Source: an uncultured Acidimicrobiales bacterium
Lineage (GTDB): Bacteria; Actinomycetota; Acidimicrobiia; Acidimicrobiales; AC-14
Assembly: GCA_902805665.1 (NCBI GenBank)
Contig: CADCTB010000173.1
Span: 1-48,146, forward strand
Direction: 5' to 3'
DNA length: 48,146 nucleotides
The notes under the pieces: generated by a model
Seen by the model: only the letters and a program-made list of their open reading frames with translations
Told to the model about the DNA's origin: nothing
Database searches by the model: none
Program-made: the position numbers and the translations under genes
Part shown: positions 1 through 48,146 of the stretch, one piece after another
How the letters are laid out: the number at the start of each line of letters is the position of its first letter
How positions within the stretch are numbered: position 1 is the stretch's first letter

Positions 1-368
1 TCGTGAGGCGAGTGGATGGGCTTGGGGATGAAGCAGTCCATCTGCCCCAGCGCGGAGGCGTCGACGATTCCCCGGCGGGAGCTGACGTCTCCCCAGTCGA
101 TGAGCAGCGCCCGCTTCGCCGTCGGGAACAGGGCGTGGGCCGCGGCGAGGAACTCGATCCCCGTCATCGACGGCATCCAGAGATCGGCGAACAGGACGGC
201 CACCGCACCGCCATCGTCCCGGACTTTGCGAAGGGCCGCGAGAGCATCCTCCGCCGAGCCGTGGGCCGCGACCGTGTAGTCGCTGCCGTAGCGCCTCGAC
301 AGCTCGCCCTCGATGATGCCCAGCGCCGCGGGGTCGTCGTCGACGACCAGAAGGACCGTCCTGGTCAT
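1..368 (-). CDS. Response-regulator receiver domain, N-terminal part of a probable REC-thioredoxin-reductase-like flavoprotein (partial)
   Basis: ATG at 368 lies 3 bp after the stop of the upstream permease, so this is the third gene of a minus-strand operon with the ABC transporter. The visible ~122 residues begin MTRTVLLVVDDDPAAL (acidic pocket DDD) and carry a phosphoacceptor-type FADLWMP motif, then a lysine region (FIPKPIHSP). The C-terminal half of the receiver, with LIDWGD and GQMDCFIPKPIHSP, resembles receivers fused to FAD/NAD thioredoxin-reductase-like domains in actinobacteria, where the text after the receiver is a linker plus flavoprotein. The flavoprotein part is outside the window, so the fusion is inference. 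The gene is cut by the left edge. It could equally be a stand-alone receiver. Confidence 0.75.
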   Translation of the reverse strand, partial: MTRTVLLVVDDDPAALGIIEGELSRRYGSDYTVAAHGSAEDALAALRKVRDDGGAVAVLFADLWMPSMTGIEFLAAAHALFPTAKRALLIDWGDVSSRRGIVDASALGQMDCFIPKPIHSPH

Positions 369-371
369 GAC

Positions 372-2927
372 CTATGTCGACGAGATGGCGGCCAGCACGT
401 TCAGCTTGGCGGCCCGGCGGCTCGGTGCGATGGCGGCCAGCACCCCGGCGATGGCGGCGAGCACGACCACGACTGCGAGGCTACTCACGGGGAGGCGGAA
501 GGTGTCGATCCCCTCGTCAGCCAGGGCCTGCACCAGCGCCCACCCGAAGAAGACCCCGATGAGCAGGCCCAGGAACGTCCCCTGGAGGGCGATGATGACC
601 GACTCCCAGCGGATGGTGGACCGCAGCTGCGCCCGCGTCATCCCCACCGCCCGCAGGAGCCCGAGCTCGCGGGTGCGCTCGAAGATGGAAAGGGCCAGCG
701 TGTTCCCGATGCCGAGGAGGGCGATGACGATGGCCAGAGCCAGCAGGGCGTAGACGAGGGCCAGCAGCTGATCGACCGCCCGCCCCTGGTCGGCCTTGAA
801 CTGGTCCTGGTCGAACACGTCCGCGCCCGGGTACGACTGCGCCACCCGGTCGACGGCCGAACGGAGAGCGGCAGTCGTGACACCGTCCGCCTTCTTGACG
901 AAGACCTTCTCGTCGTACCGGTCGGCGAAGTTGGCGTCGAAGGCGGCGACACCGAGGATGTAGCGACCCACCGGCTGGTCCTCGCCGTAGATCATCCCTA
1001 CTCGCAGGGTCTGGTCACCGGTGTCCTTGAAGCGGACCGGTACGGGGTCGTCGAGCTTCAACCCCTTCTCCGCGGCCACGTCCTCGTGGACGGCGATGAC
1101 GTCACGGCCGAGCGCGCCAGGCGCTCCCTGCAACGGCTTGACGTCGAGCACCCCGAACGCGGTGGCCGGATCGAGCCCGACGAGCTGGACGGGGCTGTCG
1201 CCTACCTGGGCGAGCCCGCGACTCAGGCCGGCGGCCGATGCCACCTCCGGGAGGCCGTTGAGCTGCGCCGCCATGCCCGGGTCGAGGCCGCCGCCGGCCA
1301 TGCCCGCGCCCGAGTCGACGACTAGGTCACCGGTGAAGGAGCGGTCGAGCGACGCGTCGATCGACGCCTTGGTCGAGGAGGCGAGGATGGTGATGAACCC
1401 CACCAGGCCGACGCCGATCATCAGCGCGGAGGCGCTGGCTGCGGTCCGCTTCGGGTTCCGCATGGCGTTCTCCCGGGCCAGCCCACCGGCGGCGCCTCGG
1501 ATACGAGGCAGGGGGGCGCCGAGGAGCCGGCTGAGAGGCAGGGACACCGTCCGGGCAAGTACCGAGACGGCGAAGAACACGAGCAGCGCGCCCAGTCCGA
1601 CGACAGGGACGGCGTTCCCCGAATCACCGAACAAGCCGAGGAGCAGAGCGCCCACGCCCGAGGCGAGCAGCACGCCGCCGACCACGATCCGGAGTCTCGA
1701 GCCGTAGCCCGCGCTCCCGGCCACCTGGGCGCGCATGGCCGCGATCGGGGGGATACGAGCGGCCTTGCGGGCCGGCACGACGGCGGCCACGAGCGTGACG
1801 GCGAGGCCCACGAGGACGGAGACGATGACCGTGCGGACCGTGAAGACGACGCCTCCCGCCGGGATGTCGAAGCCGAGGCCGGCGAGCATGGCCTTCAGTC
1901 CTCCGGCGACGACCACGCCCGATGCCATCCCCAGAACCGACGCCATCACGCCGACGGCGACGGCCTCTATCAGCACGGAGGCGAGGATCTGACGCCGGCT
2001 GGCGCCGAGGGCCCGCATCAGGCCGTTCTCCCGGGTTCGCTGCGCCACCGTGATCGAGAAGGTGTTGAAGATCATGAACCCGCCGACCAGGAGGGCGACC
2101 ACCGCGAAGATGAGCATGAAGGTGTTGAAGAACGACAGCCCCTGCTTCGTCTCGCTCTGCACCTCCTTGGTGATGGCCTCCCCGGTGATGGCTTCCGTCC
2201 GAGGCGGAAGGACCTGGGCGATGCGGGCCACCAGGTTTGCCTGGCCGACATCGCCGGCGGCCACCACGGCGATGCTGTCGAACTTTCCGGGCTCGGCGAC
2301 GAGGCGCTGAGCAGCCGGGGAGTTGAACATCACGAACGACGCCCCACCCGGGCTGTCGGCCGCGCCGAACGTGGCGATCCCGGTGATGCGAACCTGCTGC
2401 GGGGGCCCCTGGACGAGCACAGTGGCAGTGTCCCCGACGGCCAGGCCGCCGTCGTCGGCGCTCTTCTTGTCGATCACCACCTCGTTGTCCGCCCGGGGGG
2501 CCTGGCCGGCCGCGAGGGTCCACGGGTTCAGCTCCGGGTTGTCGCTCCAGTTGGCGCCATAGGTTGGCGCACCCATCTGGGGGTTGCCGATGGCCTTCCC
2601 GTCCTTGCCGACGAGGCGGGCGTAGCCGAGGATCTGGCCCTCTGCCGCCGCCACGCCGGTCACCCCGCGCACCGTGCCGACGAGCGAGGCGTCCACCCGC
2701 CCTCGTTGTGCGCCGGTGCTTCGAGGCCCCTCGAACGCCGTCTCGGCGCGGACGACGGCGTCGGTGTTCTTGTAGACGTCTCCGAACAGGTCGTCGAAGG
2801 TCTTGCCGATGGTGTCGGTGAGCACCAGGGTCCCGCTCATGAACGCCACGCCGAGCGTCACGGCCAGCGCAGTGGTGAACAGGCGCCGCTTGCGGGCCAG
2901 CAGTCCCTTGATCGTGGTTCTGATCAC
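372..2927 (-). CDS. FtsX/MacB-type ABC transporter permease
   Basis: 851 residues with a GTG start preceded by GAGG at 5-nt spacing, 7 bp after the ATPase stop. One N-terminal membrane helix (about residues 18-38) is followed by a large extracytoplasmic domain. A first FtsX core follows (about 268-395, three helices ending PARKAARIPP), then two central helices (about 412-458), a second extracytoplasmic region, and a second FtsX core at the C-terminus ending PSRRAAKLNVL. This two-core layout is the usual long actinobacterial form. Such permeases export lipids, peptides or drugs, or transmit mechanical force across the membrane; the substrate cannot be read from sequence. It pairs with the ATPase immediately upstream. 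Confidence 0.93.
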   Translation of the reverse strand: MIRTTIKGLLARKRRLFTTALAVTLGVAFMSGTLVLTDTIGKTFDDLFGDVYKNTDAVVRAETAFEGPRSTGAQRGRVDASLVGTVRGVTGVAAAEGQILGYARLVGKDGKAIGNPQMGAPTYGANWSDNPELNPWTLAAGQAPRADNEVVIDKKSADDGGLAVGDTATVLVQGPPQQVRITGIATFGAADSPGGASFVMFNSPAAQRLVAEPGKFDSIAVVAAGDVGQANLVARIAQVLPPRTEAITGEAITKEVQSETKQGLSFFNTFMLIFAVVALLVGGFMIFNTFSITVAQRTRENGLMRALGASRRQILASVLIEAVAVGVMASVLGMASGVVVAGGLKAMLAGLGFDIPAGGVVFTVRTVIVSVLVGLAVTLVAAVVPARKAARIPPIAAMRAQVAGSAGYGSRLRIVVGGVLLASGVGALLLGLFGDSGNAVPVVGLGALLVFFAVSVLARTVSLPLSRLLGAPLPRIRGAAGGLARENAMRNPKRTAASASALMIGVGLVGFITILASSTKASIDASLDRSFTGDLVVDSGAGMAGGGLDPGMAAQLNGLPEVASAAGLSRGLAQVGDSPVQLVGLDPATAFGVLDVKPLQGAPGALGRDVIAVHEDVAAEKGLKLDDPVPVRFKDTGDQTLRVGMIYGEDQPVGRYILGVAAFDANFADRYDEKVFVKKADGVTTAALRSAVDRVAQSYPGADVFDQDQFKADQGRAVDQLLALVYALLALAIVIALLGIGNTLALSIFERTRELGLLRAVGMTRAQLRSTIRWESVIIALQGTFLGLLIGVFFGWALVQALADEGIDTFRLPVSSLAVVVVLAAIAGVLAAIAPSRRAAKLNVLAAISST

Positions 2928-2934
2928 GGCCGCC

Positions 2935-3699
2935 TCACTCCCCGAACCGCTTCATGCGCTCGAGCACGCGCTCGGCCGTCGGGGTGTGCATCTCGTCGAC
3001 GATCCTGCCGTCGGCGAGGAACACGATGCGGTCGGCGTAGCTGGCCGCGACCGGGTCGTGGGTCACCATCACGATCGTCTGGTTCATGGAGTCGACCGCC
3101 TGCCGCATGAACTGCAGGATCTCGGCGCCGGCATGCGAGTCGAGGTTGCCGGTGGGCTCGTCGGCGAAGATGATGTCGGGCCGGGTCGCCAATGCCCGGG
3201 CAACGGCCACCCGCTGCTGCTGGCCCCCCGACAGCTCTGACGGCCGGTGCTTCAGCCGGCCGGCGAGTCCGACCGTCTGGACGACCCGGTCGATCCACGA
3301 CTGGTCACCCTGGTGCCCGGCCAGCGTGAGGGGAAGGGTGATGTTCTCGATGGCCGTGAGCGTCGGGACGAGGTTGTAGGCCTGGAAGATGAACCCGACC
3401 CGGTCGCGGCGCAGGATGGTCAGCTTCTGGTCGTTGAGCAGGCTGACATCCGCGTCACCGATGAAGGCTTTTCCAGACGTGAGGGTGTCGAGCCCGGCGG
3501 TGCACTGGAGGAGGGTGGACTTCCCGGAGCCGGACGGCCCCATGATGGCGGTGAACCGCCCCGTCTCGAACTCGACAGAGACGCCGTCGAGAGCGCGTAC
3601 CTCGGTCTGGCCCTTCCCATAGACCTTGCGGGCGTCGACCGTGCGGGCCGCGGCGCGGGACTCGACTCGTCGGTGCAGGTCACTCGACAGTGTCGCCAT
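2935..3699 (-). CDS. ABC transporter ATP-binding protein, MacB/LolD type
   Basis: 254 residues from ATG 3699. The frame is open further upstream, but this ATG has AAAGGA at 8-nt spacing and gives a normal N-terminus. Walker A GPSGSGKST (residues 54-62), Q-loop region FIFQAYNLVPTLTA, signature LSGGQQQRVAVARAL, Walker B IIFADEPTGNLD and switch histidine in VTHDP are all intact, so it should be an active ATPase. The ADEPTGNLD signature and length are typical of the MacB/LolD/FtsE class that partners FtsX-fold permeases, and such a permease follows directly. First gene of the operon; its promoter must lie in 3700-3899, shared with the divergent kinase. Confidence 0.95.
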   Translation of the reverse strand: MATLSSDLHRRVESRAAARTVDARKVYGKGQTEVRALDGVSVEFETGRFTAIMGPSGSGKSTLLQCTAGLDTLTSGKAFIGDADVSLLNDQKLTILRRDRVGFIFQAYNLVPTLTAIENITLPLTLAGHQGDQSWIDRVVQTVGLAGRLKHRPSELSGGQQQRVAVARALATRPDIIFADEPTGNLDSHAGAEILQFMRQAVDSMNQTIVMVTHDPVAASYADRIVFLADGRIVDEMHTPTAERVLERMKRFGE

Positions 3700-3849
3700 G
3701 AAGGAGTTCCTTTCGTCTCGTGCGACTCTCAGCGGATGGTCTGCTGCGGGCGCGGCTCGAACGGGGACGCCGAGCTGTCTTCCAGCCGCATACTCGCGAT
3801 CCGGCTGCGGGGTCGTCATCGGCGCACTGACGCAAGACCGCCGGGACAT

Positions 3850-3880
3850 CTGACGTAGAAGCGGCCGGGGGCGGGATAAT
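3850..3880 (+). promoter_or_regulatory. Candidate promoter of the PAS histidine kinase
   Basis: A GATAAT hexamer at 3875-3880 stands out in the GC-rich gap, with CTGACG at 3850-3855 about 19 bp upstream as a poor -35. Transcription from it would begin about 10 nt before the ATG at 3900, giving a very short leader, which fits the absence of a Shine-Dalgarno sequence. A second CTGACG at 3826 may reflect a bound regulator. Prediction from sequence only. Confidence 0.35.
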
Positions 3881-3899
3881 GGAGCCTTCAGTGGTGTGA

Positions 3900-5702
3900 A
3901 TGGGGAGGACCGGCGGTGGGAAGGTGACCGAGCAACTTCTCGGACAGTTGGACGAGCCGCATGATCTGCTGGCCCTCGCCCATGACGCGGTCATCGTGCG
4001 CAGCGCCGCCGGCGAGATCACCTTCTGGAACAGGGGCGCGGAAGAGACCTATGGGTGGTCGGCTTCGGAAGCCATAGGCGCCATGACACACGACCTCCTG
4101 CAGACCCCGCCGGCAGCTGTGGCGGCGGTCGACGCGTCGTTGCGTTCGCATGGTGCGTGGGAAGGCGAGTTGCACCACGTCTGCAAGGACGGCTCGGAGG
4201 TCGTGGTCGCCAGCCGGCAGGTGCTACGCGAGGGCAGCGAGGGCCAGCACCAGGCGGTCCTCGAGATCAACCGGGACGTCACCGAGGCGAGGCGGGCCCA
4301 GGACCGCCTGAAGCAGAGCGAGGAGCGTTTCCGCCTCATCGTCGAACGGGTGGAGGACTACGCAATCTTCATGTTGGACGTCGAGGGCAACGTCGTGAGT
4401 TGGAACGCCGGCGCCCAACGCATGAAGGGCTACACCTCCGATGAGATCTGTGGTCAGCACTTCTCCCGCTTCTACCCGCCACAGGATGTGCAGGCCGGCA
4501 AGCCGGGCGAGGAGCTCCGCATCGCCGCAGCCGTGGGGCGCGTCGAGGACGAGGGGTGGCGGGTACGTAAGGACGGCTCCCGCTTCTGGGCCACCGTCGT
4601 GATCACCGCCCTGCGGGACGCCGATGGCGCGCTCCGGGGATTCGGCAAGGTCACCCGCGACATCACCGAACGCAGGCAGATCGAGGCCCGGCTGGAGTAC
4701 CAGGCCCGGCTCCTGGACTATGTGAACGACGCCATCGTGGCTGCGGACGAAAACCTTGTCCTCACGGCGTGGAACTCCGGGGCCGAGCGGCTGTATGGCT
4801 GGTCTGCGGACGAGGTCATCGGCAGGAGCACGGTCGACGTCCTCCGCACCGAGCTGTCCGACGCCGACCGTGAGGAAGCCCTGCGCGTCCTGAATGAGGG
4901 AGGAGAGTGGCGGGGGGAGGTGATCCAGCGGCACAAGGACGGTCACCGGCTCTACGTCGAGGCCGCGACCATCATCCTCCCGCACGGCCCCACCCGGCTG
5001 GTGAGCGTAAACCGCGACGTCGGCGATCGCCGGCGGTCACTGGTCATCGAAGAGCGGGGCCGCATTGCACGCGACCTGCACGATTCGGTGTCGCAGGCCC
5101 TCTTCTCGATGACGCTTCAGGCCAGAGCGCTGCAACTGGCCCTCGAGCGCGAGTGCCATGACCCCGGTGGGCCGGTGGGGGAGGGCATCACCAACATCCG
5201 CCAGCTGACGCAGGGCGCCCTGGCCGAGATGCGGGCCCTGATCTTCGAGCTCCGGCCCGGCGCACTCGCCGAGGAGGGGTTGGTCGCCGCGCTCCGCAAG
5301 CACGCGGCGGCGCTGGAGGCCAAGGAAGGCGTGGCCGTCACGCTCTCGGCTACGTCGGAGGAGCTTTCGCTCGAACCGGTGGTCGAGGAGAACCTGTACC
5401 GGCTGGCGCAGGAAGCCCTGAGCAATGTCGTCAAGCACTCCGGCGCCTCATCGGTTCAGATACGCCTGGACCTGTCCGGCGGATCTGTCCAGGACATCGA
5501 GCTGGAGATCGTCGACGACGGCATCGGTTTCGACACGGGCGCGAGCCACCCCGGGCACCTCGGCCTCAAGACGATGTCGGAGCGGGCCCAGGGGCTTGGC
5601 GGCACCCTGGACGTCAGGAGCGCACCGGGTCACGGAACGACGGTCCGAGCGTTCCTACCAGGAAGGAATCGCCCGCCCGTTCATCGGGGCTCCACCTCGT
5701 AG
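3900..5702 (+). CDS. Soluble multi-PAS sensor histidine kinase (HisKA_3/NarX class)
   Basis: 600 residues, no membrane helices, so a cytoplasmic sensor. Three PAS/PAC units are visible: about residues 18-130 (AHDAVIVRSAAGEITFWNRGAEETYGW), 140-260 (FRLIVERVEDYAIFMLD; GFGKVTRDITERR) and 265-375 (LDYVNDAIVAADENLVLTAW). The dimerisation/phosphoacceptor helix RIARDLHDSVSQALFS follows with His394, then an HATPase_c domain with N-box NLYRLAQEALSNVVKHS and G-boxes DDGIGFD and GHGTTV. This class phosphorylates NarL/FixJ-type regulators; one lies about 0.5 kb away on the opposite strand. Start: ATG 3900 has no clear RBS; GTG 3924 is an in-frame alternative that removes only eight residues. The 3' end overlaps the convergent receiver gene by 48 bp. 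Confidence 0.93.
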   Translation: MGRTGGGKVTEQLLGQLDEPHDLLALAHDAVIVRSAAGEITFWNRGAEETYGWSASEAIGAMTHDLLQTPPAAVAAVDASLRSHGAWEGELHHVCKDGSEVVVASRQVLREGSEGQHQAVLEINRDVTEARRAQDRLKQSEERFRLIVERVEDYAIFMLDVEGNVVSWNAGAQRMKGYTSDEICGQHFSRFYPPQDVQAGKPGEELRIAAAVGRVEDEGWRVRKDGSRFWATVVITALRDADGALRGFGKVTRDITERRQIEARLEYQARLLDYVNDAIVAADENLVLTAWNSGAERLYGWSADEVIGRSTVDVLRTELSDADREEALRVLNEGGEWRGEVIQRHKDGHRLYVEAATIILPHGPTRLVSVNRDVGDRRRSLVIEERGRIARDLHDSVSQALFSMTLQARALQLALERECHDPGGPVGEGITNIRQLTQGALAEMRALIFELRPGALAEEGLVAALRKHAAALEAKEGVAVTLSATSEELSLEPVVEENLYRLAQEALSNVVKHSGASSVQIRLDLSGGSVQDIELEIVDDGIGFDTGASHPGHLGLKTMSERAQGLGGTLDVRSAPGHGTTVRAFLPGRNRPPVHRGSTS

Positions 5703-6101
5703 GACGTCGAGGAGCGCCTCAGGAGTGACGCCCTTCTCCACGAACGCCGTCGCCCCAGCCTCGAGAGCCGCTGTCCGGAGCCCCACCCGGATGCTGAGGG
5801 CGACGACCTCACGCCCCCGGGCCACCAGACCGTGAATGACCGCCAGGCCGTCGCTCGCCGACGGAAGGAGGAGGTCGAGCAGCACGACGTCGGGGACGAG
5901 GTCTTCGTCGGCTCGGAGGGCGTCGGAGGCCGACGACGCCTCTCCGGCCAGCACCAGCCCCTCCGACGACGTGATCAGGGCACGCAGCGCCTGGCGGACC
6001 CGGGCGTCGTCGTCGATCACCAGCACGCGCCTTGTTTCGCCGGCACACGTCAGGTCTGCGATCACGTCTCCCCAGTCCTCGGCTCCATGCCCATTCAACA
6101 C
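5655..6101 (-). CDS. Receiver-only response regulator
   Basis: About 148 residues consisting of one CheY-like receiver: RRVLVIDDDARVRQALRAL (acidic pocket), PDVVLLDLLLP (phosphoacceptor Asp), VVALSIR (switch Ser) and ATAFVEKG (conserved Lys). No output domain follows; the protein ends shortly after helix 5. Start is uncertain. GTG 6101 has GAGG at 7-nt spacing and is chosen here; TTG 6128 and GTG 6062 are also in frame. It follows the NarL-type regulator on the same strand and its last 48 bp run antisense into the 3' end of the kinase gene. Probably a phosphate sink or protein-interaction regulator for that kinase (inference). Confidence 0.85.
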   Translation of the reverse strand: MLNGHGAEDWGDVIADLTCAGETRRVLVIDDDARVRQALRALITSSEGLVLAGEASSASDALRADEDLVPDVVLLDLLLPSASDGLAVIHGLVARGREVVALSIRVGLRTAALEAGATAFVEKGVTPEALLDVLRGGAPMNGRAIPSW

Positions 6102-6181
6102 AGGCGGTCCTCGCCACACCCGAGACAACTGACGACAACCTTGCAGGACAAAAGTCGCCCTGGAGCCGGTTCGTTCACGCC

Positions 6182-6883
6182 TCAGGGGTCCGTGGGAGAG
6201 GCGAGACCCTCACGGATGGCCCACAGGGCGGCCTGGGTCCTGGATCCGAGACCCAGCTTCAGCAGGATGTTGCTCACGTGGGTACGGGCGGTCCGCTCGC
6301 TGATCGTCAGCTCGTTCCCGATGGCCTTGTTGGACGCTCCCTTGGCCACCAGGACGAGCACCTCCCGCTCCCGCTCGGTCAGTGACTCTCGTTCCGGTTC
6401 GGGCCGCGGATCTCGCAGCGACTTGGCCAGCTGCCTGGCCGCGGCGGGCGCCAGGTACACCTCTCCTCGGTGGGCAGCGCGAATGGCCGCCGCCACTTCG
6501 TCGGCCTCGGCGTCCTTCAGGATGTATCCCATGGCGCCCGCCTGAAGAGCGGCGTGCACCTTCTCCTGGGCGACGAAGCTGGTCACCGCGACCACCTCCA
6601 CCTCCGGATGCGCGGCTTTGATCATCGCCGTCGCCTCGATACCCCCCATGCCGGGCATGAGCAGGTCCATCAGCACGACATGGGGTGGCCCTCCGTCGGT
6701 CGCGAGCGCGGCGATCCCGGCGACCGCCTCCTCGCCACGAGATGCCTCTCCGACGATGGCGATGTCGTCCAGCATCTCGAGGTAGGCGTGCATGCCCCGG
6801 CGGACGACGGCATGGTCGTCTACGAGGTAGACCCGGATCGGTAGCTCGTCCTCGCCGCCCTGACCACGGCCGGGGGCTGTCAT
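6182..6883 (-). CDS. NarL/FixJ-family response regulator (REC-LuxR HTH)
   Basis: 233 residues from ATG 6883, preceded by GGGAGG. The open frame extends 20 codons further but that stretch lacks a better start. Receiver at about residues 15-130 with VYLVDDHAVVRRGM, phosphoacceptor Asp73 in VVLMDLLMPGMGG, and ILKDA lysine. LuxR-type helix-turn-helix at about 165-225 (LTEREREVLVLVAKGASN...SERTARTHVSNILLKLGL). This is the standard partner of HisKA_3 kinases such as the one at 3900-5702, so it is the likely transcriptional output of that sensor. Target genes are unknown. It is first in a two-gene minus-strand unit with the receiver-only protein. Confidence 0.95.
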   Translation of the reverse strand: MTAPGRGQGGEDELPIRVYLVDDHAVVRRGMHAYLEMLDDIAIVGEASRGEEAVAGIAALATDGGPPHVVLMDLLMPGMGGIEATAMIKAAHPEVEVVAVTSFVAQEKVHAALQAGAMGYILKDAEADEVAAAIRAAHRGEVYLAPAAARQLAKSLRDPRPEPERESLTEREREVLVLVAKGASNKAIGNELTISERTARTHVSNILLKLGLGSRTQAALWAIREGLASPTDP

Positions 6884-7093
6884 CAGGGGCGGCCTCCCAG
6901 GCCTCGACGGACACCTTCGAGCGCCGGACGCATCTGCAGCCATCTACCCACGTCCGAGCCGGATCCCACCCGCGAGGTGCACCTGCGCCTAGGTCACTTG
7001 TCTCGCGCCATCTGTGTCACTCTGCCGATGCGTGTGGGGTGGGCCGGTCGCGAGAATGCGAGGAGGTATGACCGGCTGCATCAGGAGGAACAG

Positions 7094-8041
7094 ATGTCGT
7101 TGACCCAGCGGAAGCGCAACCGTCCGACGGCGAGGCGAGCGGCACTGCTGGGCATTGCCCTGATCGTCGCCGCCCTCGCCGCGGCCCCGCCGGCACTGGC
7201 GCAGGCCCAGGGGAACGGTGACGACCAGATCGTCCTCTCCGGCCGGGCCGAGGTCCGGGCGGGTGAGCGAGTGGACACGGTGGTGATCCTGGACGGGCCG
7301 GCGGTGATCGACGGCGTCGTGGGCGGCGCCGTGGTGGCGCTGAACGGCGACGTCCGGGTCACCGGCACGGTGGAGGAGGCGGTCGTCGCGCTGAGGGGCC
7401 GGGCGATCATCGAGAGCGGGGCGCGAGTCGGTGGCGACGTGGTTTCCTCGGAATCGCCAAGCGTGGCTCCGGGAGCAGTGATCGAAGGCGACACCCGGAC
7501 TGTGCGGTTCAGCTTCAGGGCGGTCGGGTGGTTCTTCTGGGCGGCCTGGTGGGTGGCGGTCACCGTGTCCCTCCTCGTCCTCGGCCTGCTCCTCCTCCGG
7601 CTCGCACCCGCAGCGATGGCGGCGTCCCTTGCCGTGGCCCGCAACGATGTCGGGCCGGCGTTGGGATGGGGCGTTGCCATCGCGATAGGGCTGCCGATCG
7701 TGTCGGTCCTCGCCCTCGTGACCCTGGTGGGAATCCCCCTGGGGCTGCTCGGCCTCGTGTCGCTGGCCCTGCTGTACTCCTTGGGATATCTGGTGGCGGC
7801 GCTGGTGGTCGGGCGCATGGTCGTGAAGGAGCCGAGGAGCGTGTACCTGTCCTTCCTGGCCGGGTTCGCGATCATCCGACTGGTGGGTGTGATTCCTGTC
7901 CTCGGTGGACTGGCGGCCTTTCTTGCTTCGGCAGCCGGCCTCGGTGCCCTGGTGATCGCCGGATGGCGGGCGGCGCGAGGCGGGCCTGCGCCGCTCGCCC
8001 GCGAGCCCGACCGGCCGGTGCCCTCACCCGTCGCCTCCTAG
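7094..8041 (+). CDS. Bactofilin-like (polymer-forming cytoskeletal) domain membrane protein
   Basis: 315 residues from ATG 7094, with AGGAGG at 7-nt spacing. A signal peptide/anchor (LLGIALIVAALAAAPPALAQA) is followed by short beta-helix-like repeats rich in Val and Gly (about residues 45-135: AVIDGVVGGAVVALNGDVRV, GRAIIESGARVGGDVV). Four or more hydrophobic helices then follow (about 150-290). The arrangement matches secreted or membrane proteins annotated as polymer-forming cytoskeletal/bactofilin-like, but the repeats here should sit outside the membrane. An 11-codon ORF at 7068-7103, directly behind GAGGAGG, overlaps the start codon and could couple or dampen translation. Function unknown. 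Confidence 0.72.
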   Translation: MSLTQRKRNRPTARRAALLGIALIVAALAAAPPALAQAQGNGDDQIVLSGRAEVRAGERVDTVVILDGPAVIDGVVGGAVVALNGDVRVTGTVEEAVVALRGRAIIESGARVGGDVVSSESPSVAPGAVIEGDTRTVRFSFRAVGWFFWAAWWVAVTVSLLVLGLLLLRLAPAAMAASLAVARNDVGPALGWGVAIAIGLPIVSVLALVTLVGIPLGLLGLVSLALLYSLGYLVAALVVGRMVVKEPRSVYLSFLAGFAIIRLVGVIPVLGGLAAFLASAAGLGALVIAGWRAARGGPAPLAREPDRPVPSPVAS

Positions 8042-8055
8042 GAGCCGCCCCCCGG

Positions 8056-8895
8056 TCAGAGCACGCGCCGCGGGAAGGTCCGGCTGGCGATGGCGACGGC
8101 CACCACGATCCCGCCCACCAGCACCGCGGCATCGAAGAGCAGGCGGTTCGGACCGATGCCGACGAGGAGCTGCCGCAGGATCTCGACGAGATAGGTCAGG
8201 GGATTGACTCGTGCGACACCCTGCAACCAGCCCGGCATGATCGAGACCGAGTACAGCGCGTTCGACGCGAACAGCAGGGGCAGGGTGACGAGCTGCCCGA
8301 GGCCCATGAACTGCTCCCGGCTCCGGACCATCGAGGCGATGACCATGGAGATGGCGGAGAGCAGCGTGGCCCCCAGCAACACCGCCACCAGCGAGCCGAC
8401 CACCGCCCCCACCGACCACTCCAGCGGTATCCGGATGATCGCCACGACCGCCAGCACGATGGCCACCTGGATCACGGCCCGCATGGCGGCACTCACCGCC
8501 TTCCCGAGGATGACGGCGCTCCGCGAGGCCGGGGCGACGAGGATCCGCTGGGTGATGCCGAGGTCCCGCTCCCAGATGATCGCCATCCCGGAGAAGATGG
8601 CGATGAACAGCACCGACTGGGCCAGGACGCCGGGGACGAGGAAGGCCTTGTACGGAACGCCTTCGGCACCGAGCTCGGGCACCCTCGACACCGCGGCCCC
8701 GAAGACCAGCAGCCACAGGAGGGGCTGGGCGGCGCGGGCGACGAGGACCGAGCGCTCCCGGCGGGCCCGATGGATCTCGGCCTGGGACATGGCGACGACC
8801 GTGCTGGCGTAGGACGCGACCCGCTGGCGGGGCGAGAGCGCAGGGACCGCCTCAACCAAGGCGTCGGGCGGTGCGGCGGGTGCGGCTGATATCAC
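8056..8895 (-). CDS. ABC-2 type (DrrB-like) export permease
   Basis: About 279 residues. GTG 8895 is chosen because GGAGG lies 8 nt upstream inside the 3' end of the ATPase gene, giving a 44-bp overlap; ATG 8790 is a possible shorter start. Six hydrophobic segments follow a cytoplasmic N-terminus. Family features include the amphipathic start (ARRERSVLVARAAQPLLWLLVFG), the WERDLGITQRILVAP segment and the end VNPLTYLVEILRQLLVG, typical of daunorubicin-resistance DrrB permeases. It forms the membrane part of an exporter with the preceding ATPase. Natural substrate unknown. Confidence 0.9.
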   Translation of the reverse strand: MISAAPAAPPDALVEAVPALSPRQRVASYASTVVAMSQAEIHRARRERSVLVARAAQPLLWLLVFGAAVSRVPELGAEGVPYKAFLVPGVLAQSVLFIAIFSGMAIIWERDLGITQRILVAPASRSAVILGKAVSAAMRAVIQVAIVLAVVAIIRIPLEWSVGAVVGSLVAVLLGATLLSAISMVIASMVRSREQFMGLGQLVTLPLLFASNALYSVSIMPGWLQGVARVNPLTYLVEILRQLLVGIGPNRLLFDAAVLVGGIVVAVAIASRTFPRRVL

Positions 8896-9655
8896 GGAGA
8901 TCACCTCCCTCGGTGTCGGCCTCGGTGCCGGAGGTGAGGGCCACGAAGACGTCTTCCAGCGTGCCTCCCGTGGCGCCGAGCGACGCACGGAGATCCTGCG
9001 GGGTTCCCTCGCCCCTGATGCGACCGCCGCTCATCACCGCCACCCGCTGGCACTGCTCCTCGGCTTCCTCCATCAGGTGGGTGGTGACCAGCATGGTGAG
9101 CCCGGTCTCCTCGCGCATCTCGGCGAGGTGGCGCCACACGGCCCGTCGGGCGACGGGGTCGAGCCCGATCGTCGGTTCGTCGAGGAGCAGGAGGCGGGGC
9201 CGGTGCAGCAGGGCGCACGCGATCTCGAGCCGCCGCACCATGCCTCCGGAGTAGGACCGGACCACGCGGTCGGCTGCGCCGCCGATGTCCATGAGGTCGA
9301 GCATGGCGTCGATCCGCTGGGCCCGCTCCGACCGGGGGACGCGGTGGAGCTGGGCGAACAGCGACGCGTTCTCGCGCCCGGTGAGGGAGCCGTCGGCGGA
9401 GAGCGCCTGCGGGACGTAGCCGATCAGTTGCCGGACGGTGGCCGCCTCGGCCGCCACCTCGTGGCCGAGGATCCACGCCCGTCCGGCCGCCGGCCGCAGG
9501 AGGGTGGTCAGGACCCGCATGATCGACGTCTTCCCCGCCCCGTTCGGCCCCAGGAGGCCGAACACCTCGCCTGCCTCCACCCCGAAGCCGGCGCCCTGCA
9601 CTGCGACAAAGTCGCCGTAGCGGACGACGAGCTCGTCGACGATCAGCGCCTTCAT
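8852..9655 (-). CDS. ABC exporter ATP-binding protein, DrrA family
   Basis: 267 residues from ATG 9655, which directly abuts the methyltransferase stop codon (TGAATG), indicating coupled translation. Walker A LLGPNGAGKTS, Q-loop IGYVPQALS, signature YSGGMVRRLEIACALLH, Walker B LLLLDEPTIGLDP and switch VTTHLMEEAE are complete. The C-terminal GGTLEDVFVALTSG segment is the regulatory tail typical of DrrA-type ATPases. It should energise the DrrB-like permease that overlaps its 3' end. These pairs export hydrophobic small molecules or lipids. Confidence 0.95.
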   Translation of the reverse strand: MKALIVDELVVRYGDFVAVQGAGFGVEAGEVFGLLGPNGAGKTSIMRVLTTLLRPAAGRAWILGHEVAAEAATVRQLIGYVPQALSADGSLTGRENASLFAQLHRVPRSERAQRIDAMLDLMDIGGAADRVVRSYSGGMVRRLEIACALLHRPRLLLLDEPTIGLDPVARRAVWRHLAEMREETGLTMLVTTHLMEEAEEQCQRVAVMSGGRIRGEGTPQDLRASLGATGGTLEDVFVALTSGTEADTEGGDLRDISRTRRTARRLG

Positions 9656-10600
9656 TCAGACGGCGAAGAGCACCGACCTGGATCCCTGTCCGGGAAGGTC
9701 CAGGACTCTCTCGTCGACGGTGAACCCGGCCTCTCCCAACCAGGCGCGGTACTCCGCTTCGGTGTGGGTGTCGCCCCCGTTGTCGTTGACCAGCATCTGC
9801 ACCGCGAACAGCGGCGTGAGCGGGTTGCGGCCCCGCAGGAACGTGACGACCGCGACCCCTCCACCTGGCGCGATCACCGGCCGGAGGTTCCCGAAAAGTG
9901 TGCGGTTGCGCTCGCCGTCGAAGGTGTGGGTGATCCCCGAGCAGAACGCGAGGTCGAACGGCCCCTCCGGGACCGTGTCGAAGAAGCTGCCCTCGTACAG
10001 CTCGACACCCGCAGCCTCCAGCCGGCCCCGGCGCCGGGCCACCTCGATCATGGCCGGCTGATCCTGCATGGTGGCCCGCAGACCACCGCGGGTGAACTCG
10101 AGGGAGTACTCGCCATGGAGGCCGCCGAGGTCGAGCACGCGGCGAGCCTCGGGAAAGCGCCGCAGGCAGACGTCGACCACCTCCGGCGCAACTTTCCGGG
10201 CGTTCGCAGCCAAGGCGTCGTGGAACATGTCGGGGTCGGTGATGCCGGCCGGGTCGCGGGTCGGCTCCCCCCGGAGCCTGGGCTCCAGGGCAGTGGCCCA
10301 TCGGCGGAGGGCACGGGCGTGGTGGCGCACGGTGGCCAGGGCGGCAGGCTCCGGTGCGGTTGCTCCCAGCATGAACCGGCCGTTGTCATCCGACTCCAGG
10401 ACGCCCAAAGCGCCGAGGGCGTCGAGGACCACCCGCAGGGCCTGCGGCTCCAACCCGGTCCGGTCGGCGAGCTCGTCCGGCGTGCCGGGCAGTTTCTCGA
10501 AGACACCGGTGGCGGCCGCGGCGTCGCACAACACCACGACGCGCCAGTCGGCAGCCTCACCCGGAGGGGCCAGAAAGGTGAGGTCGGTCGGCAGGGTCAC
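9656..10600 (-). CDS. SAM-dependent methyltransferase with winged-helix dimerisation domain (O-methyltransferase-2-like)
   Basis: 314 residues from GTG 10600 (GAGGAA at 8-nt spacing). An N-terminal helix-turn-helix dimerisation region at about residues 22-90 is followed by a Rossmann methyltransferase: motif I VLDLGGLHGEYS (155-166), acidic QDQP, and FDLAFCSGITHTF. The fold order matches small-molecule O-/C-methyltransferases of plant OMT or hydroxyneurosporene-methyltransferase type. Motif I reads GGLHG rather than the usual GGGxG. It is first in an operon with a DrrAB-type exporter, suggesting that it modifies a metabolite the pump exports (inference). Substrate unknown. Confidence 0.85.
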   Translation of the reverse strand: MTLPTDLTFLAPPGEAADWRVVVLCDAAAATGVFEKLPGTPDELADRTGLEPQALRVVLDALGALGVLESDDNGRFMLGATAPEPAALATVRHHARALRRWATALEPRLRGEPTRDPAGITDPDMFHDALAANARKVAPEVVDVCLRRFPEARRVLDLGGLHGEYSLEFTRGGLRATMQDQPAMIEVARRRGRLEAAGVELYEGSFFDTVPEGPFDLAFCSGITHTFDGERNRTLFGNLRPVIAPGGGVAVVTFLRGRNPLTPLFAVQMLVNDNGGDTHTEAEYRAWLGEAGFTVDERVLDLPGQGSRSVLFAV

Positions 10601-10647
10601 GGTTCGGGTTCCTCGGCGGTGCGGGGGCGGACTCGGCGGCGGGAATC

Positions 10648-12627
10648 CTACGGGTGCCAGTCGACGAAGAGCAGCGTGGCGTCGTCGGCCAGCGGGCCCT
10701 CGCGGTGGCCCCGCACGGCCCGCACCAGCCGGCGCACGGTCTCGGCCATACTCTGGTCGTCGGCGAGCGCCCGCCGGGTGAGGTCGACGAGCCGGTCTCT
10801 CCCGAACTGCTCACCACCCGGCGAGCCGGCTTCGATGATTCCGTCGCTGAAGAACAGGACGGCGTCGCCCGGCTCGAGGTCCACCTTGGAGATCGACGCC
10901 TCGGGGTCGCCCAGCCCGAGGGGAAGCATCGGCGGGCAGTGAAGCTCGAACGCCACCCGCCCTCCACGAAGGAGCATCGGCTGAGGGTGACCGGCATTGA
11001 GCCATCGCAGCGTGCCGCTGACGGTGTCCAGCGTGGCCAGCTGCGCGGTGACGAAGCTGTCGTCCGGGAACTGGTTGGTGACGGCCTCGTCCATGAGCCG
11101 GTAGGTCGCCTCCAGATCCAGGCCACGGCGGCGGGCCATCCGGTAGGCCGACGTGGCCAGGTTGGCCATCTGGCTCGCTTCCAGCCCGTGGCCCATGGCG
11201 TCCATGACCGCCAGGTGCAGGACGCCGTCGTTGACCGCATAGTCGAATGCGTCACCCGCCACCTCGTACGCGGGCTCCAGGACGCAGGCGATCCCGACGC
11301 TCTCGCCCGTGAAGGTGAGGGGCGGAAGCATGGCCCAGCGCATCTCCGCGGCCAGGGTCATCTGCTGGTCCCGTCGGACCATGCCGAGCAGGTCGCCGTA
11401 CTGGCTCTTGGAGACGATCAGCTCGGCCACGACGCCCGCCAGCTCTTCGCAGCGGTCGAGAACCTCGTCGGAGACGGCAGGGCTGCGCAGGTGCAGGACG
11501 CCGAGGCGTTCGGAACCATCGATCAGCGGCATCCAGATGCCGAAGACGTCGCCGCTCGTGACCACCACCGGCCGCTCGAGCTGAAACGCCCGACCGGCGA
11601 CACTGGTGTCCACGTCCTGAGGTCCCAGGTCGTCGAGACCGGGAGGAAGCGGGGTCAGCACCCGCTGCTCCAGGTCCACCAGGAGGACCGATGCGTCGTG
11701 AAAGCCACCGCACCGGCTCTGCTCGGCCACGAGGAGACCGACGTCGTCAGGGCCCAGCCGGGTCGACTTCCGGATCAGGTTCGACACGACGTCGCGGATG
11801 CTCTCGGCCAGTTCCCCCGCCTGTACGGCGGTCGATGTCTTGTCAGGTCCCGCGGACGGGCCGGCCGGCGACCGGAGGCGCTCGGAGCGCAGAGCGACCT
11901 CACGTCCCGCGTCGGCCACCATCTCCTGGGCGATCTCGCGGAGCTTCCGGTTCTCTCTCTGAGACGCCCGGACGAGGAGTTGCAGAGCCTCCTCGGCGTT
12001 GCACCCCCGGCTACCCATCAGGATGCCCTTGGCCTGCTCGACGGTGGATCTCGAGGTCATTGCCGTGGCCAGGCTCTGGCTGAGGTGGTGGGCGTCCCAG
12101 TACGCCTGGGAGTTGGCCAGCACGCTGGCCGCCTGGGTGGCGAACTGCAAGCCCATCTCGACATCGTCATCGGAGAACGCTTCGGTGGAGCGGGAGTAGA
12201 AGTTCAGGGCTCCGACGCCTTCGTGGCGGGCGACAAGGGGTACCGACATCGAGCTCTGAATGCCGTGGGCGCCGGCGGCCTCACTGAACGGCGGCCACTG
12301 GCGGTCCTTCTCCATGAAGTCGATCCGGTAGACCTGTTGGTGGCGGAACGAGTCGAGGCACGGCCCGATGCCGGTCTCGTACTGAGCGGCGTCGATCTCC
12401 GGGCAGCAGTCGTCGGTGAACACCGCGGTCTTGGCCCGGCCCTCGACCAGCATGGTCATCCCTGCCATGTCGGCGCCTGGCACCGCCTCGACAGCCAGGT
12501 CCGCGATCCGCTGGAGGGTCTCCCGCAGGGTGCCATCGCCCACGAAGAAACGGGCCATGGCCACCAAGCCATTGCTCAACGACACCGAATCGGCCGGCAC
12601 GACCAGCTCCTTGCCCTGGCGAGCCAC
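10648..12627 (-). CDS. GAF-ANTAR-GAF-SpoIIE multidomain PP2C-type phosphatase
   Basis: 659 residues, GTG start with AGGGGG at 5-nt spacing. Order: GAF about 25-175 (with CCPEID and ETGIGPC); ANTAR three-helix RNA-binding module about 183-241 (STVEQAKGILMGSRGCNAEEALQLL); a second GAF-like region about 265-420; and SpoIIE/PP2C-type phosphatase about 430-658 with metal-binding signatures VMDAMGHGLEA, FFSDGIIEAG and ADDATLLFVD. SpoIIE phosphatases usually dephosphorylate anti-anti-sigma factors. ANTAR domains usually bind paired hairpins in nascent RNA. Having both in one polypeptide suggests one signal feeds two outputs. No anti-sigma or STAS gene is adjacent, so the partner is elsewhere. Confidence 0.92.
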   Translation of the reverse strand: MARQGKELVVPADSVSLSNGLVAMARFFVGDGTLRETLQRIADLAVEAVPGADMAGMTMLVEGRAKTAVFTDDCCPEIDAAQYETGIGPCLDSFRHQQVYRIDFMEKDRQWPPFSEAAGAHGIQSSMSVPLVARHEGVGALNFYSRSTEAFSDDDVEMGLQFATQAASVLANSQAYWDAHHLSQSLATAMTSRSTVEQAKGILMGSRGCNAEEALQLLVRASQRENRKLREIAQEMVADAGREVALRSERLRSPAGPSAGPDKTSTAVQAGELAESIRDVVSNLIRKSTRLGPDDVGLLVAEQSRCGGFHDASVLLVDLEQRVLTPLPPGLDDLGPQDVDTSVAGRAFQLERPVVVTSGDVFGIWMPLIDGSERLGVLHLRSPAVSDEVLDRCEELAGVVAELIVSKSQYGDLLGMVRRDQQMTLAAEMRWAMLPPLTFTGESVGIACVLEPAYEVAGDAFDYAVNDGVLHLAVMDAMGHGLEASQMANLATSAYRMARRRGLDLEATYRLMDEAVTNQFPDDSFVTAQLATLDTVSGTLRWLNAGHPQPMLLRGGRVAFELHCPPMLPLGLGDPEASISKVDLEPGDAVLFFSDGIIEAGSPGGEQFGRDRLVDLTRRALADDQSMAETVRRLVRAVRGHREGPLADDATLLFVDWHP

Positions 12628-12775
12628 TCGTACCCCCTGCCGACTGAAGAGGTGACGGACATACTCGTCGCAGGTGCCAGCGTACCCCGGGGTTCCGCGG
12701 TTCTCCGCCGGCCGGGGTCAGCCGGCGGCGGATCCCGTCTACGGCCGGGACCGGGGGCCGACCTATGTTTCAGCC

Positions 12776-13906
12776 GTGGCCCGCCCGCGCTTGCCGAGGT
12801 CGCTCCGGCGCATGGCCGGGCTGCTCATCGCCCTCGTGGTCGTCGAGTACCTGGTGCTGCCCCAGATCGCCGGCGCCCGACGCTCGCTCGACCTGCTGGC
12901 GTCGGTGAGCGTCCCGGGTCTCCTGGCGGGCGTCCTCCTCGAGGTGGCGGCCATCGTCGCCTACGCCAAGCTGACCGAGGCGGTGCTGCCGGTCGGCAAC
13001 CGGCCGGGGCTGTCGGCCCTGCTGCGAATCGACCTGTCGACCATGGCGGCCAGCCACATCGTCCCGGGCGGGTCGGCGGCCGGGGCCGGCCTGGGCTACC
13101 GGCTGCTCACCGACGCGGGAGTGCGGGGGACCGACGCCGGGTTCGCCCTGGCCACCCAGGGGCTCGGCTCCGCCGTCGTGCTCAATGTGCTGCTGTGGCT
13201 CGGGCTCCTGGTGTCGATCCCGCGCCGCGGCTTCAACCCGCTGTACGGCACGGCGGCGATCATCGGCACCCTGCTGATCACCGGCTTCGCGCTTGCGGTC
13301 GTGTCGCTGACCCGGGGCGAGGAGCGGCTGGCCGGCGTGGTGATCCGGATCGCCGACCGGATCCCGATGCTGGACGGTGAGGGGCTCCGTCGCGTCCTGA
13401 GCCGGGTCGCCGAGCGGCTACGGGTGTTGGGCGCCGATCGTCCGCTCCTGATCAGGGCGTCGCTGTGGGCGACGGCGAACTGGCTCCTCGACGCCGCCTC
13501 GCTGTGGGTGTTCGTCGCCGCGTTCGGCTATCGCGTGGACCTCGACGGGCTCATCGTCGCCTTCGCGCTGGCCAACGTGCTCGCCGCCGTGCCGCTCACG
13601 CCGGGCGGTCTGGGGGTGGTCGAAGCGGTCCTGACCTCGGCGCTCGTCGGCTTCGGCGCGCCTCGGGGCACGGCGGTGCTCGGCGTGGTGGTCTACCGCC
13701 TGGTGAACTTCTGGCTGCCGATCCCGATCGGGGGCCTGTCCTACCTCTCCCTGAAGCTCGGGCCCACGTCGTCGCGAGAGGACCGGGCTGCCGCCCTGCG
13801 GCGGGCCGCCGAGGACTCGATCGCCGAGGCCGACACCCCGAGGCGGTGGGCCGAGGACCGGGGCATCAAGCTGCCCGGCGGCGAGGAGGCCGGCCCTCTG
13901 CGGTGA
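12776..13906 (+). CDS. LPG-synthase-like flippase-domain integral membrane protein (UPF0104 family)
   Basis: About 376 residues from GTG 12776. An earlier in-frame GTG at 12674 would add 34 residues of low hydrophobicity and poor composition. About eight membrane helices are visible, beginning MAGLLIALVVVEYLVL. Family landmarks are SHIVPGGSAAGAGLGYRLL in the middle and ANVLAAVPLTPGGLGVVEA near the C-terminus. It lacks the cytoplasmic aminoacyl-transferase domain of MprF, so it should be a lipid or polyprenol translocation protein only. Its stop directly abuts the stop of the convergent LCP gene (13906/13907). Confidence 0.85.
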   Translation: MARPRLPRSLRRMAGLLIALVVVEYLVLPQIAGARRSLDLLASVSVPGLLAGVLLEVAAIVAYAKLTEAVLPVGNRPGLSALLRIDLSTMAASHIVPGGSAAGAGLGYRLLTDAGVRGTDAGFALATQGLGSAVVLNVLLWLGLLVSIPRRGFNPLYGTAAIIGTLLITGFALAVVSLTRGEERLAGVVIRIADRIPMLDGEGLRRVLSRVAERLRVLGADRPLLIRASLWATANWLLDAASLWVFVAAFGYRVDLDGLIVAFALANVLAAVPLTPGGLGVVEAVLTSALVGFGAPRGTAVLGVVVYRLVNFWLPIPIGGLSYLSLKLGPTSSREDRAAALRRAAEDSIAEADTPRRWAEDRGIKLPGGEEAGPLR

Positions 13907-15334
13907 TCAGCAGGGCGGAGGGGCCGGCTTGGTGGTGTCGGGGCTGCCGGGGCCGGGGGCGCCGGTTGTCGGAGCAGCGGGGGCCGCCGCCCGCAGGCCG
14001 GTGTAGTCCGTGCCCAGGACGAGGGCCACGTCGGCCCCCACGAGGTTCTTGTCCTCCTCGATGCTGGCGCCGGCGGCGAGTGCGCTCTTCAGGGCGGCGG
14101 CCTTGGCCTGCTGGCCGGGCGCGTACCGCACGATCGTCTGTGAGTAGTCGTAGCTCGGGGCATCGCCGGTGGACGCCACCCGGTATCCGGCCTGGGTGAG
14201 GGAGCTGGCTGCCACCGACGCCGATGCGTCGGCGCCGTTTCCGTTGAGCACTTTGATCGCGATGTCCGCGGGCCGGACCGACACAGGGGCGGGGGGCCGG
14301 ATGCCGTTGAGCCGGTCGATGTACTCCCTGGCCTTGGCGGTGTCGAGGCGCTGGATCGCGGCGCCGCCCGCGAAGTCGTCGGACGTCGGCAGCGTCAGCA
14401 TGTCGACGGTGTCCGGGTCGATGGACCGGAACCGGCGAGCGAGGGTGGTGATGTCCTTCGTGGACATCTGCTGGTCGACGCGGACGTTGTCGACGCCGAT
14501 GCGGATCAGGCGGTTGAGGGTGAGCGGGTTGCTCAAGCCGGACGAGACCGCCTTCCTCATCATGCGGCGGATGAAGTCCTGCTGGCGGGCGATCCGGTCG
14601 ATGTCGGAGTTGCTGCCCTCCACCCATCGCCCCCGCTCGTAGGTCTGGTAGTAGCGGCTCCGGACGAATGCCAGGGCCTGGTACCCGTCGAGCTCGTTGC
14701 ACCCGGCCATGGGGATGTCGAGGCCGGTCATCTCGTCGCGTGCGGGGGCGTCGGCGTGGACCTTGATGCCGCCGATGGCGTTGACGATGCGCTCGACGCC
14801 GCCGAAGTCCACCTCGACGTAGTGGTTGATCTCGATCCCCAGCGCCTCCTTGATGGTCTGGATCAGCAGCTGAGGCCCACCGATCGAGAAAGAGGCGTTC
14901 ACCTTGTCCCGCCCGTTGCCCGGAATGGGAACGTAGAGGTCCCTGGGGATGGAGAGAATCGCCGCCTTCTGCTGTTGCGGATCGATGTGCAGCACCATGA
15001 TGGTGTCGCTGCGCTGGCCGCCGGTGCCGTCGTCGCCCTTGCCTGTCGCGTCGGCGACGTGACCGGTGGTGTTCTCGCGACTGTCGGAGCCGACGAGCAG
15101 GACGTTCATGACCTTGCCGCTCTCGTCGTCGGCGAGGCCGGGGATCTTCAGGCGGGTGAGGGAGTCCAACTGGTGGCGGAAATAGAAGTAGCTGCTACCC
15201 ACGAGCAGCACACAAAGGGCGAGGAAGGCGACCAGACCGACGCGAACCCGGCTACGCCACGGGCCCTGGCGCGTTCCGGCGCGCCGTAGTCCGGCCGGGT
15301 GTGCCACGGAGCAACAGTAGCGGGCCGAACTCAT
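13907..15334 (-). CDS. LytR-CpsA-Psr (LCP) family cell-wall glycopolymer ligase with LytR_C domain
   Basis: 475 residues. One N-terminal membrane helix (about 31-51, VGLVAFLALCVLLVGSSYFY) places the rest outside the cell. The LCP domain spans about 75-320, with catalytic-type motifs VGSDSRENT, RSDTIMVLHI, SIPRDLYVPIPG and LAFVRSRYY. A LytR_C domain sits at about 350-440 (IKVLNGNG...YRVASTGDAPS), then a Pro/Ala/Thr tail ending in Cys. LCP proteins transfer lipid-linked glycopolymers to peptidoglycan. Start: ATG 15334 is used; GTG 15307 is a good alternative that gives a larger gap to the divergent glutamate dehydrogenase gene. No T-rich terminator separates it from the convergent neighbour. 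Confidence 0.93.
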   Translation of the reverse strand: MSSARYCCSVAHPAGLRRAGTRQGPWRSRVRVGLVAFLALCVLLVGSSYFYFRHQLDSLTRLKIPGLADDESGKVMNVLLVGSDSRENTTGHVADATGKGDDGTGGQRSDTIMVLHIDPQQQKAAILSIPRDLYVPIPGNGRDKVNASFSIGGPQLLIQTIKEALGIEINHYVEVDFGGVERIVNAIGGIKVHADAPARDEMTGLDIPMAGCNELDGYQALAFVRSRYYQTYERGRWVEGSNSDIDRIARQQDFIRRMMRKAVSSGLSNPLTLNRLIRIGVDNVRVDQQMSTKDITTLARRFRSIDPDTVDMLTLPTSDDFAGGAAIQRLDTAKAREYIDRLNGIRPPAPVSVRPADIAIKVLNGNGADASASVAASSLTQAGYRVASTGDAPSYDYSQTIVRYAPGQQAKAAALKSALAAGASIEEDKNLVGADVALVLGTDYTGLRAAAPAAPTTGAPGPGSPDTTKPAPPPC

Positions 15335-15417
15335 TTCTCAGCGGCATGCCGGGCAGGGACCGCCGGTTCCGGATGAGCCCGAGGTACGATCGAATCGCAC
15401 AGCATTCAGGAGGACGC

Positions 15418-18400
15418 GTGGGCGCAGGGGCCGGCGAGGACGACCGGGAGGGCCCTGCGTCCCTGGCCTCCATCCTCAGCCGGCTGGAGGCCATGCCCGG
15501 CGTTGGCCGGGAGACTCGAATCTCCGTGCTGCAGGAGTTCGCCTGTGCCGTGCTGCGGCGGGTGCCCGCGACCCAGTTGGCTCTCGCCGACCCGGTCGCG
15601 ACGGCGCAAGCGGTGGTCGACAGCTTCGACTTCGTCGACACGCGATCGCCCGAGGAGGTTCGTGTCCGTGTCTACGACCCCGACGTCGCGCTCGACGGCG
15701 GGCGCCCGGTGGGGTCGGTGGTCGAGGTCAGCGGCGAGGACCGCCAGTTCATCGTCTCCAGCGTCACCGAGGAGCTACGACGGCTCGGGCACAAGGTGGT
15801 CCGTGAGCTCCACCCCGTCTTCGGATGCCACCGGGACGCCGACGGCCGGCTGGCGGCGATCCTCCCGGCCCGACCGGCGGCCTGGCGGGAGTCGTTCCTC
15901 CAGGCGGAGATCGGCGACCGGGTGGGCCCCGATGCCCGAGCGGCGCTCGTCGCCGCACTGGAATCGGTTCTCGCCGACGTCTACTCGGCCACGGGCGACT
16001 ACGTCGCCATGCGGGGGCAGGTCGAGGCCGCCGCCGCGTCCGCCCGGGCCTCCGTCGGTGATGTCCCGGTCGACGAGGCGTCGGAGGCGGGTGACCTGCT
16101 CGAGTGGTTGCTCGACGGCAACTTCGTCCTGTCCGGCTGCTGCCGGTTCCGGGCGCCCGAGGGAACGGTCACCGATGCGCTCGGCATCCTTTCCCGGCCC
16201 GACGCCGCCTTGCGTCGCCGCCCGCGTGGACCCGCGCCGGCCGGTCTGCTCAAGATCGTCCGCACCGCCGAGGTCAGCACCGTCCACCGCCAGGTGCCGT
16301 TGCACTGCATCGACCTGATCGAGCCAGGCGGCGGGGTGTTCCGGGTGGTCGGCGTGTTCACCGGCAAGGCGAACGCGGAGCCGGCGGCGGTGACGCCGGT
16401 GCTGCGGTTCAAGCTGCGCCGCATCCTGGAGCTGGAGGACGTCGTCGAGCGCAGCCAGGACGAAGCCGCGTTGGTGTCGCTGTTCCAGGCCCTGCCCAAG
16501 GACCAGCTGTTCGAGCTCGACGTGGCCTCGCTCCGGCGGCTGCTGGTGGAGCTGCTCACCGCCGAGGACGAGCACGAGGTCCGGGTGCTCGTGCGGGTCG
16601 ACCGGGCCAACCACACCGTCTCCGCCCTTCTTTCTGTGCCGGTCGAGATCTACAACCCGACCCTGCGCCACCGTCTCGAACGGTTCCTCCTGGCCCAGCT
16701 CGACGGTGATCGGGTCGACGTCGACGTCTCCCTGGGCGACCGTCCCGAGGCCATCGTGCGGTTCCTCGTCCACGTCGCCGAGCCTCCTCCCGACGAGCCG
16801 CTCGACGCGCTCGAGCGGGAGCTGCGCCTGCTGTGCCGCACGTGGGACCAGCAGCTGGCGGCGGCCCTGGAGGCAACGGCGGGCGACGCAGGGACCCGCC
16901 TGGCCCAGGCGTGGGCGGGCTGGTTCCCCTCGTCCTATCGGGATGCGGTCGCGCCCGAGGCCGCCATCGTCGACGTCCTGCAGCTCGAGGAGCTGTTCGC
17001 CGGTGACGACCACATTCGGATCGTCCTCTCCACCGGCGCCGACGGCGGACCCCCGGCCCGTCTCAAGGTCTTCACCGCCGGCCCGGGCGTGGAGTTGTCG
17101 GGGTTCCTTCCCATCCTCGAGAGCCTGGGCCTGTGGGCCGTCGAGGACCGGCCGTACGCGCTGGGCGGCGAGGAGGCCCCGGCCCATCTCCACGACTTCG
17201 GGGTCAAGGATCCCAGCGGCGCCCTCGACGTCGGCCGGGACGGTCCGCGGTTGGCCGCCGCCGCCCTGGCCCTGTGGCAGGGCCGGGCGGAGGTGGACTC
17301 CCTCAACCGGCTGGTCCTGCGGTCCGGCATGGACTGGGACGACGTGGCCGTCCTACGGGCCTACCGCCGGTACCGCAGCCAGGTGGGGACCACGTTCACC
17401 ACCGCCTACGTGGACCAGGTCCTCGTCGACAACGCGGCGATCGCCGCCGGCCTCGTGGAGTTGTTCGCCGCCCTGTTCGACCCGGGTCGCGGCGCTGGGC
17501 CCGAAGTGGTGGCCGAGCTGCATCAGCGGGTGGTGGACGGCTGTGACGCCGTCGCCCGGCTGGACCACGACCGGATCCTGCGGGGGTTCCTGGCCCTGGT
17601 CGACGCCACCCTGCGTACCAACCGGTATGTCGGCACCGGTGGGGATCATCTGGCGCTGAAAGTGGAGAGCGCGGCCGTGCCCGGTATGCCCCGGCCGGTG
17701 CCGTTCCGCGAGATCTTCGTGCACGGGCCGGCGGTTGAGGGCATCCACCTGCGCTGGGGGCCGGTGGCCCGCGGCGGCATCCGCTGGAGCGACCGCGTCG
17801 ACGACTACCGCAGCGAGGTCCTCGACCTCATGCGGGCCCAGGTGCTCAAGAACGCGGTGATCGTGCCGACCGGCGCCAAGGGGGGTTTCGTGGTGCGGCG
17901 GCCCGCGGCCGGCATCGGCCCGGGTGCGGCCGACGTCGTCCGGGCCTACGAGATCTTCGTGGGCTGCATGCTCGACGTCACCGACAACGTCGTCGGCGAC
18001 GAGGTGGTCGCCGTGCCTCGGCGCCGCGACGGTGATGACAGCTACCTGGTCGTCGCCGCCGATCGCGGGACCGCGTCGTTCTCCGACCTGGCCAACCGGG
18101 TGAGCACCGAGCACGGGTTCTGGTTGGGCGACGCCTTCGCGTCGGGTGGGTCGAGCGGGTACGACCACAAGCGGCTGGGGATCACCGCCCGGGGTGCGTG
18201 GGTGGCGGTGCGCCACCACTTCGCCGAGCTGGAGATCGACGTGCAGTCCGAGCCGGTGACGGTCGTCGGCATCGGCGACATGTCGGGCGACGTCTTCGGC
18301 AACGCCATGCTGCGGTCGGAGCAGATCCGCCTGGTCGCCGCGTTCGACCACCGCGACATCTTCATCGACCCCGACCCCGATCCGGCCGCGTCGTACCGGG

Positions 18401-20145
18401 AGCGGGCCCGGCTGTTCGCACTGCCCCGATCGTCCTGGCAGGACTACGACCGTTCGCTGATCAGTTCCGGCGGCGGGGTGTGGTCACGGCTGGAGAAGCG
18501 GATCCCTCTGAGCGAAGCGACCCGGGCCGTCCTGCGGGTGGAGGCCGCCGAGCTGACGGCCCCGGAGCTGATCCGGGCCATCCTCCAGGCGCCCGTCGGC
18601 CTGCTCTTCACCGGAGGCATCGGCACCTTCGTCCGGGCCAGCACCGAGCCCGATCAGGAGATCGACGACCGGGCCAACGCCGACGTGCGCGTCGAGGGGT
18701 CGTCGGTGCGGGCACGGGTGGTGGGGGAGGGGGCCAACCTGGGGTTCACCCAGCGGGCCCGCATCGAGTACGCCCGGCGCGGCGGCCACGTCAACACCGA
18801 CGCCATCGACAACGCGGCCGGAGTCGACATCTCCGACCACGAGGTCAACCTGAAGATCCTCCTGCGGGCACCTGTGGAAGGTGGTGAGCTCAGCGTTCCC
18901 GACCGTGACCGGCTTCTCCACGAGGTGTGCGACGAGGTGACGGAGGCTGTCCTCTGCGACTGCGCGCTGCAGAGCATGGCCCTGTCCCGCGCCTTCGCCG
19001 GCAGCTCCTCCGACATGGCCGCCACCGAGGCGCTGATGGAGGAGCTGGAGGCGGCCGGCGTCGTCGACCGGGCGGTGGAGGCCCTGCCGGACGCCGCCGA
19101 GATGCGCGTTCGGACAGAGGCCGGCGCCGGCCTCACCCGTCCGGAGCTGGCCGTCCTGTTGGCCGGCGCCAAGCGGAGTCTCAGCGCCCGCCTGCTGGCC
19201 TCCGGCGTGCCTGACCAGGCTGCGCTCCACGACGCCCTCGTCGCCTACTTCCCACCGCGACTCGTCCGGCGCTTCCGGCACCTCCTCCCCGGCCACCGCC
19301 TCCGGCGGGAGCTGGTGGCCTCGGTGGTGGCGAACGACGTGGTCAACCGGATGGGGGCGACGTTCGTCACCCGGGTGGCCGGCGATACGGGCGCTGGGGC
19401 ACCGGCCGTCGCCGCGGCGTACTGGATCGCCCGCAGCGTCGTCTGTGCCGGCGAGCTGTGGGCCGAGCTCGACGGCGACGACGGCGTGCCACCCACGGGC
19501 ACCCTTCTCGCCGCTGCGCCGGTGATCAGCGACCTGCTCGACGCGTTGACCCGCGACTACCTGCGCCGCAACGAGACCGGCGACATCGCCGCCACCGTCG
19601 CCCGTGACCGCCCGGCGCTGGCCGAGCTGGCCGGCGGGATCGGCGGCGTCGGGACTCCGTACCGTCGCCGGCTCAGAGCGCGCCGGGCCGAGACGCTCGT
19701 CGACAGCGGCCTTCAACCGGAGCTGGCCCTGCGCTGGGCCGCCCTACCTGAGCTGGAGGTCGGCGCGGACGCGGCCGAGCTGGCCCGGGTCACCGGTCGA
19801 CCGGTGACCGCGGTGGCCGAGGCGTTGCTCCAGCTCGGTGAGTCGCTCGGAATCGACCGGCTGTCCGAACGGCTCCGCCAGGCCGTGCCCGAGGGACGCT
19901 GGGGTCGCGCAGCATGGCGGGGGCTGGTCGACGACCTCGACCACCTGAGGCGGGCGGCGGCGGAGCGCGCCCTGGAGGACCACCCGAAGGAGTCGGAGGC
20001 GGAAGCGGTGCTCCGGTTCCTCCTCGACCGAGCCGCCCATGTCGGAGAGCTCACCCGCCTGCTCAGGGAGATCGAGGGTGAGCCACAACCGTCGCTCGAC
20101 GCGGTGGCCGTGGCCACACGCGCCGTGCGACGGACGATCGAGTAG
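15418..20145 (+). CDS. gdh: NAD-specific glutamate dehydrogenase, large (GDH-180 type)
   Basis: 1,575 residues, the size class of the ~180-kDa bacterial GDH that converts glutamate to 2-oxoglutarate and ammonia with NAD. GTG 15418 is chosen over upstream in-frame starts because AGGAGG lies 4-5 nt before it. The long N-terminal regulatory region (about 1-690) includes ACT-like segments. The catalytic core follows: RWGPVARGGIRWSDRVDDYR, VLKNAVIVPTGAKGGFVVRR (substrate lysine in PTGAKGG), then a Rossmann NAD domain (VVGIGDMSGDVFGNAML) and VGEGANLGFTQ. The C-terminal helical domain completes the family length. Transcription diverges from the LCP gene; a TACGAT element at about 15384 could be its -10 box. 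Stand-alone gene. Confidence 0.95.
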   Translation: MGAGAGEDDREGPASLASILSRLEAMPGVGRETRISVLQEFACAVLRRVPATQLALADPVATAQAVVDSFDFVDTRSPEEVRVRVYDPDVALDGGRPVGSVVEVSGEDRQFIVSSVTEELRRLGHKVVRELHPVFGCHRDADGRLAAILPARPAAWRESFLQAEIGDRVGPDARAALVAALESVLADVYSATGDYVAMRGQVEAAAASARASVGDVPVDEASEAGDLLEWLLDGNFVLSGCCRFRAPEGTVTDALGILSRPDAALRRRPRGPAPAGLLKIVRTAEVSTVHRQVPLHCIDLIEPGGGVFRVVGVFTGKANAEPAAVTPVLRFKLRRILELEDVVERSQDEAALVSLFQALPKDQLFELDVASLRRLLVELLTAEDEHEVRVLVRVDRANHTVSALLSVPVEIYNPTLRHRLERFLLAQLDGDRVDVDVSLGDRPEAIVRFLVHVAEPPPDEPLDALERELRLLCRTWDQQLAAALEATAGDAGTRLAQAWAGWFPSSYRDAVAPEAAIVDVLQLEELFAGDDHIRIVLSTGADGGPPARLKVFTAGPGVELSGFLPILESLGLWAVEDRPYALGGEEAPAHLHDFGVKDPSGALDVGRDGPRLAAAALALWQGRAEVDSLNRLVLRSGMDWDDVAVLRAYRRYRSQVGTTFTTAYVDQVLVDNAAIAAGLVELFAALFDPGRGAGPEVVAELHQRVVDGCDAVARLDHDRILRGFLALVDATLRTNRYVGTGGDHLALKVESAAVPGMPRPVPFREIFVHGPAVEGIHLRWGPVARGGIRWSDRVDDYRSEVLDLMRAQVLKNAVIVPTGAKGGFVVRRPAAGIGPGAADVVRAYEIFVGCMLDVTDNVVGDEVVAVPRRRDGDDSYLVVAADRGTASFSDLANRVSTEHGFWLGDAFASGGSSGYDHKRLGITARGAWVAVRHHFAELEIDVQSEPVTVVGIGDMSGDVFGNAMLRSEQIRLVAAFDHRDIFIDPDPDPAASYRERARLFALPRSSWQDYDRSLISSGGGVWSRLEKRIPLSEATRAVLRVEAAELTAPELIRAILQAPVGLLFTGGIGTFVRASTEPDQEIDDRANADVRVEGSSVRARVVGEGANLGFTQRARIEYARRGGHVNTDAIDNAAGVDISDHEVNLKILLRAPVEGGELSVPDRDRLLHEVCDEVTEAVLCDCALQSMALSRAFAGSSSDMAATEALMEELEAAGVVDRAVEALPDAAEMRVRTEAGAGLTRPELAVLLAGAKRSLSARLLASGVPDQAALHDALVAYFPPRLVRRFRHLLPGHRLRRELVASVVANDVVNRMGATFVTRVAGDTGAGAPAVAAAYWIARSVVCAGELWAELDGDDGVPPTGTLLAAAPVISDLLDALTRDYLRRNETGDIAATVARDRPALAELAGGIGGVGTPYRRRLRARRAETLVDSGLQPELALRWAALPELEVGADAAELARVTGRPVTAVAEALLQLGESLGIDRLSERLRQAVPEGRWGRAAWRGLVDDLDHLRRAAAERALEDHPKESEAEAVLRFLLDRAAHVGELTRLLREIEGEPQPSLDAVAVATRAVRRTIE

Positions 20146-20151
20146 GTGCTG

Positions 20152-20583
20152 CTACTTCCCCCGGGTGATTCCGGCGGCCTTGAGCACGCGGGGCTCGACG
20201 TTGGCGGCCCGCCACGCCTCGTAGCCGATGCCCTTGCGCTGGCTGTAGGGGCCGGCCGCCTTTATGAAGGCCTCCTCCAACGCGCCGATGTCGACGCCCT
20301 CGGACGAGCTGGCCAACGCGTCCTCGAGGTCCATGCGCTCCTGGGCCAGGTGGAGCCGGCTGAGGGCGTCGGCGGAGGCCAAGCGCTCCTCGATGCTGGC
20401 CAGACGGCGCTGGATGCCCTCGGGAGTGCGCTTGCGGCCGCGTCGGGGCTTGTTGGCCTCGAGAGCCTCCAGATAGCGACGAACCGCCCTGCCCTGTTCG
20501 CGACCCTCGGCCAGCGCCTCCTTGTGGGCGTCGGACATCGATCGAGGCGCCTTCTCGGCCGGTGCAGCGGACTTTTTTGCCAC
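20152..20583 (-). CDS. Small basic coiled-coil protein of unknown function
   Basis: 143 residues from GTG 20583. The N-terminus is Lys/Ala-rich (AKKSAAPAEKAPRS), then a long charged helical segment (MSDAHKEALAEGREQGRAVR...LEALEANKPRRGRKRTPEGI). A probable coiled coil follows, with heptad-like Leu/Ile spacing (about residues 72-110), then a conserved-looking end (YEAWRAANVEPRVLKAAGI). The PRRGRKRTPE stretch is an AT-hook-like basic patch, so nucleic-acid binding is possible but unproven. The frame is open upstream to ATG 20784, which overlaps the GDPD stop as ATGA; that longer 210-residue form cannot be excluded. Convergent with the GDH gene, 6 bp apart. Confidence 0.7.
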   Translation of the reverse strand: MAKKSAAPAEKAPRSMSDAHKEALAEGREQGRAVRRYLEALEANKPRRGRKRTPEGIQRRLASIEERLASADALSRLHLAQERMDLEDALASSSEGVDIGALEEAFIKAAGPYSQRKGIGYEAWRAANVEPRVLKAAGITRGK

Positions 20584-20780
20584 GCTATTTCTCGCATTCC
20601 CCGCCGATAGTGGGTGAACGTCGTCGACAATACCAGCGTCGCCGGGCCTGTCGAGTGACCCCTCATTCCTCGGCAGTTCGTCCTCGTCCACCCGCTCGAT
20701 GTGAACCAAGAGCCTGGCGTCCACTCCGCCGATGCGGGTCATGATCCGCGGGGTGTCATTCTCGTCGGGCGGGGTCGGGC

Positions 20781-21557
20781 TCATCCGTCGATCCAGAGGC
20801 CCCGGCCGGTCAGCACCTGCTTCAAAACCGTCGGTCGGTCCGAAAGGATGGCGTCGACGCCGAGGTCGAGGAGGCGCTCCATCTCGTCGCGGTCGTTGAT
20901 CGTCCATACGTGCAGTCCGATGCCCCGTTGGTGGGCGGTGTCGACCAGTCGGCGGTCGAGCAGCAGCAGGCGTCCTCGGCGCACGGGCACCTGGGCACAG
21001 CCCGCGACCGAGCCGGGCGTCGGCGCGCCGAAGCTCGCCAGCCGGAGCGAGAGGATCTCCAATCGCCCCATCCAGGTGCAGATCCGGCCGTGGCTCAGGC
21101 GGCGGAGTGCGTGGACCGTGCGGTCGGAGAACGAGCCGATGCAGACGCGGTCGTGGGCGCCGGTGCGGTCGACCGCGGCCACCAGGGGCGCCGCCGCAGC
21201 CAGGTGTTTGGCGTCGATGTGGACACGGAGGTCCGGCCAGGTGCCGAGGATGTCCTCGAGCAGCGGGATGGAATCGGTGCCCACGCGCGCCCGTCGGACG
21301 TCGGCGTACGGGAGCCGGCCGACCTCTCCGGTCATGTCCGTCACCCGGTCCAGGGTGTGGTCGTGAAACGCCACAAGCGTGCCGTCGGCGGTGGCGTGGA
21401 CATCGGTCTCGACGTAGCGGTATCCCATGGCGACCGCGGCGGCGAACGCGGTCATCGTGTTCTCGGGCTGCTCGGCGGCACCACCCCGGTGAGCGACCGG
21501 GATGGGCCCGTGCCAGTCCAGGAAGGGCCATTCCGATCGTCCCGTGGGAGCGCTCAA
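20781..21557 (-). CDS. Glycerophosphodiester phosphodiesterase
   Basis: 258 residues, TTG start at 21557; no ATG or GTG is available before the catalytic core and no strong RBS is seen. GDPD hallmarks are VAHRGGAAEQPENTMTAF (catalytic His and Glu), ETDVHATADGTLVAFHDHTLDR (metal-binding Glu/Asp and second catalytic His), IDAK, and VWTINDRDEMERLLDLGVDAI near the end. It hydrolyses glycerophosphodiesters to glycerol-3-phosphate and an alcohol. No signal peptide is visible, so probably cytoplasmic. The long structured non-coding region upstream would be its 5' leader if transcription starts near TypA. Confidence 0.94.
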   Translation of the reverse strand: MSAPTGRSEWPFLDWHGPIPVAHRGGAAEQPENTMTAFAAAVAMGYRYVETDVHATADGTLVAFHDHTLDRVTDMTGEVGRLPYADVRRARVGTDSIPLLEDILGTWPDLRVHIDAKHLAAAAPLVAAVDRTGAHDRVCIGSFSDRTVHALRRLSHGRICTWMGRLEILSLRLASFGAPTPGSVAGCAQVPVRRGRLLLLDRRLVDTAHQRGIGLHVWTINDRDEMERLLDLGVDAILSDRPTVLKQVLTGRGLWIDG

Positions 21558-21685
21558 GATGCGACGCGATCCGAGCGGAATAGACCGTCTACGGCGGCTG
21601 CGCCACTGTCTGGTCGGAAAACGATCGAGCGCTCCTCTCGGCGGGACCCGACCGGGCCCGGTCCCTGAAGATCGAGGCAGGCCCG

Positions 21686-21714
21686 TGCCGGGCGACCAAT
21701 CTATCGGCCCGGCA
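21686..21714. repeat. Perfect 8-bp inverted repeat
   Basis: TGCCGGGC at 21686-21693 pairs with GCCCGGCA at 21707-21714 around a 13-nt loop. It lies in the non-coding gap upstream of GDPD. Confidence 0.7.
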
Positions 21715-21875
21715 ACGCCGGCCCGCCTGCGGCAATCCGGTGGACACGAGAGGCGCCGTGGGGTGGAGGTGGCCTCGATCGACGACCCGGTGGGGCCGCG
21801 CCGGAGGACTCACCCTCTCGCCCGGCGCCTCGAGCCTCCACCGAGGAGCTCGACAGCTCGACTCGGAAATGAAGA

Positions 21876-21923
21876 GTGGCGCCCCGGCCGCCTGACGGCG
21901 GACCAGGCGGACGAGGGCGCCAC
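21876..21923. repeat. Nested inverted repeats (9-bp outer stem, 7-bp inner stem)
   Basis: Outer arms GTGGCGCCC (21876-21884) and GGGCGCCAC (21915-21923) are perfect complements. Inside them, CCGCCTG (21888-21894) and CAGGCGG (21904-21910) also pair perfectly around a 9-nt loop. The whole folds into a single 48-nt stem with a small internal loop. No U-tract follows directly on either strand, so it is not a standard intrinsic terminator. Confidence 0.8.
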
Positions 21924-21981
21924 GGACAATGTGACAGATGGCCGAGCTAAATGCAAGGCACACCTATAGGTTTTTTTCGCT

Positions 21982-23823
21982 CTACGCAGGACGCGCCCTC
22001 TGCGGGCGACGCAGCCGGGCCCGCTCCTGGGCCGGCAGGACCACCTTCCGGAGCCGGACGGCCGTGGGGGTGACCTCGACGCACTCGTCGTCGGCGATGA
22101 ACTCCAGGGCCTGCTCGAGCGACATGCTGCGGGGCGGGGTGAGCCGCACCAGCTCGTCCGCGGTCGACGAGCGGATGTTGGTGAGCTTCTTCTCCTTGCA
22201 GGCGTTGACGTCCATCTCGTCGGAGCGGGAGTTCTCGCCCACGATCATGCCCTCGTAGATGTCCACGCCGGGCCCGACCATCAGCTCGCCCCGGTCCTGC
22301 AGGTTCATCAGGGCGAAGGTGTTGGTGACACCCCGGCGGTCGGCGACGATGCTGCCCCGGTCGCGGGTCCGCAGGTCGCCGTGCCAGGGCTCGTAGCCCT
22401 CGAACACGTGGTGGAGGATGCCGGTGCCCCGGGTCTCGGTCATGAACTCGGTGCGGAAGCCGATGAGGCCCCGGGCCGGGATCAGGTACTCCATGCGGAT
22501 CCAGCCGGTGCCGTGGTTGACCATCTGCTGCAGGCGCCCCTTCCGGGTGGCCAGCAGGCGGGTCACGGTGCCGAGGTGCTCGTCGGGCACGTCGACGGAC
22601 AGCCGGTCCACCGGCTCGTGCACCTTTCCGTCGACCTGCCGGGTCACGACCTGGGGCTTGCCGACCGTGAGCTCGAAGCCCTCCCGGCGCATGATCTCGA
22701 CGAGGATGGCCAGCTGCAGCTCGCCCCGGCCCTGGACCTCCCAGGTGTCGGGCCGGTCGGTGGGGAACACCCGCAGCGACACGTTGCCGACCAGCTCGGT
22801 GTCGAGGCGGTTCTTCACCTGACGGGCGGTCATCTTGGAGCCGTCCTGGCCGGCGAGCGGGGACGTGTTGATGCCGATGGTGACGGCGAGGCTGGGCTCG
22901 TCGATGAGCATGACGGGGAGCGGCCGCGGATCGTTCACGTCGGCCAGGGTCTCTCCGATGGTCACCTCGTCGAGCCCGGCCACGGCGATGATCTCACCCG
23001 GTCCGGCCTCGGCCGCGTCGACCCGCTCCAGCCCCTCGGTGACGTAGAGCTCGACGATCCTGGCCTTCTCGATGGATCCGTCGGCCCGGCACCAGGCGAC
23101 CGTCTCGCCCTTGTGGATGACGCCCTCTCGCACCCGGCAGATGGCCAGGCGGCCCAGGTACGGCGACCGGTCGAGGTTGGTGACCAGGGCCTGGAGGGGG
23201 TGGTTGGTCTCGTCCTCGTCGTAGGTCGGGGCCGGGATGCGCTCGATCAGCAGGTCGAAGAGGGGCTGCAGGCTGGTGCCCGTCGCGCCCTGCTCCATCG
23301 TGGCCCAGCCCGCCTTGGCGTTGGCATAGACGATGGGGAACTCGATCTGCTCGAAGTCGGCGTCGAGGTCGAGGAACAGCTCGTAGACCTCGTCGACGAC
23401 CTCCTTGATGCGGGCGTCGGGCCGGTCGACCTTGTTGACGACCAGGATCACCGGAAGCTTCGACTCGAGGGCCTTCCGCAGCACGAAGCGGGTCTGGGGC
23501 TGGGGGCCCTCGGCCGCATCGACCAGGAGCAGGACGCCGTCGACCATGGTGAGCGCCCGCTCGACCTCACCGCCGAAGTCGGCGTGGCCCGGCGTGTCGA
23601 CGATGTTCAGCTTCACGTCACCGAAGCGCACCGCGGTGTTCTTGGCCAGAATGGTGATGCCCTTTTCGCGCTCCAGATCCATCGAGTCCATGACCCGCTC
23701 GTTGACGTCCTGGTTCTCACGGAAGATGCCGGACTGCCACAGCATGGCGTCGACGAGCGTGGTCTTCCCGTGGTCCACGTGGGCCACGATGGCGAGGTTG
23801 CGCAGGTCTTGGCGCGCGGGCAT
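21982..23823 (-). CDS. typA: Ribosome-associated translational GTPase TypA/BipA
   Basis: 613 residues from ATG 23823 (GAAAGG at 6-nt spacing). The open frame continues upstream but without family sequence. G-domain motifs: G1 [11 protein letters not shown]2/G3 [14 protein letters not shown]4 NKVDRPDAR, and [14 protein letters not shown] in switch I. The EF-G-like domains II, III and V follow, with the TypA-specific C-terminal region ([34 protein letters not shown]). Length is standard. It binds the ribosome in the manner of EF-G/LepA and supports growth under stress. The short Arg/Pro-rich tail [11 protein letters not shown] is unremarkable. Divergent from 6-phosphogluconate dehydrogenase. 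Confidence 0.97.
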
Positions 23824-23873
23824 GAAGGGCCTTTCGGTAGGGCTGCCGCGGCGATAGGGCCGCCAGCCCGACC

Positions 23874-23879
23874 ATTCTA
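23874..23879 (-). promoter_or_regulatory. Candidate -10 element of typA
   Basis: On the minus strand this reads TAGAAT, one mismatch from TATAAT, about 50 bp upstream of the typA ATG. No clear -35 accompanies it. A hairpin GTGCC-AAAC-GGCAC at 23891-23904 lies just upstream, between typA and the divergent gnd, and could be an operator. Sequence-only prediction. Confidence 0.3.
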
Positions 23880-23950
23880 CGTGGTGGGCCGTGCCAAACG
23901 GCACATCCGCCCGCGTACTGTGGGCGCCCGGAGCGAGGGAGGAACCGCAT

Positions 23951-24964
23951 ATGCAGCTGGCGATGATCGGCCTGGGGCGGATGGGCGCCAACCTGGTGCG
24001 CCGCCTCATGCGGGACGGCCACGAGTGCGTGGTGTACGACGTCAACCCGGAGTCGGCCAAGGCGCTGGAAGCCGAGGGCGCGGTGGCTGCTTCTTCGCTC
24101 GAGGACCTGGCCGCGAAGCTGACCACGCCCCGGGCGGCCTGGATCATGGTGCCCGCCGCCTACGCCGGCGACACGGCCATGGAGCTGGCCGAGCACTTCG
24201 AGCCGGGCGACATCATCATCGACGGAGGCAACTCCTACTACCGCCTCGACATCGAGCGGGCCGCGGCCCTGGCCCCCAAGGGGATCCACTACGTCGACGT
24301 CGGCACCAGCGGTGGGGTCTTCGGCCTGGAGCGGGGGTTCTGTCTGATGATCGGTGGCGAGCTGGAGATCTTCCGCCACCTCGAGCCGCTGTTCGCGACC
24401 ATCGCTCCGGGAGTCGACTCGGCGGCGCGGACTCCCGGCCGCACCGGTGACGCTTCACCGGCCGAGCACGGGTACCTCCACTGCGGGCCGAACGGCGCGG
24501 GCCACTTCGTGAAGATGGTGCACAACGGCATCGAGTACGGGCTCATGGCCGCCTATGCCGAGGGGCTCGCCATCCTGCGCAAAGCCAACGCCGGCAAGCA
24601 CAACCGCGACGCGGACGCCGAGACCGCCCCCCTCATCAACCCCGAGGCGTACGAGTACGACATCGACACCACCGAGGTGGCCGAGGTGTGGCGACGCGGG
24701 AGCGTCGTCGGCTCCTGGCTCCTCGACCTCACCGCCTCCGCCCTGTTCAAGGACCCCGACGTCGCCGGCTTCAGCGGTCGGGTGTCGGACTCGGGGGAGG
24801 GCCGGTGGACCGTCCTCGCCGCCGTCGACGAGGGCGTGCCGGCCCACGTCCTGACCGCGGCGCTGTACGAGCGGTTCAGCTCCCGGGGCGAGAGCGACTT
24901 CGCCGACAAGGTCCTGTCCGCCATGCGGAAGGAATTCGGCGGGCACGCCGAGAAGCAGGAATAG
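23951..24964 (+). CDS. gnd: 6-phosphogluconate dehydrogenase, decarboxylating (short GndA/GntZ-like form)
   Basis: 337 residues from ATG 23951, with GGAGG at 8-nt spacing. Rossmann NAD(P) motif [14 protein letters not shown] (residues 6-19) is followed by the substrate-binding segment DGGNSYY (91-97) and [13 protein letters not shown] (117-129). Catalytic Lys188 and Asn192 lie in [14 protein letters not shown]. The short C-terminal domain is that of the ~300-340-residue class, often NAD-preferring, rather than the 470-residue class. It oxidises 6-phosphogluconate to ribulose-5-phosphate and CO2. The last codons and stop (GGHAEKQE) are formed by the first unit of a minisatellite, so the C-terminus may vary between strains. 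Confidence 0.94.
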
Positions 24965-25079
24965 CGGCGGGCACGCCGAGAAGCAGGAATAGTCGGCGGG
25001 CACGCCGAGAAGCGGGATTAGTCGGCGGGCACGCCGAGAAGCAGGAATAGCGGCGGGAAACGCCGAGAAGCCGACGTAG
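24937..25079 (+). repeat. Five-copy 28-29 bp tandem repeat (minisatellite) overlapping the gnd stop codon
   Basis: Units start at 24937, 24965, 24994, 25023 and 25051. Copies 1, 2 and 4 are identical over 28 bp, copy 3 differs at two positions, and copy 5 is diverged. Each begins CGGCGGGCACGCCGAGAAGC and ends in TAG. Each contains a small hairpin (CGGCG, loop GGCA, CGCCG). Unit 1 encodes the last residues and stop of gnd; the others are non-coding on the plus strand. Copies are immediately adjacent or separated by a single T, with no spacers. Confidence 0.95.
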
Positions 25080-25108
25080 TGGGCTGGGCGCCGCGGGCCC
25101 CGAAGTTC

Positions 25109-25135
25109 TACAATCCCGCTGCGTCGAGCAGGAGG
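25109..25135 (+). promoter_or_regulatory. Candidate -10 element and ribosome-binding site of the 43-residue peptide gene
   Basis: TACAAT at 25109-25114 is one mismatch from the -10 consensus and AGGAGG at 25130-25135 is a perfect Shine-Dalgarno sequence 5 nt before ATG 25141. No convincing -35 is seen. The RBS decides that the short ORF is a real gene. Confidence 0.45.
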
Positions 25136-25140
25136 TCGCA

Positions 25141-25272
25141 ATGTCCGTCCTCATCGCAGTTCTCGGCTTGCTGGCCGCCGGTGCGGTCTACCTGGCGGCC
25201 ACGAGACCGTGTCTCAGCCACCACCACCATCACCGGCACTTGCGCCGGGCCCGCCACAGGTGGGCCCCCTGA
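25141..25272 (+). CDS. Small single-pass membrane peptide with His-rich tail (43 aa)
   Basis: ATG 25141 follows AGGAGG by 5 nt. The peptide starts MSVLIAVLGLLAAGAVYLAA, one membrane helix at about residues 3-20. It ends with a basic, His-rich tail (five consecutive His, then HRHLRRARHRW). With positive charge after the helix, the tail is expected in the cytoplasm. It resembles no family I know. The His cluster could bind metal, or the basic tail could contact lipid head groups (inference). It ends 2 bp before the convergent alpha-mannosidase stop. A -10-like TACAAT lies about 27 bp before the ATG, so it may be transcribed separately from gnd. Confidence 0.7.
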   Translation: MSVLIAVLGLLAAGAVYLAATRPCLSHHHHHRHLRRARHRWAP

Positions 25273-25274
25273 CG

Positions 25275-28200
25275 TCAGGGCGACAGGCGGAGCGTCACCA
25301 GCTCGAACGGCCGCACTGAGAGCTCCACGCCACCGTTCCGGACCCGGAGGTCGTGGCGCGGCCGTTCGAGGAGGTCCGTGCGCCTGGCCGTGGCGAACGG
25401 GAGGGCCACCCGCAGCGTGACCCGCCGGTGCCCCCCGTAGGCCTCGTGGCCACGGACGACCACATCACCGCTCCCATCCTCGGCCCGCTTGACGGCGACG
25501 ACGACGAAGCCCGGGTCGTCGACCGACACGAACGACATCGCCGGGGGCAACGGGCCCGGTTGGGCGGGCACCGGTACGACGGTGAGCGGTGAGTTCAGGG
25601 CCGACGCAGCCTCCAGCACGCCGCCGGCAAACGGGTCGCCGGCGTGGGGGAGGAGGGCATAGGTGAAGCGGTGACGGCCCTGGTCGCACTCGGGGTCGGG
25701 GGCGGTCGGCGCCCGCAGCAGGGAGAGGCGCAGGACGTTGCCGCGCACGTCGTAGCCGTACTTGCAGTCGTTGAGCAGGGCCACGCCGTAGCCGGACTCG
25801 GACAGGTCGGCCCAGCGGTGGGCGCAGACCTCGAACCGGGCCTGCTCCCACGACGTGTTCTCGTGCGTCGGGCGGCTGATGTGGCCGAACTGGATCTCAT
25901 AGGTCGCCCGGTCCGTGTGCACCGCCACCGGGAAGGCGACCTTGAGGAACCGGTGGCGCTCGTGCCAGTCGACGTCGGTGACGAAGTCGATGCGGCGTGA
26001 ACCGGCCTCCAGCACCATCGTCTGGTCGAGCGCAGAGCTCCCGAAGGCGCGGCGGAAGCGGACCTCCGCCCGGCCGTGGCCGGCGTCGACGACCTCGACC
26101 GTGACCGGTCCGCCCAGCTCCTGGAAGTCGTCGAGGTAACTGCGGTCCACGTCCCAGGCGTCGTACTCCGCCGGCCGGTCGTGGTGGAGGTGGAAGACGT
26201 TGCCCGCCCGCCCTTCGGCCAGGACCTCGCGCTGGTGCTCGATGTCGTAGATCGACGTCAGCCGGCCGTCGGGGTCCCACTCGACCCGCAGGAGCCCGTT
26301 CGACACCCAGGTCGGGCCTAGCTCGACGGCGTCGGTGGCTCCGGCTGCGTCGAGGTCGACGGCCGCGTAGCCCATCGGCGGGACCTCCGCCGTCGCGGTT
26401 CCGATCCGCTCCTGGCGGGCGTACGGCGACGGGTTGAAGGCCACTGCCGGCCGGGTCAGGCCCGAGGTGTCGACGGAAGCGGCGAGGGCCGCCATGGCGT
26501 CGTCCGCCAGCCGGCCGGCGACGGCCCGGACCTCGGCGTGGTCGGCGGCAGTGTCCCGGTAGACCCAGTGGATCGACGAGCCGGGAAGGATGTCGTGGAA
26601 CTGGTTGACGAGGAGCAGCTTCCAGGCCCGGTCGAGGTCGTCCGCCGGCCACGCCGCGGCGTCGGCTCGGACAGCCGACCAGAGCTCGGCGGCGGCGAGG
26701 GCAAGCTCGCCCCGACGGTTGCCGAGCTTCACCGCGGCCTGGCTGGTGAACGTGCCCCGGTGCTTCTCCAGGTAGAGGTCGCCCGACCAGACCGGCAGCG
26801 GAGTGGGGTCCGCCTCCACGGCGGCGAAGAACTCGGCGAGCGACTCCATGGCGACCCGAGGGGCGCCCGCCAGGTCGGCCGCCCGGATCGCGGCCTCCAC
26901 CATGTCGCGTGTCGGCCCGCCTCCGCCGTCCCCGTGGCCAAAGGGGTAGAGCGACCGTGGACCGGCGCCCGGCGCAAGGGGCGCCCGGAGGAGCTCGGGC
27001 AGTGACATGTCGCCGTTGTAGGTGGCGGCGGGCGGGAAGTGGGCCCGGACACGGGAGCCGTCGATGCCCTCCCACCAGAACGTGTGGTGCGGGAACCGGT
27101 TCACCTCGTTCCAGGACAGCTTCTGGGTGACGAACCAGCCCATGCCGGCCTCGGCCAGGATCTGGGGAAGCGACGCCGGGAAGCCGAACCCGTCCGGAAG
27201 CCACGCCTCCCGGCACTCCTGGCCGAACCGGCTGCGGTACCAGCGCTGGCCGTGGACGATCTGGCGCACCAGCGACTCACCTGACGGCACGTTGCAGTCG
27301 GCCTCGACCCACATGCCGCCCACCGGCTGGAACTGCCCGGCGGCCACCCGGTCACGGATGCGGTCGAACAGCAAGGGGTACCGCTCCTCGATCCAGGCCA
27401 GGTGCCGGGCGGCCGAGCAGACGAGCTCGAAGTCCGGGTACTCCTCCATGAGGGTCACCGCGTTGGCGAAGCTGCGGGCGCACTTGCGCGCCGCCTCGCG
27501 CATCGGCCACAGCCAGGCGGTGTCGATGTGGGCATGCCCGACCGCGCTGATCCGGTGGGCTCCCATGGACGCCCGGCGGTCGAGGGCCTTGGCCAGCGCA
27601 GCCCTTCCAGCCTCCGCCGTCCCGGCGACGTCTTCCGGATCGACGACCGCGAACATGGCGGCCAGCGCCTCGAGCAGGGGGAAGTCGGTCCGGGCCGCCT
27701 CGTCCGCGTCGGCTGCATCCGCCAGCTCGAGGACCGTACGGAGGTCACAGGCCAGGTCGAAGACCCCTCGCCGGCGGACGGCCAGCTCGCAGCGGCGCAG
27801 CTCGAAGTGCGGCACGCCACCCGGGTCGGCGAGGAGCAGGGGCCAGTCGACCCCTGCGTCGTGGGCAGGCACCGCCGGGTTGGCCGCTGCTTCCACGTAG
27901 AGGTCGACCGCCTCGAGGGCCTCGGCCCGGCGCCGCAGGACCGCGTCGGTCCGCAGCCAGGACAGCCCGACCAGCGGGATCGCGTCCCGCCAGAGCAGGG
28001 CCTCGGCCGGCGCGGTGAGCTCGAGGCGGAGGGCGACCTCCTCGCCGGCCCATGCGGCTGGAATTGCCCCCTTCAGGCGGAACCACGTGGTGCCCCAGGT
28101 CGGTCCCCAGGGGCCACCCACATCGAAGGGCTCGAACGTCCCGGCGACGGCCTCGTCGTAGGAGACCGGCTCGCCGGGGAGGTGGCGGGCGGACACCTCG

Positions 28201-28277
28201 AGCGGGGCCCGGGAGCCGAAGACCGCAGGCTCGATGACGTCGACCAGCAGCTCTCGGGACCGGCCCAGGATCGACAC
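25275..28277 (-). CDS. Alpha-mannosidase, glycoside hydrolase family 38
   Basis: 1,000 residues, GTG start with AGG at 7-nt spacing. An N-terminal beta domain (about 1-240) is followed by the GH38 catalytic barrel: zinc ligands His248 and Asp252 region in GHAHIDTAWLWP, nucleophile Asp362 in LPDGFGFPASLPQI, and zinc His in LLVNQFHDILPGSSIHWVY. The C-terminal beta-sandwich domains extend to the end. No signal peptide is visible, so the enzyme is probably cytoplasmic and acts on imported or turned-over mannosides. The start region overlaps the divergent substrate-binding protein gene by 44 bp, so the two share a regulatory region. Confidence 0.96.
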   Translation of the reverse strand: MSILGRSRELLVDVIEPAVFGSRAPLEVSARHLPGEPVSYDEAVAGTFEPFDVGGPWGPTWGTTWFRLKGAIPAAWAGEEVALRLELTAPAEALLWRDAIPLVGLSWLRTDAVLRRRAEALEAVDLYVEAAANPAVPAHDAGVDWPLLLADPGGVPHFELRRCELAVRRRGVFDLACDLRTVLELADAADADEAARTDFPLLEALAAMFAVVDPEDVAGTAEAGRAALAKALDRRASMGAHRISAVGHAHIDTAWLWPMREAARKCARSFANAVTLMEEYPDFELVCSAARHLAWIEERYPLLFDRIRDRVAAGQFQPVGGMWVEADCNVPSGESLVRQIVHGQRWYRSRFGQECREAWLPDGFGFPASLPQILAEAGMGWFVTQKLSWNEVNRFPHHTFWWEGIDGSRVRAHFPPAATYNGDMSLPELLRAPLAPGAGPRSLYPFGHGDGGGGPTRDMVEAAIRAADLAGAPRVAMESLAEFFAAVEADPTPLPVWSGDLYLEKHRGTFTSQAAVKLGNRRGELALAAAELWSAVRADAAAWPADDLDRAWKLLLVNQFHDILPGSSIHWVYRDTAADHAEVRAVAGRLADDAMAALAASVDTSGLTRPAVAFNPSPYARQERIGTATAEVPPMGYAAVDLDAAGATDAVELGPTWVSNGLLRVEWDPDGRLTSIYDIEHQREVLAEGRAGNVFHLHHDRPAEYDAWDVDRSYLDDFQELGGPVTVEVVDAGHGRAEVRFRRAFGSSALDQTMVLEAGSRRIDFVTDVDWHERHRFLKVAFPVAVHTDRATYEIQFGHISRPTHENTSWEQARFEVCAHRWADLSESGYGVALLNDCKYGYDVRGNVLRLSLLRAPTAPDPECDQGRHRFTYALLPHAGDPFAGGVLEAASALNSPLTVVPVPAQPGPLPPAMSFVSVDDPGFVVVAVKRAEDGSGDVVVRGHEAYGGHRRVTLRVALPFATARRTDLLERPRHDLRVRNGGVELSVRPFELVTLRLSP

Positions 28278-29844
28278 CCATCAACCTACCGGGCGCTCCT
28301 CTACGATCCGGGCCATCGCACGAAGACTGCGGAGCACGCTCGCCGTCTGGACGCTGGTCCTGGCCTCGCTCGCCGCGGCCTGTTCCGGCGGAGGGGGCGG
28401 CTCCGAGCCGCCGGCCGCCGGCCCGTCCCGGCCCGGTGAGGTCCGCATGGCGGTCGGCGAGGACATCTGGCCCCTCACCGGCCAGGGGCCCAGCTCGAAG
28501 CACTTCGCCGCCGGAGAGCTGAATGTCGGCGTCTACGAGGCGCTCGTTTCCCTGGCCCCGGACTACACCGTGCGCCCCGGCCTGGCCGAGCGGTGGGAAC
28601 CGGTGGGACCGGCCACCTGGCGGTTCCACCTGCGACCGGCTGTGACGTTCCACGACGGACGGCCCTTCGGCGCCGACGACGTGGTGTGGTCGTGGGCCCG
28701 GGAGTTCCTGCCCCGCTCGGTGGCCGGAACCCTCGAGAAGGTGGTCAAGGTCGACGACCTCACCGTCGACTTCGTGTCCACCTCGCCCAACCTCCGGCTG
28801 CCGGAGCAGCTCGTCCATCCGGAGGGGCCGATCGTCCCCAAGGACTCCCACAACGACTCGACGCCGCCGATCGGCACCGGACCGTTCAAGGTCGTCGACT
28901 ACCAGCCCCGCCGCCAGGTCGTCGTCGAGCGGTTCGCCGGGTACTGGGGCGCCAAGGCCCGGGCCGACCGCGTGACGTTCCGGTTCATGCCCGACCCCGA
29001 GGTGCGCCTGGAGGCGCTGCGCAGCGGCGACGTCGACATGGTGACCGGCCTGCCGCGAGAGGCCGCAGCCTCGGTCGAGGCGGACGGGCGCTTCGTCGTC
29101 GTCCGGGCCAGCCCCGGCGCCACCCAGGTGCTGTCGTTCAGCGCAACCAGCCCGTTCGGCTCCGACCGGCCGGTGCGCCAGGCCGTCTCCCTCGCCCTGG
29201 ACCGGAGGCGGTACGTGGCCGAGGTGCTGGGCGGCAACGGCGTCCCGGGACGGTGGACGTCGCCACCCGCGGTGCTGGGACCGTCGGCCTCGTCAGTGGG
29301 CCCGCCGACCTTCGACATCGCTCGGGCCCGCCAGATCCTCGACGACGCAGGATGGAAGCCGGGCCCGGACGGAACACGCATGAACGGCCAGCGCCGGCTG
29401 GCCATGGTGCTCATCGGCGGGCCGGCGGTCCCCGAGGCGGGGATGCGGCTGGTGGCCGCCCAGCTGAAGGATGTCGGCATCGACGTGAGCGTGAAAAAGG
29501 CCTTCGACATCAGGACGTCGGAGCAGAACCGGGACCGGGGATACGACGTCGAGCTGGCCATGCCGAACCAGAACGATGCCAATCCGGCCTTCCTCCTCGC
29601 CTCCCGGACGGCGCCCGACGCCGACTACTCCTCGCTGATCGCGCAGTCGACGACGGCGACGAGCCGGGAGGAGGTGCAGCGGGCGGCGGCGGCAATGACC
29701 GAGATCGTGGTCAACCGGGAGTTCTCGGTGATCCCCCTGGCCAGCGTCTTCCACGTGTACGGCATGAGGGCCGGCGTCGAGCTCGGCGAGCCGCATCCGT
29801 CGGCCATCAACCAGACCTGGGTGACGCTCACCGCCCCGCGCTAG
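28234..29844 (+). CDS. ABC transporter substrate-binding lipoprotein, family 5 (peptide/oligosaccharide type)
   Basis: 536 residues if ATG 28234 is used. The signal peptide LRSTLAVWTLVLASLAAAC has lipobox LAAAC with Cys50, followed by a Gly/Ser linker. SBP_bac_5 landmarks: NVGVYEALVSLAPDYTVRPG, WRFHLRPAVTFHDGRPFGADDV, PIGTGPFKV and FGSDRPVRQAVSLALDRRRY. The n-region is oddly long because no ATG, GTG or TTG exists in frame between 28234 and the signal helix; a non-standard start near 28312, just after a TACGAT element, would give a normal signal peptide. No permease or ATPase genes are adjacent, so it is an orphan or serves a distant transporter. The neighbouring mannosidase hints at a glycan ligand (inference). 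Confidence 0.88.
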   Translation: MTSTSSSRDRPRIDTHQPTGRSSTIRAIARRLRSTLAVWTLVLASLAAACSGGGGGSEPPAAGPSRPGEVRMAVGEDIWPLTGQGPSSKHFAAGELNVGVYEALVSLAPDYTVRPGLAERWEPVGPATWRFHLRPAVTFHDGRPFGADDVVWSWAREFLPRSVAGTLEKVVKVDDLTVDFVSTSPNLRLPEQLVHPEGPIVPKDSHNDSTPPIGTGPFKVVDYQPRRQVVVERFAGYWGAKARADRVTFRFMPDPEVRLEALRSGDVDMVTGLPREAAASVEADGRFVVVRASPGATQVLSFSATSPFGSDRPVRQAVSLALDRRRYVAEVLGGNGVPGRWTSPPAVLGPSASSVGPPTFDIARARQILDDAGWKPGPDGTRMNGQRRLAMVLIGGPAVPEAGMRLVAAQLKDVGIDVSVKKAFDIRTSEQNRDRGYDVELAMPNQNDANPAFLLASRTAPDADYSSLIAQSTTATSREEVQRAAAAMTEIVVNREFSVIPLASVFHVYGMRAGVELGEPHPSAINQTWVTLTAPR

Positions 29845-29883
29845 CCGCCGGAGTCCTAGCCTTGTCCGATCGGTAAGGGACAC

Positions 29884-32800
29884 ATGCATTTCGGGATCCT
29901 GGGCCCCCTCGAGGTGACCGTCGAAGGACGGATCATCGATCTCGGCCGGCCGAAGCAGCGCGCCGTGCTGGCGGCGCTGCTGATCCACGCCGATCATGTC
30001 GTCTCCCTCGACGCGCTGGCCGACGTGCTCTGGCCCGGTGGCGTGGGCCCCGGGTCGACGGGCAGCCTGCCCGTGTACATCGCCAACCTCCGGCGCCTGT
30101 TGGAGCCCGAGCGCCCGGCCCGCACGCCTCCGGAACGCATCCTCACTCGGGCGCCGGGATACCTGCTGCGGGTCGAGCCCGGCGAGTACGACGCCGCCGA
30201 CTTCGAGGCGCTGGCGGCCGCGGGCAACCGAAATCTGGCGCAGGGACGGCCCCGGGCGGCCCGGCGGGCACTGGGGGAGGCGCTGTCGTTGTGGCGGGGC
30301 GCCGCCCTGCAGGAGTTCCCGTTCGCAGATCTGGAGGCGGGTCGGCTGGAGGCGCTCCGAGTCGCGGCGACGGAGGACCGGCTTGAAGCCGACCTGGCGC
30401 TGGGGGCCCACACATCCGTCGTGGCCGAGCTCGAGCGCCTCGTGCAGGAGCACAGCCTGCGTGAGCGCCTGGTGGGGCTCCTGATGGTCGCCCTCTACCG
30501 CTCGGGGCGCCAGAGCGAGGCCCTGCGCGCCTACACGGCGGCTCGGGAGTACCTCGGCCGCGAGCTGGGCATCGAGCCGGGTCCGGAACTGCGGCGCCTC
30601 GAGGCGGAGATCCTCGCCCAGTCCCCGGCCCTGGACTGGCATGCCCCTCCCGACGATGAACCGTCCGCCACGGTTCGCCCCGAGGCGGAGCCGGCCGCCG
30701 TCGCGCCTCCCGAGCCCTTCGTCGGCCGGGTCGCCGAACTGGCCGCTATGGACGAGGCCTTCGCCCGCGCCGGCGCCGCCTCCGGGGGCATCGTGCTGGT
30801 GTCCGGAGAGCCCGGCATCGGCAAGACCCGCCTGGTCAAGGAGGCGGCCACCCGCGCCGCGCCCAGCGGCTGCCTCGTGGCCTGGGGGCGGTGCGAGGAA
30901 GGCGACGGCGCCCCGCCGTTCTGGCCCTGGATCCAGGTCATCCGTGCCCTTCTCGACCACGCCGACGCCGAGGCGGTGCGAACGGCGCTGGGCCCGGCGG
31001 CGCCCGACCTCGCCCAGCTCGTCCCCGAGGTGAAGGCGCTCGCCGGCGAGGTGGCGCCGCCTCCGCCCCTGGATCCGGCCGCGGCCCGCCACCGCTTGTT
31101 CGTGGCGGTCGAGGGCTTCCTCAAGCGACTGTCCGAGCGCCACCCCATCGTCGTCGTCCTCGACGACCTCCAATGGGCCGACCTGCCGTCCCTGCAGCTG
31201 ACGGTCCATCTCGCCCGCCGGCTCCCGGGTCTGCGGGGCCTGGTGGTCGCCACCTACCGCGACGTCGACCCTTCGCCCGACGAGCGGTTGAGCGAGATTC
31301 TGGAGACGATCGCCCGCCAACCGAACCGGCTCAATGTGTCGCTCGGCGGGCTCACCGAGGACGAGGTCGCGCAGTTCATCCTCCAGGAGTCCGCCGTCGA
31401 ATCCCCTCCCGGCGTGGCGGCGGCCGTGTGGGCTCGTGCCGCGGGCAATCCCTTCTTCGTGGGCGAGCTCATCCGGCTCCTGCTGGCCGAGAGGAGCCTC
31501 ACGGTGGAGGCGGCCACCGCAACCGGCGTGCCCTGGGCGGTCCGCCAGGTCGTCGGACGTCGCCTGGCCCGGCTCCCCGCCCCGACCCGGGAGCTGCTCA
31601 CTGTCGCCGCGGTGGCCGGCATGGAGTTCGACCTGCGGGTCGTAACCACGGCCGCGGGCCTCGAGCTCGATCGGGCGCTCGACCTCGTGGACCTTGCCGT
31701 GGCTGCGGGCGTGGTCACCGAGGAGCCCTCGGCCCCTGAGCGCTTCCAGTTCTCCCACGCCCTCGTCCAGGAGACCCTCTGCGAGGCGGGGACCCGCCTG
31801 CGCCGGGCCCGTCTGCACGGTCTCGTCGCCGACGCCCTGGAGCAGGTGGCCGGGACGGCGGCGCCGGCCACCGAGGTCGCCTATCACCTGTACGAGTCCG
31901 TGGCCGTCACCGGTCCGGCCCGCGCCATCGCCGCAGCCATCCGGGCGTCGGCATCGGCCCAGGCTGCGCTGGCCTACGAGGTGGCGGAGCATCAGCTCCA
32001 GCGGGCGCTGGAGCTGGTGGTCACCGTGCCCGCCGGCGCAGACCGGGACCGCCACGAGCTCGACGTCCAGGACAATCTGGCCGCCCTCCTGACGCTCGTG
32101 AAAGGGGTTGCGGTTCCCGAGACGGCGGCGGCGTGGGCCCGGGCGACCGAGCTGTGCCGGAAGCTGGACGACCGCCGCCGCCTCCTACCTTCGCTATGGG
32201 GCCTGCTCAGCTACGCATGGGCCAGCGGCGACATGGAGGGGGCCCGAACGCTGGGTGAGCACCTCCTGCGCCTGGGAGACGACTCCTCCGAGCCGGTGGT
32301 CACCGCGGCCGCCCACCTCGGCCTGGGCAGCGTGGCCCTGTGCTGCGGGAATCTGGACGACGCCTTGCAGCACCTCTCGGCCGGCAAGGCGCTGGCCGAC
32401 GCCGTTCCCGACGGCACGCTCGCCGACGTCACCTACGCCGATCTCCGGGTGCAGGTCGACAGCTGGCTCGCCATGGCCCACCACCTCCGAGGGGCACACG
32501 GGCAGGGGAGAGTGCTCGCGGACGGCGCGCTCGAGCGGGCCCGACCGCTGGGCAATCCCTTCACCCTCGCCATCGGGCTGGCCTTCGCGGTGTTCTCCCG
32601 GGTGCTGAGCGGCGCGGCGGCGGAGGCCCGACAGCTGTCGGAGGAGCTTTTCGAGCAGTCCGGCACCCACCAGCTCGCCGACTTCGCGTTCCATGCCGGA
32701 GTGGCGCGGGTGTGGACCATGGCCCAAGGGGGCGCTGACGGCCCCGACGTGGTGTCGGCGCTGGCGGTGCTCCCACCGGCGACCGCGGCGGGCATCCGGC

Positions 32801-33126
32801 CATGGCGCCCGTTCTGGCTCGCCCTCCTCGCCGAGGTGAGTCAGCGGCTCGGCCGGCTGGATGAGGCACGGCGTGCCGTCGACCAGGGGTTCTCCGAGCT
32901 GGAAGCGATGGGCTCGTCGTTCTGTGCCGCCGAGCTGTTCCGCCTGCGCGGGGAGCTCCTGTCCGGCTCGGAGCCGCACCGGCACGGCGAGGCACGCGCC
33001 GACATGGAGGAGGCCCTCCGGCGAGCAAGGGGCCGGGGGGCCGTGGTGTATGCCGAGCGCGCCGAGGCGTCGTTGGCGCTCCTGGCCCGCCGGCGGCAGC
33101 CGGCGGTCGAATCGGCGCTGGACTGA
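29884..33126 (+). CDS. AfsR/SARP-type transcriptional regulator: winged helix-BTAD-ATPase-TPR
   Basis: 1,080 residues from ATG 29884. OmpR-like DNA-binding domain at about 1-95 (HFGILGPLEVTVEGRII...RAPGYLLRVEPGEYD), then a bacterial transcriptional activation domain (BTAD) at about 100-245 (LRERLVGLLMVALYRSGRQ; LGRELGIEPGPELRRLE). An AAA/STAND ATPase follows with Walker A SGEPGIGKTRLV (about residue 307) and Walker B IVVVLDDLQWAD. The long C-terminal half is TPR-like helical repeats. This architecture integrates a ligand or partner signal with nucleotide hydrolysis and activates secondary-metabolism or transport genes. It follows the substrate-binding protein by 39 bp and may regulate that locus (inference). 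Confidence 0.94.
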   Translation: MHFGILGPLEVTVEGRIIDLGRPKQRAVLAALLIHADHVVSLDALADVLWPGGVGPGSTGSLPVYIANLRRLLEPERPARTPPERILTRAPGYLLRVEPGEYDAADFEALAAAGNRNLAQGRPRAARRALGEALSLWRGAALQEFPFADLEAGRLEALRVAATEDRLEADLALGAHTSVVAELERLVQEHSLRERLVGLLMVALYRSGRQSEALRAYTAAREYLGRELGIEPGPELRRLEAEILAQSPALDWHAPPDDEPSATVRPEAEPAAVAPPEPFVGRVAELAAMDEAFARAGAASGGIVLVSGEPGIGKTRLVKEAATRAAPSGCLVAWGRCEEGDGAPPFWPWIQVIRALLDHADAEAVRTALGPAAPDLAQLVPEVKALAGEVAPPPPLDPAAARHRLFVAVEGFLKRLSERHPIVVVLDDLQWADLPSLQLTVHLARRLPGLRGLVVATYRDVDPSPDERLSEILETIARQPNRLNVSLGGLTEDEVAQFILQESAVESPPGVAAAVWARAAGNPFFVGELIRLLLAERSLTVEAATATGVPWAVRQVVGRRLARLPAPTRELLTVAAVAGMEFDLRVVTTAAGLELDRALDLVDLAVAAGVVTEEPSAPERFQFSHALVQETLCEAGTRLRRARLHGLVADALEQVAGTAAPATEVAYHLYESVAVTGPARAIAAAIRASASAQAALAYEVAEHQLQRALELVVTVPAGADRDRHELDVQDNLAALLTLVKGVAVPETAAAWARATELCRKLDDRRRLLPSLWGLLSYAWASGDMEGARTLGEHLLRLGDDSSEPVVTAAAHLGLGSVALCCGNLDDALQHLSAGKALADAVPDGTLADVTYADLRVQVDSWLAMAHHLRGAHGQGRVLADGALERARPLGNPFTLAIGLAFAVFSRVLSGAAAEARQLSEELFEQSGTHQLADFAFHAGVARVWTMAQGGADGPDVVSALAVLPPATAAGIRPWRPFWLALLAEVSQRLGRLDEARRAVDQGFSELEAMGSSFCAAELFRLRGELLSGSEPHRHGEARADMEEALRRARGRGAVVYAERAEASLALLARRRQPAVESALD

Positions 33127-33383
33127 GGGTCGGGACGGCTTGGTCGGGACCCGCCGTCGCCCGGGCCCCGCGCAAGTCCGACTCCTCTACGCCACGCCCT
33201 TGGTCCGGGTCGGCGCTCTCCCCAGAGTGCTCGGCGGCGATTAACAGCGAATGAACCGATCCGTCTGGCGCCCGGGGTCCGCCTCGACGTAGCGTCCCTC
33301 CGGCCCCGGCGTCAGCGGACGTCCGCCGCGCCCGGCTGTGTCGGGGCCCCTTCTCACTTCGGACGCCTGTGGCGCCCGACCGG

Positions 33384-34802
33384 CTACTCGAGCGGCGCCC
33401 GGCGGCCGAGCGATCCGAGCTGGGACAGGTCGCGGGGGAAGAGCATGGCCGTCGTCCAGTCGGCGACCACGCGCACCTTGCGGGCCAGTCCGGGCATCAT
33501 CAGCAGGTGGTAGGAACGGCCCATCAGCCAGGCCAGCACGCCGGTGAAGGTGAACCGGTAGACCTGGGCGGTGCCCTGGTTCCGGCCCAGGGTCACCGCC
33601 AGGCCGCGGTTGCGATAGGTGAAGGTCGTGGGCTGGCCGGCACCCAGGGCAGCCGCCACGTTCTGGGCGCACACCTTGGCCTGGCGCACCGCGTGCTGGG
33701 CCGTCCCGGGACAGATGCCACCGTCGGGGTCGGGGACGGCAGCGGCGTCGCCGAGGGCGAACACGTCGCTGCGTCCGATGGCGCGGATCTGGTCGTCGAC
33801 GATGAGCCGGCCCACCTCGTCGGTGGCCAGGCCGAGCCCTGAGACCAGAGGAGAGGGGCGTTGACCCGTGGCCCACACGATGGTGTCGGATACGTACGGC
33901 TCCACCCCCGGAGCGGAGACGACGACCTTCTTGTCAACGCAGCTCTCGAGCCACGTCTCGAGGAGGATCTCGACGCCCCGCCGCCGCAGACGCGCCTCGG
34001 TGTAGCGGGCCAGCTTGGGGTCGAGGCCGGGCAGCAGCGAGTTGCGAGCCTCCACCAGGACCCACCGCAGGTCTTGGCGGCTGAGGCTGGGATAGGTGTG
34101 CAGGGCATCGCTGACCAGTGACTCCATCTCGGCCAGGGCCTCGACCCCGGCGTAGCCCCCGCCCACGAACGTGAACGTCAGCAGCTCCCGCCGGCGCACG
34201 GGGTCGAGGGTGGCGTCGGCGGTCTCGAGCTGGCGGAGCACCCGGTTGCGCAGCCAGATGGCGTCGGTCAAGGTCTTGAACCCGACCGCGTTCTCCTTCA
34301 ACCCGGGTACGGCGATGACACTCGGCACCGAGCCGGGGGACAGCACGAGCTGGGCCCAGGAGATCTCGTGCTTGGCCCCGGTCAGGTCCTCGGCCACCGC
34401 GGTGCGGGATTCGAGGTCGATGCTCGTGACCTCCCCCACGAGGAGCTGGGTGCGGCGCAGCATCTCCCGCAGCGGGATGACGGCGTGCCGCGGCTCGATC
34501 GTGCCCGACGCCGCCTCGGGCAGGAGGGGCGCGAACAGCAGGAAGTTCTCGGGGGCGACGAGCAGCACCCGAGGGCCGCCGGGCCGCCCTCGGCCGGCCA
34601 GGTGGTCCTGCAGGTGGCGGGCGACGGTTGCGCCGCCGAACCCGCCCCCGATGATGAGGACGTCGAAGTGTCTCAGAGTCAGGACGTTACTGGCGGGGTC
34701 CGGCGAGCCTCGTGCGCAGGAAGGTGGCGACCTGGTCGACCGCGGCCTGGTCGCGGGTGGCGGTGTCGGGGGGACGCCCGCCGCCGTGGGCCCGGTGGTC
34801 AT
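33384..34802 (-). CDS. Type II NADH dehydrogenase (NDH-2)-like FAD oxidoreductase
   Basis: Core of about 430 residues: FAD Rossmann motif FDVLIIGGGFGGATVARHL, NADH Rossmann FTFVGGGYAGVEALAEM, IVWATGQRPSPLV, and FALGDAAAVPDPDGG (FAD ribityl contact). The C-terminus has the hydrophobic/amphipathic segment used for membrane attachment. It passes electrons from NADH to quinone without proton pumping. Start problem: the only canonical in-frame start is ATG 34802, 116 bp inside the upstream hydrolase gene. It would add about 43 Pro/Arg-rich residues unlike the family. CTG 34682 or CTG 34676, just after the hydrolase stop, would give the normal N-terminus. Confidence 0.88.
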   Translation of the reverse strand: MTTGPTAAGVPPTPPPATRPRSTRSPPSCARGSPDPASNVLTLRHFDVLIIGGGFGGATVARHLQDHLAGRGRPGGPRVLLVAPENFLLFAPLLPEAASGTIEPRHAVIPLREMLRRTQLLVGEVTSIDLESRTAVAEDLTGAKHEISWAQLVLSPGSVPSVIAVPGLKENAVGFKTLTDAIWLRNRVLRQLETADATLDPVRRRELLTFTFVGGGYAGVEALAEMESLVSDALHTYPSLSRQDLRWVLVEARNSLLPGLDPKLARYTEARLRRRGVEILLETWLESCVDKKVVVSAPGVEPYVSDTIVWATGQRPSPLVSGLGLATDEVGRLIVDDQIRAIGRSDVFALGDAAAVPDPDGGICPGTAQHAVRQAKVCAQNVAAALGAGQPTTFTYRNRGLAVTLGRNQGTAQVYRFTFTGVLAWLMGRSYHLLMMPGLARKVRVVADWTTAMLFPRDLSQLGSLGRRAPLE

Positions 34803-35748
34803 TGGGGTCGAAGGCCTGGGGGACCGCGGGGATGACCTTCTGGAGGGTGGCGGTGGTGTCCGCGTTGAAGGTCTGGGCCGACGGCAGCGCCGCCTTGAGC
34901 CTGTCGCCGTCCGTGGCGTTCACCAGCGGCGACTGGGTGCCGCTCACCACGAGGACGGGCGCCTTGACCTTCACGATCTCTGCCGGGGGGTCGAGTGTGA
35001 ACTGAGCCCTCAGGAGGGCGTCCTGACCGACCGGCAGCACGGTCTGGTGCTCGGGACGGATGGCGGACCGCTCGGGGAGCGCCCCGGTGGCCAGGAGCGT
35101 GGAGATGGTGCTGCGGAACGCCTCGGCCGACTGGGGCCCGAACGACGCCTCGAAGTTCGCCGCCATCACCTCGACGAGCGGCCGGCCGGGCGTGGACAGA
35201 AGGACCAGGCTCTTCACCTTGTCGTCGGAAGCGGCCACCCGCATGGCCACGATGCCGCCGAGGTCGTGCCCCACGAGCGCCAGGTTCGACGCGTCGATCC
35301 CACTGCGCTGGGAGACGAAGAGCAGCGCCTCGTGCGCGTCGGTGACCATGTCCTCGAAGGACAGCTCCTGACCGGGCTCGAGCTTGCTCGTGCCCATGCT
35401 CCGCCGGTCGTAGCGGAACGCAGCCAGACCGGCCCCGGTGATGGCCTTGCTGAGGTCCTGGTACACGGGGTCGCCGGGAATCACGTCGATGTAGCCGTTG
35501 CGGTCGTTGCGGGCCAAGGAGGGCACGATGACGACGGCGCCGACCGGACCGCCGCCGGCCCGGTCGGGCATGGCCAGGGTCCCACCCATGCGCAGCTTGC
35601 CCGCCCCCTCGAACTGCAGGACCGACTCACCCTGGGTCAGGGCCACGTCGGCATCACCGCCGGACCCCCCGCCGCCCGAGCACGCGGCCGCCATCAGGCC
35701 GACCATGAGCACCACCGCCGCCGAGCGTCGCCTGCACAGACCGCGCAT
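34687..35748 (-). CDS. Secreted alpha/beta-hydrolase lipoprotein with Asp at the nucleophile elbow
   Basis: 353 residues from ATG 35748. Lipoprotein signal peptide with Cys23 (VLMVGLMAAACSGGGG). The alpha/beta-hydrolase fold shows VVIVPSLARNDRNG, FRYDRRSMGTS (dienelactone-hydrolase/S9-like strand), elbow LVGHDLGGIVAM, and late PVLVVSGTQSPLV. At the elbow the usual Ser of GHSxGG is Asp162, as in dehalogenases and epoxide hydrolases. So the enzyme may be mechanistically different from ordinary esterases, or inactive. A late His in NDHRAHGG fits the catalytic histidine. Followed by the NDH-2 gene on the same strand. Substrate unknown. Confidence 0.82.
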   Translation of the reverse strand: MRGLCRRRSAAVVLMVGLMAAACSGGGGSGGDADVALTQGESVLQFEGAGKLRMGGTLAMPDRAGGGPVGAVVIVPSLARNDRNGYIDVIPGDPVYQDLSKAITGAGLAAFRYDRRSMGTSKLEPGQELSFEDMVTDAHEALLFVSQRSGIDASNLALVGHDLGGIVAMRVAASDDKVKSLVLLSTPGRPLVEVMAANFEASFGPQSAEAFRSTISTLLATGALPERSAIRPEHQTVLPVGQDALLRAQFTLDPPAEIVKVKAPVLVVSGTQSPLVNATDGDRLKAALPSAQTFNADTTATLQKVIPAVPQAFDPNDHRAHGGGRPPDTATRDQAAVDQVATFLRTRLAGPRQ

Positions 35749-35904
35749 GTCGGAAAGGTACTCCTTCACGCCTGCGCCAGACTGCTGCGATGGCGGAGAA
35801 CCGACGGATAGCAAGCTCGCGCTGATGTCGGTGCGTCCAGGTGTCACTGTTGAGGAGGTGCGAGCCGCCTTCGCCCTGTGGGCCATGAGAGCCGGCGTCG
35901 AAGG

Positions 35905-36969
35905 GTGACGGTCGCCCGCTTCGACCACGAAGGCGTGCCGACACGAGTGGTGTTCGGCCTCGGCGCCCGGCACGGTCTGGCCGACGAGCTGGACCGGCTC
36001 GGCCTGTCACAGGTCATGCTGATCGCGTCGGGGTCGTCGCGCGCCGAGGCCGACGCCCTCGTGACGTTGCTCGACCACCGGCTGACCTGGCGGGTCGACG
36101 GTGTGCACCAGCACGTCCCCGCCGAGCTGGCCGAGGAAGTGACCGGCGACGCGGTCCGTGTGGGGGCCGACGGCGTGGTCACCCTCGGCGGAGGCTCGGC
36201 CACCGGGCTGGGCAAGGCGGTGGCGCTGTCGGGCCTGCCCCTGGTGGCGGTGCCGACGACGTACGCGGGGTCGGAGATGACGCCGGTCTGGGGGATGACC
36301 ACGGGTCGTCACAAGGAGACCGGCCGTGACCCCCAGGTGCTCCCGAAGACAGTGGTGTACGACCCGGAGCTCACCTTCAGCCTGCCGCCTTCGGTGACGG
36401 CCGCCAGCGGCATGAACGCTGTCGCCCACTGCCTCGAGGCACTGTGGGCCGCAGGCGCCAGCCCGCTCTCGGGGCCGCTCGCGCTGGACGGGGCGCGGGC
36501 GCTGTGCGAGGCCTTACCGGCGGCCGTCGCCGAGCCGTGGAGCGCCGAGTTCCGCAGCCGGGCCCTGGTGGGAGCGTGCCAGGGGGGCATGGCCCTGGCT
36601 GCCGCCGGCACCGGCTTGCACCACCGGCTCTGCCACGTCCTGGGTGGTCGCTACGACATGCCTCACGCCCAGACCCACGCCGCGCTCCTGCCCCACGTCG
36701 TCGGCTTCAACGAGCCGATGCTCGGGGCCCTGGCCGCCCGGATGGCCATCGCCGTCGGGTCCGGGCGGGCGTCGACCGGGCTCTACGACCTCGCAGTGCG
36801 GATGGGGCTGTGCATGGCCCTGTCGGAATTGGGGATGCCCGAGTCGGCCATCGACGAGGTGGCCGCCGAGGTGGCCTCGGACACACCGCCGAACCCCCGC
36901 CCGGTGGAGGAGGCCCGCCTCAGGTCGCTGCTGCGGGCCGCCTGGGACGGCGACGGCCCATGTGGCTGA
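35905..36969 (+). CDS. Maleylacetate reductase (iron-containing alcohol dehydrogenase family)
   Basis: 354 residues from GTG 35905, which gives the family N-terminus (PTRVVFGLGARHGLADEL). GTG 35878 would add nine residues. NAD-binding GGGSATGLGKAVAL is followed by the strongly family-specific VPTTYAGSEMTPVWGMTT, GRDPQVLPKTVVYDPELT and SGMNAVAHCLEALW, then HRLCHVLGGRYDMPHAQTHA. Maleylacetate reductases reduce maleylacetate to 3-oxoadipate at the end of hydroxyquinol/chlorocatechol/resorcinol pathways. The usual ring-cleaving dioxygenase gene is not in this window; the VOC protein at 37215-37715 is the only possible relative nearby. A 27-codon ORF (35825-35908) ends over the start as GTGA. Confidence 0.9.
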   Translation: MTVARFDHEGVPTRVVFGLGARHGLADELDRLGLSQVMLIASGSSRAEADALVTLLDHRLTWRVDGVHQHVPAELAEEVTGDAVRVGADGVVTLGGGSATGLGKAVALSGLPLVAVPTTYAGSEMTPVWGMTTGRHKETGRDPQVLPKTVVYDPELTFSLPPSVTAASGMNAVAHCLEALWAAGASPLSGPLALDGARALCEALPAAVAEPWSAEFRSRALVGACQGGMALAAAGTGLHHRLCHVLGGRYDMPHAQTHAALLPHVVGFNEPMLGALAARMAIAVGSGRASTGLYDLAVRMGLCMALSELGMPESAIDEVAAEVASDTPPNPRPVEEARLRSLLRAAWDGDGPCG

Positions 36970-37059
36970 GCGAGCACCGACCCGGCCTGCCGGCCCAGCC
37001 GGAGCGGAGCGGAGGCCGCTGGTTAAAGCCGCGAGCCGCTTTCGCCGACAGGTTCGACC

Positions 37060-37200
37060 ATGAGGGAGGACGATCTCGACGAAGTAGCCGCCAGCCTCAA
37101 GGTCCTCATCCAGGAGGAGCTCGACGTCCAGCACCGGCTCGGTGCCCATCCCGCGCCCGTCGAGGACTGCGGTCTCTGCCGGTACCGGATCGCGTCCTGA
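37060..37200 (+). CDS. Small acidic protein with CxxC motif (46 aa)
   Basis: ATG 37060 has AGG 7 nt upstream. The peptide begins MREDDLDEVAASLKVLIQEE, a charged helix, and ends DCGLCRYRIAS, a CxxC pair next to basic residues. Codons are GC3-rich like the neighbouring genes, supporting a real gene. The CxxC could bind a metal with a partner protein or take part in redox chemistry (inference). It lies 90 bp after maleylacetate reductase on the same strand and 14 bp before the convergent VOC gene. I do not recognise a family. Confidence 0.62.
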   Translation: MREDDLDEVAASLKVLIQEELDVQHRLGAHPAPVEDCGLCRYRIAS

Positions 37201-37214
37201 CCGGCGCGCCCGCC

Positions 37215-37715
37215 TCAGCCGAGGTGGCGGCCGTCCATGATGCGTAGCGGCTCGGCCAACAACTCGATCTGCACGCCGTCGGGATCCTTCACGTAGATCG
37301 AATCGGTGAGGCCCCGGTCCGGCCCGAGGTAGGGCACATCGGCGGCGTCGAGCCGGTCCCGAATCGCTTCGAAGCTCTGGCGGTCGACGGATATGGCCAC
37401 GTGCTGTACCGCCCCGTGAGCCTCGACGGCCTGGCCTAAGCCCAGCCCCGGGAAGTCGAAGAAGGCCAGCAGGTTGTCGTTGCCGATGTCGTGGAAGAAG
37501 TGGGTGCTGCCGGGATAGTCACGGTTCTCCATGACGTCGACGAGGGGGAAGCCCAACAGGTCCTGGTAGAAGCGCACCGTCTGCTCCACGTCGCTGCAGA
37601 CGAGGGCCAGGTGGTGCACCCCTCGGGCGCTCGAAGCCGGGCGCTCGCCGGCCGGCTTGAGGTGGGCCTTCACGATGGCCTGGCGGCGGGCCTCGAACTC
37701 CGATGCCACGGTCAT
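37215..37715 (-). CDS. VOC (glyoxalase/extradiol dioxygenase superfamily) metalloprotein
   Basis: 166 residues from ATG 37715; the longer open frame upstream is Arg/Pro-rich and unlike the family. Two beta-alpha-beta-beta-beta modules are visible: GVHHLALVCSDVEQTVRFYQ and GAVQHVAISVDRQSFEAIRD. Metal ligands are likely His35, His105 and Glu151 (DPDGVQIELL), the 2-His-1-carboxylate set of the superfamily. The segment VYFYQDLLGFPLVD-type helix-strand and YPGSTHFFHDIG suggest a lyase- or dioxygenase-like pocket. Substrate is unknown. It lies next to maleylacetate reductase but on the opposite strand; a shared aromatic-degradation role is speculative. Confidence 0.85.
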   Translation of the reverse strand: MTVASEFEARRQAIVKAHLKPAGERPASSARGVHHLALVCSDVEQTVRFYQDLLGFPLVDVMENRDYPGSTHFFHDIGNDNLLAFFDFPGLGLGQAVEAHGAVQHVAISVDRQSFEAIRDRLDAADVPYLGPDRGLTDSIYVKDPDGVQIELLAEPLRIMDGRHLG

Positions 37716-37779
37716 GGCCCGACGGTACCCCTCGAGGGCGCGACGCGGATGCCGGCGACGCGGAGATGCACGACCCTGC

Positions 37780-38679
37780 CTAGCCGGCTGCCCGCCGACT
37801 GCGTTGAGGGCCGATGGTGGCGGCCGGGTCGGCGGCCGACTCGAAGCCGGCACGGAACACTGAGTGCCGGGTGATCAGGCTCCCGGCGCACAGGAGCGCC
37901 CCGGCTGCCACGGCCACCGGTCGCCGCCGCCCGGCGACAAGGCCGAGCGCGGCGCCGGCTGCGGTGCACGCCTCAGCCGCCCGGGCCAGGGTCCCGGCCC
38001 GGCCCTCCTTGTAGGGGCCGGCCACCTCGCCCAGCCGTCTCTCCATGGCCCGGAACGCGGCCAGCTCCAGCGCCGCTCCCATCACCGCGAGCCGTCGGGC
38101 GGGGCCGGCGTCGGGCACCGGTGTCAACGCCAACGCCGTGCCGGCTGCACTGGCCGCCGCGCTGGCCGCGAAGAGGTACGGCAGCTCTCGGTGGGCGTCG
38201 TGCCACGCAGGTATCGCGGTGTCGGCAACGAGGACGGCGGTGTACGTGGCCACTGCCGGCCCGAGCACCCCCGCGGCCCCGGCGGCGACCCGTCCGGTGC
38301 GGGGCAGCCGGCCGGTGACCGCGCTGCCTGCGGCGAGCATCGACGCCGGGGCGAATGCGCTGAGGATCCAGCTGCCGACGCTCATGGGCGACGTCGGCTT
38401 GGCCACTCGCAGCATGTTGAGGAACCGGGCCGGGCGGCCCAGGTCGACCACGAGCAGCGGCCCGCTGACGGCGATGCCGGCGGCCGACGCCAGCAGCGCG
38501 GAGCGGGCCAGACGGCGGTTGCCGGCCAAGAGGGCGGCGAAGCCCAGTGTCGACGAGGCACCCGCCACTCCCCCGGTGAAGAAGTAGAGCGCGATGACCG
38601 GCTTCCAGACCGGCGCCTTGAGGACGGGATTCCCGTAGTAGCCGGTCGCCGTCTCGTCGGTCACCGGGGCCGGGCGCAT
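37780..38679 (-). CDS. NrfD/PsrC-like membrane subunit of formate dehydrogenase
   Basis: 299 residues from ATG 38679, which overlaps the end of the Fe-S subunit gene by 19 bp. About eight membrane helices; opening YYGNPVLKAPVWKPVIALYFFTGG is characteristic of NrfD-type quinone-interacting subunits in actinobacterial formate dehydrogenases, with GPLLVVDLGRPARFLNMLRV in the middle. It contains no haem-ligand pattern of the FdnI cytochrome b type. It should anchor the Fe-S and catalytic subunits and pass electrons to the quinone pool. Last gene of the fdh operon; 64 bp separate it from the VOC gene. Confidence 0.9.
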   Translation of the reverse strand: MRPAPVTDETATGYYGNPVLKAPVWKPVIALYFFTGGVAGASSTLGFAALLAGNRRLARSALLASAAGIAVSGPLLVVDLGRPARFLNMLRVAKPTSPMSVGSWILSAFAPASMLAAGSAVTGRLPRTGRVAAGAAGVLGPAVATYTAVLVADTAIPAWHDAHRELPYLFAASAAASAAGTALALTPVPDAGPARRLAVMGAALELAAFRAMERRLGEVAGPYKEGRAGTLARAAEACTAAGAALGLVAGRRRPVAVAAGALLCAGSLITRHSVFRAGFESAADPAATIGPQRSRRAAG

Positions 38680-39500
38680 GCCGCCGCCACCGCGCCGACC
38701 AGGGCCAGGGCAGCGCCCGCAGCCGCCCTCCACATCCGGGGAAGGTCGCGCGTGGTGACCACCGGATCGGGGGGGAGGCCGTAGACCTCGGGCGCGTCCA
38801 GGAGCAGGAAGAACGCACCGAACCCTCCGACGCCGTCGTTGTCGTCCGCCCCGTACAGATGGGCCTCGCTGACCCCCGCCTCCCGGAGCACACCCAGGCG
38901 GCCGGCCGCCCGGTCGCGTAGCTCGTCGAGGGGCCCGAACTGGATGGACTGCGTCGGGCAGGCCTTGGCACAGGCGGGCGTCATGTCGGACTTGAGCCGG
39001 TCGTAGCAGAGCGTGCACTTCCAGACGCGACCGTCGGATTCCCGCTTGTCGATGACGCCGAACGGGCAGGCCGGGACGCAGTACCCGCACCCGTTGCACA
39101 CGTCCTGCTGCACCACGACCGTGTCGAACTCGGTGCGGAACAACGCCCCCGTCGGGCACACGTCGAGGCACGCGGCATGGGTGCAGTGCTTGCACACGTC
39201 ACTGGACATGAGCCAACGCACACCGGCGGAGCCGGTGTCGAGAGCATCAGCCGCCGGCGACGAGCCGGCGTCTTGACCGTTGACTGGGGGGGAGCTCGGG
39301 GGGGCGGAGCCCCCCCGAGGGCGTTCTACGAAGGCGACGTGGCGCCAGGTGTCGGCGCCCAGTGCGCCGGTGTTGTCGTACGAGGTGCCGAGGAAGTTCA
39401 GGCCGTCGTCGGGGACGTCGTTCCACTCCTTGCACGCCACCTCGCACGCCTTGCAGCCGATGCAGATCGACGTGTCGGTGAAGAACCCCATCCTGGTCAT
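38661..39500 (-). CDS. fdhB: Formate dehydrogenase iron-sulfur (beta) subunit
   Basis: 279 residues; its ATG overlaps the catalytic-subunit stop as ATGA. Four [4Fe-4S] binding sets are complete: Cys13-16-19-23 (CIGCKACEVAC), Cys103-106-111-115 (CKHCTHAACLDVC), Cys135-138-141-145 (CNGCGYCVPAC) and Cys162-165-177-181. A C-terminal membrane helix (MWRAAAGAALALVGAVAAA) is present as in FdnH/FdoH-type subunits. It relays electrons from the molybdopterin subunit to the NrfD-like protein. Odd feature: residues 61-93 are a low-complexity Pro/Ser/Gly/Ala insert before VRWLMSSDVCKHC, encoded by a strong palindrome (separate entry). Confidence 0.95.
   Translation of the reverse strand: MTRMGFFTDTSICIGCKACEVACKEWNDVPDDGLNFLGTSYDNTGALGADTWRHVAFVERPRGGSAPPSSPPVNGQDAGSSPAADALDTGSAGVRWLMSSDVCKHCTHAACLDVCPTGALFRTEFDTVVVQQDVCNGCGYCVPACPFGVIDKRESDGRVWKCTLCYDRLKSDMTPACAKACPTQSIQFGPLDELRDRAAGRLGVLREAGVSEAHLYGADDNDGVGGFGAFFLLLDAPEVYGLPPDPVVTTRDLPRMWRAAAGAALALVGAVAAACARPR
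39295..39319. repeat. Perfect 10-bp GC palindrome inside fdhB coding sequence
   Basis: CTCGGGGGGG (39295-39304), loop CGGAG, CCCCCCCGAG (39310-39319). It encodes part of the low-complexity insert at residues 61-93 of the Fe-S subunit. A second arm pair, GCCGGC and GCCGGC around GACGA, sits about 40 bp away (39252-39268). Such hairpins in coding DNA resemble a palindromic element that landed in frame. Confidence 0.85.
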
Positions 39501-42500
39501 GCTCGTGCCCGCCGCCCGGGGGCGATGTCGCAGGTGGCGGCCTTGACCTCCTGGATGTGGACGTTGGGGTCGAGCGCCAGCGGGAACAGGTCGTTGGCCG
39601 CGTCGCCGGTGGACAGCCCCTTCCAGCCCCAGTGGTAGGGGAGGCCGACCTGGTGGAGGTCGCGGCCCTGGACCCGCAAGGGCTTGACCCTCTCGGTGAC
39701 CAGGACCCGGGCTTCGATTGCCGAGCGGGCGGAGGTGATGGTCGCCCAGCCGCCGTTCACCAGCCCCCGCTCGGCGGCCAGGGCCGGGCTGACCTCGCAG
39801 AACATCTCCGGCTGGAGCTCGGAGAGGCGGGCGAGGAAGCGGGACATCCCTCCTGCGGTGTGGTGCTCGGTGAGCCGGTAGGTGGTCATCACGAACGGGT
39901 AGTCGACGGCGCCGTTCCCGTTGTTGTAGCGGTTATCCCGGCGACGGTACGTCTGGCGGGCGGGGTTGGCCTGCTGGGCGTAGAGCGGGTTCGAGAACGG
40001 TGACTCGTGCGGCTCGTAGTGGGTCGGGAGGGGGCCGTCGACCAGGCCGCTGGGCACGAAGAGCCACCCCTTGCCGTCGGTCTGCATGATGAACGGCTCG
40101 TCGCCACGGAGGGCGTGCTCCGCTTCCGCCCCCTCGGGTGGCTCGTAGTCAGGTGGCTTGTCGATCACGAAGTCGGGGACGTCGTGACCGGTCCACCGCT
40201 GGGCGTCGCCGTCCCACCACACGAGTCGCTTGCGCTCCGACCATGGGCGGCCGGACGGGTCGGCCGAGGCCCGGTTGTAGAGGATCCGCCGGTTCGCCGG
40301 CCACGCCCAGCCCCATTCCAGCGCCACCCGGTCCTGCTCGGAGGCGGGCTTGCGACGCGCCGGCTGGTTGACCTCGTCCGCGTAGCACCCGCTGTAGATC
40401 CAGCACCCGCAGGCCGTCGAGCCGTCGGCCTTCAGCTCGGTGTACCCGCCGACCGTCCGCCCGTCGGGCCCCACGCCGTTGATCTCCCGCAGGACGGCCT
40501 CGGCATCCGGTTCACCCGTCTGGCCGAGCAGCGGGTAGTCCCAGGCCAGGTCGAGGACCGGGCGGTCACGGGCGTCGGTGGAGCCGGCCAGCTTCTCCCT
40601 GATGATCCGGCCGAGGTGCCAGTAGAACCACAGCTCCGACCGGCAGTCGCCCTCCGGCTCGACCGCCTTGTGGTGCCACTGGAGCATGCGCTGGGTCTGG
40701 GTGAAGCTGCCGTCCTTCTCCGTGTGGGCGGCGGCGGGCAGGAAGAACACCTCGGTGCCGATGTCGGCGGTCCGCAGCTCACCGGTGTCGATCTCCGGCC
40801 CGTCCTTCCAGAAGGTGGCAGTCTCGATCTCGACGAGGTCCCGCACGACCAGCCATTCCAGCTCGGCCAGGGCGGCGCGATGGAGCTTGCCGTTGGCCGA
40901 GCCGACAGCCGGGTTCTGGCCCAGCACGAAGAAGCCGGGCACCTTGCCGTCGGCCATGTCCACGATGGTGCGGTAGGAGGAGTGGTCGCCGGTGATGAAC
41001 GGCAGGTAGTCGTAGCAGTAGTCGTTGTCGGCGGTGGCCGCGTCACCCCACCAGGCCTTGAGCAGGCTGATGAAGTAGGCGTCGGCGTGGCCCCAGAAGC
41101 CGGCCGGCGCAGTGTTGGCCGCGATGTAGTCGTCGAGCGTCCCGTGCCGCGCTGCGTGCGGCATGGGCATGTAGCCAGGGAGGATGTTGTAGAGGGTGGG
41201 GATGTCGGTGGAGCCCTGGATGCTGGCGTGGCCCCGGAGAGCCAGGATCCCCCCGCCCGGCCGGCCCATGTTGCCCAGCAACAGCTGGATGATGGCCGCG
41301 GTGCGGATGTACTGGACGCCCACGGTGTGCTGGGTCCAACCGACGGCGTAGCAGATGGCGGACGTCCGCTCGCGGTTGGAGTTGTCGCACAGTGCCTCGG
41401 CCACCTCGAGGAACCGGGCCTTGGGCACGCCGCAGACCTCCTCCACCAGCTCGGGGGTGTACCGGGCGAAGTGGCGCTTGAGGATCTGGAACACACAGCG
41501 GGGGTGTTCGAGGGTCGGGTCGGTCGCCGGCGGCTCCGCTCCCTCCAGCTTCGACCCGTAGCCGTGCGCCTCGCCCTGCGGAGAGCTCTCCTTGGTGCCC
41601 GCCGACGGCGCCGCCGGCATGCCTGCGTACTGCCAGCTCGTCGGGTCGTAGGTCTGCGTCTCCGGGTCCCAACCGGAGAAGAGGCCGTCGAGATCCTCGG
41701 TGTCCTCGTAGTCCTCGCTGATGATGGCCGACGCGTTCGTGTAGGCGGCCACGTACTCGCGGAACTCCCGGCCGGTAGTCAGGATGTGGTTGACGATGGC
41801 GCCCAGGAAGGCGATGTCGCTACCGGCGCGCAGGGCTACGAACGTGTCGGCCAGCGCGCTGGTCCGGGTGAAGCGGGGGTCGACGTGGATCACCCGGGCG
41901 CCGCGGGCCTTGGCCTCCATGACCCATTGGAAGCCGACCGGGTGGCACTCGGCCATGTTCGACCCCATGATCAGGATGCAGTCGGAGTTGACCAGATCCT
42001 GCTGGTAGTCGGTGGCCCCGCCCCTACCGAACGACGTCCCCAGACCGGGGACGGTCGAGGAGTGTCATATGCGGGCCTGGTTCTCGACCTGGACCGCGCC
42101 GAGGGCGGTGTACAGCTTCTTCATGAGGTAGTTCTCCTCGTTGTCGAGGGTCGCTCCTCCGAGACTGGCGATGCCGAGGGTGCGGCGGTTGGGCGCGTCC
42201 CAGGTGGCCGCCCGGGTGGCGATCACCCGGTCGGCGATCATGTCCATGGCCCGGTCGAGCTCCAGCTCCTCCCAGTCGGTGCCGTGGGGCCGCCGGTATT
42301 TCACCGTGTACTCGCGGCTCGGGCCCGTGACGAGCTCCTTGGTGGCCGAGCCTTTCGGGCACAGGCGCCCACGGGAGATGGGGCTGTCCGGGTCGCCCTC
42401 GACCTGGATGACCTTCTCGTCCTTCACGTAGATGCGCTGGGCACACCCCACCGCGCAGTACGGGCAGATCGACTTCACCATGCGGTCGGCGGTCTCCGTA

Positions 42501-42616
42501 CGGGCCACCAGTGCGGCGGAGCGGTCGGATCGTGCCGCCGCGCCGAGCCCGAGCCGGTCGTCGCCCGTGAGCTGGCGGACCACCGGCCAGGAGGCGATGA
42601 GCCGCCGGACAGTCAT
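39497..42616 (-). CDS. fdhA: Formate dehydrogenase catalytic subunit, selenocysteine-containing (TGA at 42067-42065 read as Sec184)
   Basis: One 1,039-residue protein across an in-frame TGA. Upstream part: [4Fe-4S] Cys51, Cys54, Cys58 and Cys86 (SICPYCAVGCAQ...RGRLCPKG), then NEENYLMKKLYTALGA and VENQARI. Codon 184 is TGA and the same frame continues HSSTVPGLGTSFGRGGATD..LIMGSNMAECHPVGF, which is exactly the family's ARI-Sec-H active site. The C-terminal molybdopterin-dinucleotide domain runs to 39497. Sec ligates Mo/W; formate is oxidised to CO2. No Tat motif is visible, so the enzyme is probably cytoplasmic-facing. Start ATG 42616, 10 bp after the DUF6457-like gene. selA, selB, selC and selD are not in the window. 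Automatic callers would split this gene. Confidence 0.95.
42035..42067 (-). promoter_or_regulatory. Selenocysteine codon and bacterial SECIS hairpin in fdhA
   Basis: On the minus strand TGA (42067-42065) is followed after 11 nt by CGTCCCC-GGTCT-GGGGACG, a perfect 7-bp stem at 42053-42035 with a GGUCU loop. It can be lengthened by CGA/TCG with one bulged base. The E. coli fdhF SECIS also has GGUCU in its apical loop, bound by SelB. Distance and loop sequence support Sec insertion. Confidence 0.88.
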
Positions 42617-42626
42617 CGGCCGCTGG

Positions 42627-42899
42627 TCACGACGCCGGCGGGGACCCGTTCGGAGATGATTCGCCGCCCAGCGTCCGCTCGGCGATGGCGATGGCCTCGG
42701 CGAGGGCCTCCTCGCGCGGCACCCCCGTGCGCACCAGCTCGGCGACGAACTGGCCGGCGAGGTACGTCGACAGCGGGGCGAAGTGGCGCTCGCTCCCGTG
42801 GGCCACGACCCGGGCCAGGTCCAGCACTGCCTCAAGTTCCAGAGGCGTCAGCTGGAGCGCGAGGGCTTCTGCGTACTGGTCTGGGTAGTTTGCCGTCAT
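42627..42899 (-). CDS. DUF6457-like small helical protein
   Basis: 90 residues from ATG 42899. The segment LTPLELEAVLDLARVVAHGSERHFAPLSTYLAGQFVAEL resembles the DUF6457 module, found alone or fused to MobA-type enzymes near molybdoenzyme genes in actinobacteria (recalled, not searched). A role in FDH maturation is likely from context: it precedes fdhA by 10 bp in the same operon. Its start codon shares the CATG tetranucleotide with the divergent fdhD start, so neither gene has an intergenic 5' region. Two alternative starts lie within fdhD. Confidence 0.72.
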   Translation of the reverse strand: MTANYPDQYAEALALQLTPLELEAVLDLARVVAHGSERHFAPLSTYLAGQFVAELVRTGVPREEALAEAIAIAERTLGGESSPNGSPPAS

Positions 42900-43707
42900 G
42901 CCCATCACCGCCCGGCGTCAGGTGACCAGAATCGCCGACAATAGCCGCGAGATCCGCTTCGACTCGCTGGTCGCCGAGGAGCCGCTCGAGATCCGGGTCG
43001 GCGGTCGCTCGCTGGCCGTCACAATGCGCACGCCGGGCAACGACTTCGAGCTGGCCACCGGCTTCCTGATCAGCGAAGGCCTTATCGCCGGAGGCTCCGA
43101 CGTGGCCGCCATCAGCTACTGCCCGGGCCCGGAGAAGCAGGAGTTCAACGTCCTCGACGTGACCCTGGCCGCCGGGGTGACGCCCCCGCCGCTGCTCGCC
43201 ACCCGCCCCTTCGTCACCACGTCGTCCTGTGGGCTGTGCGGCAAGGCGAGCATCGACACCGTCCGGTCGAAGTCACAGCACGACGTGAGCGGCGACGAGC
43301 TACGGGTTCCCGTCGACGTCCTGTGTGCGCTGCCCGGTCGGCTCAGGGAGGCACAGAAGGTCTTCGATCGCACGGGAGGGCTCCACGCCGCCGGGCTCTT
43401 CGATGCCGCCGGCCGGCTGGTGTGCCTGCGGGAGGACGTGGGCCGGCACAACGCCTTCGACAAGGTGATCGGCTGGGCCGCCATGGCCGGGCGCCTGCCG
43501 CTGCGGGCGCACCTCATCCTGGCGTCGGGCCGGGCCAGCTTCGAGCTGGTCCAGAAGGCCCTCATGGCCGGGCTGCCCATGCTGGCCGCGGTGTCGGCGC
43601 CCTCCGACCTCGCCGCCGAGCTGGCCGAGGAGGCGGGCATGACCCTCGTGGGCTTCCTGCGGGGCGACACCATGAACGTCTACGCCGGGGCCGACCGGGT
43701 CATCTGA
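42898..43707 (+). CDS. fdhD: Formate dehydrogenase accessory sulfurtransferase FdhD
   Basis: 269 residues from ATG 42898; the opening MPITARRQVTRIADNS matches the family N-terminus. Family motifs: VAEEPLEIRVGGRSLAVTMRTPG, GFLISEGLI, catalytic CGLCGK with Cys111 and Cys114, HAAGLFDAAG, REDVGRHNAFDKVIG and ASGRASFELVQKA. FdhD moves sulfur from a cysteine desulfurase to the molybdenum cofactor before its insertion into FdhA, so its place beside fdhA is expected. A TAGTTT element 7 nt before the ATG could be a -10 giving a leaderless transcript. Convergent with mobA, 35 bp between stops. Confidence 0.96.
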   Translation: MPITARRQVTRIADNSREIRFDSLVAEEPLEIRVGGRSLAVTMRTPGNDFELATGFLISEGLIAGGSDVAAISYCPGPEKQEFNVLDVTLAAGVTPPPLLATRPFVTTSSCGLCGKASIDTVRSKSQHDVSGDELRVPVDVLCALPGRLREAQKVFDRTGGLHAAGLFDAAGRLVCLREDVGRHNAFDKVIGWAAMAGRLPLRAHLILASGRASFELVQKALMAGLPMLAAVSAPSDLAAELAEEAGMTLVGFLRGDTMNVYAGADRVI

Positions 43708-43742
43708 GGCGGCGGCCGGAGGTGTGCACCGTCTGCCCCGAT

Positions 43743-44351
43743 CTACGGGGTTTTCGGTGCCGACTTCGGCGGCTGGTGGTCGTGGGCGGCGAGGAGCTCC
43801 GCCGCGGCCAGGTCCTCGGGCCGGTTCACGTTGAGGGCGGCCGGGCCCAGGTCGACCAAGGCGGGCCCGGCAGGGAGCAGGTGGCGGGCGGGCGCCCCCC
43901 GGCCGAGGCCGAGGCTGGCGGCCCGAGCCGACAGGTCTGGCACCCGGTATGCGGCAAGCAGGGGATTGGGCCCGTCCTCCTCGGCCGACGATGCCGCCGC
44001 CGCGCCCGAGGAATGGAGTGCGGCGACCAGCCGGCGGAGGTCACCGGTGGTCAGGAGCGGCAGGTCGACCGCCAGCACCAGGACCACGTCGTACTCCGGC
44101 CCGATCACCTCCACGCCGGCGAGGATCGCCGGCACCGGTCCGCCGCCGGGCGCGGCTTCGCTCACGAACTCCACGTCCACCACGTCGGTGGCGCGGGCCG
44201 GGCCCACGACCACGAGCCGGTCGCAGACCGGACGGGCCGCAGCGAGAACGCGGTCGAGGAGGGTGATCCCGCCGACCTGAAGGGCGGCCTTGTCGAGCCC
44301 GCCCATGCGCCGTCCTCCCCCGCCCGCCAGGATCACGCCGGCGACGGCCAC
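43743..44351 (-). CDS. mobA: Molybdenum cofactor guanylyltransferase MobA
   Basis: 202 residues, GTG start with GGGAGG upstream. Nucleotidyltransferase signature VILAGGGGRRMGGLDKAAL (GTP binding), followed by VVVGPAR, LAVDLPLL (Mg-binding Asp) and NPLLAAYRV, and NVNRPEDL near the end. It adds GMP to molybdopterin, forming the bis-MGD cofactor used by the formate dehydrogenase next door. The His/Pro/Lys-rich tail is unremarkable. It begins 18 bp after the matrixin-like gene on the same strand and may be co-transcribed with it, though the functions look unrelated. Confidence 0.92.
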   Translation of the reverse strand: MAVAGVILAGGGGRRMGGLDKAALQVGGITLLDRVLAAARPVCDRLVVVGPARATDVVDVEFVSEAAPGGGPVPAILAGVEVIGPEYDVVLVLAVDLPLLTTGDLRRLVAALHSSGAAAASSAEEDGPNPLLAAYRVPDLSARAASLGLGRGAPARHLLPAGPALVDLGPAALNVNRPEDLAAAELLAAHDHQPPKSAPKTP

Positions 44352-44369
44352 CGGCGCTACCGCCTCCCG

Positions 44370-45908
44370 CTACCGGGCAGCGGTGGTGGTGGTCGTACCC
44401 ACCCGGGTGCCACCGATCGGCGGCACCTGTCGAGGAGCGGGCGTCTCGGTGCAGCCGGCCTGGCGGCCGATCAGACGCCACGCCTGGTTGTCGCCGACGC
44501 CGTACCCGGTGAGGCTCCGGGTCTGCTCGAGGAGCGCCTCGTGCATGATGGCGTTCTTGCTCTCGACGTGGCCCAGGCCGAACACGTGGCCGAGCTCGTG
44601 CAGGATCACCCGCCCCCAGGAGATCCCTTCGCCGTAACCGTTCGGGATCGGGGTCTCCCGCGAGATGTCGGTCCGGGCGTCGACATTGAGGTTCAGCATC
44701 CCCGTGACGATGGCCCCGTCGACCACCTGCCCGTTGCCCATGCCGGCGATCACCACGTCGTTGCGGCCCTGGCTGCCCAGCCGGGCCCAGCTGACCACGA
44801 TCGGCGCCCACCGCTCACCGTACCGGGCCGGGTTGTAGGCCTGGCGACCGAAGTCGAACCGGTCCGAGTCGGTCAGCCCGTCGTCGACGAAGGTGTAGCC
44901 GCCCGCCTCGGCGATCCTGCGGAACCCCTCGCGGACGTCCTCGACGCCACCCGGCGGGGCGTCGGCCGGGTTGATGATGAAGTGGATGGGCTCGCACGGG
45001 TTGAACCGAAGCGGCTTGCACCCGTCGGGCGTGGTGAAGAGGAACGAGTAGTTGAAGGGAAGGGCGCCGGTGGTGCCCCGGTCGCGGTTGTCGTGGCCCC
45101 TGGCCGGGCAGGCCGGGTCCTCGCCGGCCGGAGGAGCTGCGGAGCCGGCGGCGGTCGAGGTCTCCGGCTCGTCGTCACCCCCCGCCATGGCCATGGCGGC
45201 GATGGCAAGGACAAGCACGGCCACGACGACCACGGCGACGATCACGGGCGTCCGCCCGACGCCCGTACCTTCCTGGGTGAACCTGCCACCGACGGTGAGG
45301 GGCTCCTGGCCTTCGGCCTGAGCCACCACCTCGAACGCCCGCTCGGCGGTGCCCCGCCGCAGCGCCCGACGGGGGGTGACCCGCAGGTTCGCCGATGCCG
45401 TGGTGCCGGGCGCGGCCTCGAGCGTCACCGGTTCGAGGTCGAAGTCGAGGTGGCCGTCGGGGTCGTTGGCGCTGAGCCGGGCCCGCACCGGGATGTTCCC
45501 CCGGTTCGACAGGGCGACGGTGTGGTGCGACGGCCCGCTGCCCTGCGCCGTCGTGGGGTTCAGGGTGGCCACGACGTCGGAGATCGGCGCCACGTCGACG
45601 ATGCCCTCGGCCACGGTGGACACCGACTTGTCCCTGACCGATGTCACGGTGACGGTGAACGGGAGCGGGCCGGCCGGCGGTTTGGGTGACTTCGGAAGGC
45701 GGAAGAGCACCTTCACCGAGCCCTCGCCACCAGGAGGGACGACGACCGTCGGAGGGGTCACCCAGCCCCACTGCGCCGACTCCCGGTCGATGGTGAAGGA
45801 GTACTCGTCGTCGGTCGGGCCGGTGTTGGTGACCCGCACTTCCCCACCCGTCACGGCGAGCGCCGCGACCGCCATCGGGCGCGGGACGATGACCGCGTCG
45901 ACCCCCAT
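44370..45908 (-). CDS. Membrane-anchored matrixin-like zinc metalloprotease with N-terminal Ig-like domains
   Basis: 512 residues. Two beta-sandwich Ig-like regions (about 10-110 and 115-210; EVRVTNTGPTDDEYSFTID, VALSNRGNIPVRARLS) precede one membrane helix (about 220-242, VIVAVVVVAVLVLAIAAMAM). After a Ser/Ala/Pro linker comes a metzincin domain with the zinc motif HELGHVFGLGH (His437, His441, His447) and a Met-turn candidate NAIMHEAL. A C-terminal Thr-rich tail follows. There is no N-terminal signal peptide, so the central helix should put the Ig-like part inside and the protease outside the cell (inference from charge and order). Substrate unknown. Confidence 0.85.
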   Translation of the reverse strand: MGVDAVIVPRPMAVAALAVTGGEVRVTNTGPTDDEYSFTIDRESAQWGWVTPPTVVVPPGGEGSVKVLFRLPKSPKPPAGPLPFTVTVTSVRDKSVSTVAEGIVDVAPISDVVATLNPTTAQGSGPSHHTVALSNRGNIPVRARLSANDPDGHLDFDLEPVTLEAAPGTTASANLRVTPRRALRRGTAERAFEVVAQAEGQEPLTVGGRFTQEGTGVGRTPVIVAVVVVAVLVLAIAAMAMAGGDDEPETSTAAGSAAPPAGEDPACPARGHDNRDRGTTGALPFNYSFLFTTPDGCKPLRFNPCEPIHFIINPADAPPGGVEDVREGFRRIAEAGGYTFVDDGLTDSDRFDFGRQAYNPARYGERWAPIVVSWARLGSQGRNDVVIAGMGNGQVVDGAIVTGMLNLNVDARTDISRETPIPNGYGEGISWGRVILHELGHVFGLGHVESKNAIMHEALLEQTRSLTGYGVGDNQAWRLIGRQAGCTETPAPRQVPPIGGTRVGTTTTTAAR

Positions 45909-45987
45909 GGCGCCGAGACTAGCCCGGGGCTCTCCGGGCAGGTGTGGGCCGGACGAGCCCTCACGGCGCCCGGTTAGGATGCCCTCG

Positions 45988-46590
45988 ATGACGGCACCTC
46001 AGCCCGACGAGGGTCGCCTCGACCGAATCGTCACCGTGCCCAATGCGATCTCCCTGGGCCGGCTGGCATGCGTGCCGGTCTTCCTGTGGCTGCTGTTCGA
46101 CCGGGAGAACCGGGTAGGGGCCGCCCTGCTCCTGGCCGGGCTGGGCGCCACCGACTGGGTCGACGGCTACATCGCCCGCCATTTCGACCAGGTGTCCAAC
46201 CTGGGCAAGGTCCTCGACCCGGTGGCCGACCGCTTCCTTCTCATCGTCGGCATGGTGGCGATCCTCGTCGACGGCTCGGTGCCGCCGGTGATCTTCTGGG
46301 CGGCGGTGGTCCGTGAGGTGCTCGTGGCCGGGCTGACCCTCCTGCTCGGCGCCCTCGGCGCCCGCCGCATCGACGTCAGCTGGGCCGGCAAGGCCGGCAC
46401 CTTCCTCATGATGACCGCCTTCCCCCTGTTCCTGTGGGGCCACGGGCACGGCCCGGCCACCGCCGTCGCCTGGCCGGTCGCCATCGCCGGGCTGGTCATG
46501 GCCTGGTACGCAGCCGCCACCTACGTCCGTCCCGCGCTCGATGCCCTGCGCGAGGGCCGGGGCGCCCGCGAGGGCAAGCTGGCCACGTGA
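45988..46590 (+). CDS. CDP-alcohol phosphatidyltransferase (PgsA-like)
   Basis: 200 residues from ATG 45988; in-frame ATG 45979 is an alternative. Opening IVTVPNAISLGRLACVPVFLWLL precedes the family motif DG-x2-AR-x8-G-x3-D-x3-D, seen as ATDWVDGYIARHFDQVSNLGKVLDPVADR with all metal-binding Asp present. Five to six membrane helices follow. It joins CDP-diacylglycerol to an alcohol phosphate such as glycerol-3-phosphate or inositol phosphate in the cytoplasmic membrane; the acceptor cannot be read from sequence. A TAGGAT element 7 nt before the ATG could make a leaderless transcript. It precedes the sugar nucleotidyltransferase by 36 bp. Confidence 0.92.
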   Translation: MTAPQPDEGRLDRIVTVPNAISLGRLACVPVFLWLLFDRENRVGAALLLAGLGATDWVDGYIARHFDQVSNLGKVLDPVADRFLLIVGMVAILVDGSVPPVIFWAAVVREVLVAGLTLLLGALGARRIDVSWAGKAGTFLMMTAFPLFLWGHGHGPATAVAWPVAIAGLVMAWYAAATYVRPALDALREGRGAREGKLAT

Positions 46591-46626
46591 CGGTGCGCCG
46601 TTGAAGGCCTCCCCGAGGTGGCGAGC

Positions 46627-48146
46627 ATGAAAGCCGTGATCATGGCCGGGGGCGAGGGCACCCGGCTGCGGCCGCTCACCTCCAACCAGCCCAAGCCCCT
46701 CATGCCCCTGGCCAACCGGCCGATGATGGAGCACGTCGTGCGGCTCCTGAAGGCGCACGGCTTCGAGGACATCGTCGTCACCCTGGCGTTCCTGCCGCAG
46801 ACGATCCGCACCTACTTCGGCGACGGGGCCGAGTTCGGCGTCCGGATGGTCTACGCCACCGAGGAGAACCCCCTGGGCACGGCAGGGTCGGTGCGCAACG
46901 CCCGGGACGAGCTCGACGAGCCCTTCCTCGTCATCTCCGGCGACGTCCTCACCGACATCGACCTGTCGGAGCTGGTGGCCGTGCACGAGCGCAAGGGGTC
47001 CATGGCCACCCTGGCGCTCAAGTCCATGGAGAACCCCCTCGAGTTCGGAATCGTCATCACCCGGGAGGACGGCTCCATCGAGCGGTTCCTCGAGAAGCCG
47101 ACGTGGGGCCAGGTCTTCTCCGACACCGTGAACACGGGCATCTACGTCTGCGACCCTGCGGTGTTCGACTACATCCCCGAGGGCGAGCAGGTCGACTTCT
47201 CGAGCGACGTGTTCCCCCGCCTCCTTGCCGACGGCAAGCCCATCTTCGGCCACGTCGCCGACGCCTACTGGGAGGACGTCGGCACCCTCGAGGCCTACCT
47301 CAAGGCCCACCGCGACGTGCTCGACGGCAAGGTCTCGGTCGACGTCCCCGGCTTCCGCATCGCCGAGGGCATCTGGCTCGGCGAGGGCGCCGAGGTCGAT
47401 CCGGGCGCCGACCTCAAGGGGCCGGCGATCATCGGCGACTACTGCCGGGTCGAGGCCGGCGCCCAGCTCGGGGAGTACTCGGTGCTGGGCACCAACGTGA
47501 TGGTCCGCTCCGACGCCTTCATCGAGCGCTCGGTCGTGCACGACAACGCCTATCTCAGCCAGGGGGTGCGCCTGCGCGGGTCGGTGATCGGCCGCTCCAC
47601 CGACCTGCGGGCCTCCTCCCGCTGCGAGGAGGGCGTGGTGCTCGGCGACAACTGCTTCGTGGGGGACCACGCGGTGATCAACCCGGGGGTCAAGATCTAC
47701 CCCTTCAAGACGGTGGAGCCCGGGGCCATCATCAACTCCTCCATCGTGTGGGAGTCCCGAGGGGCCCGGAGCCTGTTCACCCGCAACGGGGTGACGGGCC
47801 TGGCCAACGTCGACATCACCCCCGAGCTCGCCTGCCGGGTGGCCATGGCCTACGCCACCACCATGACGAAGGGGTCGACGGTGACCACGTCACGCGACTC
47901 CAGCCGGGCGGCCCGGGCCCTCAAGCGGGCGGTCATGGCCGGCCTCAACGCCGGCGGGGTCAACGTCACCGACCTCGAGATGTCGCCGGTGCCGGTCACC
48001 CGCTTCCAGGTCCGTCGCTCCCAGGGCCAGGGCGGGGTCACGGTCCGCCTGGCCAGAGGCGACCCCAACTCGGTCACGCTGCGGTTCCTCGACGCCGACG
48101 GGACCGATGTCGACGAGGCGGCCCAGCGGAAGATCGAGCGCCCACC
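46627..48146 (+). CDS. Nucleotidyltransferase-phosphomannomutase fusion (mannose-1-phosphate guanylyltransferase-like), 3' truncated by window
   Basis: 506 residues visible; the gene runs off the window. ATG 46627 has GAGG at 8-nt spacing. An NTP-transferase domain at about 1-232 (MKAVIMAGGEGTRLRPLTSN, PKPLMPLANRPM, VISGDVLTDIDL, FLEKPTWGQVFSDT, VNTGIYV) is followed by left-handed beta-helix repeats at about 245-360 (GPAIIGDYCRVEAGAQLGEY). From about 380 comes the first alpha-phosphohexomutase domain (STVTTSRDSSRAARALKRAV), in which the position of the family's TxSHNP active-site serine loop reads GQGGVTVRLARGDPN, with no SHNP. GDP-mannose-type sugar nucleotides are the likely product, for glycolipid or wall synthesis. 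Confidence 0.9.
   Translation, partial: MKAVIMAGGEGTRLRPLTSNQPKPLMPLANRPMMEHVVRLLKAHGFEDIVVTLAFLPQTIRTYFGDGAEFGVRMVYATEENPLGTAGSVRNARDELDEPFLVISGDVLTDIDLSELVAVHERKGSMATLALKSMENPLEFGIVITREDGSIERFLEKPTWGQVFSDTVNTGIYVCDPAVFDYIPEGEQVDFSSDVFPRLLADGKPIFGHVADAYWEDVGTLEAYLKAHRDVLDGKVSVDVPGFRIAEGIWLGEGAEVDPGADLKGPAIIGDYCRVEAGAQLGEYSVLGTNVMVRSDAFIERSVVHDNAYLSQGVRLRGSVIGRSTDLRASSRCEEGVVLGDNCFVGDHAVINPGVKIYPFKTVEPGAIINSSIVWESRGARSLFTRNGVTGLANVDITPELACRVAMAYATTMTKGSTVTTSRDSSRAARALKRAVMAGLNAGGVNVTDLEMSPVPVTRFQVRRSQGQGGVTVRLARGDPNSVTLRFLDADGTDVDEAAQRKIERP

Follow-up and report, generated by a model that had tools for sequence, protein, structure and literature searches.

An apparent in-frame fusion of ANTAR and SpoIIE-type phosphatase domains in an uncultured Acidimicrobiales bacterium, with a probably altered RNA site

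Does a protein that joins an RNA-binding ANTAR domain to a SpoIIE phosphatase place transcript elongation and sigma-factor release under a single GAF signal? The question is raised by one gene in a 48,146-nucleotide stretch of DNA from an uncultured Acidimicrobiales bacterium (the window, meaning the whole stretch analysed), for which an earlier note had suggested exactly such joint control.

Domain layout of the open reading frame

The gene occupies a single open frame on the minus strand, with 689 codons from stop to stop and 659 amino acids counted from the GTG at 12627; no internal stop codon was found in this frame between 10648 and 12627. Codon-position GC is gene-like throughout the 659-residue frame (0.72/0.46/0.88), the signal being weaker solely in a Pro/Ala/Ser-rich linker at residues 241-270 (0.77/0.70/0.77). 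The product, here called P0001, and its parts are as follows.

10648..12627, minus strand: whole open reading frame, P0001, 659 aa, GAF-ANTAR-GAF-PP2C (open reading frame listing, Pfam)
12118..12531, minus strand: GAF domain 1, residues 33-170 (Pfam GAF_2, E 5.7e-20)
11917..12075, minus strand: ANTAR domain, residues 185-237 (Pfam, E 2.1e-17; 63.1 bits against a cut-off of 27.3)
11983..11985, minus strand: Leu215 codon, at the position of EutV Tyr164 and NasR Trp362, which stack on G4 of the RNA loop (placed by alignments; role as given in parts of PMC8934654 and PMC7496416)
11833..11895, minus strand: junction or linker, residues about 245-265 (tblastn; a stand-alone PP2C relative from genome G711 aligns from residue 247)
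11407..11751, minus strand: second GAF-like domain, residues about 293-407 (model m719f2cbd2fb5; GAF_2 matches in members of the C-half alignment other than P0001)
10651..11346, minus strand: SpoIIE/RsbU-type PP2C (PPM) phosphatase, residues about 428-659 (Pfam SpoIIE at 467-657, E 2e-45; 155.6 bits against a cut-off of 25)

The Pfam matches for GAF_2, ANTAR and SpoIIE are all over their cut-offs and far beyond chance, which bears out the earlier description of a 659-residue frame carrying these three domains. The order GAF-ANTAR-GAF-SpoIIE holds for the three; at residues ~293-407 of P0001, where the second GAF would lie, no Pfam GAF profile matched, even up to E 0.1. This second GAF is supported indirectly by relatives and by a confident model: GAF_2 is matched by 21 of the 49 members of the C-half alignment (best 1.9e-6, P0001 being outside these 21), and the AlphaFold model of residues 255-659 (mean pLDDT 92.7) shows at ~293-407, as we read its secondary structure, helices and five strands arranged in a GAF-like order, followed by the PP2C domain. 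In the fold lists for the C half, 50 rows each, every chain was a phosphatase or was aligned over that part of the protein, and the lists were uninformative on this point.

The N half (residues 1-254) and the C half (255-659) were aligned and modelled separately, and only as monomers. In the N-half model (mean pLDDT 90.9), GAF 1 has a pLDDT of at least 93 for each ten-residue block from 41 to 170 and is followed by a long, coiled-coil-like helix (153-207) that runs into the ANTAR, then by helix 211-225 and an exit helix at 229-252 (block pLDDT 85-98 over the ANTAR helices). The best 50 Foldseek rows for the N half were mostly GAF or phytochrome-type sensor chains, with no ANTAR-named entry among them.

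P0001 may head an operon, as its gene lies 47 bp upstream of a methyltransferase gene on the same strand that is followed by an ABC-2 exporter pair.

9656..10600, minus strand: O-methyltransferase-type gene, 47 bp downstream of P0001 (PF00891, E 6e-14)
8852-9655, minus strand: ABC ATPase (PF00005, E 1.6e-31)
8056-8988, minus strand: ABC-2 permease (PF01061, E 2.8e-38)

Judging from the spacing, the ATPase and the permease perhaps belong to the same transcription unit. Orthologs of the methyltransferase (70-79%) are present in four related genomes (G198, G199, G203 and G202), and no P0001 match at 1e-8 was found within 4.4-5.7 kb on either side of them. Elsewhere in the window, the region 3900-6943 encodes a histidine kinase with three PAS matches and, on the other strand, a receiver-only protein and a LuxR-type response regulator; a large NAD-dependent glutamate dehydrogenase of 1614 aa lies at 15301-20145.

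Catalytic and RNA-contact residues

The phosphatase half appears intact. Asp 459, 462, 476, 595, 648 and 649 are invariant in all 49 C-half sequences, P0001 included, and we take D459, D476, D595 and D648/D649 to be the metal ligands, as in SpoIIE; the loss of such ligands, which the earlier note had raised as an objection to its own proposal, was thus not seen. By sequence, the closest solved chain is the RsbU domain of Rv1364c (PDB 3ke6, E 1.9e-13). The top VIA-align match of the C half is 3ke6_A (Z 27.2, rmsd 2.3, 222 aligned), whereas in Foldseek Bacillus subtilis SpoIIE (5ucg_B) heads the list, followed by 3ke6_B.

Candidate partners are encoded in the same genome. A profile search of its contigs gave 15 SpoIIE matches, 5 STAS matches and 27 HATPase_c_2 matches (13 over the cut-off), and on one contig (C75) a STAS gene adjoins a HATPase gene, so that the STAS and RsbW-type proteins presupposed for a SpoIIE phosphatase do occur. 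On the contig of P0001 itself, the STAS/HATPase_c_2 search listed only a histidine-kinase ATPase, below the cut-off. It is natural to infer from these sequences that the phosphatase is an active enzyme that would act on a STAS substrate. A further contig of this genome (C44) carries two ANTAR matches (1219-1377 and 1987-2115, the second without the usual Lys and aromatic residue), a STAS match (3432-3701) and a SpoIIE/PP2C match (8259-8834) within ~8 kb.

The second objection named in the earlier note, absence of the residues needed for RNA contact, proved partly founded: most of these residues are kept, and the aromatic residue that stacks on G4 is replaced. Of the conserved basic and polar recognition residues (EutV R142, K149 and R177; NasR R340 and N373), P0001 keeps R193 (at EutV R142), K200 (EutV K149), N226 (NasR N373) and K228 (EutV R177), and most of the 24 proteins in the alignment do likewise; at the EutV R177 position, Lys is found in 22 of the 24 rows as well as in P0001. 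With Gln223 added, these are the clade-consensus ANTAR residues that it retains. P0001 carries two changes (I196V and F215L) among 15 conserved ANTAR positions, compared with none or one in 21 of the 23 other aligned proteins. Leu215, aligned to both EutV and NasR, is the residue at the stacking position. This position is aromatic in 33 of 38 distinct ANTAR segments (32 Phe, 1 Trp), and the remainder comprise four Leu, P0001 among them, and one Arg. The four other non-aromatic segments all also lack Lys at the K149 position and look degenerate in sequence. The coupling of both losses is not strict, since two of the 38 segments have the aromatic residue yet no Lys.

According to parts of PMC8934654, EutV binds RNA 55-fold more weakly with Y164A and 60-fold more weakly with E160A, and binding is absent in M172A and in N173A/R175A/R177A. 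Passages of PMC7496416 report that binding by NasR is lost in W362A and retained in W362F. R366 of NasR is another position whose mutation abolishes binding. EutV is an imperfect yardstick because the whole clade diverges from it at other contact positions: Glu is found at E160 in 1 of 24 proteins, Gln at M172 in 23 of 24, and Asn at N173 in 5 of 24. Leu215 sets P0001 apart from its relatives in the alignments; the E160, M172 and N173 positions do not. Its nearest paralog, a stand-alone GAF-ANTAR protein of the same genome (contig C144) that is 68% identical to the N half, retains Phe at the stacking position. At the NasR R366 position, P0001 has Val219, and so, in an alignment read by eye, does this Phe-bearing paralog, so that Val219 is not a feature linked to the fusion. 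We consider RNA binding by the ANTAR of P0001 to be probably weakened or altered, because the stacking aromatic residue is Leu; binding may nevertheless survive, as the five clade-consensus residues are kept and the replacement is Leu rather than Ala.

In the 48 kb window we searched for strict dual A1/G4 hexaloop hairpins (stem of at least 4, linker 2-25), with ten shuffles of the plus strand as the control. With this stem length, two were found on each strand, compared with a shuffle mean of 1.4 (range 0-5); with a stem of at least 5 there were none on either strand, compared with a mean of 0.3. Such hairpins, as sought by this simple pattern in the window only, are at chance level, and none of the four lies at the P0001 operon. 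The scan is a weak one because both the sequence and the structure of ANTAR RNAs differ among actinobacteria, as stated in part of PMC8164766.

Degenerate ANTARs without the conserved Lys or the stacking aromatic residue were also observed at four other loci (L005 116-868, L007 1954-2712, L059 1-423 and L092 875-1174). Each locus carries an intact-looking GAF-ANTAR frame as well, and the degenerate copies are perhaps heterodimer partners.

Rarity and origin of the fusion

Whole-protein searches were made in six overlapping samples of 198, 60, 396, 397, 394 and 6 genomes from sampled groups, with E thresholds of 1e-30 to 1e-70. The candidates scored per genome were the best 6 in the 198-genome sample, up to 20 in that of 60, the best 3 in those of 396, 397 and 394, and all in that of 6. 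Among the matches listed for these samples, none but P0001 itself spanned both halves; relatives were present as separate GAF-ANTAR and GAF-PP2C genes. A scan of 84,980 species genomes, whose reach is limited to close relatives, yielded 13 loci, and the N half was matched at none of them. Among plasmids, a single record covered at least 80% of P0001, in the form of two neighbouring genes, and in a search with the 61-aa ANTAR the best 60 of 123 records had no phosphatase-named feature under the match (in 40 of these records the matched region carried no named feature at all). A PF03861 census of 60 relatives, 56 of them with a match, listed five ANTAR frames of more than 500 aa, one being P0001; among the matches listed, no PP2C was found in the other four (G214, G210, G138 and G236) or in the frames just under 500 aa in G231 and G202. 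The literature searched, mostly non-subscription and so no proof that the combination is unpublished, did not bring together ANTAR with SpoIIE, or the ANTAR domain with phosphatase and GAF.

The length of the sequence after the ANTAR gives the same picture. Across 43 distinct domains in closed frames, 422 residues follow the ANTAR in P0001, compared with 4-38 in all 42 others; the C144 paralog stops 11 residues after it. The C half is 63-64% identical to the product of a stand-alone gene in G711, and the tblastn alignment to that gene (63% over 414 columns) starts at residue 247; the join thus falls between residues ~238 and ~250. No ANTAR match was found in the 4.6 kb upstream of the G711 gene.

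P0001 thus looks like a lineage-restricted in-frame fusion, because the other genomes sampled keep the halves apart and only its ANTAR has more than 38 trailing residues. It is a rare domain combination built from two ordinary families, a variant and not a new kind of system. The combination turned up in none of the other genomes sampled, so conservation gives no argument that a dual output was selected; the fusion is represented by a single sequence.

Unfused GAF-ANTAR and PP2C genes are neighbours on a Streptomyces plasmid (65 bp apart), in Nocardia farcinica and in G079 (L063), and in the reverse order, PP2C-ANTAR, in G138 (L180). No gene-pair (Rosetta stone) enrichment of ANTAR with PP2C can be asserted, as only 4 of 114 PP2C-subfamily ORFs share a locus with an ANTAR; the 114 include three copies of the P0001 gene and some loci counted twice, and the flanks vary, mostly 1.5 kb. 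Of these four, one has its ANTAR on the other strand, and the two from plasmids were preselected for matching both halves. On plasmid NZ_CP071045.1 of Streptomyces sp. CA-256286 (L071, 2873-7925), STAS, ANTAR, GAF-ANTAR and PP2C genes are clustered, and an IS5 transposase separates the two ANTAR genes; this cluster is a possible unfused counterpart of P0001.

Competing readings and known systems

The most likely reading, to which we give slightly better than an even chance, is that P0001 is a fused STAS-type PPM phosphatase with a captured GAF-coiled-coil-ANTAR unit as its input module. Two formerly stand-alone genes, one for a GAF-ANTAR and one for a GAF-PP2C protein, would have been joined in frame within the lineage, and the product, a PPM phosphatase of the RsbU/Rv1364c type, would work as a dimer and remove phosphate from a STAS anti-anti-sigma protein. 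The GAF-coiled-coil-ANTAR unit would act as an additional N-terminal sensor and dimerisation module, whose state would reach the second GAF and the phosphatase by way of helical linkers, the ANTAR serving mainly as sensor and dimer input with weak or altered RNA binding. Parts of PMC12143880 propose, as a general control of PPM phosphatases, that exchangeable sensor domains switch them through dimeric coiled-coil linkers, and parts of PMC7496416 propose release of autoinhibition within constitutive dimers for one-component ANTAR proteins; a GAF-coiled-coil-ANTAR unit could therefore precede a GAF-PP2C unit and still relay a signal.

The joint control of elongation and sigma release suggested at the outset is possible, doubtful on the sequences compared, and less likely than the title of the earlier note suggests. 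This reading, in which GAF 1 governs phosphatase activity together with RNA binding by the ANTAR, and through the latter antitermination or translation, seems to us unlikely: both modules are present, the clade-typical ANTAR residues are mostly retained, and in PAL of Nakamurella an ANTAR is autoinhibited by a neighbouring sensor domain in one chain (part of PMC9614035), but Leu215 occupies the stacking site, the dual hairpins of the window are not above chance and are absent from the P0001 operon, and the sampled genomes yielded no second case. We give still less credence to the ANTAR being a functionless, decaying passenger left by a chance fusion; the fusion was found in one genome only and the altered conserved positions exceed those of most aligned relatives, whereas the domain is full length, is matched and modelled with high confidence, and has a gene-like codon signal across it. 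A more speculative idea, which we regard as improbable, is a bifunctional RNA-binding phosphatase in which RNA occupancy of the ANTAR would alter the dimer and switch dephosphorylation of the anti-anti-sigma protein, the Leu site recognising a changed hairpin; if true, a transcript would feed back directly on sigma-factor release. An artefact, either a misjoined contig or a stop lost between two genes, seems to us very improbable: the genome is a draft of 227 contigs with 4.4% contamination, an orthologous fusion was not found in the sampled genomes and the linker codon signal is weaker, but the join is in frame, the G711 alignment reaches into the linker so that no frame break is seen, and the ANTAR-then-PP2C order recurs between neighbouring genes in the Streptomyces plasmid and the Nocardia record.

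A natural chain of ANTAR and PPM domains offers a test case for one sensor setting two outputs, or for an ANTAR as mere transmitter. Seen in one genome and with its RNA site altered, the fusion is useful as an object for such tests and is not evidence of a widespread system.

Read as a phosphatase with a captured input module, P0001 can be set beside four known kinds of protein. Rv1364c of Mycobacterium tuberculosis resembles it as a sensor-coupled RsbU-type phosphatase, closest among solved chains by sequence and first in VIA-align; PDB 3ke6 comprises its RsbU and RsbW domains. To our knowledge, Rv1364c has no ANTAR. It differs also in bearing C-terminal anti-sigma and anti-anti-sigma domains (part of PMC12143880). 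One-component GAF-ANTAR proteins share the N half, as the C144 paralog illustrates, but end within a few tens of residues of the ANTAR, and that paralog has Phe where P0001 has Leu. Stand-alone GAF-PP2C phosphatases, with RsbZ and OsaC of comparable layout (part of PMC12143880), share the C half, as the G711 protein does. Unlike P0001, they have no ANTAR in their frame. PAL of Nakamurella multipartita (PDB 6hmj) combines an ANTAR with PAS and LOV sensors in one chain and is the closest solved ANTAR by sequence. We take its order to be PAS-ANTAR-LOV, in keeping with a match at residues 126-180 of the 373 in the chain, and we know of no enzyme domain in it. At the stacking position, PAL has Phe, in contrast to Leu215 of P0001.

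Follow-up and report, generated by a model that had tools for sequence, protein, structure and literature searches.

Is the in-frame TGA in the formate dehydrogenase locus of this draft genome (class Acidimicrobiia) a break between two damaged genes, or is it a codon for selenocysteine (Sec)? The window, by which we mean the whole stretch of 48,146 nucleotides that was analyzed, carries on its reverse strand a frame that the initial annotation had read across the TGA as a Sec-containing formate dehydrogenase (FDH), predicting that selABCD would be found elsewhere in the genome and that ordinary annotation would report two broken genes. The genome is a draft of 3.52 Mb in 227 contigs, 96% complete with an estimated contamination of 4.4%. 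From the evidence given below we put at about 97% the probability that, as a whole, the locus encodes a molybdenum- or tungsten-dependent, membrane-associated FDH with Sec at residue 184, decoded by means of a SECIS element and SelB. The features of the locus and of the Sec machinery are collected in Table 1.

Table 1. Features of the fdhA locus (window positions) and Sec genes on other contigs (contig:position)
Feature	Position	Strand	Evidence or remark
fdhA, formate dehydrogenase alpha (catalytic) subunit	39497..42616	-	1039 codons, UGA184 predicted to be read through
Predicted selenocysteine codon, in-frame TGA, residue 184	42065..42067	-	TGA/TAG here in 90/94 genes compared
SECIS hairpin GUCCCC-GGUCU-GGGGAC	42036..42052	-	First base of loop 18 nt after UGA
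fdhB, iron-sulfur (beta) subunit	38661..39500	-	Start overlaps fdhA stop (ATGA)
NrfD-type membrane subunit	37780..38679	-	Overlaps fdhB end; Pfam NrfD, E 1.1e-12, over cut-off
DUF6457 protein	42627..42899	-	Immediately upstream of fdhA; PF20058, E 1.4e-12
fdhD	42898..43707	+	Divergent; NF001943, 348 bits, cut-off 269
MobA-like nucleotidyltransferase (molybdenum cofactor)	43743..44351	-	PF12804, E 2e-33
selC, tRNA-Sec, anticodon UCA	C75:11757-11848		65.2 bits, gathering score 47
selA	C62:12158-13417		343.5 bits, over family cut-off
selB	C62:13405-15123		Overlaps selA; 262.4 bits, over family cut-off
selD	C210		359 bits, cut-off 125

Reading frame and family of FdhA

When TGA was read as Sec (U), 42616-39497 translated into 1039 residues; the only internal TGA is at U184, and the final TGA of the gene lies at 39499-39497, which confirmed the frame first proposed. 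U184 is preceded by VENQARI and followed by HSSTVPGLGTSFGRGG. The read-through protein scored 1918 bits (cut-off 1400) over residues 7-1038 against NF041513, the NCBIfam model for actinobacterial formate dehydrogenase, and 956 bits (cut-off 814) against the formate dehydrogenase-N alpha model TIGR01553, a curated full-length match that places it in the FdhA/FdnG family. Its Pfam domains are, in order, Molybdop_Fe4S4, Molybdopterin and Molydop_binding (molybdopterin oxidoreductase). A start at the ATG of 42616 agrees with the family, since the match to NF041513 opens with residue 7 of the protein at position 3 of the model, and 42627 is the end of the gene upstream. The closest relatives in the Protein Data Bank were 1h0h, 1kqf and 8cm4, which are Sec- or Cys-containing formate dehydrogenases, and the whole-chain matches to 1kqf and 1h0h had E values under 1e-200. 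The alignment with Sec- and Cys-type enzymes that had been suggested as a check was run: U184 falls opposite the Sec of 6sdr and its relatives (printed as X) and the Cys of 9qm0, and the next residue is His. The in-frame UGA thus occupies the active-site Sec/Cys position, and the claim that its flanks fit the FDH active site stands. The standard list of open reading frames splits the gene, as had been anticipated, into separate entries at 39497-41968 and 42065-42835. Judged from its sequence, 42616-39497 is an intact formate dehydrogenase gene with one in-frame UGA that is predicted to be read as Sec. No clear twin-arginine export signal was seen at the N-terminus of FdhA (MTVRRLIASWPVVRQL), and from this it is likely that the enzyme faces the cytoplasm.

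Codon usage at the Sec site among relatives

The codon at this site was TGA in 77 of the 94 compared genes, TAG in 13, TGT or TGC in three and AGC in one. The AGC would specify a Ser variant in L113 (G111:C178), which we rejected because an overlapping contig end, L153 (G111:C98), reads TGC; the disagreement between the two G111 contig ends probably reflects strain variation or an error at an assembly end, and the Cys-type genes, L113 included, were counted as four. TGA is present at the same site in other assemblies, among them G225 of the same genus (85-86% protein identity) and G138 of the same order (82%). The TAG genes (L027, L030, L042, L050, L052, L053, L059, L067, L068, L074, L095, L096 and L099) occur only in Blastococcus, Modestobacter, Geodermatophilus and Klenkia, all Geodermatophilaceae. 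Every one of the five TAG-type genomes tested has a tRNA-Sec with anticodon CUA, which ARAGORN mislabelled as tRNA-Pyl and which has already been described (PMC5330540); codon and anticodon have changed together, which independently supports Sec as the family's residue at this position.

At the position immediately 5' of the recoded stop, equivalent to 42068 of the window, 54 of the 90 Sec genes have T, 31 have A and five have C (A/U in 85/90), whereas 95.5% of the Ile codons elsewhere in those genes end in C and 4.5% in A/U. In the four Cys-type genes that position is occupied by C or G, not A/U. Among three more distantly related Sec formate dehydrogenases, L117 and L118 have C and L116 has T, and the Sec site in selD of the source genome is preceded by C. 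We hold it possible, if on balance rather doubtful, that A/U 5' of the recoded stop acts as an upstream context signal that favors inserting Sec rather than terminating. Part of the preference could be due to common descent, and the preference may reflect a context effect on termination or may simply be inherited.

Numerous genomes of the class also carry a second, shorter molybdopterin oxidoreductase of about 630-720 codons with one in-frame TGA, for example at G240:C56:87153-87623 and G002:C1:1378888-1379391. From these genes, the use of Sec seems to be common in the class.

A SECIS hairpin downstream of the UGA

The six base pairs of the hairpin are all kept in each of the 70 distinct Sec-encoding sequences, and one of the pairs takes five forms among them (CG 38, TA 16, TG 9, GT 4 and GC 3). 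Val +5 and Gly +9 each contribute their third codon base to this varying pair, which selection on the protein therefore cannot explain; the two bases pair in 90/90 Sec genes (CG 45, TA 27, TG 11, GT 4, GC 3). As the background for covariation we used all 270 third-position pairs of comparable variability with a spacing of four codons, taken from the codon alignment of the 90 Sec genes. The +5/+9 pair ranked first, with 100% pairing and mutual information of 0.87 bits, against 70% and 0.25 bits for the next; kinship inflates such counts, and the background pairs are equally affected by it. Synonymous choice within the hairpin is similarly narrow, with Pro +6 encoded by CCC in 90/90 Sec genes against about 34%, and Gly +7 encoded by GGT in all 69 genes that have Gly there, as compared with 8.7% of T-ending codons among all their Gly codons.

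The hairpin is lost in all four Cys-type genes (L082, L110, L111 and L113), and the RNAalifold consensus structure coincides with the hairpin in position. The fragment folded alone gave as its optimum a different, overlapping stem, with weak z-scores of -1.2 to -1.8 for short pieces and 0.53 for a 57-nt piece; because folding of the single fragment is ambiguous and the overlapping stem is the more stable, the SECIS stem was chosen by comparative evidence and not by energy. An Rfam scan of the whole window gave no match. Bacterial SECIS elements have been described as following the UGA immediately and as carrying a conserved G in a small apical loop (PMC1088965), and the hairpin with its GGUCU loop has both features. 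On this comparative evidence we identify the hairpin at 42052-42036 as a bacterial SECIS element.

These comparisons bear on whether faulty sequencing or assembly could have put the TGA into what is really an ordinary Cys-type gene. Such an explanation may draw on the draft state of the assembly, with its 227 contigs, but the TGA recurs in other assemblies of the genus, the order and the phylum, nine in ten or more of the compared genes (90/94) have TGA or TAG at the site, and the hairpin that is kept here is lost in true Cys-type genes. The same-site TGA in the other same-genus and same-order assemblies excludes a base-calling error in practice, and we consider an error of either kind extremely improbable.

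Selenocysteine machinery and neighboring genes

The genome was searched, as had been proposed, for selA, selB, selD and the selC tRNA, and the prediction that all four lie elsewhere in the genome was borne out (Table 1): the UCA anticodon of the tRNA-Sec matches the codon, and selA, selB and selD score over their cut-offs. The sel genes and fdhA are on different contigs of a draft assembly, so that their shared origin rests on binning. Within its HGAG-U-ACK motif (C210, L155 about 1239), the selD gene itself has a TGA in frame; an in-frame Sec codon is known for many SelD proteins. A run of N is found near the 3' end of selD on C210. Together, the alignment of the site, the hairpin with its covariation and the sel genes support the reading of the UGA as Sec.

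Downstream, fdhA, fdhB and the NrfD-type gene are joined by successive end-to-start overlaps, and the location of fdhB directly after fdhA is conserved in relatives. The best match of fdhB was to the FDH-beta model TIGR01582 (E 1.9e-49, below that model's cut-off), and 4Fe-4S domains are present. The fdhD gene encodes the sulfurtransferase required for formate dehydrogenase activation. At 39210-39325 of the window, fdhB has an additional segment with many G+C palindromes, which sits in a linker of variable length across the family; we rejected a dispersed palindromic element as its source, as the genome has just two short partial matches.

A pseudogene decaying after a genuine stop would account for the split of the gene in the standard reading, but there is a single stop and not one frameshift over 1039 codons, the family match is full-length and extends to both sides of the TGA, the neighboring fdhB and fdhD are intact and the genome has a complete Sec machinery; we give this explanation no better a chance than a sequencing error. 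Less probable still is a genome-wide reassignment of UGA to another amino acid such as Trp, for which we found no supporting point, while TGA terminates both fdhA itself and fdhB, the Cys-type relatives have Cys and never Trp at the site, and a tRNA-Sec with UCA is present.

Proposed mechanism and comparison with known systems

The gene, its UGA, the hairpin, the four sel genes and the neighboring genes were observed directly; how the UGA is decoded, which metal the enzyme uses, what it catalyzes and which route the electrons take we deduce from known families. In the selenoprotein reading that we favor, SelD would make selenophosphate and SelA would convert Ser-tRNA-Sec to Sec-tRNA-Sec, which SelB, bound to the hairpin that lies 15 nt past the UGA, would bring to the ribosome. 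UGA184 would thus be read as Sec, and the terminal UGA of fdhA would still stop translation. The resulting FdhA would oxidize formate to CO2, and the electrons would pass via FdhB to the NrfD-type membrane subunit.

FdhA is the bacterial selenoprotein of widest occurrence (PMC1794560, PMC5029168). Actinomycetospora chiangmaiensis DSM 45062 has a membrane-bound FDH1 whose FdhA1 is of 1078 amino acids with Sec, and its removal of formate is selenium-dependent (PMC7176365). Likened by description, the enzyme studied here resembles FDH1 in being a predicted actinobacterial membrane-bound Sec FdhA of similar length accompanied by FdhB and FdhC, and SelA, SelB, SelD and FdhD are found in both genomes; selA and selB lie inside the FDH1 cluster in A. 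chiangmaiensis but on a contig separate from fdhA here. The TIGR01553 equivalog match over the cut-off and homology over residues 45-1031 relate FdhA to E. coli FdnG (1kqf), from which it differs in having no clear twin-arginine signal and in the NrfD-type third subunit. From the actinobacterial family NF041513 (1918 bits, as above) no difference was found. The UAG-type formate dehydrogenases of Geodermatophilaceae (PMC5330540 and its reference 56) share the gene family, the site and the SECIS loop, and they use UAG with the tRNA-Sec anticodon CUA whereas the source genome uses UGA with UCA.

Biological significance

The fdhA gene of the source genome is a textbook case, a fresh example of a well-known selenoprotein family whose biology is well established, and its annotation should be one selenoprotein rather than two fragments. 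Selenocysteine in Acidimicrobiia may be little discussed in the literature, though its occurrence is unsurprising, and the fdhA case confirms that this draft genome uses it. For the organism, formate-based growth should depend on selenium.
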